A stretch of DNA of 64,000 bases. It comes from Sulfuricurvum sp. 17-40-25 (lineage in GTDB: Bacteria; Campylobacterota; Campylobacteria; Campylobacterales; Sulfurimonadaceae). The stretch spans positions 1 to 64,000 of the forward strand of contig NCIJ01000004.1 in NCBI GenBank assembly GCA_002282015.1, given 5' to 3'. The notes under the pieces are model-generated. The model searched no databases and was not told the DNA's origin. It saw only the letters and a program-made list of their open reading frames with translations. Both the position numbers and the translations under genes were made by a program. Shown here one piece after another: positions 1 through 64,000 of the stretch; positions within the stretch are counted from its first letter, which is position 1; each line of letters opens with the position of its first letter.

Positions 1-12
1 ATATCTTGGCAT
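1..12 (-). CDS. Start of a gene running off the left edge
   Basis: Only the first four codons (MPRY) lie inside the window, so no product can be named. The call rests on an ATG preceded at six bases by a clean AGGAG on the minus strand. It follows the 57-residue reading frame at 65-238 in the same direction, so the two could be cotranscribed. The frame of the upstream gene also stays open past its stop codon through this segment, so the region may alternatively be the remnant of one longer broken gene. Confidence 0.25.
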
Positions 13-64
13 TCACTTCTCCTGCTCGTATTCCATGCCGACCTAAATCGACGAAATTAACGAA

Positions 65-238
65 TTAAAAAGTGTCTACTATTTGGGGGTCATTCCAGTA
101 CGATAAAAATCCAAGTTCATCCAAAAACAGTTTTAGTAAATCGCCGTACAACTGTGTTTCAAGTTCATCGGCTAGTGGTGAAATATAAATACTTTTAAGA
201 ATAAAATCCTTAATCTGCGTATCGAAATATAGTTTCAT
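65..238 (-). CDS. Small hypothetical protein (57 aa)
   Basis: I do not recognise this protein. It starts MKLYFDTQIKDF and is rich in Leu, Asp and aromatic residues, with no clear signal peptide or membrane segment. The start is supported by GGAG five bases before the ATG. The frame ends at TAA but stays open beyond it to the window edge (about 21 further codons), which hints at a truncated longer protein or is chance. It lies in an AT-rich accessory stretch without housekeeping genes. Function unknown. Confidence 0.4.
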   Translation of the reverse strand: MKLYFDTQIKDFILKSIYISPLADELETQLYGDLLKLFLDELGFLSYWNDPQIVDTF

Positions 239-371
239 GAATGCTCCAATGTTTTATTTTTATTTATACGGAGGATTCATAGAATGATGAAATTATGGAT
301 ATTTGACAAAAAACAGCAAACTTTTAAATTTGCGGTATAAATAAAACACTTACTAAAAGTAATAAATTCAC

Positions 372-390
372 CGTGAGGTTCACGCCTCAC
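372..390. repeat. Nested inverted repeats (possible origin hairpin)
   Basis: Two alternative perfect hairpins overlap here. GTGAGG (373-378) pairs with CCTCAC (385-390) around a six-base loop, and CGTGA (372-376) pairs with TCACG (380-384) around a three-base loop. It lies about 170 bases before a gene that may encode a rolling-circle-type initiator, where a nick-site hairpin would be expected. That role is an inference; no known nick consensus was matched. Confidence 0.35.
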
Positions 391-400
391 ACCCCTCTCA

Positions 401-406
401 TATAAT
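401..406 (+). promoter_or_regulatory. Possible -10 box for the 335-aa gene
   Basis: TATAAT lies just after the nested hairpin. No -35 element is evident, as is common in Campylobacterota. It would give a leader of about 145 bases before the ATG at 556. Weak support in such AT-rich DNA. Confidence 0.25.
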
Positions 407-555
407 AAGTAAAGTAATCCTCCCATTTTTTATATCCATCACCCCAAACCACCTTATTTTAAAGGGTTTAAATTTCATTCATAGAAAACCAATAATTACC
501 CAATTTCTTACATAAATAAATGTGAATTTATTTAACTTTAGTAAGGAACAACACT

Positions 556-1563
556 ATGCACCCCTCATCATCTATCATTGATAGTTTAACTATCCAAGTA
601 ACCAATCTGCCGACATATCAATATCACTTCAATCAATTCTATAAAGAGAATGATCTTATTTTAATTCCAGTTCCATTGGAAAAGATACCCGAAATAAAAA
701 CATACCGAATCACCCATGAATCAGATACCAGATTGTCTTTGTTTTATTCAAATCATTCAGGTACACGACACAATCCAAATACCTACACGACCTTCAAATT
801 TGTTGGATTAAAAAGCTATGATGAATCAAAAGATACCAAACGTATGGGTATCTTATATAAATTCATAAATTTCTTATCGACACTGAGCGTGGAGTACAAA
901 CTAACCGTAATCGATTTATCCTTTGATTTTCATATCAATAGAACATCAATCGAGAACTTTTTACCCATCAGAATGGGAACAAGAACCGACATAAACGATC
1001 CATTCAATTATTATGAGAAAACGACTCTTTATGTTGAAGATACAAATGTTGCGAAGCCATCGCTGAAAGGATGCCTCTATGATAAGAGTGCCAAAGAGTG
1101 TCTTACTCAAAGCATCATTCGATTTGAAATAAGCATCAGAGATTTAAAAAAATCAGCCAATAATTATGAAGCGATCATTGAACATATCAACAAACAACTT
1201 TTGAAATACAAGTTGTTTTACTTCAGCGTAAAAGCAAACTGTAACACAGCCAAAAGAGCTTATAGAAATAATATATCAGTAGCCAACAAAGAGAATTTTT
1301 CCTCCGCACTCAATAAGCAAATATTCAAACTGCATGGTGAAGAAATAGAGCTATCCATCTGTGATGATGTTGATAATTTATTACGAGAGTTCTTTATTGA
1401 TAGATCAGACAAAATCACCGTAACGAAGCAAGTTCCTATTTGGCTAAAAGAGATTCCAAATAAACACGATCAAAAAATAATATCAGATGACTTGGGAATA
1501 TCTTTTCGAAATATTTCGAACACTTTTGGATATACCTCAAACTTGGAAGCTTTGCAAAAATAG
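556..1563 (+). CDS. Hypothetical protein, possible replication-initiator-like (335 aa)
   Basis: A 335-residue soluble protein without signal peptide or membrane segments. The middle has a pattern seen in phage gene-II/plasmid Rep-type initiators: a strand IDLSFDFH (about 115-122), then CLYDKSAKE and, shortly after, IIRFEISIRDLKKS (about 175-205), with a Tyr in the YDK segment that could be catalytic. This resemblance is by eye and is weak; no HUH motif is clear. The start follows AAGGA seven bases upstream. The nested hairpin at 372-390 would fit an origin. It overlaps the tail of a convergent gene by 94 bases. AT-rich codon use and position next to a tRNA suggest transferred DNA. Confidence 0.4.
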   Translation: MHPSSSIIDSLTIQVTNLPTYQYHFNQFYKENDLILIPVPLEKIPEIKTYRITHESDTRLSLFYSNHSGTRHNPNTYTTFKFVGLKSYDESKDTKRMGILYKFINFLSTLSVEYKLTVIDLSFDFHINRTSIENFLPIRMGTRTDINDPFNYYEKTTLYVEDTNVAKPSLKGCLYDKSAKECLTQSIIRFEISIRDLKKSANNYEAIIEHINKQLLKYKLFYFSVKANCNTAKRAYRNNISVANKENFSSALNKQIFKLHGEEIELSICDDVDNLLREFFIDRSDKITVTKQVPIWLKEIPNKHDQKIISDDLGISFRNISNTFGYTSNLEALQK

Positions 1564-1841
1564 AGTGATGATTCTTTGTAGGAAGTGAAAACAATATCCA
1601 TATCGATAATTTTAAAAATGAACTCACATATCATTGTCGGGGAACAGTCAAATTCCTTGATGCTATAGGTGATAAACTGATAGGGATTATACACTTTCAT
1701 CAAATCAAGTAGTACAAACGTATCTCGTTCAGTAACAACGTGTACTGCACCAAAATGATACCATTCAAAAAAGTCATAGAGTTTGTCTTGCTTGTATCGA
1801 TACGCTCTTGAATTAGTACTTTCATTTATATACATAACCAT
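1470..1841 (-). CDS. Hypothetical protein (about 123 aa)
   Basis: Not recognised. The product is soluble-looking and rich in Phe, Tyr and Asp, reading for example YKQDKLYDFFEWYHFGAV. The frame can start at a TTG at 1847 or at ATG codons at 1841 or 1835. None has a strong ribosome binding site, so the start is uncertain. Its last 94 bases run antisense through the end of the convergent Rep-like gene, which is unusual for two real genes and lowers confidence. It diverges from the ribbon-helix-helix gene at 2052, and the 204-base gap between them carries direct repeats. Confidence 0.35.
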   Translation of the reverse strand: MVMYINESTNSRAYRYKQDKLYDFFEWYHFGAVHVVTERDTFVLLDLMKVYNPYQFITYSIKEFDCSPTMICEFIFKIIDMDIVFTSYKESSLYFCKASKFEVYPKVFEIFRKDIPKSSDIIF

Positions 1842-1871
1842 TGCCAAAAGTATATCTGACTTTATTAGGTG

Positions 1872-1912
1872 GCGGAAGTACCGCTAACGTGTTATAACAA
1901 CTGCGCTAACGT
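1872..1912. repeat. Cluster of short direct and inverted repeats
   Basis: CGCTAACGT occurs twice as a direct repeat (1882-1890 and 1904-1912, 22 bases apart). Between the copies is the perfect palindrome TGTTATAACA (1890-1899). Just before is a GCGG/CCGC hairpin (1872-1884). The cluster lies between two divergent genes, one encoding a ribbon-helix-helix protein, so an operator is plausible. Iterons are an alternative. Confidence 0.5.
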
Positions 1913-1918
1913 AAGTGT

Positions 1919-1944
1919 TTTATACAAGCGATTCATAGAATAAT
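1919..1944. repeat. Second copy of a 26-base dispersed repeat
   Basis: This segment matches 263-288 at 21 of 26 positions, both reading TTTATAC, a variable four-base block, then GATTCATAGAAT. The two copies flank the Rep-like gene and its convergent neighbour in the same orientation. They could be element-specific promoters or recombination remnants. AT-rich chance similarity cannot be excluded. Confidence 0.3.
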
Positions 1945-2051
1945 ACACCTATATTTTATTGACGTTTTAGGGTGATTGATTGAATAACGTGAATATTACC
2001 CATATGGTTGTATTTATGAATAAATAAACTCACACACCATAGGAGTTATGA

Positions 2052-2423
2052 ATGAGATCAACAGTGCGAGTGACCTATACCATTCCAAAAAACATTATTG
2101 AAAAGTTGGAATCGATATCCAAACGGCACGGTATATTCAAATCCAATATTATTGCCGAGTCCATCAATACAGATTCAAGGTTTACTGATCTTATGTGTAC
2201 GTCGTTACTTTATGATGAGATTCCGATATCAGTCTCAAAAATCAAAGATACGATTCCAAAAACTTTTACCATCCCGATCGAGATAACTTTTACCATCCCG
2301 ATCGAGATGAATACACTGATTGGAGTATATGCCAAATTATTATTGATGAAAAAATCTCATATTGTCGGGGAGTGTTTGTTGGAGTATATGGAGAAGGTGG
2401 AGAATGGGGACATTGAGTTATGA
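2052..2423 (+). CDS. Ribbon-helix-helix family protein (123 aa)
   Basis: The N-terminal 40 residues fit the ribbon-helix-helix fold: a strand STVRVTYTIPKNII, then helices ending GIFKSNIIAESI. Such proteins are usually small dimeric DNA-binding regulators, often of plasmids or toxin-antitoxin loci. The C-terminal half is unknown. It carries an in-frame duplication of eight residues around TFTIPIE, produced by a 24-base tandem repeat. The start follows AGGAG. No toxin partner is evident; the downstream gene is convergent. The divergent gap with repeats at 1872-1912 could be its operator. Confidence 0.6.
   Translation: MRSTVRVTYTIPKNIIEKLESISKRHGIFKSNIIAESINTDSRFTDLMCTSLLYDEIPISVSKIKDTIPKTFTIPIEITFTIPIEMNTLIGVYAKLLLMKKSHIVGECLLEYMEKVENGDIEL
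2261..2308. repeat. Perfect 24-base tandem repeat inside a gene
   Basis: Two identical adjacent 24-base units (2261-2284 and 2285-2308), each starting AACTTTTACCATCCC. Being a multiple of three, the duplication keeps the reading frame and adds eight residues to the ribbon-helix-helix protein. Perfect identity suggests a recent slippage event. Confidence 0.95.
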
Positions 2424-2439
2424 AAGCAAAATCAGTTCA

Positions 2440-3069
2440 TTATTTTCTTTTATAATTTTCAAACCACTTTGAAACTTCAATCTCATTGTATAAAATTGTT
2501 TTACCATTTGTAACTGTATACGGTAGCGGATCATGTATTTTACTTCTTAGCCCTTTTTGTTGAACTGAAGTTAAGCCGAACATCTCTTCAAACTGCTTGG
2601 TAGTAATATATTCAGAAGGCTTGATAAGCTTATTTTTTAAAGTTGCCACATCTCTTTTTAACTTAGCAATTACCTTTTTAAAGTCGGTTTCTGTTTCACT
2701 AAATCCAATTTCTTGTTTTTCAATATCAATAAATAACTCTATAAATCTGAGGGTTTCGGTGTTATCTAATTTAGCAATAAATCCACTGACCCCACCATTG
2801 GTCATCTCATCATATTCAATCAAATTATCTGCGTTTAAATAGCCATAAATCATATAGAAGATTGTATCGCCCATTTTATCACTAAGCTCAGATAAAAATC
2901 TTTTACTCTCATCACATAAATGTTCAATTACATCTGCAAAGTTAATACTCCAGTTTTCAAAATCTTCTTCGATTTCTTCCACAATTTCTGCAATCTCTTC
3001 ATCTGAAAAATCGAGTTCATCAAATTCAGGGGGGAGTTCGAGATGAATATTCTTATCTGAAGTACTCAA
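2440..3069 (-). CDS. Acidic protein with C-terminal helix-turn-helix domain (209 aa)
   Basis: The N-terminal 60 residues are strongly acidic, with stretches such as EEIAEIVEEIEEDFE. A central part (about 110-150) looks helical or coiled-coil. The C-terminal 55 residues, YITTKQFEEMFGLTSVQQ followed by KTILYNEIEVSKWFENYK, match the excisionase/AlpA-like winged helix family in which a helix-turn-helix is followed by a wing. It probably binds DNA; the target is unknown. No ATG lies near the start, and TTG preceded by AAGG at seven bases is the likely start. It lies between the ribbon-helix-helix gene (convergent) and tRNA-Val, in the accessory stretch. Confidence 0.6.
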   Translation of the reverse strand: MSTSDKNIHLELPPEFDELDFSDEEIAEIVEEIEEDFENWSINFADVIEHLCDESKRFLSELSDKMGDTIFYMIYGYLNADNLIEYDEMTNGGVSGFIAKLDNTETLRFIELFIDIEKQEIGFSETETDFKKVIAKLKRDVATLKNKLIKPSEYITTKQFEEMFGLTSVQQKGLRSKIHDPLPYTVTNGKTILYNEIEVSKWFENYKRK

Positions 3070-3205
3070 AATGATACCTTTTATTGTGTTTTTTACATGA
3101 AAAACTGCTTCTCGAGCTACATAACTTTATCATAACTTTGTTTTTTTATTGATTAAAAAGAGGAGGATTTATGGTGATTAATCCCTGTATTTAGGGCTTT
3201 TTGAA

Positions 3206-3281
3206 TGGTGGTCCCAACTGGACTCGAACCAGTGACCCCTACCTTGTCGAGGTAGTGCTCTACCAACTGAGCTATGAGACC
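3206..3281 (-). tRNA. tRNA-Val (GAC), CCA encoded
   Basis: A full cloverleaf can be folded: acceptor GGTCTCA/TGGGACC, D-arm GCTC-AGTTGGTA-GAGC, anticodon stem CTACC/GGTAG with loop TCGACAA, T-arm ACTGG-TTCGAGT-CCAGT, discriminator A and encoded CCA. Loop positions 34-36 read GAC, valine. Position 33, almost always U, reads C here, which is odd. The gene's 3' end faces the accessory stretch at 1-3200, a typical integration side. The acceptor end was not seen repeated further left. Confidence 0.93.
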
Positions 3282-3331
3282 ATTTACTAAAATAAGAATG
3301 GGATTATAAGGCGTGCGAGGTTAAAAACCTC

Positions 3332-3769
3332 TTAAGCCTCTTTTGCGGTGTAATTGAGAATCAAGAGCCAAACAACGGCAATATCGATCATGACATCTGC
3401 CAAGTTGAAAACTGCAAAATTAAACCCACAGTGCCAATAAACGTAATCAACCACGCCACCATGGATAAAACGGTCCACAACGTTGGAGAGTCCTGCTCCG
3501 ACCATGATACCCACGGGAATAAAATAACGATTCTCTTTTAACCATAAGGTATAGCCAAGCACCCCCGCAAGCAATGCCAGCTGAAGCCATTTTAGGGATT
3601 CGGCTAAAAATGCGAACATCGAAAAAGCAACTCCCTTGTTGAATACCAATATCAAATCAATACAGTTCGTGTAATACCGAAATCCTTCCACAAAAACGTT
3701 TTTCAGCGCTTGATCCGCACTAAAAACAACCAGCATAACCGCTAACAGTATCCCTACTGGTTTAAGCAT
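3332..3769 (-). CDS. lspA: Lipoprotein signal peptidase II
   Basis: An inner-membrane aspartyl protease that cleaves the signal peptide of diacylglyceryl-modified prolipoproteins. At 145 residues it has four hydrophobic segments, as is usual for the family. The catalytic Asp pair is visible as GGVVDYVYW (D108) and [10 protein letters not shown] (D125), with the conserved SNVVDR before it. Its ATG lies inside the end of glmM (eight-base overlap), so the two are translated together. This lspA-glmM pairing is familiar in Campylobacterota. Confidence 0.96.
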
Positions 3770-5102
3770 TCAAGGCCTTTTCAAAAAAGGAGACCAAATG
3801 ATCCATTTGTTTTTCCAATACTTTTGCATCCTTGCCTTCTAACAAAATACGAAGCTTATTTTCTGTTCCAGAATAACGAATAAGATGACGCATGTGTAAG
3901 CTGTCGGTCTGCGCTAATTCTTCATTAAGACCTTGTATATCAGTGAGTGGCTTTTTAACTTTTACTTTTATGTTCACCAATTTTTGTGGATAAAGGGCAA
4001 AAGGACGAAGTATCTGGCTCGCTTTTTTCCCCGACGTTAGAAGGAGCGCCAAAATTTGTAATGCACTTACCAATCCATCCCCAGTTTTTGCGTAATCGTG
4101 CATAATGATATGACCGCTTTGCTCGCCACCAAAATTGATTCCATGTTCGCGCATCATCTCTAAGACATACTTATCCCCTACATTGGAACGATGCAACTTT
4201 AGATTATTCGCAGTCATCGTATCCTCGAGTGCCTGATTGCTCATGACGGTTGCTACCATCCCCTTGCCTTTGAGTTTACCGCTTTTATTCAAAAACAGTG
4301 CGAGTGCCCCTAAGATTTGATCACCGTCTACTTCTTCGCCGTTTTCATCTACTACAATAAGTCTGTCTGCATCTCCATCAAGCGCCAATCCAATATCCGC
4401 TCGATATTGCTTGACCGCTTCACGAAGGTCTTTGGTATGCAATGCCCCACATCCTTCATTGATGTTAACTCCATTTGGCTTATCATGTAAAACTATAACC
4501 TCTGCCCCCAATTCCTCAAGTACAGTTGGTCCTACTTTGTATCCTGCACCATTGGCTGTGTCCAAAATTATGCGCATCCCTTGCAAAGTCAAGTCAGTAC
4601 TAAACGAATTTTTGAGCTGAACAATGTAACGTCCGATAACATCATCAATGCGTTTTGCAGCTCCAATGCTATTGCCTGTTACATAACCCTGATCCAATTT
4701 TTCTTTATCATGAACAATTGCTTCGATTGCAGCTTCGATCTCTTCGGAAAGCTTATTTCCATGAGAATCGAAAAATTTAATCCCATTGTCTTCATACGCA
4801 TTGTGACTCGCGGAGATCATAATCCCGGCATCACACCGCATGTTTTCGGTCAAAAATGCGATCGCAGGTGTTGGCATAGGTCCTATTTGTATGACGTCAT
4901 AACCAACAGCAGTTAAGCCGCTAACAATAGCATTTTCGATCATGTAGCCGCTTTTGCGTGTGTCTTTACCTACGAGTATTTTTTTCGTTCGCGCATGTTC
5001 TCTGAAATAGATCCCAGCAGCCATCGCTACTTTCATCGCCAATTCTGCCGTTAAAAAAGAGCCCGCTTCCCCACGTACGCCATCTGTTCCAAAAAGTTTC
5101 AT
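3762..5102 (-). CDS. glmM: Phosphoglucosamine mutase
   Basis: Converts glucosamine-6-phosphate to glucosamine-1-phosphate on the way to UDP-GlcNAc for peptidoglycan and LPS. The 446 residues match the family length. Visible motifs are FGTDGVRG at the N-terminus, the phosphoserine loop [12 protein letters not shown] (active Ser99), the Mg-binding DGDADR, the sugar loop GGEQSGH and the phosphate-binding [10 protein letters not shown] near the C-terminus. All key residues are intact. It precedes lspA with an eight-base overlap and diverges from rpsT. Confidence 0.97.
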
Positions 5103-5203
5103 AAATTAACCCCTAATATCTATCATTAATATCGCTTAACTTAATTTTAATTATCTTTAAGGTAACATTCTACCCTAAAAAAAATTCGACAAGGATAAAT
5201 GCC

Positions 5204-5470
5204 ATGGCAAACCATAAGTCAGCATTGAAACGTATCCGTCAAACTGAAAAACGCACAGAGCGTAACCGGTTTTATCGTACACGTATTAAAAATATCGTAA
5301 AAGCAGTCCGTGCCGCAGTTGATGCAGGTAACAAAGAAGAAGCACAAGCAGCGCTTGTTATTGCAAATGCAAATCTTCACAAGTATGTTAGCAAAGGCGT
5401 CTTGAAAAAAGAGTCTGCTGGACGTAAAGTTAGTCGTCTTCACTTGGCGGTTAACGCACTACAAGCATAA
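5204..5470 (+). CDS. rpsT: 30S ribosomal protein S20
   Basis: A small basic helical protein of 88 residues that binds 16S rRNA in the small subunit. It begins [13 protein letters not shown], the classic S20 start, and ends with the conserved [19 protein letters not shown] lies eight bases before the ATG. The 101-base gap from the divergent glmM must hold promoters for both. prfA follows 81 bases downstream in the same direction. Confidence 0.97.
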
Positions 5471-5551
5471 GTATACCATTCACAACAAAGGGAATCTATT
5501 CCTTTTGAGTGACCTCTTTTCTCACAACGCCTTTCTATAGGAATTACCGCA

Positions 5552-6619
5552 ATGTTATCGACGAAATTAACCCCTTTTATTAACCGTTACAATGAGCTCA
5601 CAGACCTATTAAGTTCACCCGATATCGGTAATGATATTAAACGTATGACGGATCTTTCAAAAGAGCAATCCTCTCTGCAGCCTATTTTTACAAAAGCAAC
5701 CGACTATAAGAAGCTTTTAGAAGAGATCGAGGAAAATAAAGCGTTAGCTTTTGATGCTGAACTTGGAGAACTGGCCAAAGAAGAACTCAAACTTCTAGAA
5801 CCACAAGTTGGTGAACTCGAAGAAGAGATCAAAAAACTCCTTATTCCCTCTGATCCTAATGACAAACGCAATATCTACATCGAATTACGTGCAGGTACGG
5901 GTGGAGATGAAGCGGCTATTTTTGTCGGTGATTTATTCAATGCCTATATCCGTTATGCGGACGTCAAGGGATGGAAAATCGAGCTTATGAGCAGCAGTCC
6001 CTCTGATGCGGGTGGATTCAAAGAAGTCATTGCCCTGATCAAAGGGGACCAAGTCTACTCTAGACTTAAACACGAAGCAGGAGTTCACCGCGTACAACGT
6101 GTCCCTGCAACTGAGTCGCAAGGAAGGGTTCACACCTCTGCTATCACCGTTGCGGTTATGCCTGAAGTCGATGATGTCGAAGTCATTATCAATGAAAACG
6201 ATCTAAAAATCGACGTTATGCGCTCAAGCGGATGTGGTGGACAAAGTGTCAATACCACCGATTCTGCCGTACGTATTACCCACATTCCAACGGGTATCGT
6301 GGTCAACAACCAAGATCAAAAATCACAGCACAAAAATAAAGACAAAGCGATGCAAATTCTAAAAGCTCGTATTTATGATCTGCAAATGCATGAAGCCAAA
6401 GAAAAAGAGATGAATGAGCGTAAAGATCAAGTGGGATCAGGCGATCGTTCAGGACGTATTCGTACCTACAATTATCCTCAAAATCGTATCTCTGATCACC
6501 GTATCACACTGACTCTTTATCGACTCGAAGAGATCATGCAAGGTGGATTGATGGACGATATTATCGATCCACTCATCGCAGATATGCAGTCAAAACTTAT
6601 GGAGCAAAACGGGTTATAA
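5552..6619 (+). CDS. prfA: Peptide chain release factor 1
   Basis: Recognises UAA and UAG stop codons and triggers release of the nascent chain. The 355-residue length is typical. The anticodon-like tripeptide region reads [14 protein letters not shown], with PAT marking RF1 rather than RF2. The catalytic loop [17 protein letters not shown] contains the GGQ that enters the peptidyl-transferase centre. AGGAA precedes the ATG. It follows rpsT, probably in the same transcript, and converges with dapF. Confidence 0.97.
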
Positions 6620-6629
6620 ATTCCCGTTT
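6607..6629. terminator. Hairpin at the prfA/dapF convergence
   Basis: AAACGGG (6607-6613) pairs with CCCGTTT (6623-6629) around a nine-base loop. It overlaps the prfA stop codon and sits 4 bases before the dapF stop. No strong U-run follows on either strand, so termination would be weak. Confidence 0.45.
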
Positions 6630-6632
6630 ATC

Positions 6633-7382
6633 TTAATCTCTCCAAGTGGTCTCAAAGACCCCTTTTACTTCCCCTTTGAACGTAATCGTTCCATTATCAA
6701 GTCCCAAATAAAGCGTTTCACCGCTTTTTGGATGAACACGTGCAGTATCGGACACAAATCCTTCTATTGTCGCCCGATAAAAACACGCGGCCATACCTGT
6801 ACCGCACGCCAATGTTTCGTCTTCGACTCCGCGTTCATACGTACGTACTCGTATGGTACCATTACTTTGAACCTGCGCTATATTGACATTGGCATTGTAT
6901 TTATGACGTAAGGTACGTGCCATTTGGATATCAAAGTTTTCCATATCCGCATCAAATGTAACGAGATGTGGAACACCGGTATCAATGAGCCACCAACGCA
7001 TCTCATCTTCGACAATCTCATCATTAATGACCTGCGGGGGAGTAAGATCACTTTGAACTGTATTTCCCTCCACATTTGCCTTGATAACCCCGGCCCCTGT
7101 TAAAAATTCCATTTTTGAGGGGGCCAATCCAAAACGATGGGCGTAATGGGCACATGCTCGGCTTCCATTTCCGCACATGGATGCGACAGAGCCATCTGCA
7201 TTGTAAAATTCCCATTCAAAATCGTGGCTTTCATGAGGCAATAAAACGATCAAACCGTCTGCCCCTATTCCATTTTGACGATCACATAGCGCTCGTGCGA
7301 GTCCTGAACGATCTGCTCCATGGAAACTGTGAAAAAGTACAAAGTCATTACCGCTCGCGCAGTATTTTGCGATTTGAAGCAT
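6633..7382 (-). CDS. dapF: Diaminopimelate epimerase
   Basis: Interconverts LL- and meso-diaminopimelate, the last step before lysine and a peptidoglycan precursor. The 249 residues fit the short Campylobacterota form. Both catalytic cysteines are visible: C70 in SMCGNGSRACAHYA and C193 in ETLACGTGMAAC. The N-terminus has the substrate-binding ASGNDF and GADGL. It leads coaE's downstream side, with the same orientation and a 34-base gap. Confidence 0.96.
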   Translation of the reverse strand: MLQIAKYCASGNDFVLFHSFHGADRSGLARALCDRQNGIGADGLIVLLPHESHDFEWEFYNADGSVASMCGNGSRACAHYAHRFGLAPSKMEFLTGAGVIKANVEGNTVQSDLTPPQVINDEIVEDEMRWWLIDTGVPHLVTFDADMENFDIQMARTLRHKYNANVNIAQVQSNGTIRVRTYERGVEDETLACGTGMAACFYRATIEGFVSDTARVHPKSGETLYLGLDNGTITFKGEVKGVFETTWRD

Positions 7383-7416
7383 GACAAATCCTTATTTGGG
7401 AAGTTAATTAGCTATA

Positions 7417-8022
7417 TTATAGCTTAGGGGTGGGATAGAGTGCTTTAATGGTGTCCACAAATTGCTCGCACTCTTGTTGAAGATGCTTAAGGTTCGAAGA
7501 ATTATCGATAACCCACGTCGCACGAGAACGTTTCTCGTCGATATCCATCTGACTTTCAATACGTCGAAGCGATTCTTCCCTCGTAAAACCATTACGCTTC
7601 ATAAATCGTTCTAGTTGAATTTCTTTGGGTGTATAAACAACAACAGAATTCTCTATCGGGTAGGAACCTGTTTCAAAAAATAGGGGGATATCAATGAGGT
7701 AAGGATATTCAAAACGGTCTTGTTTTTCGCTCTCTTCCTCAATCGCAGCACGAATTTTCGGATGTAAAAAACTCTCAAGCTCTTTTTTGGCCTCTGGATC
7801 GGCGAAGATCATCTTCCCCAACTCCGTACGCACTACTTTTCCACCGCGTACAAACTCAGAACCAAAACGTTCTGCCACCCATGCTGCATTCTCATCCAAA
7901 ATACGATGAGAAATCGCATCTGCATCAATAATACGTAGACCATTGAGGCCCATAAGTGATGCAACAGTACTTTTACCCGTTGCAATTCCACCTGTCAGTG
8001 CAATAGCATATCGATACGCCAT
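7417..8022 (-). CDS. coaE: Dephospho-CoA kinase
   Basis: Phosphorylates the 3'-hydroxyl of dephospho-CoA, the last step of CoA synthesis. The P-loop GGIATGKST lies at residues 11-19, and ADAISHRI and the PYLIDIPLFFE region follow the family pattern. At 201 residues it is the usual size. The ATG overlaps the stop of the upstream speE-like gene by one base, indicating translational coupling. Confidence 0.95.
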   Translation of the reverse strand: MAYRYAIALTGGIATGKSTVASLMGLNGLRIIDADAISHRILDENAAWVAERFGSEFVRGGKVVRTELGKMIFADPEAKKELESFLHPKIRAAIEEESEKQDRFEYPYLIDIPLFFETGSYPIENSVVVYTPKEIQLERFMKRNGFTREESLRRIESQMDIDEKRSRATWVIDNSSNLKHLQQECEQFVDTIKALYPTPKL

Positions 8023-8576
8023 TAGTTACGAGCAAATCCTCGATAATTTTCACGAACGTATTGAGGCATAGCAAAAGCAGCGGGATGAACATCACAGTTA
8101 TAGTACTGATGTCCCTCAAGTAAATCTGTACGCTGTAAAATAACGTCTGCTGTTGGATGATACTCTTTTGAGCTCAATAACAACGTTGAACCGTCTTCAA
8201 GACGATACGGCATGATGATCTTGAAGTAGTTACCTAATGCCTCCATTAAAGGCTTATTAGCACTTACATCATCCAATGACGGATGCTTCATAACCAAAAC
8301 ACCATCATCTTTTAGAATACGACCAATATGTGCAATAACTACACTGTCTGATGTAAGGGCATCAACCATAATAACATCAGCACTGTTTTCGTCTGCATTA
8401 CGGAATGACTCAAGCAAGTCGCTACTTCCAACAGTTGTTACAGTTGACTCTTTATAACGAGCTAGCTCATTCATCAATAGATCACGGTTATCACTTGCAA
8501 GTAAGACCGATGTCGGCAATTTATGCGTACACATGGACACATGGACCATCATTTCAGGGTAAACAAACGTTTTCAT
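8022..8576 (-). CDS. Short spermidine synthase-like protein
   Basis: About 184 residues, shorter than usual spermidine synthases (about 260-290). The opening YPEMMVHVSMCTHKLP resembles the family's YHEMLVH...THP segment, and VDAL, then GVLVMKHPSLD match the later core. The glycine-rich SAM-binding stretch (GGGDG type) is replaced by VLLASDNRDLL, and the usual N-terminal beta domain is missing. It may therefore be a divergent polyamine enzyme or a non-catalytic relative. I start it at the ATG at 8576, with AGAAGAG about ten bases upstream, rather than the TTG two codons earlier. It overlaps coaE by one base. Confidence 0.7.
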   Translation of the reverse strand: MKTFVYPEMMVHVSMCTHKLPTSVLLASDNRDLLMNELARYKESTVTTVGSSDLLESFRNADENSADVIMVDALTSDSVVIAHIGRILKDDGVLVMKHPSLDDVSANKPLMEALGNYFKIIMPYRLEDGSTLLLSSKEYHPTADVILQRTDLLEGHQYYNCDVHPAAFAMPQYVRENYRGFARN

Positions 8577-8644
8577 GGGCAAAAATCTCTTCTATGTGTA
8601 ATTTATTAGCGATTGTATCACGCACAGATTAAATCCCATTGAAA

Positions 8645-8669
8645 TAAGCCAAGATGCCTCCATGGCTTA
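8645..8669. repeat. Inverted repeat between divergent genes
   Basis: TAAGCCA (8645-8651) and TGGCTTA (8663-8669) form a perfect seven-base inverted repeat with an 11-base spacer. It lies upstream of both the speE-like gene and the small membrane protein gene. It could be an operator; no U-run supports a terminator. Confidence 0.4.
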
Positions 8670-8693
8670 AGTATACGCTCAAGTATAGAATAC

Positions 8694-8699
8694 TATAAT
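8694..8699 (+). promoter_or_regulatory. -10 box of the 66-aa membrane protein gene
   Basis: TATAAT 37 bases ahead of the ATG at 8737, with no clear -35. Confidence 0.45.
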
Positions 8700-8736
8700 C
8701 TTATGATATAAAAATTATATTAATAAGGAATAATTA

Positions 8737-8937
8737 ATGTGTGCTGAAAAAATTCAACGTTTCCTGATGGCAATCGTTCTTACAATATCAATGGCGCTGA
8801 CTGCTTATGGCTATGCGCCATATGGAATGGCTCTTCAAGGCTTTGTTATTTTTATGATTGTCATTTGGGCCATTAAGGATTTTTGTCCGTCGCTGTGGGT
8901 GTTTACCAAACTCTTCGGTACTTGTGCTCAAAAATAA
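8737..8937 (+). CDS. Small membrane protein, DUF2892-like (66 aa)
   Basis: A 66-residue protein with two hydrophobic segments (about 8-25 and 30-47) separated by a short loop with Gly and Pro, ending in FCPSLWVFTKLFGTC. The layout and the C-terminal FCP...LFG...C pattern resemble small DUF2892 inner-membrane proteins, whose function is unclear. AAGGAA precedes the ATG. It has its own promoter and stands alone before purM. Confidence 0.65.
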   Translation: MCAEKIQRFLMAIVLTISMALTAYGYAPYGMALQGFVIFMIVIWAIKDFCPSLWVFTKLFGTCAQK

Positions 8938-8960
8938 ACTTAGCCTAACACACTCTTTGT

Positions 8961-8966
8961 TATAAT
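8961..8966 (+). promoter_or_regulatory. -10 box of purM
   Basis: TATAAT in TTGTTATAATTGC, 28 bases ahead of the purM start codon. Confidence 0.5.
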
Positions 8967-8994
8967 TGCTCCACTAAAACGGACGAGGAACTCC

Positions 8995-9990
8995 ATGAGC
9001 CAAATCAGCTACAAAGATGCCGGTGTCGATATCGACGCAGGTAACAGTTTTGTCGAAAATATCAAACCGCTTGTTAAGTCAACAAAAATCCCCGGCGTAC
9101 TAGGTGGCATTGGCTCCTTTGCCGGAGCATTTGAACTTCCAGTAGGATACAAAGAACCTGTTATGCTCGCGGCAACCGATGGCGTTGGAACGAAGCTTAA
9201 GCTTGCTATTGACTCAGGTATTCATAATACCGTCGGTATCGATTTGGTTGCAATGTGTGTTAATGACCTCATCTGTAATTTCGGGACTCCCTCTTTTTTC
9301 CTCGACTATTATGCAACTGCAAAACTCGATGTAAAAGCAGCAACCGCTGTGGTAAGCGGTATTGCCCAAGGGTGCCGTGAAGCCGAGTGTGCTCTAATCG
9401 GCGGGGAAACCGCTGAGATGCCGGGAATGTATCACGGTGGTGATTATGACCTCGCTGGTTTTGCGGTGGGTATGGCAGAAAAAAGCGAACTTGATCGTAC
9501 AAGCCACGTCAATGCAGGTGATATTCTCATCGCCCTTCCTAGCTCAGGATTACATTCAAATGGTTTTTCCCTCGCACGTAAAGTATTACTTGAAAAAATG
9601 GGGATGAAATTTGAAGACGATTTCAATGGAAAACCTTTAATTGAGACTCTTTTGACTCCGACACGTATCTATGTCAAAACGTTCAAAGCGCTCAAAGATA
9701 AAATCCAAGCATTGGGTCATATCACAGGCGGAGGGATTGTTGAGAATCTTCCACGCGTCTTACCAGAAGGTGTGCGTGCGGTCATCACCGAGTCTTCTAT
9801 TCGTGTATTGCCTATATTTGAACTTATCGGTCAGCATGTAGAGCGTTCTGAGATGTACCGTGCCTTTAATATGGGTGTTGGGATGATTCTGGTTATCCGC
9901 CCTGAAAATGTGGATTATGTTCTTGCAAATACCGATGGCTACGTCATCGGGCACCTTGAAAAAGGAACGCGCGAAGCCGTTCTCGTTTAA
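8995..9990 (+). CDS. purM: Phosphoribosylformylglycinamidine cyclo-ligase
   Basis: AIR synthetase: closes the imidazole ring in purine synthesis using ATP. The 331 residues show ISYKDAGVDIDAGN at the start, the ATP/phosphate loop TDGVGTKLKLA, GGETAEMPGMY and the ITGGGIVENLPRVLP segment near the end, all family hallmarks. GAGGAA precedes the ATG. It is a single gene with its own promoter and a strong terminator. Confidence 0.97.
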   Translation: MSQISYKDAGVDIDAGNSFVENIKPLVKSTKIPGVLGGIGSFAGAFELPVGYKEPVMLAATDGVGTKLKLAIDSGIHNTVGIDLVAMCVNDLICNFGTPSFFLDYYATAKLDVKAATAVVSGIAQGCREAECALIGGETAEMPGMYHGGDYDLAGFAVGMAEKSELDRTSHVNAGDILIALPSSGLHSNGFSLARKVLLEKMGMKFEDDFNGKPLIETLLTPTRIYVKTFKALKDKIQALGHITGGGIVENLPRVLPEGVRAVITESSIRVLPIFELIGQHVERSEMYRAFNMGVGMILVIRPENVDYVLANTDGYVIGHLEKGTREAVLV

Positions 9991-10001
9991 TACTTTTCCC
10001 T

Positions 10002-10034
10002 ATGCCTTGCTTCCAAGGCATCTTTCTTTTAATT
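10002..10034 (+). terminator. Rho-independent terminator after purM
   Basis: ATGCCTTG (10002-10009) and CAAGGCAT (10014-10021) form a perfect eight-base stem with a four-base CTTC loop, followed by CTTTCTTTTAATTTTC. It begins 12 bases after the purM stop. Confidence 0.9.
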
Positions 10035-10082
10035 TTCTAATTCATTGTATAATTGAGTACATTAATCCTAAAAGGAAGTACA

Positions 10083-10529
10083 ATGAAAACCAAAATCTTC
10101 GCGGCGGTTGTCATCACGGCGGTTGCCATCCAGTTTATCCCCTATGGAAAAGACCACACTAATCCACCTATCATCAGTGAGCCGACATGGGACTCACCTC
10201 GTACCCAAGAGCTCTTTAATAATGCATGTGCTGACTGCCATTCTCATCAAACCAAGTATCCGTGGTACAGTAATGTCGCCCCTGTATCATGGCTTATTGC
10301 GCGTGATATACAAGAAGGGCGTGAACATTTTAATGTCTCGGCATGGGGGCAGCAAAAAAAGAACGAAGGTAAAGAAGCTGCTAAAGAGGTACGTGAGGGT
10401 GAGATGCCACTATGGTTCTATCTTCCAACGCATCCGGAAGCACAACTCAGTGATACTGAAAAACAAGAACTCATTACAGGCCTAGAAAAAACATTTGGAA
10501 AAGAAGACCCCCAAGAAGAGGAGAAGTAA
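10083..10529 (+). CDS. Periplasmic haem-binding domain protein (148 aa)
   Basis: The N-terminus [20 protein letters not shown] is a signal sequence or membrane anchor. A single c-type haem site [16 protein letters not shown] lies near residue 50, and the [10 protein letters not shown]...[15 protein letters not shown] stretch matches the Haem_bd family of monohaem proteins. It is expected to sit in the periplasm and carry electrons or bind haem. I start it at the ATG at 10083, with AAAGGAAG ahead, rather than an earlier TTG or GTG. It converges with ccoG; a functional link is only suggested by position. Confidence 0.85.
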
Positions 10530-10542
10530 TTACTTCTTCTCT
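10517..10542. terminator. Zero-loop dyad over convergent stop codons
   Basis: AGAGGAGAAGTAA and TTACTTCTTCTCT form a 13-base inverted repeat with one mismatch, centred between 10529 and 10530. The stop codons of the haem-binding gene (TAA at 10527-10529) and ccoG (10530-10532 on the other strand) meet at its centre. T-rich sequence follows on the plus strand, so it may act as a bidirectional terminator. Confidence 0.5.
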
Positions 10543-11978
10543 TTCAGTAAGTCTGCGCGCGGGAACGTAAAGGTTGTTTCTTTATTCGTAATAATTTTCT
10601 CTTTGTCATCGACCGCATATGCGTGGACGGTGATTGGAATCACAGTGTCTTTACTGGCATCATTTACCAATACCTCATCAGTATACAGAACAATCACTTT
10701 CTTTTTGACAATACCAGGCTTGACCTTGAATGGTTTTGTTGGTTCACCAATTTTAATTTTGCCTTCCATTCCCTCAGGAGCGATCACATCAAAATAGTAT
10801 TCATGATCTTCGTTGAGTGTGTTTTGCAATAAAATCGTATAGGCATTATCGACTCTCGTCTTACCTTCTTCTGTATGTTTGATCCCAAAGAGGCGATTCT
10901 CTTTATTAATATTGAGAAGCATGTATTCTTTTTCACTTCCCATAACAATCATAATGGCTGTTGTTATAAGTAAAATAACAGCATATCCAATGACTTTTGG
11001 ACGTAGATAATGAGTCTTGCCTTTCATGAATAATGTCTCTTTCTCACTGGACCATTCAACAAGACTCGGTTTCCCAAGTTTTCCCATAACTTCAGTACAA
11101 GCGTCTACACATTCCAGACAGTTGATACACTCTAATTGCAGTCCTTTCCGAATATCAATATGAGTAGGACAAACTGTCACACAACTTTCACACGTCGTAC
11201 ATTCGGCTGTTGGATTAACACTTAAAAGGCTTTTTTGGGTCGTGAAATTTTTAACATGCTGATCGCTGTATATTTCTCCGCCACGATTTGGATTGTAAAT
11301 CGCCATAATCGTATCATCATCGTATAAAACCGATTGGATACGTGAATAGGGACAAACATAGGCACAAAAATCTTCTTTCAAGAAAACAATGTCATAGACT
11401 AAAAAAATTGCAATCCCTATAATCGTTCCAATCAACACTGGGTGCTCTGAGGGAGCATGCATGTATTGTAAGAAGTCTTCAGGTGGGACAAAAAACCACA
11501 TGAGGTCGGTTGCCGCAAGCAGTGCCAATACGACTGCAATCAAAAGCAGTGCAACACGCTTGATCTTATTTTTAGTGGTTGAATAATCGGGCTCTATTTG
11601 TTTATTTTTAATCCGTTTTCGAAGCTTAAATACTTTTGTCTCTAAAAAATCACGGTACGCTACGCGAAAAATTGTCTGAGGACACATCCATCCGCAAAAG
11701 AAACGGCCTCCCAGTACGGTAATACCAAAAATACCGATAAACAGAAACATCAATACAAAGGGCATTAAATATAATTCTTGCATATCAAACTGCACAAACA
11801 TTAGGTGTAATTTCAATTTGTCAAAACTCAATAAAAAGAGATGGTTTCCCTCAATACGTACCCATGGAACAATCAATGTAAATGCGGTTACAAGTATAAA
11901 GAACCAGTATCGTCTAATACGATAAGGGATCCATCCTGCTAAATAGGCTTTTCCTTTTAAAACACTTTCTTCCATCAT
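10530..11978 (-). CDS. ccoG: Cytochrome c oxidase accessory protein CcoG
   Basis: A membrane iron-sulfur protein (FixG/RdxA family) that helps copper delivery during cbb3 oxidase assembly. It has about five membrane segments, the conserved FCGWMCPQTIFR and CAYVCPYSRIQSVLYDDDT, two [4Fe-4S] ferredoxin motifs (CTTCESCVTVCP and CINCLECVDAC), then a C-terminal Ig-like domain. About 482 residues. I chose the ATG at 11978, which has GAGGAG five bases upstream and overlaps the stop of the regulator gene in an ATGA, over an earlier in-frame start. No cco structural genes are in the window. Confidence 0.93.
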   Translation of the reverse strand: MMEESVLKGKAYLAGWIPYRIRRYWFFILVTAFTLIVPWVRIEGNHLFLLSFDKLKLHLMFVQFDMQELYLMPFVLMFLFIGIFGITVLGGRFFCGWMCPQTIFRVAYRDFLETKVFKLRKRIKNKQIEPDYSTTKNKIKRVALLLIAVVLALLAATDLMWFFVPPEDFLQYMHAPSEHPVLIGTIIGIAIFLVYDIVFLKEDFCAYVCPYSRIQSVLYDDDTIMAIYNPNRGGEIYSDQHVKNFTTQKSLLSVNPTAECTTCESCVTVCPTHIDIRKGLQLECINCLECVDACTEVMGKLGKPSLVEWSSEKETLFMKGKTHYLRPKVIGYAVILLITTAIMIVMGSEKEYMLLNINKENRLFGIKHTEEGKTRVDNAYTILLQNTLNEDHEYYFDVIAPEGMEGKIKIGEPTKPFKVKPGIVKKKVIVLYTDEVLVNDASKDTVIPITVHAYAVDDKEKIITNKETTFTFPRADLLKEKK

Positions 11979-12637
11979 ACACTCTCCTCTATCATAGCTT
12001 CCACCGATGGACATTTAATCGTCCCGATAATCATCGCTTCGGCATCTTCATCATTACGTGTCAGGGTTATACCTCGAACCAGTTCTTTAAGCGCACGTGA
12101 TTCTATGTAGTCCTTTAATGAGCTGCGACTCACATTCAACAGACGTGCGATATCGCTGACATTGCGTCCTTGTTTTAACTCTGTGATAATCTGATCAAGA
12201 AATAAATCGAATTTTGAAGAAGATTTGGATCCTTTAGGCCGTCCAATCTCCTTTTTATCCTCATTTTGAATGGTTTGGCGAAGCTGGTCAATCAAACCAA
12301 GTACCACCATTGTATCACTTTGACGATCAATTACAATACCTTGTTTTACAAAATGGATTTCAACGCTATTTCGCAGTAAACAACTCAACATTTGTACTGT
12401 ATCTTCTATATTAACGCTTAACGTCCATGTATCGTACACAAGCAGCGTATCATTATGCAGGGATCTAAATAAGGTTACTACATCGTTTCGCTGATTAATC
12501 CGCTTGTTCTGAAAGGTCTGATCAATCATCTCTTTATCAATGGTCAGCTTTTCACGATCGCAGTAAGCACCTATTATTTTAAGCTGCTCGATGACATTTT
12601 CAAAATCTTTATCGGGGCGAATATAACTGACTACCAT
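11975..12637 (-). CDS. Resolvase-like regulator with HTH (220 aa)
   Basis: The N-terminal 110 residues follow the serine-recombinase fold, with VSYIRPDKDFENVIEQL standing where active enzymes have YxRVSxxxQ. The nucleophilic Ser is Asp here (RPD), and the DRLxR motif is replaced by DTWTLS, so strand exchange is unlikely. The linker GRPKGSKS and a helix-turn-helix (GRNVSDIARLLNVSRSSLKDYI, about 155-178) remain. A domesticated DNA-binding regulator is the best reading. It is coupled to ccoG by an ATGA overlap, so it may control ccoG or respiratory genes. That role is inferred. Confidence 0.8.
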   Translation of the reverse strand: MVVSYIRPDKDFENVIEQLKIIGAYCDREKLTIDKEMIDQTFQNKRINQRNDVVTLFRSLHNDTLLVYDTWTLSVNIEDTVQMLSCLLRNSVEIHFVKQGIVIDRQSDTMVVLGLIDQLRQTIQNEDKKEIGRPKGSKSSSKFDLFLDQIITELKQGRNVSDIARLLNVSRSSLKDYIESRALKELVRGITLTRNDEDAEAMIIGTIKCPSVEAMIEESV

Positions 12638-12711
12638 CTCTGTGACATCCTTATTGCTTGGATTTCACTATGATAGCTCAATATGACGTATTAAGTCAAT
12701 AATTATTTATA

Positions 12712-13506
12712 TTATTTCGTCACAATAGTATCACGTAAGATGACAACCTCACACTGCAAGGAAATTCCAAAGGACTCTTGTATCTTCTTTTGTGCTTCAT
12801 CGATCAGGCTCATCGCATCTTCATAGCTACCTCCGCCATAGTTGACGAGAAAGTTGGCATGCACCTCACTAAAGGCCATTGCCCCACGTCGCAGCCCTTT
12901 AAGCCCAACAGCTTCGATTAATCGGCCGGCATAATCACCCGGAGGATTTTTAAAGCAACTTCCCGCGCTAGGGTCATTGGGCTGATTGGAACGCATTTGG
13001 GCAAACATCTCTAAACGCTCACTTGAAAATCCTTCGTGAAGCTCAAAGGCTGCTTCAAATACCACATCGTGTATTGAGGTTGTGCGATACCCATACTCAA
13101 TTTCTTCTTTAGGTATCCAACCCTTAGCCGTACGTATAGCGATCAGATAGTTAAATATCTCAAATTCTTTGAGTCCCGCATTCATCTTAAGCATTCCCCC
13201 AATGGTTCCAGGGAGCTTTGAAAAATACTCGAAATGGGCAATATTATTTTTTTTGCAAAACGAGACAACCCGTCCGCCAGGAGTAGCTGCCCCGATGATC
13301 AACTGATTGTCTTGTATTTTGATAAAATCGTACTGTTTTGAGAGCATCATAAGAGGGGGAGGGTTGGGAGCTACTAATACGTTATTCGCAGATCCCACTA
13401 TGGTACGGCCAAGAGGAACAGCGTCATCTTCAATCAAAGCCACTTCCACAACAGGGCCAATACGAATCGAACTGAAGCGCGAAAAATCAACGACTTTGCT
13501 GCTCAT
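12712..13506 (-). CDS. murB: UDP-N-acetylenolpyruvoylglucosamine reductase
   Basis: FAD enzyme making UDP-MurNAc for peptidoglycan. At 264 residues it is the short form. FAD-binding features include SSIRIGP, IIGAATPGGRVVSFC and LPGTIGGMLKMNAG. The catalytic region AGSCFKNPPGDYAGRLIE and GLKGLRRGAMAFSEVHANFLVN is intact. It lies in a minus-strand run mqnD-fliQ-murB with short gaps (13 bases to fliQ), so cotranscription is likely. Confidence 0.95.
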   Translation of the reverse strand: MSSKVVDFSRFSSIRIGPVVEVALIEDDAVPLGRTIVGSANNVLVAPNPPPLMMLSKQYDFIKIQDNQLIIGAATPGGRVVSFCKKNNIAHFEYFSKLPGTIGGMLKMNAGLKEFEIFNYLIAIRTAKGWIPKEEIEYGYRTTSIHDVVFEAAFELHEGFSSERLEMFAQMRSNQPNDPSAGSCFKNPPGDYAGRLIEAVGLKGLRRGAMAFSEVHANFLVNYGGGSYEDAMSLIDEAQKKIQESFGISLQCEVVILRDTIVTK

Positions 13507-13519
13507 GAAAAGTTTCCGT

Positions 13520-13789
13520 TTATTGCATAAACGTCGGAATCATATTAAACATCCGAATCGTAAAATCTTGCATTTCATTCATCATCCAAGGCATTGTCAA
13601 AATAATGACAATAACAATACCAATAATTTTGGGGATAAAACTCAGCGTCATCTCATTGATTTGTGTTGTTGCCTGAAAAATACTCACCGCAAGCCCCAAA
13701 AACATCCCAACCAACAATGCGGGAAGCGAAAGAATCAAGGCTATTTTGAACGTTTCGATTCCCAGTCCGACCAGCTCTTCTTGCATCAT
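13520..13789 (-). CDS. fliQ: Flagellar export protein FliQ
   Basis: A small two-helix inner-membrane component of the flagellar type III export gate. The 89 residues start MMQEELVGLGIETFKIAL and contain PALLVGMFLGLAVSIFQATTQINEMTLSFIPKI within the family pattern (hydrophobic segments about 18-38 and 50-70). It sits one base after mqnD and 13 bases before murB. This location away from other flagellar genes is normal for scattered flagellar loci in Campylobacterota. Confidence 0.95.
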   Translation of the reverse strand: MMQEELVGLGIETFKIALILSLPALLVGMFLGLAVSIFQATTQINEMTLSFIPKIIGIVIVIILTMPWMMNEMQDFTIRMFNMIPTFMQ

Positions 13790-13790
13790 G

Positions 13791-14654
13791 TTACGCGTTC
13801 CTCAATTGTGTATATTCCAAAGGGATACAATAATCTCTCGCATCCATTTTTTGATCGAAAAAGCCGTGCGCATATCCAATCTCAAACAGTTTATTGATAG
13901 CATCAAATTGTATTTCACTTAATGTGATCGATTCATCATTAGCATACAGTTCCAAGTATTTGTCCAGTGTTACCGCATCAATACGGACCAATGAACGCTC
14001 GATCAACATTTTTGAAAGTCGCTCTTTATGTTCTCTGGCAATTCGAACCGCTTTTGTCAGTATATTTTCATACTCTATCGCAGTCGTTATGGGCATAGAA
14101 CGACGTATTGCCATTCCACCAAGAGGAAGAGGAAGTTCTCCACCGCTTAGTTCACACCAAATATCCCATAATTCACGTTCGACGACCAATGATTCATCGT
14201 ACCCTAAAATGCTTTCATGTATCAATACTCCGGCATCCACAACGCCGTCTAATACTGCCTGTTCTATCTCTAAAAAATTCATATAGATGACTTTTGCATT
14301 TGGATATGCTACACGAAACAGTAATGCATTGGTCGTATATTTTCCGCTTAATGCTACGGTAAACTTCTTTTTGAGCACTGTCTCACCTTTGCGAATCAGC
14401 TTAGGACCATATCCTTGACCAAAACTAACCGCGGTACGCAATAGGGCATAGTCATTACGAATATGCGGATACAAACCAAAGCTTATCGCACTAATATCAT
14501 AGGTCCCTTTGAGGGCTTCTGTATTCAGGGTTTCAATGTCTAAGGGAATATTCTCAAAAATAGTATCTTGTTTTCCAACCCACCCAAACTTAATGGCATA
14601 ATACATAAAAATGTCATCCGCATCGGGAGAGTGGGCAATCACCATTTTTTTCAC
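13791..14654 (-). CDS. mqnD: 1,4-dihydroxy-6-naphthoate synthase
   Basis: Acts in the futalosine route to menaquinone, the pathway used by Campylobacterota, converting cyclic dehypoxanthinylfutalosine to 1,4-dihydroxy-6-naphthoate. The 287 residues show IAHSPDADDIFMYYAI at the start, ISFGLYPHI, and GELPLPLGGMAIRRS, a family signature. GTG is the likely start because AGAGGA lies seven bases before it, while the next ATG is too far from that site. First gene of the mqnD-fliQ-murB run, divergent from recA. Confidence 0.93.
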   Translation of the reverse strand: MKKMVIAHSPDADDIFMYYAIKFGWVGKQDTIFENIPLDIETLNTEALKGTYDISAISFGLYPHIRNDYALLRTAVSFGQGYGPKLIRKGETVLKKKFTVALSGKYTTNALLFRVAYPNAKVIYMNFLEIEQAVLDGVVDAGVLIHESILGYDESLVVERELWDIWCELSGGELPLPLGGMAIRRSMPITTAIEYENILTKAVRIAREHKERLSKMLIERSLVRIDAVTLDKYLELYANDESITLSEIQFDAINKLFEIGYAHGFFDQKMDARDYCIPLEYTQLRNA

Positions 14655-14706
14655 TAAAAATTCCTCTAGTACATATCAAATCAATTAGATTTTAACCAAA
14701 TAACGC

Positions 14707-14712
14707 TAAAAT
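14707..14712 (+). promoter_or_regulatory. Possible -10 box of recA
   Basis: TAAAAT in AACGCTAAAATATC. It would give a leader of about 110 bases that contains a long inverted repeat (14744-14784). Confidence 0.35.
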
Positions 14713-14743
14713 ATCTCTATTAAATGTGTATTCTTGATATTGC

Positions 14744-14784
14744 AATATGACATATTTTTTAGAAATATTTCAATTTGTCATATT
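14744..14784. repeat. Inverted repeat in the recA leader
   Basis: AATATGACA (14744-14752) and TGTCATATT (14776-14784) are perfect nine-base inverted copies with a 23-base spacer. They lie between the likely promoter and the recA start, so they could form an RNA stem or bind a repressor. They do not match a known LexA box. Confidence 0.55.
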
Positions 14785-14827
14785 ATTACTTAAATTTAGA
14801 ATCAAACCCTTTCAGGAGAGAATAGAC

Positions 14828-17132
<2,305 letters not shown>

Positions 17133-17133
<1 letters not shown>

Positions 17134-17450
17134 TGACCCCAGAAGAGCATGAACAGATACTGTATGATGAGCAGCACTATCAAAGTTTTAGTGAGCGCCG
17201 TTTTGGCCTCTCTACCTCAAAATTTTTAGCTGCTTGCGGATTTGTTCTTGCTCTTTTGTTTTATTTAGGCGTTTTAATTTTTGGAAACAATTCTTTGTCC
17301 GTATTATTTCAGCTTGAAGAGTATCAATCTTTTCTCTCCGACGATATTGAAAATTTAAAAACACAAAATGCCGCTTTGCAAAAACAATATTTTGAGCTCA
17401 AAGAGCTTGAGTCTGATCCAGTCCCGATTCAAAATGGAGCTACCCCATGA
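17133..17450 (+). CDS. FtsB/DivIC-like septum protein (105 aa)
   Basis: A cytoplasmic N-tail of about 30 residues, one membrane helix (LAACGFVLALLFYLGVLIF, about 32-50), then a coiled-coil (about 60-95, DDIENLKTQNAALQKQYFELKELE) outside the membrane. This is the layout of FtsB/DivIC-type division proteins, and the position after eno matches ftsB in many proteobacteria. It overlaps eno by one base and the next gene by four. Divergent in sequence, so the role in division is inferred. Confidence 0.75.
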
Positions 17451-18064
17451 ACAAATCACTTTATATTGCACTTATTCTAGCTTCCACAGCTTTTTCCAGA
17501 GACAATCCGTTCTTTTCAACTGACGAGAGCGCTGCAACCCCTCTTTCCTCCAATACCGTAATACACAAACCACCGCTTAGTTCAATGACGTATAGCTTTC
17601 CCGATCAAGCACGTGTCCTGAAGGAAGCGACCTTTACCTTTCAAAATGTAGATGGTAGTTTTGAAACACGCAAGCTAGAGATCGATCAAAGTATCGATTG
17701 GCGTCACCCTCTAGTCCTATCGCAGTATACAAATCAAAAAGCTACCTCAAGTAGCGCCATCAACAGGTCATCTCATGCAGATAATGGATTTATACAGTTT
17801 GTACATACAGGCAATAAAATTTCATTGCTTACCAAAGACCCAGTATTGCGTTCCTTCAGTCTTGGAGACCCTAGCAGTATAATCATCGATTTTGTACATT
17901 CCACTACTTTTAACGCGTATGAAAAAGATTTATCCGCCTCTCCCTATGCAAACGTCAAAGTGACCTATCATGGAAAATTTGCCCGTGCTGTTATTACACT
18001 CGATGGGAAATATACCTGTACCGTTTCAAAAACAGCTCAAGGGGCAAATGTTACTTGTAAATAA
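17447..18064 (+). CDS. AMIN domain-containing periplasmic protein (205 aa)
   Basis: A short signal peptide (about 1-17) is followed by a Ser/Thr-rich, likely disordered segment and a C-terminal beta-rich domain (about 110-205) with GFIQFVHTGNKISLLTKD and SSIIIDFVHSTTF, the pattern of AMIN domains, which target envelope proteins to peptidoglycan or division sites. No amidase domain is attached. Last gene of recA-eno-ftsB-like, overlapping its neighbour by four bases, which supports an envelope or division role. Confidence 0.7.
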   Translation: MNKSLYIALILASTAFSRDNPFFSTDESAATPLSSNTVIHKPPLSSMTYSFPDQARVLKEATFTFQNVDGSFETRKLEIDQSIDWRHPLVLSQYTNQKATSSSAINRSSHADNGFIQFVHTGNKISLLTKDPVLRSFSLGDPSSIIIDFVHSTTFNAYEKDLSASPYANVKVTYHGKFARAVITLDGKYTCTVSKTAQGANVTCK

Positions 18065-18098
18065 TTGAGGAAGTTACATAAAAAAGTGAAAAGGAAGT

Positions 18099-18139
18099 AT
18101 GTCTCATAAAGAGACATTGCCAAAGAAAAAGCTTCTTTG
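18099..18139. terminator. Two hairpins at the AMIN gene/tpx convergence
   Basis: ATGTCTC/GAGACAT (18099-18105 and 18111-18117, five-base loop) is followed by CAAAGAA/TTCTTTG (18121-18127 and 18133-18139, five-base loop). Both stems are perfect. On the minus strand the first is followed by a T-rich run, fitting termination of tpx. The plus-strand run is poor. Confidence 0.6.
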
Positions 18140-18156
18140 ACCTTGAGTAGAAATAA

Positions 18157-18660
18157 TTACGCTACAGAAGCCAATGCAGCATCGTAGTTAGGCTCTTCAG
18201 TGATTTCAGGAACGATTTCTTTGTAAGTCACGATACCTTCTGCATTAACAGCAAAGATTGCACGACAAGTAACACCCGCAAGAACTGAACCACCAAGTAA
18301 AACACCATACGCGTTTGCAAACTCTTTGTTACGGAAGTCAGAACATACTGTCAAATTGTCGATACCTTCAGCTTGGCAAAAACGGCCAGATGCGAATGGA
18401 AGGTCAAGAGATACGATCGTTACGGTAACGTCTTTAAGACCAGCAGCTTTTGCATTGAACGTACGTGTTTCAGTAGCACACACACCTGTATCCAATGATG
18501 GAACAACAATGATTAGTTGTTTTTTACCTGTTGCGCCACCTACTGTAACATCGCCAAGACCTGCAGAGTTTACTACTGTAATTGATGGAGCTTTATCGCC
18601 AACATTTACTGTATTTCCTAAAAGCTCTACATCTGTACCTTTAAATTTTGTTGTTGCCAT
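18157..18660 (-). CDS. tpx: Thiol peroxidase (Tpx)
   Basis: An atypical 2-Cys peroxiredoxin that reduces hydroperoxides using thioredoxin. The 167 residues include the peroxidatic Cys in VPSLDTGVCATETRTFN and the resolving Cys in FCQAEGIDNLTVCSDFR, plus GVLLGGSVLAGVTCRAIF. AGGAG lies near the ATG. It stands alone between convergent and same-strand genes; a helpful function in microaerobic cells. Confidence 0.95.
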   Translation of the reverse strand: MATTKFKGTDVELLGNTVNVGDKAPSITVVNSAGLGDVTVGGATGKKQLIIVVPSLDTGVCATETRTFNAKAAGLKDVTVTIVSLDLPFASGRFCQAEGIDNLTVCSDFRNKEFANAYGVLLGGSVLAGVTCRAIFAVNAEGIVTYKEIVPEITEEPNYDAALASVA

Positions 18661-18755
18661 CCTGGGCTCCTGTGTTTAATTTTAATGTCGATATTGTACA
18701 TGAATCGAATTATGAATCTCTGAATTGAAAAAAAGATTTGCGTATCTAAGAATAT

Positions 18756-19733
18756 CTACAGCTTACAACGCGGATTAACCACCATCTCTTGATGACGTAT
18801 AAAATTGCTCCGTATAAACTCTTCAACAGCGCATCGGCCAATCATCGCTGCATTATCGGCACAAAACTCTAAAGGTGCCAATAACAAAGGCGCCTTATAC
18901 CCAGCCAATAATGTCTCAATTTGCGTACGTAAATAGAGATTAGCGCTGGCACCGCCGACAATTGCAAAAGACTCAGGTTTACGTGTTTTAAAATATTTTT
19001 TGAGTTTTTGTATCAAATGATCGGTAGCTGTCTTTTGAAAGGCGCTCGCGATGTGTGGATACTCTTCTTCATCGCTTGATTCAATACTCAGTCGTACTTG
19101 ATTTTTTAGCCCAGAGTAGCTAAATGCTATCAGTGGTGATTGCCACAATGGCACTGTAAAGACAAAACGACTCGCATCCCCGCTGTGAGCCAGCTTCTCT
19201 ATTAATGGACCACCAGGATATCCAAGTCCCATCATTTTGGCAACCTTGTCAAAGCTCTCTCCGTAACTGTCATCCATCGTGGTCGCTACGGTATTCATGA
19301 CCTCATGAGATTCTACTTCGATGACTTGCGTATGCCCTCCGGACACTAAAAGAACCGTGAGGGGGAACTGCGCCTCTTTTCCAATAAATAGGGAGTAAAT
19401 ATGCCCTTTTAGGTGATTGATCGGCAAAATAGGGATATTGAGCGCTATGCTTAACGCTTTTGCCATCGTGACACCCTCGATAAGCGTGACCGCAAGTCCT
19501 GGTTCATTCGTAACTGCAACAGCTTTGAGCTCGCCAAACCATGGCTTACATTCTTCTAAGATCGCAGGAAGAGCAATAGCATGCAATCTACTGGCAAGCT
19601 CAGGAACGACTCCACCGTATTTTGAATGCTCAAGTTCTTGAGAGATCTTTTTGTGGTAAATAAGCTTTTTAGTCGCTATGTCTGTAATAGAGATGGAACT
19701 GTCATCACAACTGCTCTCGATGCTCAAAATCAT
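18756..19733 (-). CDS. tsaD: tRNA threonylcarbamoyladenosine transferase TsaD
   Basis: Transfers threonylcarbamoyl to A37 of ANN-decoding tRNAs. Key motifs are [13 protein letters not shown] at the start, [10 protein letters not shown] with metal-binding histidines, [10 protein letters not shown] and [10 protein letters not shown], and the C-terminal [11 protein letters not shown] chose the ATG at 19733 because it forms an ATGA overlap with the upstream gene and matches the family start; earlier in-frame starts only add residues not seen in homologues. 325 residues. Last gene of the cdsA-dxr-hydrolase-tsaD operon. Confidence 0.95.
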
Positions 19734-20263
19734 CCCAGCACCCATTCTTTGACCCATGGCCATTCACCGTATCCGCTATCCGCATTGATGTGTCCTGCTG
19801 ATTCAAGTACCTTCATCTCCACGTCCAATTCCTCTTGAAGTGCTGATGCTTCTTCGAGAGTCATATACGGATCATCATCCGAAGTCACGAGCAATGCTTC
19901 CTGCGCAAACAAAAAATCAGGCACTTCAACCGGAAAGAAACTTTTGATCGTATCAAGTTCTAAATCAAGACGTGGAGGAGCGACTAAAAGAAGCCGCTTA
20001 ACCGGATCAATCTCCTCTTCCAAACATAAATGGAACCACAAGATACATCCCAGCGAATGACAGATGACAACATCGGGTTTCAATTCTTCAAGAAGTATTT
20101 TTACCTGCGTCATCCAGCGGGTCTTGGTAGGAAAATGAGGATTGTCTAAAAGAGGGAAAGCAACTATGCCGTAATCTTTAGCTATTTCCCCTGCAAGCCA
20201 TGCTTGCCAATGCGGTTCATCGCTTCCACCCCATCCATGCAGTAATAAGGTTTTTGCTCTCAT
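19730..20263 (-). CDS. RBBP9/YdeN-type alpha/beta hydrolase (177 aa)
   Basis: A small serine hydrolase of unknown substrate. It opens with [18 protein letters not shown], typical of the RBBP9 family. The nucleophile lies in ICHSLGCI, the acid in VTSDDDPYM, and the histidine in [16 protein letters not shown], completing the triad. It overlaps dxr and tsaD by four bases each, so it belongs to that operon, though no direct link with isoprenoid or tRNA modification is known. Confidence 0.85.
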
Positions 20264-21333
20264 GCGCGACTCTTTATATGATTACGAACATCCAGGTCCA
20301 TTGCAAACACTTCTTCGATACTTTTAGGCTCTTGGGTGAAATGTTCAAAAGCGTGTATCACCTGCTTGGAAATATCTAAAAAGGAGATTTTACCCTCCAC
20401 AAAAAGCTCTATCGCGGCTTCATTCGCCGCGTTGATGATAACGCCTCGCTTTGGATTACGTAATAACTCTTTGCGTATTTCCCAAATTGGATAACGCTGG
20501 GTGGTTATCTCACGAAACTCCAGCGAACCCACTTCCAATAAATTGACCGAAGAGAGAATTTTTTGATCCATTTCCCCCATCAATGCATACGCAATAGGAA
20601 GCTGCATATCAGCGCGTGCGATATGCGCTGTTGTTGAACCGTCACGGTAATCAATAAGGGCGTGAATGATCGATTTCGTTTCAATAATCGCATCGTATTC
20701 CCCCTCGCCAAAAAGCCATCGTGCTTCGAGAAGTTCAAACATCTTGTTCATCATAGAAGCGCTGTCTATTGTGATCTTCTGCCCCATGGACCAGTTTGGA
20801 TGATTGAGGGCATCTTTGAGCGTTGCTTCTTGAATTTTTTCGATGGGCCAGTCTCTAAATGCACCGCCGCTTGCGGTTATAAGCATCCGTTCTATTGGGC
20901 GGGAGCTGTTATGGAGATACCACAAACCAAAATGTTCGCTGTCAATGGGCTGAATTTTGGAGATATCCATAAATGCGCCAGCAGCGACTAAAGACTCTTT
21001 ATTTGCCAACGCCACGCGCTTACCGCATTCAATCGCTTTGAGCGTAGGTTGCAGTCCTGCAAAACCTACAAGTGCATTGATAACCAATTCAGAGGAAGAT
21101 GATGCGATAACTTCCAAGATCGCGGCCTCTCCTTGCATAACACGCGGGTGCTGTACGCTGGAAAGATCAACCCCATCGGCCACAACCACCACCGAGGGCT
21201 TATGCACTTGAATTTGCTGATTTAAAAGGGCAATATTACGCCCCGCAACCAACACATCCACAGCCAATCCAAACTGTTGGGCAATCGCTAGAGCGTTAAC
21301 CCCTATGGAACCCGTCGATCCTAAAAGGATCAA
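20260..21333 (-). CDS. dxr: 1-deoxy-D-xylulose 5-phosphate reductoisomerase
   Basis: NADPH-dependent first committed step of the MEP isoprenoid pathway. The 357 residues show the nucleotide-binding LLGSTGSIG at the start, KRVALANKESLVAAG, the substrate region SEHFGLW and ITASGGAFRDWP, and the NPKRGVIINAANEAAIELF segment. The gene is tightly overlapped with cdsA (21330-21333) and the hydrolase gene. Confidence 0.96.
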   Translation of the reverse strand: MILLGSTGSIGVNALAIAQQFGLAVDVLVAGRNIALLNQQIQVHKPSVVVVADGVDLSSVQHPRVMQGEAAILEVIASSSSELVINALVGFAGLQPTLKAIECGKRVALANKESLVAAGAFMDISKIQPIDSEHFGLWYLHNSSRPIERMLITASGGAFRDWPIEKIQEATLKDALNHPNWSMGQKITIDSASMMNKMFELLEARWLFGEGEYDAIIETKSIIHALIDYRDGSTTAHIARADMQLPIAYALMGEMDQKILSSVNLLEVGSLEFREITTQRYPIWEIRKELLRNPKRGVIINAANEAAIELFVEGKISFLDISKQVIHAFEHFTQEPKSIEEVFAMDLDVRNHIKSRA

Positions 21334-22091
21334 GCAAGACCCCGTAAAAGGACAAGCATGATAATCGATGAAAATAAATAGCCATCAATTCGGTCCAGCA
21401 CACCGCCATGACCTGGGAGGATTGAACCGCTGTCTTTGACCTCTGCTTGACGCTTTAGATAACTCTCAAAAAGATCGCCAAAGACTGAACCAATCGCCGC
21501 CATCATGGAAATGATGATGGCTTGAGGGATGTCTTGAACGATGGTGATACCAACAAAGAATCCCGCCCCTGTCGCCACGATGATTCCCCCATAAACACCT
21601 TCTCGTGTTTTGCTAGGAGAGGAAATACTAAAAGGGGTTTTACCAATGCTTTTTCCAACAAAATAAGCACCTATATCCGCCGATGCTACAACTACTAAGA
21701 GCCATAAAAGGGTCCCAATGCCATACTCTTGATAGAGACTCAGAATAAAAAGCATCCCAGCCGTAGGATATAAAAAGGGTAAAAAGTTTTTGGGAGCAAT
21801 ATTTTGGGTGTAGGCTAAAGCCCCTGCAAATATAATCCCGGCGATGACGACCAAATCTTCCCCATAAGGATACAACGCCGCCGCAATCCAAAGAATAGCC
21901 GCATACGCATACAGTGCATTATTTTGGATACCAAAAAGGCGATTGGCTTCATGAAACGCTAAGAGATAGACAACTCCAAGGACAAACCAAATCAACCAAA
22001 AGTTATTGATCAACCCAATCGCCAGTACCCCAAGCCCCAAGAACACGGCAGTTATAATTCGAGTCTGTAATCCACTATTCGTCGCTTGCAT
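21330..22091 (-). CDS. cdsA: Phosphatidate cytidylyltransferase
   Basis: Membrane enzyme making CDP-diacylglycerol from phosphatidate and CTP. The 253 residues have about seven hydrophobic segments and the C-terminal family signature around DLFESYLKRQAEVKDSGSIL with the PGHGGVLDRIDGYLF stretch that holds the metal-binding Asp residues. It heads the cdsA-dxr-hydrolase-tsaD operon. The cdsA-dxr order is common in proteobacteria. Confidence 0.96.
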   Translation of the reverse strand: MQATNSGLQTRIITAVFLGLGVLAIGLINNFWLIWFVLGVVYLLAFHEANRLFGIQNNALYAYAAILWIAAALYPYGEDLVVIAGIIFAGALAYTQNIAPKNFLPFLYPTAGMLFILSLYQEYGIGTLLWLLVVVASADIGAYFVGKSIGKTPFSISSPSKTREGVYGGIIVATGAGFFVGITIVQDIPQAIIISMMAAIGSVFGDLFESYLKRQAEVKDSGSILPGHGGVLDRIDGYLFSSIIMLVLLRGLA

Positions 22092-22144
22092 CGTGCGTAT
22101 CCTATTATTATCTGCGTAACTAAATTATCGCGAGTATAGCGTAA

Positions 22145-22450
22145 TCACACTTTAATATCTAAGATATGAAGGGGCTTTACCTCTTCTTCCTTAGTCTCGT
22201 CAGCCTCTTGATGCTGTGAACGTTGCTCTTCTTGTTCGGCTTGTTCTTTGGTGTGTTCACGATCAGCATCGACTGCGTGATTTTCTTCCGTAGGTCGGAC
22301 TTCCAGAACCTCTTTTTCTTGGTCTTGCATAATCACTTGTGCCGCCAACGCTTGAAGCTCGAAACGATTTAATTGTACGTTTTTATCACTGGCGACACTC
22401 GCCATTTGCTGATTAACATAAATCGTATTCCCGACAGGACCAATTGCCAT
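22145..22450 (-). CDS. Charged hypothetical protein (101 aa)
   Basis: Not recognised. The first 50 residues (MAIGPVGNTIYVNQQMAS...) are mildly hydrophobic, and the rest (about 50-92) is a highly charged, Glu/Gln/His-rich stretch probably disordered or helical, ending HILDIKV. No signal peptide or membrane segment. AGGAG precedes the ATG. It sits between the NFACT gene and cdsA on the same strand with short gaps, which supports a real gene, possibly specific to this lineage. Confidence 0.6.
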   Translation of the reverse strand: MAIGPVGNTIYVNQQMASVASDKNVQLNRFELQALAAQVIMQDQEKEVLEVRPTEENHAVDADREHTKEQAEQEEQRSQHQEADETKEEEVKPLHILDIKV

Positions 22451-22473
22451 TACGCTTCTCCTATGTTTTCTGA

Positions 22474-23811
22474 TTAACCTTTGTCCACTACAATCGTTTT
22501 TGCGTCCGTATACAGGACATTAGCTTTGCTTTGAACTTTTACTTCACGTCTTGGGGTATAATCGACCAAATAGCGTCCTTTTTCAAATACCGAGAAATCT
22601 ACGCACAATTTAGCCGCTGCTTGCAGTATCTTGTCGCTTAACTGCTGTTTATCCGTTGTAATGATCACATGCGCAGATGGTCGATCTTTTAGGTGCAGCC
22701 ATATATCTCTGGCACGTGAGTTTTGCAAGAGTTGAATGTTCCCTTTTTCACTTTTTCCCAAGGATACTTTATGACCCTCAATCCAAAACTCTGCGATACT
22801 CTCAGAGGGTTTCACCACTGGTTTGGCTTTCGTTCCAAGCGTTTTCGGAGGAAATAATAATGCAATCTCTTCTGGACTTTTTGCCTCGCTGATTGTTTGG
22901 ATAAACAGTTCTATATGCCGAATCTTTTCTTCCAAGTTTTCCCGCTCTTGATACAGTCCTCGAGCTTTTTGTTTTGCTTTTTTGGAACGTTTGAAAAACG
23001 ACTGTGCCATCATAGCCGCATCTTTACATCCAGATGGAACCTCAAATTCAATAGGCATACCATCAAAATCATCGAGCTTGATCTTGGTCTCATAACCTTT
23101 AATCGAATGCAAGTTTGCCAGTACTAGATGCCCGATATTTTGACACTCCAATGCTTCTTTAGCTAAAAATTCTTCATCCTCAAGCTGTGCCAAATGGGTT
23201 TTTAACTGCTCCAAACGCTTGGCGATCAGAACCGATTTTTCACGCTTTAATCTCTCTAAAATCCCATTGCTGTACTGGGCATAGGCATCTGCTAAAAATA
23301 CCTCAACATCAGCAATCGGATACGCTTTTGGCGTAAAGGTAGGTGATGGCGGGTTCACCAGGGTTTGTCCTACGCGCACGGTACGGACTGATACCTCTGA
23401 ATCAACATGACGCAGTGCTTCAAGCACTTTTTCATCTTTATCCAAAAGAATCGCATTGGTATGTTTACCCGTAAACTCAAATTGAAGTATCGTTGTTTCG
23501 CTCTTATACGAGCCGCTTTGACTCACAACAATACGGATGAGCTTATCCTTGTTATGAAGCGTAATAGATTGAATGGTTGAGCGCGCAAATCTTTTGGAAA
23601 GCAATACATCAAACGGAGCTTGATACATTTTCCCCCGCTGAGCCAAAGGTGCTGTAAAAATACTCGGATTATCACGCCGCATCTCAAACGTCATAAGGCA
23701 GTTGTTATCAAAAACCAAACTGATTTGAGTATCACTAAGCCGGTATGCATTCGTGATCTGTTTAAAATGCTGTAAGTACTGAACGATCTGTTCTAAATGT
23801 GAGAATTTCAT
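22474..23811 (-). CDS. rqcH: NFACT/RqcH-like ribosome quality control factor
   Basis: A 445-residue member of the NFACT family (RqcH, FbpA). The family adds alanine tails to nascent chains on stalled large subunits. Domains in order: NFACT-N (about 1-140, with TGKHTNAILLD), coiled-coil region (about 185-310) and NFACT-R (about 340-440, with GHKVSLGKSEKGNIQLLQN and IWLHLKDRPSAHVII). The ATG has no strong ribosome binding site. The symbol follows the family; the function here is inferred. Confidence 0.85.
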   Translation of the reverse strand: MKFSHLEQIVQYLQHFKQITNAYRLSDTQISLVFDNNCLMTFEMRRDNPSIFTAPLAQRGKMYQAPFDVLLSKRFARSTIQSITLHNKDKLIRIVVSQSGSYKSETTILQFEFTGKHTNAILLDKDEKVLEALRHVDSEVSVRTVRVGQTLVNPPSPTFTPKAYPIADVEVFLADAYAQYSNGILERLKREKSVLIAKRLEQLKTHLAQLEDEEFLAKEALECQNIGHLVLANLHSIKGYETKIKLDDFDGMPIEFEVPSGCKDAAMMAQSFFKRSKKAKQKARGLYQERENLEEKIRHIELFIQTISEAKSPEEIALLFPPKTLGTKAKPVVKPSESIAEFWIEGHKVSLGKSEKGNIQLLQNSRARDIWLHLKDRPSAHVIITTDKQQLSDKILQAAAKLCVDFSVFEKGRYLVDYTPRREVKVQSKANVLYTDAKTIVVDKG

Positions 23812-23880
23812 AAAATTAAACGTATCCTTATTTCAGAAGCGATTTATTAAAGGGGTACTACAATGAGGCACAAATAAAAT

Positions 23881-23897
23881 TATCGTTTCAGACGATA
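23881..23897. repeat. Inverted repeat upstream of the chemoreceptor gene
   Basis: TATCGT and ACGATA flank a five-base TTCAG, 30 bases before the chemoreceptor ATG. It is between divergent genes and could be an operator or the 5' hairpin of the transcript. Confidence 0.4.
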
Positions 23898-23926
23898 AAC
23901 TTACCCAAAAGGCGGATCCATTTCTC

Positions 23927-25498
23927 ATGGCTGTATTTAATACGATAAAATCGAAGTTTGTTTTCAATCTGGTAGCCGCTGTGAGCGCTGTTTTAGTGAG
24001 TGTTATTGTAGCATATTTCATTGCAACAAGCTCAATAAAAGACATTATGACTAACGACTTGATTACCGTCGCTGATTCGTTAGAAAAAAATGTTAATTAC
24101 ATCTCAAAAATTGAGCCCAAAGCGTATGAAGAGACCGCGTTTAAAGAGGGGATCAAAAGTATCAAAATCGGTAAAAGTGGATATGTCTATTTTATAAATG
24201 CTGATGGTGTCATGACCATCCATCCAAAAGATGAAGGGAAGAGTAAAGCAGGACATGATTACATTGATCATATCCGTGCCGATAAAGCCGGAGGAATTTA
24301 TGAGTACATTTCGGCAACAACCGGTCAAGATAAGATTGCAGCTTATCGCTATATTCCGGCATGGGATATGTGGGTTATCCCAGGCATTAACAAGGCTGAT
24401 TATTTCGAAGCTCTTAAGGCTAGTTTTTTTCAATGGTTCCTTATCTTAGGAAGTCTTTTAGCCGCTTTGCTAATTTCAATCAATTACATTTCGGGAAGAA
24501 GCATCTTAGGCCCTATTGAAGAACTAGACCATGTCTCTGCTGATCTCGCACATGGAGATGGGGACTTGACCAAGCGTCTTCCTATTTTGAATGCTAAAGA
24601 TGAGATCGGTACTGCCAGTGGTTACGTCAATACCTTCATCGAAAAAATTCAATCAACGATCAATGACACCAAAGAGATCACACATGCAGTGGTAAAATCA
24701 ACAACGTCACTCAGCACATCTGCCTCTAACTTGTCCCAACAATCTGAAAAAGCAAATACGCTTGCGCATAATACCAATCAAACCGCTTCCGAAATTGGAC
24801 GTTCTTTGACTCAGAGCGTAGACATGGCTCGTGACACCCTGGAAAATACCCGTAACAGTGCTAAAGAACTTGAAAGCGTACGCAATATCGCACATATCAT
24901 TACCAATGAAATCTATACAGCAACCCAAATGAGTAATGATTTAGGTGAACGTTTCTCCCAACTTTCAAGCGAAGCTTCAAGCGTTAGCGGTGTTTTGAGC
25001 ATTATCTCTGATATTGCAGATCAAACCAACCTGCTCGCACTCAATGCTGCCATCGAAGCCGCCCGAGCGGGTGAGCATGGACGCGGATTCGCCGTTGTTG
25101 CAGATGAAGTACGTAAACTTGCCGAACGAACTCAAAAAAGTTTGACTGAAATCAACTCTATCATCTCTGTTGTCATCCAATCGATCTCTGATTCATCGGA
25201 TATGATGAATGCCAACAGTGAAAACATTGAACGATTGGGAGAACGTTCTCAAGAAATCGACACTAAAATAGATTCAACCACCAATGCCCTCAATACCAAT
25301 GTAGCCACCAGCCAAAAAAGTGTTGAAACGTCAGAAATAATGGCAGTTAAAATCAATGAGATCATTGCCAAGGTCTCTGAGATGTCGACCCTATCGGAAC
25401 ATAATCAAAATGAAATCAAACAAGTCGCCGATATTGCAACCGATCTTTATCATGCTGCTAGTAACCTCAATTCAAACCTCGCACAATTTAAATCCTAA
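23927..25498 (+). CDS. Methyl-accepting chemotaxis protein (523 aa)
   Basis: A transmembrane chemoreceptor. One membrane helix (about 12-32) is followed by a periplasmic single Cache-type sensor ([19 protein letters not shown], about 85-105), a second helix (about 165-185), a HAMP linker, and a long cytoplasmic coiled coil with the signalling tip [20 protein letters not shown] and [21 protein letters not shown]. It should signal to CheA/CheW. The ligand is unknown. It is a single gene, divergent from rqcH. Confidence 0.95.
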
Positions 25499-25507
25499 AA
25501 ATCTTGC

Positions 25508-25513
25508 TATAAT
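25508..25513 (+). promoter_or_regulatory. -10 box of the cobamide operon
   Basis: TATAAT ten bases after the chemoreceptor stop. It would start a leader of about 220 bases before the TonB receptor gene. Confidence 0.5.
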
Positions 25514-25555
25514 CCGCTAAATTTTTAAAAGGCGGATGAATGCAAGCACCCAAAG

Positions 25556-25739
25556 GGTTTGGTAAAACCTACTTTTCTCTTGCTGCTATTCAAGCGTACG
25601 CTTCGGCTATACGTATGCTTCAAAATTTCACTCGTATTGAGTGGATCTGTCCGACTCATCCAATCCACACCTATTCGACCATCTCCCCTCCCAAGAGTGT
25701 CCTTAACACAATCATTATTACTATTATTCAAGGACACTC
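25556..25739 (+). promoter_or_regulatory. Structured leader with SD-sequestering hairpin
   Basis: Four hairpins can be read in this leader. GGTTT/AAACC spans 25556-25569. AAGCGTACG/CGTATGCTT spans 25592-25620, nine pairs with one G-U. CACTC/GAGTG spans 25629-25643. The last is a perfect ten-base stem GAGTGTCCTT/AAGGACACTC (25695-25704 and 25730-25739) that ends at the base before the start codon. It contains the AAGGA ribosome binding site. CACTC of the third hairpin can also pair with GAGTG of the fourth, offering a switch. I found no conserved B12-box, so this is not a standard cobalamin riboswitch. Ligand and mechanism are unknown. Confidence 0.6.
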
Positions 25740-27527
25740 ATGTTTAAACACACCCTATCACTCGTTGCGTCTGCAACACTAGTTGCCTCATTAGGGGCTC
25801 AAACTCTCGCTATCGATCCAATCGTCGTTACTGCTACCAAAACTGAACAATCACTTCAAAATGTTACCTCCAATATAGAAATCATAACCGGTGAAGAACT
25901 CGCCGAAAAACATATCACTACCGTCCCTGAAGCTCTTAATCTGCTTTCTGGAATCAGTACTGTCAGTAATGGTGGACTTGGTAAATCGACTTCCGTGCTT
26001 CTAAGAGGTTTTGATACGAATAGAGTCTTGGTCCTCATCGACGGCGTTCGCTATAACGATATTGCTTCCACAAATGGGCCATCCTTCGAAAACCTCATAT
26101 TTACTGACATCGAACAAATAGAGCTGATTAAAGGAGCCCAAAGCGGGATATGGGGAAGTGAAGCCAGTGCCGGCGTCATCAACATCATCACCAAAAAAGC
26201 GATAATAGGAACAACCCTCAACGCCCATCTCGACTACGGAAGCTTCGCTACAAAAAAATACGCTGCCTCAATCGGACATAAAACAGACAAGTTTGACATA
26301 CAGGCAGGTGTGAATAGATTAACCACAGATGGGTTTACAGCCTATGCAAAACGCTATGACGATATCAAAAACTACGAAGACGATGCGTATAGAAACACAA
26401 CCATAAATGTCAAAGCAGGGTACAATTTTGATGATGCCAATCGACTGTCTGTAGCCCACACCGACATCGATGCTTATAACGAATACGACAATTCTAGCAG
26501 CGATTCTAGAACGGCAACGTATACTAAAAAAGAAAAATTGAGTCAACTTGCCTATGAGAACAAAACGGGTATTACGACGACCAGACTCCATGCCAACCGC
26601 TCTACCTTTCGAAGAGATTATTCAAACAATAGTAAATACTATGGGGCTGTCAATGAATATGGCCTGACATCGCAGATTGCGTATTCGGACAATGATTTCA
26701 TCCTACTAGGGGGTGATTACAAATCGTTCGAACACCTCAATACCCTAAACAAGAAATTCACCGATAAAGCACTCTTCGCCACCAACAGCAATACTTTTAT
26801 GGATAAATTAATTTTGAGTGAGTCGATCCGTACCGATAACTATGATGCGTTTAATGACAAGACAACGGGCAAAATCGGGATCAAATACAATTTTGACAAG
26901 GATATCTACCTCTCCTCCAACTATGGGACCGGATACAATGTACCGACACTCTACCAACTTTATGATCCAACATACGGAACCATTGGGTTAACACCTGAAT
27001 ACACGCGAAGCTATGACCTCTCTCTTGGATATAACGGCTTTGAAATAACCTACTTTTATAATCGTGTCAGTGAAATGATTGATTACGATTTTGGTATCTC
27101 AAAGTACAATAATATTGCCGGAATATCAACGCTCAAAGGGATTGAAGTTGGCTACAAAAAAGAGGTTATATCAAACACTCTTTTGTATCTGAGCTATACT
27201 TCTCTTAGTGCAAAAAATCAACAAGGGCAAGATTTACGTAGAAGAGCCAAAGAAAATTTCAAATTTGGAGCAGACTATTATGGGTTTGACAAACTTCACT
27301 TTGGATTATACGGAGAGTATGTCGGTACCAGATACGACAGGGAGAATAGTCTTGGAGTACAGACTGGTAGATACACAATTGCGAATGCGGTAACCAACTA
27401 CGATTTGTCCAAAAATATCAAAATTTACGGAAAGGTTGATAATATCACCGATAAATATTATCAAAGTATAAATAACTACGCAACCAGCCCACGTGCATAT
27501 TACGCAGGTATAGAAGCATCATTCTGA
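25740..27527 (+). CDS. btuB: TonB-dependent outer membrane receptor, BtuB-like
   Basis: A 595-residue outer-membrane transporter, probably for cobalamin or other corrinoids. A signal peptide (about 1-22) is followed by a short TonB box near DPIVVTATK and a plug domain (about 30-150, with LLRGFDTNRVLVLIDGVRYND and AQSGIWGSEASAGVINIITKK). The beta-barrel ends in the aromatic terminus AYYAGIEASF. The corrinoid substrate is inferred from the 15 cobamide genes that follow without gaps. Its ribosome binding site lies in the leader hairpin. The next gene starts one base inside it. Confidence 0.9.
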   Translation: MFKHTLSLVASATLVASLGAQTLAIDPIVVTATKTEQSLQNVTSNIEIITGEELAEKHITTVPEALNLLSGISTVSNGGLGKSTSVLLRGFDTNRVLVLIDGVRYNDIASTNGPSFENLIFTDIEQIELIKGAQSGIWGSEASAGVINIITKKAIIGTTLNAHLDYGSFATKKYAASIGHKTDKFDIQAGVNRLTTDGFTAYAKRYDDIKNYEDDAYRNTTINVKAGYNFDDANRLSVAHTDIDAYNEYDNSSSDSRTATYTKKEKLSQLAYENKTGITTTRLHANRSTFRRDYSNNSKYYGAVNEYGLTSQIAYSDNDFILLGGDYKSFEHLNTLNKKFTDKALFATNSNTFMDKLILSESIRTDNYDAFNDKTTGKIGIKYNFDKDIYLSSNYGTGYNVPTLYQLYDPTYGTIGLTPEYTRSYDLSLGYNGFEITYFYNRVSEMIDYDFGISKYNNIAGISTLKGIEVGYKKEVISNTLLYLSYTSLSAKNQQGQDLRRRAKENFKFGADYYGFDKLHFGLYGEYVGTRYDRENSLGVQTGRYTIANAVTNYDLSKNIKIYGKVDNITDKYYQSINNYATSPRAYYAGIEASF

Positions 27528-27874
27528 TGAAAATCATTAGCGTACTCATACTTTTATGTGCATATATCTCTGCAAACAACATAGAAATAACTATCATATA
27601 TGGCAACGATATGCCGGATAAAGTAGTCAATACAACATACGACGAAGGAGCGACAACTGCACTGGATCTACTCAAGCAAGTCAGTGACGTTGTCACTGCC
27701 AAAAAAGGAAGATTTACTTTTGTTCGTTCCATTGACGGAGTAGAATGGAACGAACAAAAGTTCGGATGGTTCTATCTTATGGATGGAAAATCTGTCAAAA
27801 AAATGGCAGAAAATTATGTTCTAAAGAATGAAAAAAGTATGATGTGGGTTTACAAGGTAGAAGCATGCTATTAA
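27527..27874 (+). CDS. Transcobalamin-like (DUF4430) secreted protein
   Basis: A signal peptide (about 1-16) precedes a domain of about 95 residues, with ALDLLKQVSDVVTAKKGRF, WFYLMDGKSVKKMAENYVL and MMWVYKVEAC, matching the DUF4430 fold found at the C-terminus of animal intrinsic factor and transcobalamin. Here it is a stand-alone periplasmic or surface protein, so it may bind corrinoid near the TonB receptor. The assignment is by eye. It overlaps btuB by one base and btuF by ten, so it is embedded in the uptake genes. Confidence 0.7.
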   Translation: MKIISVLILLCAYISANNIEITIIYGNDMPDKVVNTTYDEGATTALDLLKQVSDVVTAKKGRFTFVRSIDGVEWNEQKFGWFYLMDGKSVKKMAENYVLKNEKSMMWVYKVEACY

Positions 27875-28689
27875 AACTTCTTTTCATTTTTATCATGGCC
27901 GTTCAACTCTCTGCAGTTGAACGGATTATCGCTTTAAGCCCTGCTGCCAATGAAATGATTTTTGCTCTTGGTGAAGGAGATAAAGTCGTTGGGAATACCT
28001 CTTATTGCAACACTCCCAAAGAAGCAAGAAGCGTTACGAAAGTGGGAGGATATTTCTCCCCGTCACTGGAAAAAATTGTGACGCTCTCTCCTGACCTTGT
28101 CATAATGCAAGACAACAACCCCCCTCTTACCCAAAAATTAATCCAGCTTGGGATAAAAACGATTGTTATCAAAATCGATACCATCGACTCCATCAAAAAA
28201 GCATTTTTCACCATAGCCAAGCCGTTACATGCTGAGGCTAAAGCTGCTGTTATAACCAAAAAAATAGACAAATCACTCATGGGCTTGAGAGGGATTGTCC
28301 AACATAAAAAGATCCTCATCGTCATAGGTTCCCCGACCGATCTCTCCAAAGAGATCTATGTAGCAGGACAAAATCTTTATTTCGATGATATTATCCAAGC
28401 CAGCGGGAATGTCAATGCGCTTCAAAGCAGTCGAAAAGGGCAACCTGTCCTCAATCTCGAAAAGATACTTAAAACCAATCCTGACATTGTCATCGTTCTC
28501 GCGCCGCTGATGAAAGAGCGGCATCTTACCCGCGAAATGATCCTCTCCCCATGGCGCGATCTTCCTATAAATGCGGTAAAAACGCACTCTGTCTTTATCC
28601 AAGAGGGAGATTACGCGGGAATTCCAAGCGATAGAATCGTCCTTTTTATCGATGATTTCGGAAAGATTTTACGTGAATCTAAACATTGA
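27865..28689 (+). CDS. btuF: Cobalamin-binding periplasmic protein BtuF
   Basis: Binds corrinoids in the periplasm and delivers them to BtuCD. About 274 residues from the ATG at 27865, where a signal peptide begins (MLLKLLFIFIMAVQLSA); the frame stays open seven codons upstream but without a leader. Family motifs are RIIALSPAANEMIFALGEGDKVVG, VGGYFSPSLEKIVTLSPDLVI and the second lobe with LNLEKILKTNPDIVIV. It overlaps the DUF4430 gene by ten bases and btuD by 17. Confidence 0.92.
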   Translation: MLLKLLFIFIMAVQLSAVERIIALSPAANEMIFALGEGDKVVGNTSYCNTPKEARSVTKVGGYFSPSLEKIVTLSPDLVIMQDNNPPLTQKLIQLGIKTIVIKIDTIDSIKKAFFTIAKPLHAEAKAAVITKKIDKSLMGLRGIVQHKKILIVIGSPTDLSKEIYVAGQNLYFDDIIQASGNVNALQSSRKGQPVLNLEKILKTNPDIVIVLAPLMKERHLTREMILSPWRDLPINAVKTHSVFIQEGDYAGIPSDRIVLFIDDFGKILRESKH

Positions 28690-29371
28690 TCATCTCCATA
28701 CCGACTATTTAAATGATGTTTCATTTGAGCTCAACAACGAAAACATGGTTATTTTAGGCTCAAACGGTGCGGGCAAGACCACCCTGGCCAAAGCAATTGT
28801 CAATTTGAAAGAAAACGACCGTATTTTCTGCAACACCAAAAAGGTCTGCGAGATGAGTAGTGAACTCAGAGCCAGACTTTTGAACTTCATTCCCTCAAAA
28901 CTCGAGGTCTTTGATGAGTATATTGATGTGCACGAATTTTTGGAACTGAGTCTGTTAAACGGAACTTCACACGGTGAGATTGAGAAGGTTTTGAGACTTT
29001 TAGACATAGAACACCTCGCACATAAGTCGTGTAAAGAAATAAGCAGCGGCGAAAGTCAACTCGTCTTATTCGCCGGGGGGCTGCTGCAAAATTCTGAGCT
29101 TACCCTCTTTGATGAGCCTACGGCGAATCTTGACAGTGATAAAAAAATCAAGATCTTTGAGCTTTTAAAAAGACATCAAGGTCTAAAACTGGTGATTACA
29201 CACGATTTGAATCTGGCGTACAAACTTGGTTTTAGGGTGTTGTTCTTACAAAATGGTACTGTTACCTACGATGGTAGCTGCGAGCAATTCTTTGATTCGG
29301 AAAACCTCTTCCGGCTGTTTGGTGATTCTATCAAACGTGTGGATGACTTTTTTATGGTGAACTATCGATGA
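28673..29371 (+). CDS. btuD: Corrinoid ABC transporter ATPase BtuD
   Basis: ATPase of the BtuCD importer. Walker A LGSNGAGKTTLAKAI, the signature segment ISSGESQLVLFAGGL, Walker B LTLFDEPTANLD and the H-loop ITHDLNLA are intact. I prefer the GTG at 28673: GGAAAG lies seven bases upstream and the N-terminus then matches the family. An ATG 21 bases earlier is possible but has no site. 232 residues. The stop overlaps btuC by four bases. Confidence 0.92.
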   Translation: MNLNIDHLHTDYLNDVSFELNNENMVILGSNGAGKTTLAKAIVNLKENDRIFCNTKKVCEMSSELRARLLNFIPSKLEVFDEYIDVHEFLELSLLNGTSHGEIEKVLRLLDIEHLAHKSCKEISSGESQLVLFAGGLLQNSELTLFDEPTANLDSDKKIKIFELLKRHQGLKLVITHDLNLAYKLGFRVLFLQNGTVTYDGSCEQFFDSENLFRLFGDSIKRVDDFFMVNYR

Positions 29372-30327
29372 AACTGACCATCTTGATAGGAGCACTGATC
29401 CTGCTGTCTGTTTCGGCGTTCATGGGAGAGACTCAGCTCGACATCCAAAAAATACTCGATCCGGATGCTATAGAATACCTTCTTTTCTGGGATCTTCGTG
29501 CGCCTCGTGTGGTTGTTGCTTTCTCAAGCGGCGCGATTCTGGCACTGGGAGGACTGGTATTTCAAGCAGTCTTTAGAAATTCTCTTACCACACCCTTTAC
29601 TCTTGGTGTTTCCAGCGGAGCAACGCTTGCAACTGCATTCGGAATTATCTTTCTCCCAGCCTCGCTAGTAGCTTTTTCATCGATCTTCAGCTTCTTCGGA
29701 GCCTTTTCAACCGTATTGTTACTCTTTCTCTTTGCCCGAGTACTTAATACAATGCAGACGGGTTCTCTCCTTCTCATTGGGATTGCACTCTCTTTTTTCT
29801 ACTCTGCTGCATTAATGGTGCTGTACTATATAAGTGATTTACAGCAAAGCTACTCTATCATCCGATTTACGATGGGGAGCCTGAATGTTGTCGGGTTTAC
29901 ACACGTCTATGCAGTCATAGCAGCCGCATTTCTTTTACTCGGTGTGACGCTAAGATACAAACATGAGCTGCGTCTTATCCTCACCTCCTATGACAACGCT
30001 TTTTTAAAAGGGATAGAAATCAAAAAGATCAATCTGATTCTCCTTTTTTTCGTCTCGATTAGCGTCGGTGTCAGTGTCAGCGTGGTGGGACCCATCGGAT
30101 TCGTGGGCCTCGTTATTCCTCATGTCATCAAACTGATCTATAAACAAAGCAGCGATAAACTCATCCTCCCCGTCTTTTTTTACGGAGGAGTATTTTTGGT
30201 CCTGTGCGACTTGATCGCTCGTAACCTGGGAACCGTGTCGGAAATACCTATCGGTGTCGTAACCTCATTTGTCGGCGGCCCTTTTTTCATCTATCTGATC
30301 GGGAAACGGAAGAACAGCAATGGTTAG
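29368..30327 (+). CDS. btuC: Corrinoid ABC transporter permease BtuC
   Basis: FecCD-family membrane component with about nine to ten hydrophobic segments in 319 residues. Family hallmarks are LRAPRVVVAFSSGAILALGGLVFQ (split by coupling residues), NSLTTPFTLGVSSGATLATA and VVGPIGFVGLVIPHVIK near the C-terminus, close to the BtuD coupling helices. It overlaps btuD by four bases and cbiA by eight. Confidence 0.93.
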   Translation: MKLTILIGALILLSVSAFMGETQLDIQKILDPDAIEYLLFWDLRAPRVVVAFSSGAILALGGLVFQAVFRNSLTTPFTLGVSSGATLATAFGIIFLPASLVAFSSIFSFFGAFSTVLLLFLFARVLNTMQTGSLLLIGIALSFFYSAALMVLYYISDLQQSYSIIRFTMGSLNVVGFTHVYAVIAAAFLLLGVTLRYKHELRLILTSYDNAFLKGIEIKKINLILLFFVSISVGVSVSVVGPIGFVGLVIPHVIKLIYKQSSDKLILPVFFYGGVFLVLCDLIARNLGTVSEIPIGVVTSFVGGPFFIYLIGKRKNSNG

Positions 30328-31579
30328 CCTCTGCATCAGTGCCATTGCCTCTAATCAAGGTAAGACTATCCTAAGCTCCGCCCTTTTGTATCATTTCAAA
30401 GATTCTGTGCGCCCTTTTAAAGCGGGACCCGATTTCATCGATCCCCAATTTCACACAAAAATCTGCGGTACACAGAGCATCAACCTTGATGGGTTCATGA
30501 TGAATCCCAAACAGCTTACCTGGCTTTACAACCATTACAGTGATAAAGAAGTCTCCATCCTGGAAGGGGTAATGGGATTTTACGACGGGATGGACAAACA
30601 CAGCAGTGCCTATGACATCTCCAAACTGTTACATATGCCGACCCTTTTGGTGCTCGATGGAAGCGGCAGCTATATCACCGTGAGCGCTGTATTAAAAGGG
30701 CTAAAAACCTATAAAAAAGGAAATACGATCAAAGGGGTAGTCCTTAACCGTATCGCTTCACAAGGCCACTATGAGCTTATCAAGGCACAAATTGAAAAAG
30801 ACTTTAGTGATATTGCCGTCTTGGGATGGATACCCAATAATCTGCTCACCCTCAAAGATACCCATCTGGGACTCGATCTGGACGATATGGATAAACTCGA
30901 AGCGATATCCAAAGAAGTATTGACACATATCGATATCGAAAAGATCAGAACCATAGGTTATTGCGAACCAAAGATCAATACAGACTATCCATTTAAACTT
31001 CTGGTAAAGATGGATCAAACAGTAGCCGTAGTTACCGATGAAAATCTCTCTTTTTTATATCATGACAATCTCCGCTTCCTTCAAGAAACATATACCCATG
31101 TTCAGATCATCCGCCCATCAAATGACGAAGTGATCCCTGAGAACTGCAGCAGTGTCTATATTTGCGGAGGATACGCAGAGACTGAAAAAGCGTATGCTTC
31201 CATTAAAAAAGCAACAAATTTTAGAGACTCATTGATAAAACATGCCAAAAACAAAAAGATCTATGCAGAATGCGCCGGCCTCCTCTATCTTGGAAAAAAT
31301 GTTGATGAAAAGATTATGAGCGGGATTCTGGAGGTTTCCTTTACTTTGGAAAAAAGATTTCAACGTCTGGGATATTATTTCAATGAGCTTGGAACAAGAG
31401 GCCATGCCTTTCACTACACTAGGCCCCTTGATACGGCTCAAGGATTTGATACGCTCTCCAAATCAAAAGGGGGGACCGGAACCGTTGGAAGCTGGCAGAG
31501 CACCAATAAAAAAGTGTTTGGAACCTATTTGCATGTAATGTTTAGAAGTAACCCCAGCTGGATCAAAAAGAGATTATAA
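30320..31579 (+). CDS. cbiA: Cobyrinic acid a,c-diamide synthase
   Basis: Amidates the a and c side chains of cobyrinic acid (or hydrogenobyrinic acid) with glutamine and ATP. The N-terminal dethiobiotin-synthetase-like domain starts SAIASNQGKTILSSALL with a modified P-loop. FKAGPDFIDPQFH and EGVMGFYDG follow. The C-terminal glutaminase domain has SVYICGGYAE and the nucleophile in AECAGLLYLG, with FGTYLHVMF late. 419 residues. It overlaps the previous and next genes. Its presence means the cell can modify early corrins, not only salvage complete B12. Confidence 0.92.
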   Translation: MVSLCISAIASNQGKTILSSALLYHFKDSVRPFKAGPDFIDPQFHTKICGTQSINLDGFMMNPKQLTWLYNHYSDKEVSILEGVMGFYDGMDKHSSAYDISKLLHMPTLLVLDGSGSYITVSAVLKGLKTYKKGNTIKGVVLNRIASQGHYELIKAQIEKDFSDIAVLGWIPNNLLTLKDTHLGLDLDDMDKLEAISKEVLTHIDIEKIRTIGYCEPKINTDYPFKLLVKMDQTVAVVTDENLSFLYHDNLRFLQETYTHVQIIRPSNDEVIPENCSSVYICGGYAETEKAYASIKKATNFRDSLIKHAKNKKIYAECAGLLYLGKNVDEKIMSGILEVSFTLEKRFQRLGYYFNELGTRGHAFHYTRPLDTAQGFDTLSKSKGGTGTVGSWQSTNKKVFGTYLHVMFRSNPSWIKKRL

Positions 31580-32382
31580 TGGGCATCAAAACAGTAATAA
31601 CACTCCAAGAACTCTCTCCTATTATCAACAGTACTGTATTGATACCTACCGAACATGGCGTCAGCGACAGTGTCTATATCACCGATCAAGGCGTGCTTAA
31701 ACTGTTTGAATCTGCTTCATCGGAGGCTATTTTAGAAGAGAGGAATTTGTTACTAAACCTCTCTCGCCTTCCCATTACAAAACACTGCAGTGATATTTTT
31801 TTCCTCCACAAAAAACCTTGTGTACTGTATGAAAAACTCGGCGGAAAAAGTCTCGAAAGCGCCGATGATAATCACATCATCCAGATAGCCGGATTTATGC
31901 GCCGTTTTCACAAGCAAACAGCTGGGAAAACTTCCATAAACACCCCTTTATTTGAAGTTGCCAACCTCCAAATGCTCATCGATCAAACTCAGTACCATCC
32001 ATTTCAGCAGGTATTTGATTCTATTGATATCCAACTTTCACGTGACGGAGTCATCCATGGAGATCTCTTTTTAGATAACGTTCTTTTTACAGATGATGAG
32101 CTCAGCGGTGTTTTTGATTTCATTGAGGCGTGTGAGGGTGACTTCTTGTTTGACCTGGCCGTCGTTGCTGCTTCATGGTGTTTGGACGGAGAAGACGATC
32201 ACGGCAAAGTCAATCTGTTGCTCACACACTACAATGCAAACATTGGTTTTGAAGATTTTATCCCTTATATGAAATATGCCCTTCTCTATTATGCGACCAC
32301 CCGCTATATCAGCCATCGAGACTATCAATCCCTTCTTGATAAAATCATCCGCTTAGACGAGTATGCTAAAGGCCAAATGTGA
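31579..32382 (+). CDS. APH-family kinase in the cobamide operon (267 aa)
   Basis: A phosphotransferase-fold kinase related to ThrB2 homoserine kinases and aminoglycoside phosphotransferases. The Brenner motif HGDLFLDNVLF (catalytic D162, N167) and the metal Asp D180 in GVFDFIEACEGD are visible. The enclosing operon makes aminopropanol-phosphate precursor with a CobD-like enzyme but has no pduX. I infer that this protein makes L-threonine-3-phosphate (or serine phosphate). Drug resistance is unlikely here. It starts one base inside the cbiA stop and overlaps bluB by four. Confidence 0.75.
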   Translation: MGIKTVITLQELSPIINSTVLIPTEHGVSDSVYITDQGVLKLFESASSEAILEERNLLLNLSRLPITKHCSDIFFLHKKPCVLYEKLGGKSLESADDNHIIQIAGFMRRFHKQTAGKTSINTPLFEVANLQMLIDQTQYHPFQQVFDSIDIQLSRDGVIHGDLFLDNVLFTDDELSGVFDFIEACEGDFLFDLAVVAASWCLDGEDDHGKVNLLLTHYNANIGFEDFIPYMKYALLYYATTRYISHRDYQSLLDKIIRLDEYAKGQM

Positions 32383-33005
32383 ATTTCACTCTCCAAAATG
32401 CCCAGGCACTTCAGGCCATTATCTCAGCACGCCGCGATGTACGGGGAAACCGATATATCAATAAGGCGATTGCCCCCGAAGTCTTAGATGCGATTCTACA
32501 TGCTGCCAACTGCGCTCCCTCAGTCGGATTCTCTCAGCCTTGGGAGTTTATGATAATAGACGATATGGAGCTTCGAGAAAAAGTATACAAAGAGTTTGAA
32601 AAAGAAAATGGCAAGGCCAAAAAGATCTTTCAGGACAATACTCTCTATCCTGCATTAAAGCTCGAAGGAATCATTGAAGCCGCCTATAATATCGCGGTAT
32701 TGTACAAAAAGCCTACCAAAGCGATTTTAGGGCAAACTACACAAAAAAAAGTTGGAGAGTACAGTGTCGTCTGTGCTATTCAAAATCTATGGTTGATGGC
32801 ACGTGCCTATAACATAGGTGTGGGCTGGGTTAGCATTCTCAAACCGAAAAAAATGAAGAAAATATTAAACATATCCTCGGAATACAAACTGATCGCCTAT
32901 CTTACAATAGGTTATGTCGATGAGTTTTTAGAGGTGCCCGAACTTCTGACACTCAACTGGGAAACAAAAAAAGAGCTCACAGATGTGATCTCAACAAGGA
33001 AATAA
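32379..33005 (+). CDS. bluB: 5,6-dimethylbenzimidazole synthase BluB
   Basis: Flavin-destroying nitroreductase-fold enzyme that converts FMNH2 and O2 to DMB, the lower ligand of cobalamin. The 208 residues include ISARRDVRGNRY (FMN-binding and the conserved Asp), NCAPSVGFSQPWEFMII and ARAYNIGVGWVSIL, which separate BluB from other nitroreductases. The start is GTG, overlapping the kinase stop in GTGA. Since oxygen is needed, DMB would form under aerobic or microaerobic conditions. Confidence 0.88.
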   Translation: MNFTLQNAQALQAIISARRDVRGNRYINKAIAPEVLDAILHAANCAPSVGFSQPWEFMIIDDMELREKVYKEFEKENGKAKKIFQDNTLYPALKLEGIIEAAYNIAVLYKKPTKAILGQTTQKKVGEYSVVCAIQNLWLMARAYNIGVGWVSILKPKKMKKILNISSEYKLIAYLTIGYVDEFLEVPELLTLNWETKKELTDVISTRK

Positions 33006-34070
33006 ATGACCATTAAAACAATCATAGGTAACATTGATTTTGCTGAATATTTACGCGGGAAAAAGGGGACCTTTTTTCTAAGTCTCAGTAATACCGATAC
33101 AGCTAAAATAGAGGGGATTACTCAAGCAGGGATTCCAGGAATGATTCATCTCACCCCAACCCTCGATACTGAGTTTCTCTGTACCGGAGAGGTACGAAGT
33201 CTTGAGAACATCGCCACAACCCCAAAAGGAGTTCCAACCCCTGGACTCATCACCCGTGCAGTTCATCTACTTCATCCATTTAATACCCTCGCTTTACTCA
33301 ACCTAGGGTTGGAAGTAAAACCAAAAATAGACTACTTTCCCCTCTATGACTTTGGCATTACCCCAAGCGGTTCAATTGGCACAGGAGCAAATATTGATGC
33401 AATGGAGCTATTTGAAAAAGGATTAGAGTTTGCACAAGAGTATATCTTCTACAACGACTATATTATCTTGGGCGAATCGGTTCCCTCCGGTACAACTACT
33501 GCCCTCGCCACCGCTTTAGCATTAGGATACGATGCCCATGAAAAATTCAGCAGCAGTTTTAAAGATGCCCCAAACTCTATAAAGGAAAGTGTTGTTGATG
33601 CCGCACTTTCCAATTGTAAAGAGGGCGATGATCTTTTTGAAAAGCTCTCGCGCGTGAGCGATAACATGCTCATTTTTAATTCAGGGTTTGTTCTGGGTCT
33701 ACAAAAACGTAAGATTACAACGGTATTGGCTGGCGGCACGCAGATGGCGGCACTGCTTTTGGTGATCAATTCAATCCTAAAACACACAGACCAAACTATT
33801 AATAGTCACAAGCTTGCACTGTGTACTACCAAATGGGTGCATGAAGACCCTAATTCAGACATCAAAGGGCTACTTGAGATGCTGGACTTTCCGATCAATG
33901 CCTACTATGTCGATTTTGATTTTTCCCTTACACAGCATCCTGCCCTCAAACTCTACGATGATGGAGAGGCAAAAGAAGGAGTCGGTGCGGGAGGTGCCCT
34001 CATGTATGCCTGCCTCAACGGTATCACCAAAGAGCAAATTACCCGCAAAGTGGAGAGTTTTTTGCAATGA
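33006..34070 (+). CDS. cobT: Nicotinate mononucleotide-dependent phosphoribosyltransferase CobT
   Basis: Activates the lower-ligand base to alpha-ribazole phosphate with nicotinate mononucleotide. This 354-residue form resembles the archaeal/cyanobacterial CobT type rather than the Salmonella type: FFLSLSNTDTAKIEGITQAGIP, YFPLYDFGITPSGSIGTGANI and ILGESVPSGTTTALATALALGYDA. The C-terminus holds the KEGVGAGGALMYA stretch. AAGGAAATAA leads to the ATG. It follows bluB directly, which fits the pathway order. Confidence 0.85.
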   Translation: MTIKTIIGNIDFAEYLRGKKGTFFLSLSNTDTAKIEGITQAGIPGMIHLTPTLDTEFLCTGEVRSLENIATTPKGVPTPGLITRAVHLLHPFNTLALLNLGLEVKPKIDYFPLYDFGITPSGSIGTGANIDAMELFEKGLEFAQEYIFYNDYIILGESVPSGTTTALATALALGYDAHEKFSSSFKDAPNSIKESVVDAALSNCKEGDDLFEKLSRVSDNMLIFNSGFVLGLQKRKITTVLAGGTQMAALLLVINSILKHTDQTINSHKLALCTTKWVHEDPNSDIKGLLEMLDFPINAYYVDFDFSLTQHPALKLYDDGEAKEGVGAGGALMYACLNGITKEQITRKVESFLQ

Positions 34071-34558
34071 AAATACTCTACTTCGGAGGGCAAAAATCGG
34101 GTAAAAGTTCTCTAGCGGAACGTCATGCCAAAGAACTTTCCACTCATAAGCCCTACTATCTCGCGACGTACGACAACCGTTTTGGCGACAGTGAAATGGA
34201 AACCCGTATTGAAAAACACCGAGATACCCGAAAAGAGGACTTTATAACGATCGAAGAGAGTCACGATCTCGCATCCGTCATTAAACCCGATCACACATAC
34301 CTTATCGACTGCATCTCTATGTGGCTGCTCAATCGTATCGAGGAAGATGAAACGACTTTGATCAAAGCTGTCGAAGAACTAGAAAACATCGATGCTAACA
34401 TCGTGTTTGTCCTTAATGACGTCACCTGCGGTGTTATTCCCATCGATGCGATGAGTCGCCGCTATGTAGATCTCAGCGGACTCATTGGACAAAAGCTAGC
34501 CAGTATCTGCGATGAAGTCTACGAAGTTAAACTGGGCCTACGGATTCGCCTCAAATGA
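34067..34558 (+). CDS. cobU: Adenosylcobinamide kinase / guanylyltransferase
   Basis: Phosphorylates adenosylcobinamide and then guanylylates it in nucleotide-loop assembly. The P-loop GGQKSGKSS lies at 8-16, and RIEKHRDTR carries H51, which fits the guanylylated His of CobU. DCISMWLLN and LNDVTCGVIP follow. At 163 residues it is slightly short but complete. It overlaps cobT and the next gene by four bases each. Confidence 0.92.
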   Translation: MKILYFGGQKSGKSSLAERHAKELSTHKPYYLATYDNRFGDSEMETRIEKHRDTRKEDFITIEESHDLASVIKPDHTYLIDCISMWLLNRIEEDETTLIKAVEELENIDANIVFVLNDVTCGVIPIDAMSRRYVDLSGLIGQKLASICDEVYEVKLGLRIRLK

Positions 34559-35562
34559 ACCTCTTTGAACACGGTGGAGATATCAACACTTTTGCCGAAT
34601 ACTGTAATTGTTCTCCCCAAGAGATTATTGATCTCTCCAGCAATATCAACTTCATCACCCCATCGGTCGATTTTAGCACCGTTACCCTCAACAGCTATCC
34701 TGACTATGAAGCGCTAACACAAACGTTAGCCCATTATTACAACGTGCACTCTGATGAATTGGAGCTTTTCAACGGAGGAAGTTCGGCGATCTTTTCGCTG
34801 ATGCGCCTTTTCGATCATCCAACCTGCACCATCTATTCCCCTGCTTATCTGGAGTACAAAAAGGCGGCCCTAACGTATGACAAAAAGCTAAACCTCATCA
34901 ACCGTTTTGAATCGATGGACACGGTGGTAGAAGAAAACTCCCTCGTCATCTTCGTCAACCCCTCAACCCCAGATGGAAAATACTACGATTTAGATGTATT
35001 GATGAGGGAATGGATGGCAAAGAGTTGTACCGTAGTCATCGACGAGTCCTTTTTAGAATTTTGCGGCGGAGAGTCGGTAACCAAGTATCTTCAAACCTAC
35101 GACAAACTCTATGTTTTAAAATCACAGACGAAGTTTTACGGATGTGCAGGGGTGAGAATCGGAATCATCCTCTCATCACGCAACAATATCACCGCACTCA
35201 AAGCCAAAGAGCCTTTATGGAAAATCTCGGCACTCGATAGCCATTTTCTCATCAACGCATTGGGAGATGGTAAGTTTCGTGCGCGCTCTCATGCACTGAA
35301 TGATGAAGCGAAAACGTATCTGAAAACTATCCTTGAACACTCCCCTCTTTTTGAAAAGGTATTGAATAGCGATGCCAATTTTTTCCTTGTCCGTCTCGCT
35401 TCAATGAGTGCAAAAGAATTTCAAGAGAAACTTCTCCCTTATCGCATCATGGTGCGCGATTGTTCCAATTTCGACTTTTTGGATGAGAGGTATGTGCGTA
35501 TTGCGGTAAAAAGCGTAGAAGCAATGAAACCGTTTGAGGAGATACTGTGTTCTTTGACATAG
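34555..35562 (+). CDS. cobD: Threonine-phosphate decarboxylase-like CobD
   Basis: A PLP enzyme of fold type I that turns L-threonine-3-phosphate into (R)-1-aminopropan-2-ol phosphate. Signature elements are FEHGGDINTFAE, DLSSNIN, NGGSSAIFSLM, VNPSTPDGKYY and the Schiff-base Lys K193 in SQTKFYGCAGVRIG. 335 residues. Serine phosphate could be used instead in norcobamide makers, which cannot be told from sequence. The end overlaps cbiB by 16 bases. In some nomenclatures this gene is called cobC. Confidence 0.87.
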   Translation: MNLFEHGGDINTFAEYCNCSPQEIIDLSSNINFITPSVDFSTVTLNSYPDYEALTQTLAHYYNVHSDELELFNGGSSAIFSLMRLFDHPTCTIYSPAYLEYKKAALTYDKKLNLINRFESMDTVVEENSLVIFVNPSTPDGKYYDLDVLMREWMAKSCTVVIDESFLEFCGGESVTKYLQTYDKLYVLKSQTKFYGCAGVRIGIILSSRNNITALKAKEPLWKISALDSHFLINALGDGKFRARSHALNDEAKTYLKTILEHSPLFEKVLNSDANFFLVRLASMSAKEFQEKLLPYRIMVRDCSNFDFLDERYVRIAVKSVEAMKPFEEILCSLT

Positions 35563-36410
35563 CGCTCATCGCCTACATCACCGACCGCATCTTCGGCGAG
35601 TTCAAATTCATCCGTCACCCTGTAGTGCTCATGGGGGATTTAATCACCGCGTTTGAGAAGCGGTTTTATCATGATAGCATCGTGCGCGGATTCTGGCTCG
35701 TGTTTTGGTTGTTAGCGTGTGTATTAGCACTCGTCTACCCTGTTAGTCTAATCAATAATCCATGGGTATTAGGAGTTATCGCCTCGACGGGAATCGCTGG
35801 GAAGATGCTCTATGGAAGTGTCCGGAACGTCCTGAATGACCCGCAATCAATCCGCTTTCTTGTGAGCCGTGACACCGAAAACCTGAGTCCACCCGAGATC
35901 AACAAAGCTGCCATTGAGACCTACGCCGAAAACCTCAGCGACGGAGTGATCGCTCCGCTGTTTTATCTACTGATAGGAGGGTTAGTCGGGCTGTTTGTCT
36001 ACAAAGCGATCAATACCCTCGACTCGATGGTAGGGTATCGAAATGAGCGTTATGAGAAATTCGGCAAGGTGAGCGCACGATTGGACGATGTTGTCAACTA
36101 CATCCCCTCACGTATCACGGCGGTGCTCATAGTGATTCTGTTCGGCAAATTCACCTCTCTCAAAAAAGTATGGCAATATGGTGCACAACATGAGAGTCCA
36201 AATGCGGGATATCCGATTTCGGCAATGGCGCTCTCTCTGGATGTATCTCTCGGCGGTCCTACCTCGTATTTCGGAAAGATGAAAGAGAAACCCTACTTCG
36301 GGGATGGGAAGCAGGAGATCAGCGCTGTGGATGTTCAACGTGCATTAACCCTTCAGTGGAAACTCGATACCCTTATGATTATAGTACTGGCGGCGGGAGT
36401 TATGGCATGA
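35547..36410 (+). CDS. cbiB: Adenosylcobinamide-phosphate synthase CbiB
   Basis: A membrane protein that joins aminopropanol phosphate to adenosylcobyric acid. Family motifs are RHPVVLMGDLI, ETYAENLSDGVIAPLFYLLIGG and YRNERYEKFGKVSARLDDVVNYIPSR, plus SPNAGYPISAMALSLDVSLGG. The start is GTG with GAGGAG five bases upstream, inside the end of cobD. About four to five membrane segments in 287 residues. It is the partner of cobD in the pathway. Confidence 0.93.
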   Translation: MFFDIALIAYITDRIFGEFKFIRHPVVLMGDLITAFEKRFYHDSIVRGFWLVFWLLACVLALVYPVSLINNPWVLGVIASTGIAGKMLYGSVRNVLNDPQSIRFLVSRDTENLSPPEINKAAIETYAENLSDGVIAPLFYLLIGGLVGLFVYKAINTLDSMVGYRNERYEKFGKVSARLDDVVNYIPSRITAVLIVILFGKFTSLKKVWQYGAQHESPNAGYPISAMALSLDVSLGGPTSYFGKMKEKPYFGDGKQEISAVDVQRALTLQWKLDTLMIIVLAAGVMA

Positions 36411-37747
36411 AATCAATCTCTATTTTCGGCACCTCGTCCGATGCGGGAAAATCGACCCTGACGTTTGTCATAGGCCGACTGCTGCAAGAGCGGGGAATCA
36501 ATGTTGGGGTGTTCAAAGCCCAAAACGTCTCCAATAACTCCCGTGTCTGCGATGACGGAAGCGAAATCGCTATCGCCCAGTATTTTCAAGCAGAGGTGCT
36601 TGGGATACCGACGAGCTATCACCTCAATCCGGTACTGCTAAAATCGGGTCATGGCAACAGCGCCTCGCTGATCGTCAAAGGGAAAGTCGTTACCGATAAG
36701 GACGTTCGCGAGTACTACCGTGATCTCGACACCCTCAAACCTGCTGTTGATGAGTGTTTTGACTATCTGCAAAAGCAGTATGAGTGCGTCGTCTGTGAAG
36801 GGGCGGGGAGTCCCGTGGAACTAAACCTGATGGACAAAGACCTCTCCAATATCTACATTGCGCAAAAATACGGCACTAAGATCATCCTCGTCGCCGATAT
36901 CGAAAAAGGGGGCGTGTTTGCCTCGATCTGGGGCGTTTATAATCTCCTCCCCGAAGCGTTACGCGCCAATGTCATCGGTGTCATTGTCAACAAGTTCCGC
37001 GGTGATCGAACCCTCTTTGACGAAGGGGTGAATATCATCCAAGAGCGTTTCGGTATCCCTGTGCTGGGCGTTCTCCCTCATCTCCCACTCAACCTCGGAT
37101 TTGAAGACAGCCAGAGTCTCAAAAACTTCGTCCAGAACAAACCTGATCCTGCGAAAAAAATTGGAATCATCAACTATCCCACGATGAGCAACTACAACGA
37201 TTTCGAACCGCTCATCGCCGATGAGACAATTTTCGTCGAATTCATCACCTCCAATGTTTCACTGGAGAGTTTTGATCTCATCATCCTCCCCGGAAGTAAA
37301 CTGGTGATCCAAGATTTGCAATGGCTGAAAAAAACGGGACTGTTTCAAGCACTCAAAGAGCGACGAAACGAGATTCTAGGGATTTGCGGCGGGTATCAGA
37401 TGATGTTTGAAGCCATTATCGATGACGGGTGTGTCGAAACTGCTAAACCCAGCCATGAAGAAGCTCTGGGATTTATCGATGATGTTATCATTTTTAAAAA
37501 AGACAAGGTACTCAAAAGAGGGAAATATGCTATCTTCGGTAAAATCATACAGGGATTTGAGATCCATAATGGGGTGAGCGTCAAATATCCGCTTTCGTAT
37601 GAGAAGAATCATCTCAAAGGGACATTCGTTCATGGTATTTTTGAAGATGATGAATTTGAGACTTATAAAAAAACAACTATCGATAGTTTTATCGCTACGA
37701 TGAGAGACGAAATTGATATGGAAAGGATCTTAAAACATGTCTTATAA
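36407..37747 (+). CDS. cbiP: Cobyric acid synthase
   Basis: Amidates positions b, d, e and g of adenosylcobyrinic diamide. The 446 residues start MKSISIFGTSSDAGKSTLTF, with FKAQNVSNNS and VCEGAGSPVELNLMDKDLSN, and a C-terminal glutaminase domain with LGICGGYQMM and GTFVHGIFED. I use the ATG at 36407, overlapping the cbiB stop as ATGA; a longer frame upstream does not match the family. The end overlaps the Cys-rich gene by 11 bases. Confidence 0.93.
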   Translation: MKSISIFGTSSDAGKSTLTFVIGRLLQERGINVGVFKAQNVSNNSRVCDDGSEIAIAQYFQAEVLGIPTSYHLNPVLLKSGHGNSASLIVKGKVVTDKDVREYYRDLDTLKPAVDECFDYLQKQYECVVCEGAGSPVELNLMDKDLSNIYIAQKYGTKIILVADIEKGGVFASIWGVYNLLPEALRANVIGVIVNKFRGDRTLFDEGVNIIQERFGIPVLGVLPHLPLNLGFEDSQSLKNFVQNKPDPAKKIGIINYPTMSNYNDFEPLIADETIFVEFITSNVSLESFDLIILPGSKLVIQDLQWLKKTGLFQALKERRNEILGICGGYQMMFEAIIDDGCVETAKPSHEEALGFIDDVIIFKKDKVLKRGKYAIFGKIIQGFEIHNGVSVKYPLSYEKNHLKGTFVHGIFEDDEFETYKKTTIDSFIATMRDEIDMERILKHVL

Positions 37748-38159
37748 AAAATGGTTCGATGAGCATGCGCAAAAACATAAAGCGATTATGGAAAAATTGA
37801 CTACCTTAAGTGATCAAGAGGTGATCGAGTATTTCCGTTTTGAAAACATGGTGGAAAATGAAAAAGAGTTCTGTCCACTCTACGCGGACAATAAAAAATG
37901 TCACGATACCCCTGAACTCAACTGTTATCTGTGTGCCTGCCCCAATTTCCGGTTTAACGACAAAGGGTTCAAACAAGAAGAGGAAAAAACTCTTTTCAGT
38001 ACCTGCTCGATCGAGAGTCCGGACGGAGACCAGTACATCAGCGAGACCGCTATCCACCAAAATTGTGCAGGATGTCTCGTTCCCCACAGAGAGAGTTACA
38101 TCAAAAAAGTATTTGACCGTAACTGGTTGGCCATCATGAAAGAAGTGCCGTGTGAATAA
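37737..38159 (+). CDS. Cys-rich small-domain protein (140 aa)
   Basis: About ten Cys and several His suggest metal binding. The core ENEKEFCPLYADNKKCHD, then NCYLCACPNFRF, and the later IHQNCAGCLVPH resemble the Cys-rich small domain (PF04071-like) found in corrinoid gene neighbourhoods. No signal peptide, so it is probably cytoplasmic. It overlaps cbiP by 11 bases and cobS by eight, which puts it firmly in the cobamide operon. A role in cobalt or corrinoid handling is possible but unproven. Confidence 0.65.
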   Translation: MSYKKWFDEHAQKHKAIMEKLTTLSDQEVIEYFRFENMVENEKEFCPLYADNKKCHDTPELNCYLCACPNFRFNDKGFKQEEEKTLFSTCSIESPDGDQYISETAIHQNCAGCLVPHRESYIKKVFDRNWLAIMKEVPCE

Positions 38160-38898
38160 CGTTTATTTGGGGATTAAATTTGCTCTAAGCTACTTCACGG
38201 TTCTCCCGATCCGCTTTAGCCACAGCGATGATCTTTCCCATCCAAAAGTCCTCTCATCGATGCTCTATGCCCTTCCCTTGATCGGATTGTTCCTATCCAC
38301 TGTAAGTATCGGTTTGTTTACTCTTTTGGAACCACTGCAATGGCTGGGGGCGATTATCGCGGCCGTAGCCTATATGGTGATGTACGGGTTTATCCACACC
38401 GAAGCTGTCATAGACGTCGCCGATGCCCTTTACGCCGCACACAGCGGAAAAGATCCCTATGTCATCATAAAAGAGCCTGGGGTCGGGGCGATGGGTGTTT
38501 TGTACGGAGTGAGTTTTCTCCTTCTCAAAATCGCCGCCCTCTCGACACTGTTGATACACCATCTCTTTTTGCCCTTTATTGCGCTTGCAATGGTCAGCCG
38601 TGTTACGCTCCTTGTGTTAATAAAGCATCATGACTTTCGCTCCTCGTTTGTCTCGAAGCTGCACGACAGCCTCTCTTGGCGACCTTTGCTTTTCGTCATT
38701 GCTTTTTATTGTACTGCCGGGTTTTATCTCCTCTCATGGCAGTTCTTTTCGCTTATCTTCATCGGAATCCTCAGTGCACTCATCCTCTCAGCACTTACCA
38801 AAAAGTCACTGGGCTTTATCAACGGCGATGTTTTGGGAATGTCACTGGAGGGGGTTGAACTCATTTTGATTTTACTCGTACTGCTGACATGGAACTGA
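38152..38898 (+). CDS. cobS: Cobalamin synthase CobS
   Basis: An inner-membrane enzyme that joins adenosylcobinamide-GDP and alpha-ribazole. The 248 residues have about six hydrophobic segments and the metal/substrate motif DVADALYAAHSGKDPYVII, plus KEPGVGAMGVLY and GFINGDVLGMSLEGVELILIL near the end. It starts with GTG inside the previous gene and its stop overlaps the phosphatase gene by ten bases. Confidence 0.92.
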   Translation: MNNVYLGIKFALSYFTVLPIRFSHSDDLSHPKVLSSMLYALPLIGLFLSTVSIGLFTLLEPLQWLGAIIAAVAYMVMYGFIHTEAVIDVADALYAAHSGKDPYVIIKEPGVGAMGVLYGVSFLLLKIAALSTLLIHHLFLPFIALAMVSRVTLLVLIKHHDFRSSFVSKLHDSLSWRPLLFVIAFYCTAGFYLLSWQFFSLIFIGILSALILSALTKKSLGFINGDVLGMSLEGVELILILLVLLTWN

Positions 38899-39410
38899 CT
38901 TTATTGCGCCATGCGCCACCCCATCAGGAATATTATGGCTGCTACAATGGGCATACTGACATCCCCATCGATATCGCTTGCTTTGAGCATGCTAAAATAC
39001 AGCCTCTCCTGCATCACCAATTTGACCGTATCTATTCTTCGGATCTACAACGATGCACTGCGACCTTGGAAGCCATGGGAGTCACGGCATTCATCGCCGA
39101 TGCACGTCTACGGGAAGTACGCTTCAAACCTTCCATTGAGGGGAAAACCTTTGCACAGATCGAAGGTCAAGAAGATTTTAATTCCCGCTATTTAGACTCT
39201 AAAGAGAGTTGGCATAAATATATCTGTGACGAATCGTTTGAAATCTTTCAAGCACGAATACAAAGCTTTTTAGATGAACTTCCAAAGGATAAAAATATTT
39301 TGATCTGCTCTCACGGTGGGACGATCAGTATGGTTTTATCGCTGCTAAACACTACTATTGAGAATAACTCATTGAAATACCTCGACCATATAACCGTAAG
39401 TTTACGGTAA
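38889..39410 (+). CDS. cobC: Alpha-ribazole phosphatase-like histidine phosphatase
   Basis: A histidine phosphatase with the catalytic LLRHAPPHQEYYGCYNGHTD and a second histidine in ICSHGGTISMVLS. IYSSDLQRCTAT is the usual third motif. 173 residues. In the cobamide operon it would remove phosphate from alpha-ribazole phosphate or adenosylcobalamin phosphate (CobC role). Last gene of the operon, with an overlap of ten bases with cobS. A 27-base gap leads to tamA. Confidence 0.85.
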   Translation: MELTLLRHAPPHQEYYGCYNGHTDIPIDIACFEHAKIQPLLHHQFDRIYSSDLQRCTATLEAMGVTAFIADARLREVRFKPSIEGKTFAQIEGQEDFNSRYLDSKESWHKYICDESFEIFQARIQSFLDELPKDKNILICSHGGTISMVLSLLNTTIENNSLKYLDHITVSLR

Positions 39411-39437
39411 AATAACAAAAACATAGAAGAGGAAAAT

Positions 39438-41126
39438 ATGCGTAGCGTACTGCTTATCATCCTATTTTCCTCTTATCTTATTGCTGCCCCTCTTCCCCTG
39501 TACTTCAAAGGGAATGAAAAAATAGCTTCTCGCGATTTATACGACACCCTTGGGCTTCGACTCCCGTATGCAGTAGAAGTTTGGAGCGATCATCCCCTCT
39601 TGGAATCCACGACTGTTTCTCAAGGTGTGATTGCCCTGGTGAGCTATTACCGCTCAAAAGGCTATTTTGAGACCACAATAAGTACCCAAGATGACAACAC
39701 TTCCATTACTCTGATCATCCAAGAAAATGAACCCATAACCGTCGCAGATATCAAGATCAACAGTATCTTAGATGTTGATTCTGCTGTAATGTTAACATTG
39801 GGTGATCATTTTAATCAAGAAATTTTTGCTGAGTCAAAACAAAAAATTAAAAAACGGTACGGAGATCGCGGATACTGCAATGCGCAATTTAATTCCAAAG
39901 CATGGGTCGATATCCAAGTCCATAAAGCGTATCTGCTATTTGAAGCAACACCTAATGAACAATGTACATTTGGAACGGTCAATATTGAGACAACCCCGAA
40001 TATTGATGGCAAACTCACGGCCTCAATGCTACGATTCCAAGAGGGAGACCCTTATAATCTTTCCTCTATCCAACAAAGCTATGAAGCACTGTACGCGCAA
40101 GAAGCCATTGCCCGTGTTACGATCAATGATAATGACCGAAATGGAAGTATCGTCCCCGTTATTGTAAGCATCGAAGAGGTTCAAAAACCTATTCGATTTA
40201 CTGCTGGGGTCGGCTATAGCAGCGACCAAGGGCTAGGTGCCCTAGCGGGAGTCAAGCATCGTAATTTTTTCGGCGATCTTAAAACACTCTCTCTGGACAC
40301 TCGATACTCGCAGCTTAAACAAGAAGCTTCCGGAACACTGTCCATTCCTTTGCAAAATCGAGCCTTGATTCATGGAGAGGTCGGGTACGTGGATCAACTG
40401 TTTGACGGATATCGCAGTAAAAGTGTTTTTGAAAAACTCACCCTCAAATACCAAGACATTCCTTCCTCCGCCTTAGTAGGTTTGTTGTTTAATGAAGAGA
40501 CCACGTATGACAGTATCAATCTTGAAGACTTCCCCAACAATCACCTGTTTATTCTCTCCCCATTAGGAGAGATCAATATTGATACCAGAGACAAGCCTCT
40601 TGACCCTAAAAAAGGGTATTGGGTTAACGCAAAAGCCCAAGGGTCACTGCTCAATACCTACTCAGACGCGACATACTTTAAGACGCTGCTCTCCGGTGCC
40701 TATATAGAAAGTGTTGAAGATCATGTCATTGGAACACGCCTCAAATGGGGAACCTTGCGTACGTATGATGGGCAAACTCCCCCATCGTACCGTTTTTATG
40801 CAGGGGGTATGAACTCCAATCGTGCGTATACTTACCGCGATCTTGGTCCAAAGGATCGTTATGGAAATTCATTGGGTTTCAGCAGCCTCTTAGAGGGGAG
40901 CGTTGAATATCGCTTTCCTATTTACAATGCCTTTCGGGGAGTTTTATTCACTGATTTGACCTTTGGCTCTAATGGATATATCCCTGATTATACTCTCCCC
41001 TATTGGGCTGCAGGTATCGGTTTGCGCTATGTCACCCCCATCGGACCTATCGCACTGGATGTCGGAGTTGACCCTGGAGATCCAGCACAGTATGCTATCC
41101 ATTTTCGCGTAGGAGAACTGTTTTAA
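39438..41126 (+). CDS. tamA: TamA-like outer membrane assembly protein (Omp85)
   Basis: An outer-membrane beta-barrel of the Omp85 family with periplasmic POTRA domains. A signal peptide (about 1-17) precedes about three POTRA-like units (20-250, with VSYYRSKGYFETTI and KRYGDRGYCNAQF), then a barrel (about 270-562) that contains GVGYSSDQGLGALAGVKHRNFFG and the lid-lock motif area PSYRFYAGGMNSNRAYTYRDLGP. The C-terminal residue is Phe, as needed for BAM insertion. It pairs with tamB at 44952, from which it is separated by a minus-strand cassette. Confidence 0.88.
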   Translation: MRSVLLIILFSSYLIAAPLPLYFKGNEKIASRDLYDTLGLRLPYAVEVWSDHPLLESTTVSQGVIALVSYYRSKGYFETTISTQDDNTSITLIIQENEPITVADIKINSILDVDSAVMLTLGDHFNQEIFAESKQKIKKRYGDRGYCNAQFNSKAWVDIQVHKAYLLFEATPNEQCTFGTVNIETTPNIDGKLTASMLRFQEGDPYNLSSIQQSYEALYAQEAIARVTINDNDRNGSIVPVIVSIEEVQKPIRFTAGVGYSSDQGLGALAGVKHRNFFGDLKTLSLDTRYSQLKQEASGTLSIPLQNRALIHGEVGYVDQLFDGYRSKSVFEKLTLKYQDIPSSALVGLLFNEETTYDSINLEDFPNNHLFILSPLGEINIDTRDKPLDPKKGYWVNAKAQGSLLNTYSDATYFKTLLSGAYIESVEDHVIGTRLKWGTLRTYDGQTPPSYRFYAGGMNSNRAYTYRDLGPKDRYGNSLGFSSLLEGSVEYRFPIYNAFRGVLFTDLTFGSNGYIPDYTLPYWAAGIGLRYVTPIGPIALDVGVDPGDPAQYAIHFRVGELF

Positions 41127-41139
41127 TGCACTCTCTTCA

Positions 41140-42516
41140 TTACTCTTTTCGGGCATAAGCCGGTATCTTCATCTCTCCGGTCTCTTTTTCTATCTCTAAT
41201 AAATTGAGCAAAATACGAAAATTATATTCCAGTTTTTTTTGTTTCACCTGCAATGTTCTTAGCTCACGCGCATTAAGCATAAATAATTCACTCTGTCCAA
41301 CTTCAAATTTTCGCTGCTCTGCACGTTCTAATTGTTGGGCTAAATCGACCTCATTCAAAACACTTTTATAATTTTTCTGTAACGTATTGAGGGTGTTGAC
41401 TGCATTACTGATAATTCTTTCTGCTTCCAGCAGTTCTTTTTTGACCTCTTGATCATTTTTTTCTTTTTTGACTTGCATTTCTGAGCTTTTACCTTCATAC
41501 TTTCGCTGCTCTATAGGAAAAGCCATCTCCAATGAGACTTTAACCCCATTATTGTATTGAAGATCATGAACTCCATACACAGCAGCATCAAACTGAGGGT
41601 ATTTCATCAATGACGCAAATTTACGCTCTTGCTTTATCTTATCCGCCTCATACTGCAATATTTCAAGCTCTGGTCTGTTCTTGAGCATTTTTGCATACGC
41701 TGTTTCAAACGTTACTGCTTCAAATTCGGACTCTTTGAACTTCGGTATTTCAAAATTTTGATCAAATATCTCTTCTGATAGATTCAAATAGGTGAGTAAT
41801 TGCTGTTTGGAAATCATGAGGGCGTTGTTGCTTTCGGCCATCCGCTGTTCCCGATCAACAATGATCTGTTGTGCTTCAACTAGCGCAATTTTTGGCAAAT
41901 CTCCCAGTGTCACTTGTGTTTTGATAAAAGCATATCGTTGTTGTGCATTATTCAAAAGCTCTTTTTCCAGTAGCATCAATTCCTGCTGCATCAAAAGACG
42001 ATAATACGATGCATAGATTGAAAAATACAGCTCTCTAAGGTTTTTTTGAGTTGATGAAGCTGCTTGCAGAGAGTTGAGTGTTGCCAGTGATAGATTTAAT
42101 TGACGCTGATTGCTTCCTTGTATCAATGAGTTGATGGGTACTTTTAGTCCGATCCGAACTTCCCCGTCATTACCCGTTTTAATGTTGTTATACTCTTGCG
42201 TGCCGTCAGCTTTGCGATATCCTGCAAGCCACTCCATTCCATTTTCCATCGGTTTTTCAAGATAAAGATCATTAAAATGTGCTGTACTTATTGGGTACTG
42301 CTTTTCCTCGTACTTCCCACCAAGCTTCGTATCAAACTCACCCTTTGCATAGGTCACTCTTTTTTCTTGTATCAGCTGATCCGCTATGGCGGTGAAGACA
42401 TAGGGATTGGTATCATTGAGTAAAAGAGTTAACGCTTCACGATCAAGGACTTCTTTTCCCGCGAGGGAAATACTCATGGTTGACAAAAAAGCAATGACTA
42501 AATGCCTTTTTTTCAT
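41140..42516 (-). CDS. TolC-family outer membrane protein (458 aa)
   Basis: A periplasm-spanning outer membrane channel. After a signal peptide (about 1-19) come two TolC repeats rich in helical coiled coil; for example NSLQAASSTQKNLRELYFSI and LYLEKPMENG, and near the C-terminus VGQSELFMLNARELRTLQVKQ. It overlaps the HlyD gene by four bases, so it belongs to the tripartite exporter cassette. Confidence 0.88.
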   Translation of the reverse strand: MKKRHLVIAFLSTMSISLAGKEVLDREALTLLLNDTNPYVFTAIADQLIQEKRVTYAKGEFDTKLGGKYEEKQYPISTAHFNDLYLEKPMENGMEWLAGYRKADGTQEYNNIKTGNDGEVRIGLKVPINSLIQGSNQRQLNLSLATLNSLQAASSTQKNLRELYFSIYASYYRLLMQQELMLLEKELLNNAQQRYAFIKTQVTLGDLPKIALVEAQQIIVDREQRMAESNNALMISKQQLLTYLNLSEEIFDQNFEIPKFKESEFEAVTFETAYAKMLKNRPELEILQYEADKIKQERKFASLMKYPQFDAAVYGVHDLQYNNGVKVSLEMAFPIEQRKYEGKSSEMQVKKEKNDQEVKKELLEAERIISNAVNTLNTLQKNYKSVLNEVDLAQQLERAEQRKFEVGQSELFMLNARELRTLQVKQKKLEYNFRILLNLLEIEKETGEMKIPAYARKE

Positions 42517-43781
42517 ACTTCTGGCCCTAGATTAAGCATTTTTGGTGGAAGCGCGTTCATCATGCGCCATAGCTGGTACCAAATCGGAACGGTTGAAAGT
42601 CTCACCCAAACTGTAGCGCGGGTGCCTAATCTTAGTATCTCATTCGATGGCCAAGGCTCTTTTGGATCTTCGACGATATACGCGTAATAAAATCCTTTTT
42701 CATACGCGATAGGATCTACTTTTTCGATGGTTCCACCATAGGTCCCATATTTGATTTTTGGCCATCCTGCGACTTGCATAGCCGGCCATCCGTAAAACAT
42801 GATTCGAACAGGAAGCCCTTTTTTAATCAGCGGCATATTGAAATCGGATACTTTTAACAAGACCGTTCGAACTCCTACTGTGGGGGCAAACTCTATGACG
42901 GTTTCACCTTTGGACAAGTAGCGGTTCTTATCATTGACTAAAACTTTCACCACATAGCCATCTTTTTGCGCTAACGCTTCGGAGGTGTTGTATCTGGCAA
43001 TATCGGTTGCTTGCTTTTGATTTTCACGCTGAAGGCCGTTTAAACGAACCTGCGCATTCAATGTCGAATTCTCAATAGTACGGATTTGATTCGAGGTATC
43101 GAGCAAGAACTGCTCTTTTTCACTGGCGATTATCCCGATCTGGCGTTTTTGCATTCGAAGATCAACTTCTACCTTATCCAGTTCTGCTTTTGCTTTTACA
43201 TACGTATTTGTAGCACGTTCAACACTGCGCTTGGACTCGATTGATTCTGCATAAAGTTGCTTTACTCGTTCAAAGTTCAATGCTTCTACTTCAAAGTTTT
43301 GGGCAGCTGCCGTTTTTTTAAGCTCCAGGCTTTTGATTTCATCCGCTGCCTGTTGACTTTTTTTATCAAATATCTCTGCACCCGTTCGCATTTGTTCTAC
43401 TAGATTAGAACGATTTTTTTTCAAGGTTACAAATTCTTCTTTCGTGTACAGAACTTGATTATTGATGTTTTCATCGATATTGACAATACGTTTTGCATAA
43501 TTTGCATCTAAATCCGTCATGGTAAAAAGCTTGTCCCCTTTTTTAACATACTGATTTTCCCGAACATACAAAGTATCCACAAAACCATCCACGGTTGAAG
43601 CGATTGCATAACTTCGCTCAGAGGGGTTTTGCGCCATTAATCCCCCTTCACCTTTTACCGTTTGCTGCCATGGTAAAAAAAGCATACCAACGAATAGGAG
43701 AACGATGATAACCGTAACAAGCCAAATTCGATGTACCCAAAAACTAATTTTGGCTTCTTTTAGCGAATTAAACTCATGCAT
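42513..43781 (-). CDS. HlyD-family membrane fusion protein (422 aa)
   Basis: An adaptor that links an inner-membrane exporter with TolC. One membrane helix (about 18-40) is followed by a lipoyl-like half (SYAIASTVDGFVDTLYVREN), a long coiled-coil (about 95-260), the other lipoyl half (QKDGYVVKVLVNDKNRYLSKGE) and a C-terminal beta domain. This matches type I secretion adaptors. It overlaps both flanking genes (8 bases with the ABC gene, 4 with tolC), so they form one operon. Confidence 0.9.
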   Translation of the reverse strand: MHEFNSLKEAKISFWVHRIWLVTVIIVLLFVGMLFLPWQQTVKGEGGLMAQNPSERSYAIASTVDGFVDTLYVRENQYVKKGDKLFTMTDLDANYAKRIVNIDENINNQVLYTKEEFVTLKKNRSNLVEQMRTGAEIFDKKSQQAADEIKSLELKKTAAAQNFEVEALNFERVKQLYAESIESKRSVERATNTYVKAKAELDKVEVDLRMQKRQIGIIASEKEQFLLDTSNQIRTIENSTLNAQVRLNGLQRENQKQATDIARYNTSEALAQKDGYVVKVLVNDKNRYLSKGETVIEFAPTVGVRTVLLKVSDFNMPLIKKGLPVRIMFYGWPAMQVAGWPKIKYGTYGGTIEKVDPIAYEKGFYYAYIVEDPKEPWPSNEILRLGTRATVWVRLSTVPIWYQLWRMMNALPPKMLNLGPEV

Positions 43782-44739
43782 GATGATCTCCTTGCTCGCT
43801 CACCGTCCGAGAAAGTTTATCGACTTTATAGAACCCTTCCACGGTATCATATATATAATCTAACTGCTTGACAAAGCCTTTTAGGGTGTAGGTGATCGAA
43901 ACAACAACGATCTCAGATGCAATAAACTCCCCAACGGGAATCACACCTTCTACCACTAAATATCCACCAACAACCAAGAAACTACTAAACACGGCTCCTT
44001 CTGTAAAATAGGTCAAAGCAAGCTGCCATATAGTCGTACCAAAAAGAGCTTGTCGCGAACGTGCATACGTAGTCAGTTTTTCATCAAATGAAGCAAGTTT
44101 TTCCTCTCTCGTACCTGGGAGCGAGTTAACATTTTGCAAAAAATAGATAGCACTGTGCTTGGCATCCGAACGTGCTATCGCATGTTTCACACCGCTTCTT
44201 CCAAGTATGATAAGGACTATAAGGTAAACACTCAAGGATAAAAAGCCCGTGAAAAAAAGCGCTGAATCAAATAGCCATAATAAAATGAGACTAACTAAGA
44301 TCTTTGCAACCAACCCAAATCCATCCAAAAGTAAAACCGGAAAAAACTTTTGTATAGCTGTAATATCAAAAAAATAATTCAGATACTTTTTAAACTCACT
44401 ATCGTTTTCTTTTTTAGAAAAATCGGGATGGGATACTTTGTCCACAATATCGATGGCCGTAGTCAAAAAAATCTTTTGTTGGAATTTTTCAACAATGTAT
44501 TCTTTTACAACCTGCAGTATGGTAACTATCACAAACAATGATATAACCACAAGCCCTAATACAAAAATTGAGATATCGGCATGAGAGAGAACACTGTTGA
44601 TTACAAACGAGGAAGCCAGCGGGATTGACAAGACCAATATCGCTTCAACCAATGAATAATAAAGAAGATCAAAAATCAACTTTTTATCCTCCTTGACAAT
44701 ACTGGTTATACTTTGAGCAACAACTTCAACTATAGCCAT
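43774..44739 (-). CDS. ABC exporter membrane domain without ATPase (321 aa)
   Basis: Type-1 ABC exporter transmembrane domain with about six helices. It includes the extended C-terminal part PVGEFIASEIVVVSITYTLKGFVKQLDYIYDTVEGFY, and ends a few residues later, where the nucleotide-binding domain would normally begin. There is no Walker A or signature motif, no C39 peptidase domain, and no separate ATPase in the operon. AAGGAA lies near the ATG. It may use an ATPase from elsewhere, may act without one, or may be truncated. Confidence 0.8.
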   Translation of the reverse strand: MAIVEVVAQSITSIVKEDKKLIFDLLYYSLVEAILVLSIPLASSFVINSVLSHADISIFVLGLVVISLFVIVTILQVVKEYIVEKFQQKIFLTTAIDIVDKVSHPDFSKKENDSEFKKYLNYFFDITAIQKFFPVLLLDGFGLVAKILVSLILLWLFDSALFFTGFLSLSVYLIVLIILGRSGVKHAIARSDAKHSAIYFLQNVNSLPGTREEKLASFDEKLTTYARSRQALFGTTIWQLALTYFTEGAVFSSFLVVGGYLVVEGVIPVGEFIASEIVVVSITYTLKGFVKQLDYIYDTVEGFYKVDKLSRTVSEQGDHHA

Positions 44740-44951
44740 TAAATTTCCTTAACTAAATGATAAGAATTATACATATTTTAGATGCGATACAATCCAGATT
44801 AATTTATATAATGCATAACACCATTTATTTTTGCAAAAAAGTAACACCTTATTCATTATATTTTTATAAAATCAATGATCTAAGATATTTTCGGCAGTTG
44901 ATTCCCCCCTCTTGGCCGATGCTTCTCCTAGTCGTGTCAAGAGGGTAATTT
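44740..44951. other. Divergent promoter gap, exporter cassette/tamB
   Basis: A 212-base AT-rich gap between divergent genes. A 63-residue open frame inside it has no ribosome binding site and an unlikely composition. No clear repeat or hairpin was seen. Confidence 0.4.
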
Positions 44952-47822
44952 ATGGGCAAATTTCGGCATAATAACACTATGCAAACACCTCAAGAAGACG
45001 GCTCAGTACCTGTACGCAAAGTGAAGCTGACTATACGTTTCGTCAAAAGCCTGTATCTGGTTATTCATACACTGATCGTTTTAGCCGTCTTAATCGGTGC
45101 GGGAGCCCTTTATCTCGCTTTTCGCCCCGATGGGGTAGACCTCGTACGCACCCTTTTACTCGAGCCCCTTGGTATTCATGTCACAGACAGCAACGGTTCC
45201 CTCTCTGAAGGTTTTTCACTCCATGGTATCCACTCCAAAGCTATTGATGCTAAAACATTGACGTTGGACTACAATCTCACGACTATTCTCAAAGGTGAGC
45301 ACGTCATTGACAGTATCAAAATCGATGGATTACGCATTCATCTGGATGATTTCATCAGCGACGGGGGTTCCTCTTTCCCTCTGCCGTTGTTTAAACTTAA
45401 AGAGGTCACCCTCACCAATATACAGCTCATCAGCGATTACCCCATAGAATTTGACATGCAGGGTAAAAACGGAAGCTATGATGAAAAAAATCTCAACTTT
45501 ACCTCGATCCAAGGCAGTGTTAAAAGCCGCTATGCCAGCGGTGCAATTAAAGGAAGCCTCAAAAACAACGCCCTTCGTGGTACAGCGCTCGTGTATCCCA
45601 ATGCTCAAGAACTGCAAAGCTCTGCTGGACGCTTTACGACACTACCGCATGCTCAAAAAATCATCATCGATGAGCTCTCCGATACGCGTGCCCGATTGCA
45701 TACCGTATTTGATCAGCTGACGTCACTCAACGATCCACAGACCTCGCTTCACGCTATTAGTCTAAACATGGACTACCTCTACAAAAACGATTACCTCGAC
45801 TTCAAAGCCAATTATCTACTGACACGTGCCGATGATCAGATGCAAACCCATCAAGAACTGCGGTATGCATTCTCAGGCACAACCACAAGCACCTTCAAAG
45901 GGCTGATTACCTCCGACCATCCCCTTCCCTCAAAAGAATTAGAGGGGATGTTTCGGGATGATGCGCAAGGCATTGCCGGGAAACTGACTCTTGGAGACGC
46001 CGCCCTTACGTTTCAAAGCAGTGACTATGAAGTCTTTGCCTGGAACGTACAAACAGCTCAAGAAAATCTTACTTTTCTGCATTTTCTTCCACACGTGCTT
46101 CAAAACTCCCCTTTTGCCCTAAGCGCCAAGGGACATTATACGCTTGATAATCAGGACTTACAGGGAACGTTTCGTGCGCATCACAATCACGGTGACATCA
46201 ACGGATCGCTTCGCTATGAGAATGAAGAACTTCATCTAAACGGAGACTTAGCCCTCTCACCCGATGCACCCTCATGGAGCCACTCAAAACTCAAACCCCC
46301 ACCAAACATGAAAATATCCCTGACCCAAAGTAAAGGAATGCTTCACCTGGAGTTGCACGGTCCAGACATTGCGATGGCCATTAATAATACCGATGATGTC
46401 ATCCAGGGATCAGGCAGTTATCTGAGTACTTATTTTGATTTTAGCGGGACTGAAAACGATATTAGCATCTCTTCCGTGACTCCATCCCTGTGGAAGACAC
46501 TCACCCAAATCGGTTCGATAGAACTTCCCAAAGGTGAATACTATGATGCGGAAGTACGCACTAAAACCCGTATCGTCTACGATACCTCTTTGCACATTAC
46601 TACCGATATTAGTATCCCGTGGTATGCAGCAGTTTTGGACTCACACCGTCAATACGCAGGAACCAATAGTACCTTTGCTTTGCGCTACGATGACGACTTC
46701 ATCTTGATTGATAACTATCGACTTGACATTGCCGGCCATGATATCGGGTCCAAAAAGCTCTCTACCGCACATCTAGAAGAGGGTGGCAACTTCATCATCG
46801 ACGAACTTTGGATATTTGACGCCCTGCGTTTGAATGGACATATCAATACCGATACCCTTGCGGCACAACTCATAATGCATTCCGATCGCTTTACCTATAA
46901 AGGTCCAGAGGGGCAAGCCGATACCGCAATGGATCTGCTCTTTACACGAGACACAAATGCCGTCCAAACACTCACCGGAAATGTCCAACTGTTAACTGCA
47001 AAGATCACCTATCTACCGCTTCAACAATTCAAAGTCATGGACGATGATGTCATCATCATCCAAGATATCAGACCGCCCAGCGATACCTCTTTGTTCATGA
47101 ATATCCAAGTGACCGCGCAGCAACCGCTGCACTATCTCACCAAAGAACTCGATATTTTAGTCCAACCGGAGCTCACTATTTGGAAAGAAGCCACTGGGCC
47201 CATTCAACTTTTAGGAATGGTGACGATTCCAAAAGGAACTGCCAATACAGCAGGCAAAAAATTTGTGATTAAAAACAGCCACCTCTACTTTGCAGGGGAA
47301 ACTCCCATCAATCCTTATCTCGATTTTACCATCGAACACGAAGTCGATTATAAAAAAATCAATATTTACATCACCCACATGCTCGATGCTCCTATTTTCT
47401 TATTCAGCTCCGATCCGTTCATGAGCCAAAACGACATCATGAGCTATTTGCTGTTTGGCTCACCATCTACCACATCTCTCAAGGGTGACGGGGGAACAAC
47501 AGGATTCAAAACCGATGCCACAAATTTTATGCTGGGAGCCGGAGTCAAAGGGCTCATCAACGGTGCAACCAAAATACAAATCGATACCATGAATATTCTC
47601 ACGACTCAAGAGGGAGGAATGGGTATAGAAGTAGGAACGCATCTCAACAAAGATTTGCGCGTTTTGTACAAAAATGACACTGTTTCCAGCGTTTTAATCC
47701 AATATCAGCTCAATCGATGGCTACGTCTGGATGCAGATCTCCACGCATTGGGACAAGGGATAAACGTCATTTATATCAAAGACTTTGGAGATTTTCTACC
47801 CCACAACAAAGTTTCAAAATAA
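44952..47822 (+). CDS. tamB: TamB-like translocation/assembly protein (956 aa)
   Basis: A long periplasmic protein with one N-terminal membrane anchor (about 34-57), extended repetitive beta structure through the middle, and the C-terminal DUF490/TamB domain (about 640-956). The end, with FIEHEVDYKKINIYITHMLD-like hydrophobic strands and SDPFMSQNDIMSYLLFGSPS, is typical of the family. It works with TamA in outer membrane protein insertion or lipid transport. AGAGGG lies eight bases before the ATG. The following gene starts 12 bases after it. Confidence 0.85.
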   Translation: MGKFRHNNTMQTPQEDGSVPVRKVKLTIRFVKSLYLVIHTLIVLAVLIGAGALYLAFRPDGVDLVRTLLLEPLGIHVTDSNGSLSEGFSLHGIHSKAIDAKTLTLDYNLTTILKGEHVIDSIKIDGLRIHLDDFISDGGSSFPLPLFKLKEVTLTNIQLISDYPIEFDMQGKNGSYDEKNLNFTSIQGSVKSRYASGAIKGSLKNNALRGTALVYPNAQELQSSAGRFTTLPHAQKIIIDELSDTRARLHTVFDQLTSLNDPQTSLHAISLNMDYLYKNDYLDFKANYLLTRADDQMQTHQELRYAFSGTTTSTFKGLITSDHPLPSKELEGMFRDDAQGIAGKLTLGDAALTFQSSDYEVFAWNVQTAQENLTFLHFLPHVLQNSPFALSAKGHYTLDNQDLQGTFRAHHNHGDINGSLRYENEELHLNGDLALSPDAPSWSHSKLKPPPNMKISLTQSKGMLHLELHGPDIAMAINNTDDVIQGSGSYLSTYFDFSGTENDISISSVTPSLWKTLTQIGSIELPKGEYYDAEVRTKTRIVYDTSLHITTDISIPWYAAVLDSHRQYAGTNSTFALRYDDDFILIDNYRLDIAGHDIGSKKLSTAHLEEGGNFIIDELWIFDALRLNGHINTDTLAAQLIMHSDRFTYKGPEGQADTAMDLLFTRDTNAVQTLTGNVQLLTAKITYLPLQQFKVMDDDVIIIQDIRPPSDTSLFMNIQVTAQQPLHYLTKELDILVQPELTIWKEATGPIQLLGMVTIPKGTANTAGKKFVIKNSHLYFAGETPINPYLDFTIEHEVDYKKINIYITHMLDAPIFLFSSDPFMSQNDIMSYLLFGSPSTTSLKGDGGTTGFKTDATNFMLGAGVKGLINGATKIQIDTMNILTTQEGGMGIEVGTHLNKDLRVLYKNDTVSSVLIQYQLNRWLRLDADLHALGQGINVIYIKDFGDFLPHNKVSK

Positions 47823-47834
47823 ACAGGAGAAACA

Positions 47835-49091
47835 ATGGATCCATTATTTATTCAAAACAGCGTACTCTCTCTTGTATTGGGATTTCTCATCGGCATACAG
47901 CGTGAGATGCACACTATTTATTCCCATAAGACCAAAGACTTTGGCGGGGCGAGAACATTCTCCATCATCTCTCTTTTTGGTTATTTATCCTCATGGTTTA
48001 CCTCTTTTTCCCCTTATTTCTTTTTGATTGCATCCGCATTGATGGGCTTCTTACTCATTGCAGCTTACATCATAAACAGTCTCGCCACGACTGAAAAAGG
48101 CTCGACTACTGAACTCTCAGCTCTTATTACTTTTATTATTGGAGCAATGCTTTATTTTTCACCACTTATTTTTTCAGTCTTCATTACGATGCTTCTCTTG
48201 TTTATTCTCAATCTAAAAGAAAAGATCCAAGAGTATGAGCAAACCATTACCAAACAAGACCTTGGAGCCGCAATTTTATTTTTGCTCATGACGTTTGTTA
48301 TTCTCCCTATCCTCCCCGACAAAACCATTGATCCTATGAAGTTGGTCAACCTGCATCGTATTTGGATCATGGTAGTTCTCGTAGCAGGGATCTCATTTTT
48401 TGGCTACATTGCCATACGCTTATTGGGTTCTACTCATGGGATCGGAGTAGCAGGGCTTTTTGGTGGGCTTGTCTCTTCAACCGCGGTTGCCATGAGTATG
48501 GCGCGGCGTGTTCATGAAAATGGGTTCTTGGTCAAAAGCCTGGCTGTCGGGATTGCATTAGCCTCTTCCATGATGCTCATACGTGCAGGTATCGAGATAT
48601 GGGTCATTAATCCTGACCTCATCCACCCTTTTATCCTCCCTATTTTGATTGGATCACTGTGCGGATATGGCTATATTGCATTCTTATATTTTACCTCTAA
48701 ACATGAGAACATCCCTCAAAGTATTGAATTCAAAAACCCTTTTGATCTCAAAGAGGCCTTGGTTATGGGACTTTTATTTGGGATTACACTCGCACTTATT
48801 ACCCTGTCAAACCGTCATATAGGAGCGTCGGGCGTCTATGCGGTTGCCACTGTTTCAGGTATTGCCGACGTGGACGCGATCATTCTCTCCCTCTCATCAC
48901 TGGCTAAAAATGGATTGTCCCCCGTTACTGCCAACTACGCCATCCTCATAGCCATACTTTCCAATACCCTTGCCAAAGCCGCTTTAGTCTTCTTTTTGGG
49001 AACGGTGCAACTCTTTCGATTCGTTTTTACCTACTATCTTATCTCGGTAGGCTCTTTTACAGTAACCGCTCTCGTCTTATTTTCATCCTAA
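47835..49091 (+). CDS. MgtC/SapB and DUF4010 membrane protein (418 aa)
   Basis: An integral membrane protein of about eleven hydrophobic segments. The N-terminal half carries the MgtC/SapB-type motif LSLVLGFLIGIQREMHT and FGGARTFSIISLFGYLSS. The C-terminal half, with GLFGGLVSSTAVAMSMARRV and ASGVYAVATVSGIADVDAI, is the DUF4010 unit. Function is uncertain; possibly ion-related. It may be cotranscribed with tamB. Confidence 0.85.
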   Translation: MDPLFIQNSVLSLVLGFLIGIQREMHTIYSHKTKDFGGARTFSIISLFGYLSSWFTSFSPYFFLIASALMGFLLIAAYIINSLATTEKGSTTELSALITFIIGAMLYFSPLIFSVFITMLLLFILNLKEKIQEYEQTITKQDLGAAILFLLMTFVILPILPDKTIDPMKLVNLHRIWIMVVLVAGISFFGYIAIRLLGSTHGIGVAGLFGGLVSSTAVAMSMARRVHENGFLVKSLAVGIALASSMMLIRAGIEIWVINPDLIHPFILPILIGSLCGYGYIAFLYFTSKHENIPQSIEFKNPFDLKEALVMGLLFGITLALITLSNRHIGASGVYAVATVSGIADVDAIILSLSSLAKNGLSPVTANYAILIAILSNTLAKAALVFFLGTVQLFRFVFTYYLISVGSFTVTALVLFSS

Positions 49092-49203
49092 AAATCCCTT
49101 TCATTCACATTATAAAAATTAATACGGTTAAATAATAAACATTTATAGTTAAAAAGTATTATAATGTGCTTATAATCTACCATTTCTCATAGATGAGTGC
49201 ACA

Positions 49204-51174
49204 ATGAAAAAGAATTACGATGTATTGGTTTCTTTTACTATCTTTTTTGTGTTTATGCTGGGGGTTCTCCTCTTTAGTTATCTCTCCTATAATGCCGAAA
49301 AATCGATGCTGTATGAACAGGTTGACGCCCGCCTTAGAACTATGGCACAGTCACAAGCGCTTCTTCTAGCACCTGATTTTCATGACCGCGCACTCAATGC
49401 TTCTTCAATATCCCAAGCTGAGGATTTACATAATATAGATCGATTGAGCAGTCTGGTCAGGCTTTCTGAGATGTCTTATGTCTATAGTCTAATTGAAAAA
49501 GAGGGAAAAATCTATTTTACTTCATCCAGCGCAACCGATAAAGAACGCAGAAGCGGCAATAACTTAACGCATTATTTTGATGAGTATGATGATGTAAGCC
49601 CAGCTATCACAAAAGCAATCATCGAACATAAAACGATTTTTAGTGAAGCTACGGATAAATGGGGAACGTTTCGCAGTATAATCATTCCGATGGTCACGCC
49701 CAAGGGCAATCGCTACTCTCTTAGCGCAGATATGTCTATTGATCGCATAAACAGTATCCTGCATAGACAAGCACTGGCGCATGTCCTAATTGCATTAGGA
49801 CTTTTGGCTGTCACCTTTATTTCACTTCTGTGGCGACTTAATCACATCCGAAAACTCGCTTTTTTTGACCCATTAACTACTTTGCCCAATCGTATGGAAC
49901 TTATCAATCGTGTTAACTACACCCTTACCAGCGCGCAAAGAACCAACAATACCCTCGCCCTAATGTTTCTAGACCTGGATCACTTCAAAGATATCAATGA
50001 TTCATTGGGACATAAAGTCGGCGATGAATTGCTCATCGAAGTCGCCAAGCGGATTCAAAATGTTTTACGTCAATCAGATACCGCTTCACGTATGGGAGGA
50101 GATGAGTTTGTGCTACTGTTGCCTTTTACAGATGCCGTAGGAGCTTCGAATCTAGCACAAAAACTGCTCGAAACGATTTCAAAACCTTACCGTATCGCAC
50201 ATCATGAACTTTCTGTTACCGCTTCGATTGGGATCGCTTTGTACCCTATCGATGGAGATGATCATGAGACCCTCTCCAAAAATGCCGACGCTGCTATGTA
50301 TAACGCTAAAAAAGAAGGTCGAAACGGGTATCAGTTCTTTACGGCCAAACTCCAAGAATCCTCACAACGCTACTTAAAACTACTAAAAGCGTTACCTCAT
50401 GCATTGACGCGCGATGAACTCTACCTCCAATACCACCCTCAAATTTCTCTACAAGACGGTCACATAATCGGAGCCGAAGCACTACTGCGCTGGGAGCACC
50501 CTGAGCTTGGGAAAATATCTCCTCGTGAATTTATCCCTATCGCTGAAAAAAGCGGTTTGATCTTGCCTATTGGAGAGTGGGCACTACGCACCGCTGTACG
50601 TAAAGCTAAAAAATGGCAAAAACAAGGTCTTCCAACTCTGTCAATCTCCATCAATATTTCTGCTATGCAATTTGAAAATACCGGCTTTCCCGCATTAGTA
50701 ACCCACATTTTGCATGAGGAACAATTTTCTGCTCGACGTCTTATGTTAGAGATTACAGAGGATATAGCAATGCACAACCCTCAAGAAGCTGCTTTTATCA
50801 TGCGTAACTTTAATAAACGCAGTATCCAAATTGCGATTGATGCTTTTGGGCTAGGCTACTCTAATCTAAGCCATCTTCAAAAGTTCAAAATCAATAACCT
50901 CAAAATCGATCAATCGTTTGTCAGTAATCTGACTAAGGATACAGAAGCTAATGCCATTATAGACGCTATCATCGCCATGGCACACAGCATGGGATTCAAA
51001 GTAACCGCCCAAGGTGTAGAAACCCAAGAGCAACTCCGCTACTTGCAAGAAAAAGGGTGTGATGAAATACAAGGCAACTACTACAGTAAAGCACTTGACT
51101 CCAATGATTTTGAACTCTTTGTCCAAGCCCACAGTAAAGGAATCCAATTTCAGTCAGATGTAGAAACTCTCTAA
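49204..51174 (+). CDS. GGDEF-EAL protein with altered EAL site (656 aa)
   Basis: A membrane-anchored c-di-GMP protein. Helices near 9-28 and 195-215 enclose a periplasmic sensor, followed by a GGDEF domain (MGGDEF at 297-302) with intact active site and an EAL domain (EAL at 425-427). In the EAL domain the canonical DDFG is DAFG (A547) and the EGVE Glu is Gln (Q603), so phosphodiesterase activity is doubtful. It has its own promoter region (TATAAT near 49160) and is followed by the HD-GYP gene on the same strand. Confidence 0.9.
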   Translation: MKKNYDVLVSFTIFFVFMLGVLLFSYLSYNAEKSMLYEQVDARLRTMAQSQALLLAPDFHDRALNASSISQAEDLHNIDRLSSLVRLSEMSYVYSLIEKEGKIYFTSSSATDKERRSGNNLTHYFDEYDDVSPAITKAIIEHKTIFSEATDKWGTFRSIIIPMVTPKGNRYSLSADMSIDRINSILHRQALAHVLIALGLLAVTFISLLWRLNHIRKLAFFDPLTTLPNRMELINRVNYTLTSAQRTNNTLALMFLDLDHFKDINDSLGHKVGDELLIEVAKRIQNVLRQSDTASRMGGDEFVLLLPFTDAVGASNLAQKLLETISKPYRIAHHELSVTASIGIALYPIDGDDHETLSKNADAAMYNAKKEGRNGYQFFTAKLQESSQRYLKLLKALPHALTRDELYLQYHPQISLQDGHIIGAEALLRWEHPELGKISPREFIPIAEKSGLILPIGEWALRTAVRKAKKWQKQGLPTLSISINISAMQFENTGFPALVTHILHEEQFSARRLMLEITEDIAMHNPQEAAFIMRNFNKRSIQIAIDAFGLGYSNLSHLQKFKINNLKIDQSFVSNLTKDTEANAIIDAIIAMAHSMGFKVTAQGVETQEQLRYLQEKGCDEIQGNYYSKALDSNDFELFVQAHSKGIQFQSDVETL

Positions 51175-51273
51175 AAAGAACACCAGGAGGGACTCAAAAT
51201 GTACCCTTTATAAATTTAACCCAAACTCCTGTATACTAAACCTTATAAAAATACCTAAAAGATGGACTAAACA

Positions 51274-52707
51274 GTGAAAGAGAATCTTAAAGCTATCGTA
51301 TTCAAGAGGCTTATTGCTACTGCCATATTTTTTTTCATACTTGTCATTACGCTTGTCGCGTATAATTTCAAAGAACTATCTACCCTTGCAATGCTGGATA
51401 AAGGTCAATCTGTAGCAAGATTCATAGAAGCCGGGCTAATAACCCATATGCATAAAGCTCCCCATAAAGAACAGCAACAATACATAGAAAACCTCAAAAC
51501 CGTTTCTAATGTAGTCGGTATGAATATCATTCACTCTCCAGAAATAACCGCACAATTTTCTCTAGCATGCCACAAACATCAATTTAAAGATCCTATCATC
51601 GCCAATGTTTTTAAAAATAAGGAACCAAGTTTTAATTTTACCTCTTTGGGAAACCAAAACAACATGCTTCGGGTGACCTTCCCTTATATCGCAGATTACA
51701 AAAAAAGTATCGATTGTTTCAGCTGCCACAATGTTCCAGAGGGAACCGTTTTGGGGGCCGTTGACTTCTACATAGATATGACAAGCTATAGCGATATCTC
51801 ATTGCGATATTTGTATATTATTATCGGTGTTTTATCCTTGAGTTTGCTTGGAGTATTGCTCTTACTGTACCGATTCATCGATGAGCATATTATAGACCCC
51901 CTGGAAAGTCTTGTCATTAAGACTAAAAGCGGATACGAGACCCATACTCCAATCGATGATGAATTTGAGTCCTTTGAACTGCAAGATATTGCCCATAAAA
52001 TGAATCTCTACAACGATGAAGTTCTAAAGAAAACACAAAACCTTCAAGAAAAGAATGCTCAATGTGAAATGCTTAAGCAAGAGATTATGGCGACTCGAAA
52101 TGCACTGATCACTACGATGGCAACGATTGCTGAAGCCAAATCCAAACAGACAGCCTCTCATGTGAAACGAGTTGCTCAATATGCGTATCTTTTAGCCAAA
52201 GCGTATGGCTTGGACGATGAAGAGTGTGAGATAATTCAATCGGTCACACCTATGTACGATATCGGTAAAACAGGTATTCCTAACACTCTTTTACAAAAAC
52301 CAGAGAAATTAACCGAAGATGAGTTTGAAATCGTCAAAGAGCACGCAAAGCTAGGATATGAGACGTTTAAGAACTCTTCACATACCCTGTTACAAGCTGC
52401 CGCTACTATCGCGCATGAACACCATGAACACTGGGATGGAAGCGGATACCCAATAGGACTAAAAGGTGAAAATATTCATATATACGGACGTATTGTTGCC
52501 ATTGCTGACGTTTTTGATGCCCTGATAACAAAACGTGTGTATAAAGAAGCATGGCCGCTCGAAGAGGTATTAGCCCTCTTTAAAGAAGAAAAAGCCCGTC
52601 AATTTGACCCTGTACTGGTCGATGTATTTTTGTCCATTATCGATGATGTCATGAAATTAAAAGCTAAGTACGATGTGGGGGAAGAAGCTCATACTACCGG
52701 AGGCTAA
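51274..52707 (+). CDS. Haem-sensor HD-GYP protein (477 aa)
   Basis: The start is GTG. One helix (about 12-32) precedes a periplasmic Tll0287-like (DUF3365) sensor with a c-type haem site CFSCH (C148, C151, H152) and another Cys-His near 99. A second helix (about 178-200) follows, then a HAMP-like linker, coiled coil and HD-GYP domain. The HD pair reads YD (Y328, D329) where HD is expected, while HHEHWDGSGYP (GYP 391-393) is intact. Hydrolysis of c-di-GMP may be impaired. It lies next to the GGDEF-EAL gene; redox or gas sensing is likely. Confidence 0.88.
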   Translation: MKENLKAIVFKRLIATAIFFFILVITLVAYNFKELSTLAMLDKGQSVARFIEAGLITHMHKAPHKEQQQYIENLKTVSNVVGMNIIHSPEITAQFSLACHKHQFKDPIIANVFKNKEPSFNFTSLGNQNNMLRVTFPYIADYKKSIDCFSCHNVPEGTVLGAVDFYIDMTSYSDISLRYLYIIIGVLSLSLLGVLLLLYRFIDEHIIDPLESLVIKTKSGYETHTPIDDEFESFELQDIAHKMNLYNDEVLKKTQNLQEKNAQCEMLKQEIMATRNALITTMATIAEAKSKQTASHVKRVAQYAYLLAKAYGLDDEECEIIQSVTPMYDIGKTGIPNTLLQKPEKLTEDEFEIVKEHAKLGYETFKNSSHTLLQAAATIAHEHHEHWDGSGYPIGLKGENIHIYGRIVAIADVFDALITKRVYKEAWPLEEVLALFKEEKARQFDPVLVDVFLSIIDDVMKLKAKYDVGEEAHTTGG

Positions 52708-52743
52708 TACCTCCCTTAGTACAAGCATGCTAAAATCACACCA

Positions 52744-53754
52744 ATGATGCAAACAATTCCTATTGAAATTTTTTTGAAAAATATGCGCGACTACGATCTC
52801 ATCATCGATGCCCGTAGCCCTGCGGAATACGGCGAATCTCATGTTGAAAATGCTACGAACCTCTATGCTCTAAGCGATGAGGAACATGCCCAAGTAGGAA
52901 CCGTTTACAAACAAATCTCCCCGTTTGAAGCACGCCTCAAGGGGGCTTCATTTGTATGCCTTAATGCAGCTCGACACATCGAAACACTCTACCCTGCTTT
53001 TAATCCAGGGTCTAAAATTGCCATTTATTGTGCCCGTGGCGGAATGCGCTCTTCTTCGCTGGGAACTATTTTTTCCAGTATCGGCTATCCTATAGACCGT
53101 GTCATAGGCGGCTACAAATCGTACCGTGCCTTCGTCACCGAGTATCTCGAAAACCTCCCTGCAATCAATTTTTTGACCCTTACGGGCAATACCGGATGCG
53201 GGAAAAGCGACCTCTTGCAAGATTTGACCAACGTTATCGATCTGGAGAAAATGGCGAACCATTACGGATCGGTATTTGGAGATGTCAATGGAGCGCAGCC
53301 CAGCCAAAAAGAGTTTCAAAACCGTCTTGCTCACGCCGTGCTAGCCCTCGATCTCACCCGTAGTGCTTTTGTAGAAGCCGAAAGTAAACGCATCGGAAAA
53401 GTGACTCTCTCAGGCTCACTGTATGCCCATATGGAAAAAGGGGTCCGCATCGAGATCACCGCACCTCTGGAACAAAGAGTCCAGCGCATCATGCGTATGT
53501 ACGACAGCATGGACGGTGATTTTTTCATGCACCGTATGGAACGTATATCTCCCTACATCAGCCGTGAAAACAAAGACGCCGCTACAGCCGCATTTGAAAA
53601 CGGTGATCTTGCTCGTGTCTCTGAAATCCTTCTCACCCAGTATTACGACAAAGTTTACAAAGTGACCAAAGCGCCTGACATCACGATCTACAACGACAAT
53701 CACGCCAAAACGATTGAAACGCTCAAGGGAATCCAAGATGAACAACAGCGCTAA
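52744..53754 (+). CDS. mnmH: tRNA 2-selenouridine synthase
   Basis: Replaces sulfur by selenium in the wobble base (mnm5s2U) of certain tRNAs, using selenophosphate. The N-terminal rhodanese domain has the catalytic Cys C96 in YCARGGMRSSS, and a P-loop GNTGCGKSDLL follows near 145. 336 residues. It overlaps selD by 17 bases, so the selenophosphate supplier is translated from the same transcript. Also called selU or ybbB. Confidence 0.93.
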   Translation: MMQTIPIEIFLKNMRDYDLIIDARSPAEYGESHVENATNLYALSDEEHAQVGTVYKQISPFEARLKGASFVCLNAARHIETLYPAFNPGSKIAIYCARGGMRSSSLGTIFSSIGYPIDRVIGGYKSYRAFVTEYLENLPAINFLTLTGNTGCGKSDLLQDLTNVIDLEKMANHYGSVFGDVNGAQPSQKEFQNRLAHAVLALDLTRSAFVEAESKRIGKVTLSGSLYAHMEKGVRIEITAPLEQRVQRIMRMYDSMDGDFFMHRMERISPYISRENKDAATAAFENGDLARVSEILLTQYYDKVYKVTKAPDITIYNDNHAKTIETLKGIQDEQQR

Positions 53755-54772
53755 GTTGACAAAGTTTGTCCGTGCCTCAGGATGCGCCGCGAAGCTTTCT
53801 CCAGGATCGCTTGAAAACGTCACCTGCCATCTCAAATCGTTCCACAAAGACCTGCTCGTAGGATTCGAGGGTAATGAAGACGCAGGGGTGTATCGTATCA
53901 ATGACACTATTGCCATGGTGCAAACCGTCGATTTTATCACCCCTGTTGTGGATGATCCGTTTGTCTACGGTCAAATCGCCGCCGCCAATTCGCTTAGCGA
54001 TGTGTTTGCTATGGGAGGAGATGCCAAAACCGCGCTCAATCTCGTAGGATTCGATGGTAAAAACCACCCAACAGAGATACTGACTGAAATCTTGCGTGGC
54101 GGTATGAGCAAAGTTGAAGAATGCGGTGCCGTCATCGTAGGGGGGCACACGATTCAGACCCCTGAGATGCTCTACGGCCTTTCATGCACCGGATTTGTCC
54201 ATCCTGACAAAATACTGCGTAACAACGCCGTCCACGAAGGCGATGTGATCGTTTTGACCAAACCTCTGGGACTTGGGATTTTGATCACTGCGATCAAAGC
54301 CGATCTTTTGGATAACGCAACCGTGCTCAAAGTCGCCGAAACCATGAAAACGCTTAACTACAAGGCCTCCCTCATCGCCCGAGAGTTTGACGCTCATGCG
54401 TGTACCGACGTCACTGGTTTTGGATTTTTGGGACATTTGCGCGAGATGAGCGGAAGCATTAAAACCATCGAGGTAGATAGCTCCGCCGTTCCGTTTTTTA
54501 GCGAAGCACTGCCGATGGCTGCTATGGGAATCATCCCAGCAGGAAGCTATGCAAACAAAGAGTACCTGCAACCGCATGTCCACTTTAAAAAAGCCATTGA
54601 CGCTGATTTGGAAATGATCCTCTTTGATGCCCAGACATCCGGAGGGCTTCTGATATCAGTCAGTGCCCAAAAAGCGCTAGCGATGGTTGAACGTTGTCAA
54701 AATGAGGGGATTCCTGCGGTTATCGTCGCACATGTGAGCGCTAAATCTGATGCGGATATTATTATTCACTAA
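53738..54772 (+). CDS. selD: Selenide, water dikinase
   Basis: Makes selenophosphate from selenide and ATP. The 344 residues open with KFVRASGCAAKLSPGSL, where C16 and K19 fit the catalytic Cys and Lys of E. coli SelD; the second Cys of the GCGCK motif is Ala. QTVDFITPVVDDP and GGHTIQTPEM complete the ATP region. I chose the ATG at 53738 over a longer frame. It overlaps mnmH and converges with nnrS. No selA, selB or selC was found in this window. Confidence 0.93.
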   Translation: MNNSAKLTKFVRASGCAAKLSPGSLENVTCHLKSFHKDLLVGFEGNEDAGVYRINDTIAMVQTVDFITPVVDDPFVYGQIAAANSLSDVFAMGGDAKTALNLVGFDGKNHPTEILTEILRGGMSKVEECGAVIVGGHTIQTPEMLYGLSCTGFVHPDKILRNNAVHEGDVIVLTKPLGLGILITAIKADLLDNATVLKVAETMKTLNYKASLIAREFDAHACTDVTGFGFLGHLREMSGSIKTIEVDSSAVPFFSEALPMAAMGIIPAGSYANKEYLQPHVHFKKAIDADLEMILFDAQTSGGLLISVSAQKALAMVERCQNEGIPAVIVAHVSAKSDADIIIH

Positions 54773-54776
54773 ACCC

Positions 54777-55976
54777 TTAGCGCCCAAAAGCTAGTATTCT
54801 CCCATAGCGCAGTGTCCACACGCTAAACAGTACAATCCATCCTGCCCCTGCCACATCAAACAACCATGCGTTTGAACCTCCAAAAGCACCGTCTACCGAT
54901 AATCCAAAACGCGCTAACACCACCACTTGCGTCCAAACAAATAACGCAATGGTTAGCCGATCCGCGTGAGGCGGTCGCCCAGAGTGTCCCAAGGTAACGC
55001 GTGTCCCAAAACCGATTAACACCGTTGTTATAAATCCTAACACTAACAAATGCGTTCCCACAAACAGCAATGAGCTTCGAGTATACACTTCAACCACCTG
55101 TGCTAATCCTCCGATAAACAATCCCAATGGCAGCCAAAAAAGTGCCAGATACAAAATCCATAAAATTGCACTCGAACGAAATAAAGGTAGTTTCCATCGG
55201 ATAAACTCTTTTAGTACATAACCAGCAAGTAGCATACTAACCACAGCTTCCGCGAGAGAAAATTCGCCTATATTCAGGAGTGTTTTAAGCACTAACAACC
55301 CAAATACACGCACCACAAAACGGTTCGATGAGACTTCCAACGAATGGCTGAAAAATGGGATCATCCGCTGTGCTACCATAAACGTCATAAAGACTAAAAA
55401 GAGGTTGACCACGATTGGGCTGATAATGGGTACAACCAAAACCTCCATTCCGACAAGCTGCATTCCAAAAGCTCCCACTAAAACAGTATGGCTCACTATC
55501 CCAAACGTATGAGCGACCAATATCCACAAAGGGTCATTTTTCAATGGTGCTTTACCGGTACGATAACTCAGAAACAAGATGCCAAGTGCTCTAGAATGGG
55601 CAACTAACATCCCAATCATGGCAACCAAAACAAGCCTAGGCGAAGTCACCACCCCTATAAAAAAGAGCCCAGAGAATACTTGATAACTCCAAATAACAAG
55701 AGAGTATTTCTCGTGTTCGATCGCCGAACTCATGCAAAAGCGAGGAAACGTCGTAAATAAAAACCCGTGAAAAAATTGGATAAACACAATAAAAGTCAGT
55801 GAATAGAGATGAAACATATTCTCAGCTTGCGTCAAAACAATAACACCTTTATGCGAAAGCATAAACATCACCATCGACACGATAGCCCAGAGTATTCCAA
55901 AAAGAAAAAAAGCCTGATGGGGTTGGGACATCAAATAACTCGTGGGTTTTGAAGTGCTCTTGATTGAAAAACTCAT
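54777..55976 (-). CDS. nnrS: NnrS family membrane protein
   Basis: A haem- and copper-binding membrane protein that helps cells resist nitrosative stress. The 399 residues have about twelve hydrophobic segments with the family pattern around RFCMSSAIEHEKYS, AQRMIPFFSHSLEV and LVLGFITTVLIGFGTRVTLGHSG near the end. It is divergent from norC, sharing an intergenic region with an FNR-like box and repeated dyads, so both are probably controlled together. Confidence 0.9.
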   Translation of the reverse strand: MSFSIKSTSKPTSYLMSQPHQAFFLFGILWAIVSMVMFMLSHKGVIVLTQAENMFHLYSLTFIVFIQFFHGFLFTTFPRFCMSSAIEHEKYSLVIWSYQVFSGLFFIGVVTSPRLVLVAMIGMLVAHSRALGILFLSYRTGKAPLKNDPLWILVAHTFGIVSHTVLVGAFGMQLVGMEVLVVPIISPIVVNLFLVFMTFMVAQRMIPFFSHSLEVSSNRFVVRVFGLLVLKTLLNIGEFSLAEAVVSMLLAGYVLKEFIRWKLPLFRSSAILWILYLALFWLPLGLFIGGLAQVVEVYTRSSLLFVGTHLLVLGFITTVLIGFGTRVTLGHSGRPPHADRLTIALFVWTQVVVLARFGLSVDGAFGGSNAWLFDVAGAGWIVLFSVWTLRYGRILAFGR

Positions 55977-56030
55977 GGTGCTTCCCCTAGTAAAAGTAGG
56001 TAAGTATAACGAGCAAAAGGAATTAAAACA

Positions 56031-56044
56031 TTGATTTAGGTCAA
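56031..56044. promoter_or_regulatory. FNR/NNR-like box between nnrS and norC
   Basis: TTGATTTAGGTCAA differs from TTGAT-N4-ATCAA at one position. CRP/FNR-family regulators of denitrification bind such sites. It is 55 bases from the nnrS start and 96 from norC. Confidence 0.55.
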
Positions 56045-56053
56045 TACTTCCAA

Positions 56054-56128
56054 CAATTACTACTTAAAGGTAGAATTAAAGATGGGCTGGCTACTATTTC
56101 AATTACTACCTAGAAGTAGAATTAAAAA
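56054..56128. promoter_or_regulatory. Two copies of a 29-base dyad before norC
   Basis: Copies at 56054-56082 and 56100-56128 match at 25 of 29 positions, 46 bases apart. Each has the core TACTAC-N6-GTAGAA (56058-56075 and 56104-56121) that forms an imperfect palindrome. A related site (TACTAT-N6-GTAGTA) precedes the haemoglobin gene. They are good candidates for operators of the Rrf2/NsrR-like regulator encoded at 60546-60959. Confidence 0.65.
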
Positions 56129-56139
56129 TAGGAGCTAAA

Positions 56140-56586
56140 ATGACTGAACGTATTACTAAAAATATGGCCAGAAATATTTACTTTGGCGGGGGGCTTTTTG
56201 CGATTTTGCTCTTTACTGGGCTCACTGTGGATACAGTGCAAAAAATTCCAAAATTAAGCCATGATGACACGATTACCCAATCGGTCGCTTTGGGAAAAAA
56301 AGTATGGGAAAATAACAACTGTGTTGGCTGTCATACGATAATGGGTGAAGGTGCCTATTATGCTCCTGAGCTTGGCAATGCTTTCCCTCGTTTGGGCGCA
56401 AACGATGAGCAAGCCTTTAAGACCTATTTAGCAGGATGGATGGCAGCTCAACCGCTACAAACTCCTAACAGACGAAAAATGCCGCAGTTTAATCTAACCC
56501 CGGCGCAAGTCACCAATCTAGCAGACTTTTTGATTTGGACATCACGTGTCAATAATCAAGAGTGGCCGCCAAACATAAAAGGATAA
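56140..56586 (+). CDS. norC: Nitric oxide reductase subunit C
   Basis: The membrane-anchored cytochrome c subunit of cNOR. One N-terminal membrane helix (about 12-30) precedes a single haem site CVGCH (C61, C64, H65) in NNCVGCHTIMGEGAYYAPE, and a Met ligand is likely in RRKMPQFNLTP. 148 residues. AGGAG precedes the ATG. norB follows after nine bases. Dyad repeats upstream suggest NO control. Confidence 0.93.
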   Translation: MTERITKNMARNIYFGGGLFAILLFTGLTVDTVQKIPKLSHDDTITQSVALGKKVWENNNCVGCHTIMGEGAYYAPELGNAFPRLGANDEQAFKTYLAGWMAAQPLQTPNRRKMPQFNLTPAQVTNLADFLIWTSRVNNQEWPPNIKG

Positions 56587-57978
<1,392 letters not shown>

Positions 57979-59742
57979 ATGGATGAATTTGTCGGTAAAT
58001 TTTGGGATCGTTATATCACCAAAAAAGCGTCTCGTCTTTTTAAAGACGAAGCCGTCGTTTTTGGCAGTAACACAAAAGCGTTCAAAATCTTTTATCACCT
58101 CTTAGGGGGTGAAAAAGGAAAAGAGCTTCATATCACCGACAAAAGATCCATCAAAACCTCACAAACACTTCTGGAAAAGTTTTCAGGAACCGGTAATACT
58201 TTTTTTCGTGCTTGGCAAGATGAAAAGGGGATCTATCTACCTGCCTCTTTAAGCTATTTTCCTCTTAAACACCATAATGAGATGCACTATTATTGGCTGA
58301 TTGCTATGTTAACCAAAGTGACTATTACGAGCCAAAATATCGTGAGTGACAATACAAAAGCAGCCCAATACCTCATAAAAAAATACGCCGGTTTTCACGA
58401 ATTCTATACCTATGCGGACTCTTTTATAAGAAGTAATTACCCTGAATTATCCACCGATGAATCTTCGAGTGAAGACTCATCAGCCGATACTTATCCCAAC
58501 CCACTATGGATTTATCCCTCACTCTCTGGCAAGAACAAACTCCTTGATTTCGATGACCAAGAGCCCCTGCGACAACCCGATGAAGCAAACAAAACCGAAA
58601 CCTTGAGCATGAAAAAAAAATCCGAACAGATCGATGACACCAAAGAGACGGATGGACTGTTACTCTTTTTACCCGAATCGATTATGAGCTTTATGGAACA
58701 AGTACGGGTAGATCGGCAAGAAAACGACAGCTTCGACGAAGATGCCCTCTATAATGCCGAAGACTTGGAGGAGATAACGCTGGGGCAAAAAGATGCCAAT
58801 CTCTCGTCGAGAATCAAAATGGACTTGGATATATCCGCTAACAGCATTGAGCACTATCCATTGGGAAAAGGGCATTTAATCGATGAATGGGATTATAAAA
58901 AAGAGATCTACCTCAAAAACTATGTATGCATAAAACCCTTTATATCTCTGGGAATCGAACCCATCGCATTGCCAAAACGTCTCCTAAAGATGATGAAAAA
59001 AATCCAAAGCGAACTGGATCTCATGGAGCTTGACCGTATCAAACGCGACAACCTCCCCTACGGCGATGAGATCAATCTCGACACATGGATCGATTACAAA
59101 GGACATCAAAATCACTCCAACCATCCGCAACGATTTTTTCAGACCTATGAAAAGAAGATGAGAGATATGGCAACTTTGATACTAGCCGATGTTTCCCTCT
59201 CCACGGAAGCTGGGATAACCCAAGAGATCCGTGTTATCGATACGATACAAGATGCTTTGATGGTATTTGCCGAGTCTTTGCACCGTCTTCAAGATCGATT
59301 TGCTATCTACACCTTCTCCTCCATCAAAAATACCAAAGTGAATTTTCACATCATCAAAAATTTTAACGAAAAATACAGTGACACAATACGTGGCCGCATT
59401 GATGCTATAAAGCCAGGATACTACACCCGTATGGGTGCCGCCATACGAGAAAGTGCCAAAATACTAGACAAACAGCAAAGTGCCAACAAGCTTCTTCTGA
59501 TTCTAAGTGATGGAAAACCCAATGATGTCGATCGGTACGATGGACGATACGGTATCGAAGATACTAAAAAAGCAATCGAAGAAGCCAAACAAAAGGGGAT
59601 CACCCCTTTTTGCATCACCATCGATCTCGATGCCAAAGAGTACCTCCCCTATTTATTTGGAAGAAACTCCTATGCGGTAATACGAGATGCCCAAAAACTT
59701 CCCAAACTTTTACCCGAAATCTATATGAATCTGACGAAATAA
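57979..59742 (+). CDS. norD: NorD, vWA-domain NOR maturation protein (587 aa)
   Basis: Needed with NorQ for active cNOR, probably in Fe insertion. A long variable N-terminal part includes an acidic, poorly conserved stretch (about 150-300). The C-terminal von Willebrand A domain (about 390-585) carries the MIDAS DVSLSTEAG and a second part LLILSDGKPNDVDRYDGRYG. The ATG follows the norB stop without a gap. The norCBDQ order is standard. Confidence 0.9.
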   Translation: MDEFVGKFWDRYITKKASRLFKDEAVVFGSNTKAFKIFYHLLGGEKGKELHITDKRSIKTSQTLLEKFSGTGNTFFRAWQDEKGIYLPASLSYFPLKHHNEMHYYWLIAMLTKVTITSQNIVSDNTKAAQYLIKKYAGFHEFYTYADSFIRSNYPELSTDESSSEDSSADTYPNPLWIYPSLSGKNKLLDFDDQEPLRQPDEANKTETLSMKKKSEQIDDTKETDGLLLFLPESIMSFMEQVRVDRQENDSFDEDALYNAEDLEEITLGQKDANLSSRIKMDLDISANSIEHYPLGKGHLIDEWDYKKEIYLKNYVCIKPFISLGIEPIALPKRLLKMMKKIQSELDLMELDRIKRDNLPYGDEINLDTWIDYKGHQNHSNHPQRFFQTYEKKMRDMATLILADVSLSTEAGITQEIRVIDTIQDALMVFAESLHRLQDRFAIYTFSSIKNTKVNFHIIKNFNEKYSDTIRGRIDAIKPGYYTRMGAAIRESAKILDKQQSANKLLLILSDGKPNDVDRYDGRYGIEDTKKAIEEAKQKGITPFCITIDLDAKEYLPYLFGRNSYAVIRDAQKLPKLLPEIYMNLTK

Positions 59743-59751
59743 AGGAACACT

Positions 59752-60543
59752 ATGTCAAAAACGTACTATTTACCCCAATCAAACGAAGTCGAGCTTTTTA
59801 AGGCCGCAGAGCGAATGAATCTCCCTATTTTGATCAAAGGGCCCACGGGTTGCGGAAAAACACGTTTTATCGAAGCCATGGGCGAAGAACTGGGACGCGA
59901 AGTCACTACCGTAGTGTGTCATGATGATCTCAGCGCTGCGGACTTGATAGGTCGTCACCTCATCGATGAAAACGGAACCTACTGGCAAGACGGTCCGCTC
60001 ACCAAAGCGGTACGAAACGGAGGGATCTGTTATCTCGACGAGATTATCGAAGCGCGCAAAGACACAACGGTTATCTTGCATTCGTTGGCCGATTATCGCA
60101 GAGTCTTACCCATTGACCGAACGGGTGAAGTCATCATGGCTCATCCTGATTTCATGCTGGTTGTCTCGTATAATCCCGGATATCAAAACGTCCTAAAAGG
60201 GATGAAGCCCAGTACCAAACAGCGCTTTATTTCACTAAGTTTTGACTATCCAAAAGCCGACATAGAAAAAGAGATACTGATCAAAGAAAGCGGAGTGGAT
60301 GAAAAAACAGCTCAAAAGTTAGTGACTATCGCAGGAGAGATTCGCCAACTAAGCGACAGTGATATCCAAGAAGCGGTATCCACACGTCTTCTCATCTATG
60401 CCGGTAAGTTGATTGTACAAGGGTTTGATCCCTATCAAGCATGCATCCACTCGATAGTAGAATCGCTCAGTGATGAAGAAGATGTCTTGGAAGTACTTGA
60501 GAAACTCATTGCTTTGCATTTTACAAAAAGCGTGTCGCTCTAA
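59752..60543 (+). CDS. norQ: NorQ, AAA+ ATPase for NOR maturation
   Basis: A MoxR-type AAA+ ATPase of 263 residues that acts with NorD. Walker A is GPTGCGKTRFIEA, Walker B ICYLDEIIEA, and the sensor region VVSYNPGYQNVLKGMKP and arginine TKQRFISL follow. AAGGAA precedes the ATG, nine bases after norD. The stop is convergent with the Rrf2 gene, two bases away. Confidence 0.93.
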   Translation: MSKTYYLPQSNEVELFKAAERMNLPILIKGPTGCGKTRFIEAMGEELGREVTTVVCHDDLSAADLIGRHLIDENGTYWQDGPLTKAVRNGGICYLDEIIEARKDTTVILHSLADYRRVLPIDRTGEVIMAHPDFMLVVSYNPGYQNVLKGMKPSTKQRFISLSFDYPKADIEKEILIKESGVDEKTAQKLVTIAGEIRQLSDSDIQEAVSTRLLIYAGKLIVQGFDPYQACIHSIVESLSDEEDVLEVLEKLIALHFTKSVSL

Positions 60544-60545
60544 GA

Positions 60546-60959
60546 CTATAGTTTGGTCTCTCGATTTTGGATTAGAGATGCCAATGTTGTCGTACTCAGC
60601 ATGGTTTCAATCATCTCTTTGGGTTGTACCCACTGATCGTGCAAAGCACAGGGATTGGAAGCGTCGCATTTATCAAAGCCCAAAATACAGCGCTCATGAT
60701 CAAGAGATTCCCCAATAGCTTCGAGGATGTCGCACAGATAAATATCGCTGGCATCTCTGGCTAAACTCAGCCCTCCCTCTCGTCCTCTAGAAGCATTCAC
60801 CAGCCCTTTTTTAGCCAGTTCAGTCATCATTTTGGTGAGATATTTATACGGAAGATTCAGTTCTTGATGCAACACATTAACGGAGTGAGAACTTTCATCA
60901 TGCCGATGCAAATAAGCCAATACTCGAATAGCGTATTCCGCTGTTTTGGAAAAGTGCAT
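60546..60959 (-). CDS. nsrR: Rrf2-family regulator, NsrR-like (137 aa)
   Basis: An Rrf2 DNA-binding protein. The winged helix lies in the first 70 residues, with HSVNVLHQELNLPYKYLTKMM and GLVNASRGREGGLSLA. Three Cys (about 91-106, RCILGFDKCDASNPC) fit an [Fe-S] cluster that senses NO. Being next to norQ and the globins, it is probably an NsrR-type repressor. AGAGGAG precedes the ATG. An inverted repeat spans its promoter region. Which sites it binds is inferred. Confidence 0.85.
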   Translation of the reverse strand: MHFSKTAEYAIRVLAYLHRHDESSHSVNVLHQELNLPYKYLTKMMTELAKKGLVNASRGREGGLSLARDASDIYLCDILEAIGESLDHERCILGFDKCDASNPCALHDQWVQPKEMIETMLSTTTLASLIQNRETKL

Positions 60960-60976
60960 AAAGTCTCCTCTGGGTT

Positions 60977-61008
60977 AAATAAGTATTGTAGTGAAATTGT
61001 ACTTATTT
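60977..61008. promoter_or_regulatory. Inverted repeat over the Rrf2 gene promoter
   Basis: AAATAAGTA (60977-60985) and TACTTATTT (61000-61008) form a perfect nine-base inverted repeat with a 14-base spacer. On the minus strand a TACAAT hexamer lies inside it, upstream of the Rrf2 start. It overlaps the stop of the globin-PsiE gene. It may be an autoregulatory operator; it differs from the norC dyad. Confidence 0.45.
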
Positions 61009-61917
61009 GGGTGCAATGACATTCTCTCGTTTTGCTCCAACAAGCCAATAGGCAACTGCTAACCCTACAATAACGGCACCAATCACCAAAAGCTCATCAC
61101 TTTTATCCGAAGATAGTGAATAAATCAATACTTTTCGAATCAAGGCGGCCATGGCAAGCATGATAAAAGCCCCTATGGCAAATCCTTTGCCTTGTAAATG
61201 TTGGATCTCTTCATGGATCAACTCAATAGCCGCCCACAACACCAGTAAGCTTCCCAAGACGGTTAATATCCCTTTCTCGATTCCAATATCCGAGGCGAAA
61301 AGAAGATAAATATCGTAAATAAATAAACCGATTGCAAAGAAAGCCACGAGGGCCAATGCTCCCGCGAGTAAAAAATTAATATACGACGTAAACTTTTTGA
61401 GATTCGAAAGAATCGCTCTTTCAAATTTTGACATGGACAAAAATTTACTTAACTCTTCCTCTCGATACGAACTCGTAAGGGCATCGAGATTGATATCGAT
61501 GATTTTTTCGATGGCTTGGATCTCTTTTACATGTCGTTCTTTTTCAATAAAGGTATCTTCAATGTTTTTTAACGCAAACGTGCGCACATAGGTGAAGGCT
61601 GCATTGACATAGTGCGTTGGTAAGCCCAATCGTACATGAACTTCGCCTATTTTGTATAAACTCGTAAAATACAGCATGTCGTATTTACCGCAAAAGAGAT
61701 TTACAAACCACTCTTTTATTTTTTCGCGATGATGGGAAATGATTGCTTTGTTTTTTAAAAATGTAGCAGTAGCACCAAAGCCCCAGATATAATCGTAAAA
61801 TCCATCCAAAAACTCCTCAGTAAGTGCTTCCATTTGTGGTTTCAGTCCCAACAAAATAGCGGAGTCTTCATCGGTAAATTTGTAATGTTCTTTGAGACTT
61901 ATATATTGTTGTTGCAT
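61003..61917 (-). CDS. Globin-sensor fused to PsiE-like membrane domain (304 aa)
   Basis: The first 160 residues fit a globin-coupled sensor/protoglobin domain, with the proximal His H94 in YKIGEVHVRLGLPTHYVNAAF. The last 125 residues hold four helices (about 181-203, 219-237, 248-262, 276-294) with IELIHEEIQHLQGKGFAIGAFI, resembling PsiE (phosphate-starvation-inducible) membrane proteins. The fusion would bring gas or redox sensing to a membrane protein. No output domain such as GGDEF or MCP is present. It is divergent from the single-domain haemoglobin. Confidence 0.75.
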   Translation of the reverse strand: MQQQYISLKEHYKFTDEDSAILLGLKPQMEALTEEFLDGFYDYIWGFGATATFLKNKAIISHHREKIKEWFVNLFCGKYDMLYFTSLYKIGEVHVRLGLPTHYVNAAFTYVRTFALKNIEDTFIEKERHVKEIQAIEKIIDINLDALTSSYREEELSKFLSMSKFERAILSNLKKFTSYINFLLAGALALVAFFAIGLFIYDIYLLFASDIGIEKGILTVLGSLLVLWAAIELIHEEIQHLQGKGFAIGAFIMLAMAALIRKVLIYSLSSDKSDELLVIGAVIVGLAVAYWLVGAKRENVIAPK

Positions 61918-62033
61918 TTTTATACCTTAAAAAAAATTTACACATACTTTTTATTGTATACTAATCCCTCGTATTATAACCATACATATTCCTTACCCCA
62001 TTATTAAAAGAAAAATATAATCGAAAAAGAATA

Positions 62034-62061
62034 TACTATAAAAGAGTAGTAATTATATAAT
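62034..62061 (+). promoter_or_regulatory. Operator-like dyad and -10 box, haemoglobin gene
   Basis: TACTAT-N6-GTAGTA (62034-62051) has the same spacing as the two norC dyads. TATAAT at 62056-62061 follows by four bases, so a protein on the dyad would block or recruit RNA polymerase. The ATG is 26 bases further on. Confidence 0.55.
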
Positions 62062-62087
62062 ACGTTAATTTAAAATCAGGAGTTACC

Positions 62088-62516
62088 ATGAGCTTATCGT
62101 CAGAAACTATCGCGATTGTCAAAGAAACCATCCCTTTGATCAACAAAGAAGCAGAAAACGTTACTTCACGTATGTATGAGATTTTGTTTTCAAAATATCC
62201 TGAGACAAAACCTATGTTCGACAATGCCGCTAGCGATCAACACAAAAAACTCGCAGGTGCAATCGCTGCATTTGCAGGTAATATCGACAACCTTGCGGTA
62301 TTGGGTGCTGCGGTTGAAAAAATGGCACAATCCCATGTCATGACACAGGTTAAACCAGCTCACTACCCGATGGTTGCTGATGCACTCATCACGGCAATGG
62401 GTGACGTATTGGGCGAAGCATTTACTGATGCTCGTAAAAACGCATGGGTTGAAGCCTATACCTTTTTAGCCAATATCCTAATGCAGCGCGAGCAAGAGCT
62501 CTATGCACAACGATAA
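62088..62516 (+). CDS. Single-domain bacterial haemoglobin (142 aa)
   Basis: A 3/3 globin of the Vgb/Cgb type, likely an NO dioxygenase. The family pattern includes TyrB10 (Y30) in SRMYEILFSKYPETKPMF, Gln/His near 51-52 and proximal His H92 in QVKPAHYPMVADAL. No reductase domain is attached. TCAGGAG precedes the ATG. The HPP gene starts inside its end. In Campylobacter, Cgb is NO-induced; here the dyad at 62034 suggests the same. Confidence 0.93.
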   Translation: MSLSSETIAIVKETIPLINKEAENVTSRMYEILFSKYPETKPMFDNAASDQHKKLAGAIAAFAGNIDNLAVLGAAVEKMAQSHVMTQVKPAHYPMVADALITAMGDVLGEAFTDARKNAWVEAYTFLANILMQREQELYAQR

Positions 62517-62976
62517 TCACACTAAAAAAAGACTTCTGCACATAGCAGAAAGCATCATTGCAGGTGTTGGTGCGCTCATTGGGCTCTCTTTTATCGGCCT
62601 AATAGCCCAAAGCGCCCATATGATGATGATTATTGCCCCTTTTGGGGCGACTGCCGTGCTTCTTTTCAGTGCACCCAACAGCCCTTTTTCACATCCATTA
62701 AATGTTTTTGGCGGATACTTTATCTCAAGTGTGATAGGTGCTGTGGTATTGACCTATACAGACGCGCAATGGCTCCCCATAGCAATCGGGCTTGGTCTGG
62801 TTATCATGCTCATGCATGGGTTTAGGGTTATTCATCCCCCTGCCGGCGCCAATTTTTTAATCGTGACACAGGGTCATCTTACTCTTTACCTAATGGAACC
62901 CCTTATAATTGGATTGATTACTTTGGTCATAGTCGGTATGAGCGTTCAGCGTATCAAGCAAAAATTCTTGACGTAG
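62503..62976 (+). CDS. HPP family membrane protein (157 aa)
   Basis: A four-helix integral membrane protein with the HPP motif in RVIHPPAGANFLIV and APFGATAVLLFSAPNSP in the N-terminal half. The family includes a nitrite transporter in chloroplasts and cyanobacteria. Coupled to the haemoglobin by a 14-base overlap, so nitrite/nitrate transport after NO oxidation is a fair inference. Confidence 0.88.
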   Translation: MHNDNHTKKRLLHIAESIIAGVGALIGLSFIGLIAQSAHMMMIIAPFGATAVLLFSAPNSPFSHPLNVFGGYFISSVIGAVVLTYTDAQWLPIAIGLGLVIMLMHGFRVIHPPAGANFLIVTQGHLTLYLMEPLIIGLITLVIVGMSVQRIKQKFLT

Positions 62977-63037
62977 CTCAAGAACTACCGGCTGTTTTTA
63001 TGCTACACTTTTTATACTTATTAGGTGGGCTATTTTG

Positions 63038-64000
63038 ATGAAAACGACGATCCTATTTTTACTTCTTATTGGTAACCTCTTTGCCGCACCGTTAAAACTT
63101 GAGCGTGCAATTGAGATGGCACTAAACTCCAATCCACAGACACAAGTGGCACTTTTACGTATCCAAAGCTCCCAAGCCGATACTAAAGCCGCCAAAACAG
63201 CTCTGCATCCACGTATCGATCTCAATGGGGAGTATTATCCCACCAAGACCATCGTAATGCCTACCAACGGTACGTTTTCAACGCGTCAAACCGACGCCTT
63301 TCATGCAGATATCAGCGGGAGCTACTCCCTGTGGGATTTTGGACGAAATGACAACCTGATACAAGCAGCCCAGTATGGCAAAGAAGGAAGTGTTAGCGAT
63401 AAAACCTTTGTTGAAAACAGCCTCATCGAACAAGTATGGCTACAGTACACCACCATCGCCTATTTGGAACAACTCATCGATACCGCTCGTAAGTCAGCCG
63501 AATTTTACAAAGCACAATACACTCAAGCCGTTGCCATGCGCGAAGTGGGGTTAAAAACACAAGCCGATGAATCCAGATTCAAAGCCTCATGGCTCGAAGC
63601 CGATGATCATCACAGTGCAGCACGCGCACAAAAAGCCAAAGCACTGATGGCATTGGAACTACTGACAGGAAGCGATGTCCCCGTAACGATAGACCAAGCT
63701 GATTTTGATCGCCGTGCGAGTACGCTATCCATGGCAGTTGAAAATGCACCAACCTTGCGCCAAGAGCTTTCGCAAAACAATCCGCAACTCCAAAAACTCA
63801 AGCTACTCATCCGCCGTGATAAGGCAGTGTCTGACGCGATATCCAAACAACCATATGGATCGGTTACCCTCATAGGCTCGTACGGTTATGACAATTCTCT
63901 CTCCTCCTACGACACCTCCCAAATCGGTGTACGAGGGTCGATTCCATTGTACGATGGAGGAAAACTCGATACAGATACCCAAAAAAGCCGTATTGCCCTC
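63038..64000 (+). CDS. TolC-family outer membrane protein (partial)
   Basis: The first 321 codons of a gene running off the right edge. A signal peptide (MKTTILFLLLIGNLFAAPLK) is followed by the first TolC repeat, LERAIEMALNSNPQTQVALLRI, and a second unit at DYTQAVAMREVGLKTQADE-like sequence, with long amphipathic helices. It is probably the outer channel of an efflux or secretion system whose other genes lie downstream. RBS TTAGGTGGG lies upstream. Confidence 0.88.
   Translation, partial: MKTTILFLLLIGNLFAAPLKLERAIEMALNSNPQTQVALLRIQSSQADTKAAKTALHPRIDLNGEYYPTKTIVMPTNGTFSTRQTDAFHADISGSYSLWDFGRNDNLIQAAQYGKEGSVSDKTFVENSLIEQVWLQYTTIAYLEQLIDTARKSAEFYKAQYTQAVAMREVGLKTQADESRFKASWLEADDHHSAARAQKAKALMALELLTGSDVPVTIDQADFDRRASTLSMAVENAPTLRQELSQNNPQLQKLKLLIRRDKAVSDAISKQPYGSVTLIGSYGYDNSLSSYDTSQIGVRGSIPLYDGGKLDTDTQKSRIAL

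Follow-up and report, generated by a model that had tools for sequence, protein, structure and literature searches.

A conserved leader peptide and a ribosome-site hairpin before the btuB operon of Sulfuricurvum: a candidate nascent-peptide control of corrinoid genes

How are vitamin B12 genes controlled in a bacterium whose B12 operon lacks a cobalamin riboswitch? The question is raised by a 64,000-nucleotide stretch of the genome of Sulfuricurvum sp. 17-40-25 (hereafter the window), in which a 247-nt leader precedes a btuB gene. An initial annotation, made from the letters alone, had described a structured leader at this place, followed by a long cobamide operon, and had suggested a new corrinoid- or metal-sensing RNA or an RNA thermometer. 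That no known riboswitch is involved is borne out by the Rfam models, which gave only chance matches at the gathering thresholds and at E-values up to 10. The covariance model of the cobalamin riboswitch (RF00174) has no match at the btuB leader. It also finds nothing in any of the 200 order genomes searched, and it was positive in 9 of 14 controls. Control of B12 uptake and of the MetE/MetH switch in Campylobacterota without this riboswitch seems not to have been described so far.

The operon is present as the initial annotation had it; its genes (Table 1) serve corrinoid uptake and salvage, and the nearest solved structures of the btuB product are BtuB proteins. Between btuB and btuF sits a gene for a DUF4430 protein (27527-27874), possibly an extra corrinoid-binding protein. 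The 140-aa protein (37737-38159) contains cysteines and has no family assigned; in other genera (L290, L291, L293), relatives recognised by eye are likewise part of B12 operons.

Table 1. Features of the btuB leader and of the operon that follows it.
Feature	Position	Strand	Basis
Putative -10 element TATAAT	25508..25513	+	TATAAT/TACAAT in 30 of 35 relatives, located 25-34 nt ahead of the uORF start
Inverted repeat ATCCGC...GCGGAT around the uORF ribosome site	25512..25537	+	complementarity
Likely uORF Shine-Dalgarno AAGG (relatives GGAGG/GGGGAG)	25529..25532	+	sequence, alignment
Upstream ORF (uORF), 80 codons: 51 conserved to Ser-Pro-Pro, then an in-frame extension that spans the hairpin and passes the btuB start	25540..25782	+	alignment, codon statistics
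Codons of the KGFGKTYFSLAAI motif, common to metE leader ORFs	25552..25590	+	motif and profile comparison
Ser-Pro-Pro codons, proposed pause site	25684..25692	+	Pro-Pro invariant in 35 sequences; YF-to-Pro-Pro distance 37-44 for most family members
Hairpin 5' arm (btuB anti-Shine-Dalgarno)	25695..25704	+	sequence, alignment of relatives
Hairpin 3' arm including btuB Shine-Dalgarno AAGGA	25730..25739	+	sequence, alignment of relatives
btuB, TonB-dependent vitamin B12 receptor	25740..27527	+	TIGR01779 E 1.8e-88, which misses the curated cut-off; top PDB match BtuB, E 3.6e-39
Rest of operon: DUF4430 protein, btuF, btuD, btuC, cobB, homoserine-kinase-like protein, bluB, cobT, cobU, cobD, cbiB, cobQ, unknown 140-aa protein, cobS, cobC	27527..39410	+	

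What the initial annotation overlooked is a reading frame within the leader. From the ATG at 25540 it reads MQAPKGFGKTYFSLAAIQAYASAIRMLQNFTRIEWICPTHPIHTYSTISPP and then continues into an extension, the protein-coding part up to Ser-Pro-Pro (SPP) being 25540-25692. Used as a query, the leader DNA had matches in most genomes of the genus, in 35 of which a BtuB-like gene is located just downstream; the uORF is present in 40 of the 41 genus genomes, one of the 40 retaining no more than a remnant. From the start to Pro-Pro there are exactly 51 codons in all 35 aligned copies, with Pro-Pro at codons 50-51. The variation in the alignment is concentrated at third positions (entropies of 0.41, 0.30 and 1.35 bits by codon position), and in the clade of the window pN is 0.027 against a pS of 0.467 (pN/pS about 0.06). 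Because of this constant length, the third-position entropy and the difference between pN and pS, the 51-codon stretch is protein-coding and under strong purifying selection.

Past SPP the frame remains open beyond the btuB start in all 25 window-type relatives, and stops interrupt the two alternative frames in 21 and 9 of them. The uORF ends 37-76 nt beyond the btuB start in 25 of the 35 relatives, including the window; in the remaining 10 it stops a few codons after SPP, usually with DND or a similar sequence. Two members of the genus (L069, L071) have lost the entire operon between the same flanking genes, and what can still be recognised of the uORF there is its first 30 codons, interrupted by a stop. 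As the uORF decayed where the operon was deleted, it seems to have no independent role. In the inverted repeat at 25512-25537 the 3' arm falls on the uORF ribosome site, and similar repeats of divergent sequence are found at this place in many relatives (TCGCCTC..GAGGCGA in L014 and L018). The complementarity following TATAAT in the relatives amounts to 4.27 bp, compared with 3.20 bp in shuffled sequences; the repeat could serve as a DNA operator or as a further gate.

The hairpin in front of btuB, which had been proposed to bury its ribosome binding site, is confirmed as a perfect stem of ten base pairs whose 3' arm begins with AAGGA and abuts the ATG at 25740. In the 25 window-type relatives 92.4% of the alignment cells are paired, versus 26-54% when the stem is slid by 1-3 nt, and double changes occur at three of the ten pairs. 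The stem that covers the btuB ribosome site is thus real and covaries among relatives, and btuB translation is likely gated by it. Ten of the 35 relatives have another hairpin, whose 5' arm lies where the ORF ends and which reaches beside and not over the btuB ribosome site; these ten count against the reading preferred below. In L031, L033 and L034 long palindromes (e.g. TCATTCCCGCGAAGGCGGGAAT) lie in the loop of the ribosome-site hairpin, between the uORF end and btuB.

The peptide is not confined to this operon. Searched as a DNA pattern, the motif KGFGxxYFSL has exactly two sites in the same genome, one before btuB and the other before metE, where the ORF carrying it comprises 114 codons and immediately precedes the gene. 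Of the two metE genes present (C26:2031 and C39:53716), the one at C39 alone is preceded by the KGFG leader ORF. A profile built from metE leader ORFs alone retrieves the uORF with an E-value of 3.5e-12 among 668 window ORFs, the next best being 0.47. Motif and profile together detect, in the 200 genomes of the order, metE leaders, short leaders of TonB receptors, and TonB receptors which start with the motif. The best 80 matches among 84,980 genomes all bear Campylobacterota names (Arcobacter, Sulfurospirillum, Sulfurimonas, Sulfurovum, Hydrogenimonas, Sulfuricurvum and others). Across the phylum, MetE or a TonB-type receptor, the latter judged from its N-terminus, follows 142 of 143 distinct ORFs, and the exception is a chance pattern match. 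Every form of the peptide tested against Pfam and NCBIfam remained without a credible match; judged from its sequence, the uORF belongs to an undescribed peptide family. AlphaFold gives the long form a confident helix only near residues 10-40 (mean pLDDT 69).

The genes around the family members point to B12. The order KGFG-uORF, TonB receptor, btuF, btuD, btuC recurs in other genera, and several leader-bearing receptors head btuF-btuD-btuC-cob operons (in both cases the genes were named by eye from N-termini). In 17 genomes motif-carrying receptors are encoded less than 10 kb from metH, and in 9 they are found about 2 kb ahead of the metE leader. MetH is encoded in 66 of the 72 genomes with a KGFG-type metE leader, and such a leader is found in 6 and absent in 44 of the 50 MetE-only genomes (Fisher 1.8e-11, a value that ignores phylogeny, which confounds it). 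In about one quarter of the MetE genomes the leader lacks KGFG though MetH is present in most of them, which counts against the reading preferred below. L274 and L275 (family f11), which have no MetH, carry before metE only the C-terminal part of the leader (HCNCIF..RRSGCHPP), without KGFG. The C-terminal CHC module was considered as a metE-specific feature and dropped, since long forms with CHC also stand before some TonB receptors. In many genomes it is the TonB receptor itself that begins with the motif, with no Pro-Pro nearby in the cases read (receptors of this kind occur in L139, L109 and L095-L102, that of L139 directly after metH). There it may act as or with an export signal or have another role, which also speaks against the preferred reading.

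Within the family the motifs keep characteristic distances to Pro-Pro. From YF to the first Pro-Pro there are mostly 37-44 residues, in nearly all long forms 39 or 36 residues separate CHC from the last Pro-Pro, and thus in most forms a sensor-like motif stands 36-44 residues ahead of Pro-Pro. Pro-Pro is preceded by serine in the window and by histidine or alanine (HPP or APP) in most metE forms. The long forms bear CxCxC and further cysteines, which the short btuB forms lack or show in varying fashion. The 30-36 nt following the last Pro-Pro pair with the ribosome site of the next gene at 0.54, against 0.27 after shuffling (114 loci, which are mutually related), and the excess stays significant without the Pro-Pro codons. 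Pausing of a ribosome at Pro-Pro would thus leave this site accessible. In the window the 5' arm of the hairpin begins 2 nt past the Pro-Pro codons. Going by toeprint geometry, which is established, a ribosome holding them in its P and A sites would cover the mRNA to about 25703, so that nearly the whole 5' arm would be occupied.

We therefore consider it fairly probable that the leader encodes a CruR-like regulatory nascent peptide which couples btuB translation to the corrinoid status without a riboswitch. We infer that a ribosome translating the 51-codon uORF would slow down or arrest at the invariant SPP and, covering the 5' arm, would leave the btuB ribosome site open for translation of btuB and the operon. 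KGFGxxYFSL would then be about 38 residues back, hence near the tunnel exit, where the nascent chain may sense sufficient corrinoid, directly or via a partner. With enough corrinoid the pause would be relieved, the hairpin would form again and btuB would be shut. The same peptide family might control metE and B12 receptor genes across the Campylobacterota in place of the cobalamin riboswitch.

A corrinoid signal, already suggested in the initial annotation, is plausible, but the sensor proposed there was a different one. A corrinoid-sensing RNA or an RNA thermometer would be in line with a leader that folds better than 200 of 200 dinucleotide shuffles (z -3.06) and with the conservation of the ribosome-site hairpin. 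What conservation tracks, however, are codons and amino acids: the supposed RNA core is the ORF with the codon signature given above, and no clearly conserved, covarying RNA core is left beyond the expression platform. The smaller hairpins do appear in the fold of this sequence, but they lie within uORF codons and are not clearly conserved; those at 25592-25620 and 25627-25645 keep 58-64% of their pairs with 0 and 1 double-change cells, and the 80% kept at 25641-25668 are inseparable from codon constraint. Likewise, the CACTC segment (25629-25633) and the two GAGTG segments with which it was thought to switch exist here, but CACTC is found in only 9 of 35 relatives. Together with the lack of an Rfam match this makes an RNA sensor extremely improbable. 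The conserved, sensor-like part is a peptide that also occurs in the metE leader ORF; the initial annotation had the right place and the right gate and the wrong kind of sensor. A small protein working in trans as an ordinary operon product would account for the strong purifying selection, and yet the remnant decays once the operon is lost, SPP is fixed beside the anti-ribosome-site arm, and the frame enters btuB in most of the genus, so that we regard this as very improbable.

The two remaining alternatives are closer to the proposed arrest. The uORF might be a means of plain translational coupling, its translation merely melting the hairpin, with neither arrest nor ligand sensing by the peptide, and with regulation, if any, at the promoter or at uORF initiation. 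A uORF which spans the hairpin and in 25 of 35 relatives ends beyond the btuB start, and whose own ribosome site lies inside an inverted repeat, would suit this, but coupling leaves unexplained why the amino acids of the motif are conserved across families and at metE, why 51 codons and the Pro-Pro spacing are fixed, and why the uORF ends before btuB in 10 relatives; we think it rather improbable. It is unlikely, too, that the nascent peptide senses something other than corrinoids, such as a metal (zinc, copper), methionine or the export status. The cysteines of the long forms, which recall metal sensing by CruR, and the KGFG-less form before metE in MetH-less genomes speak for such a signal. 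Against it stand the short btuB forms, in which cysteines are absent or variable, the receptors adjoining metH and btuFDC, and the targets themselves, as metE and btuB are the classic targets of B12 riboswitches.

A wider reading can be put forward, tentatively and at somewhat less than even confidence: a phylum-wide family of cobalamin-sensing nascent peptides would have replaced the cobalamin riboswitch in the Campylobacterota, and in the metE leaders one of two combined sensor-to-Pro-Pro modules would be for corrinoid. We know of no earlier nascent-peptide sensor for a cofactor as large as B12, so that this leader peptide, if the reading is true, would be the first. In the open-licence literature we found no B12-responsive arrest peptide and no metE leader peptide, Campylobacter included, and a text search of the C. 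jejuni Ribo-seq paper (PMC11955535) found no mention of Cj1201 or of anything upstream of met genes. A peptide family that marks B12 genes offers a direct and testable answer on their control.

Compared with known systems, the design most resembles CruR (DUF2946), a copper-responsive uORF with a CXXC motif 45 residues ahead of RAPP, located before a TonB transporter (PMC9426467), which arrests with two proline codons in the P and A sites (PMC12992588). Both peptides are encoded just before a TonB-dependent transporter and have a sensor motif about 40-45 residues before a near-terminal Pro-Pro, and the post-transcriptional control of CruR is the plan proposed here for btuB. DUF2946 itself gives no match up to E 1 with the window form and up to E 10 with other forms. 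KGFGxxYFSL or CHC replaces CXXC, with a spacing to Pro-Pro of mostly 36-44, ISPP, HPP or APP replaces RAPP, and the targets are B12 genes; unlike CruR, which acts through Rho, Pro-Pro is here followed by a ribosome-site hairpin. The RAPP/RGPP arrest peptides (PMC12992588, EMBO J 2025) are likewise encoded by small uORFs that carry a Pro-Pro close to their end and precede TonB-related and other genes. They differ in their N-terminal sequence and in having RAPP, RGPP or RAPG near the C-terminus, and the metE form here has two sensor-Pro-Pro modules; that the SPP of the window is outside the strong arrest motifs RAPP and RGPP counts against our reading. In Mycobacterium tuberculosis a uORF is reported to be likewise combined with B12-related control of metE (PMC11260477), but there a riboswitch is the sensor, whereas here no riboswitch matches and the peptide is conserved. 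More generally, the coding signature and the covariation reveal a conserved uORF adjoining a hairpin that hides the downstream ribosome site, the arrangement of uORF-coupled translational control. With the cobalamin riboswitch RF00174 the family shares the targets btuB and metE, and it likely fills the same physiological role, although the leader here is peptide-coding. If this is true, the CruR-type design of a sensor motif, about 40 residues and Pro-Pro extends to a new signal.
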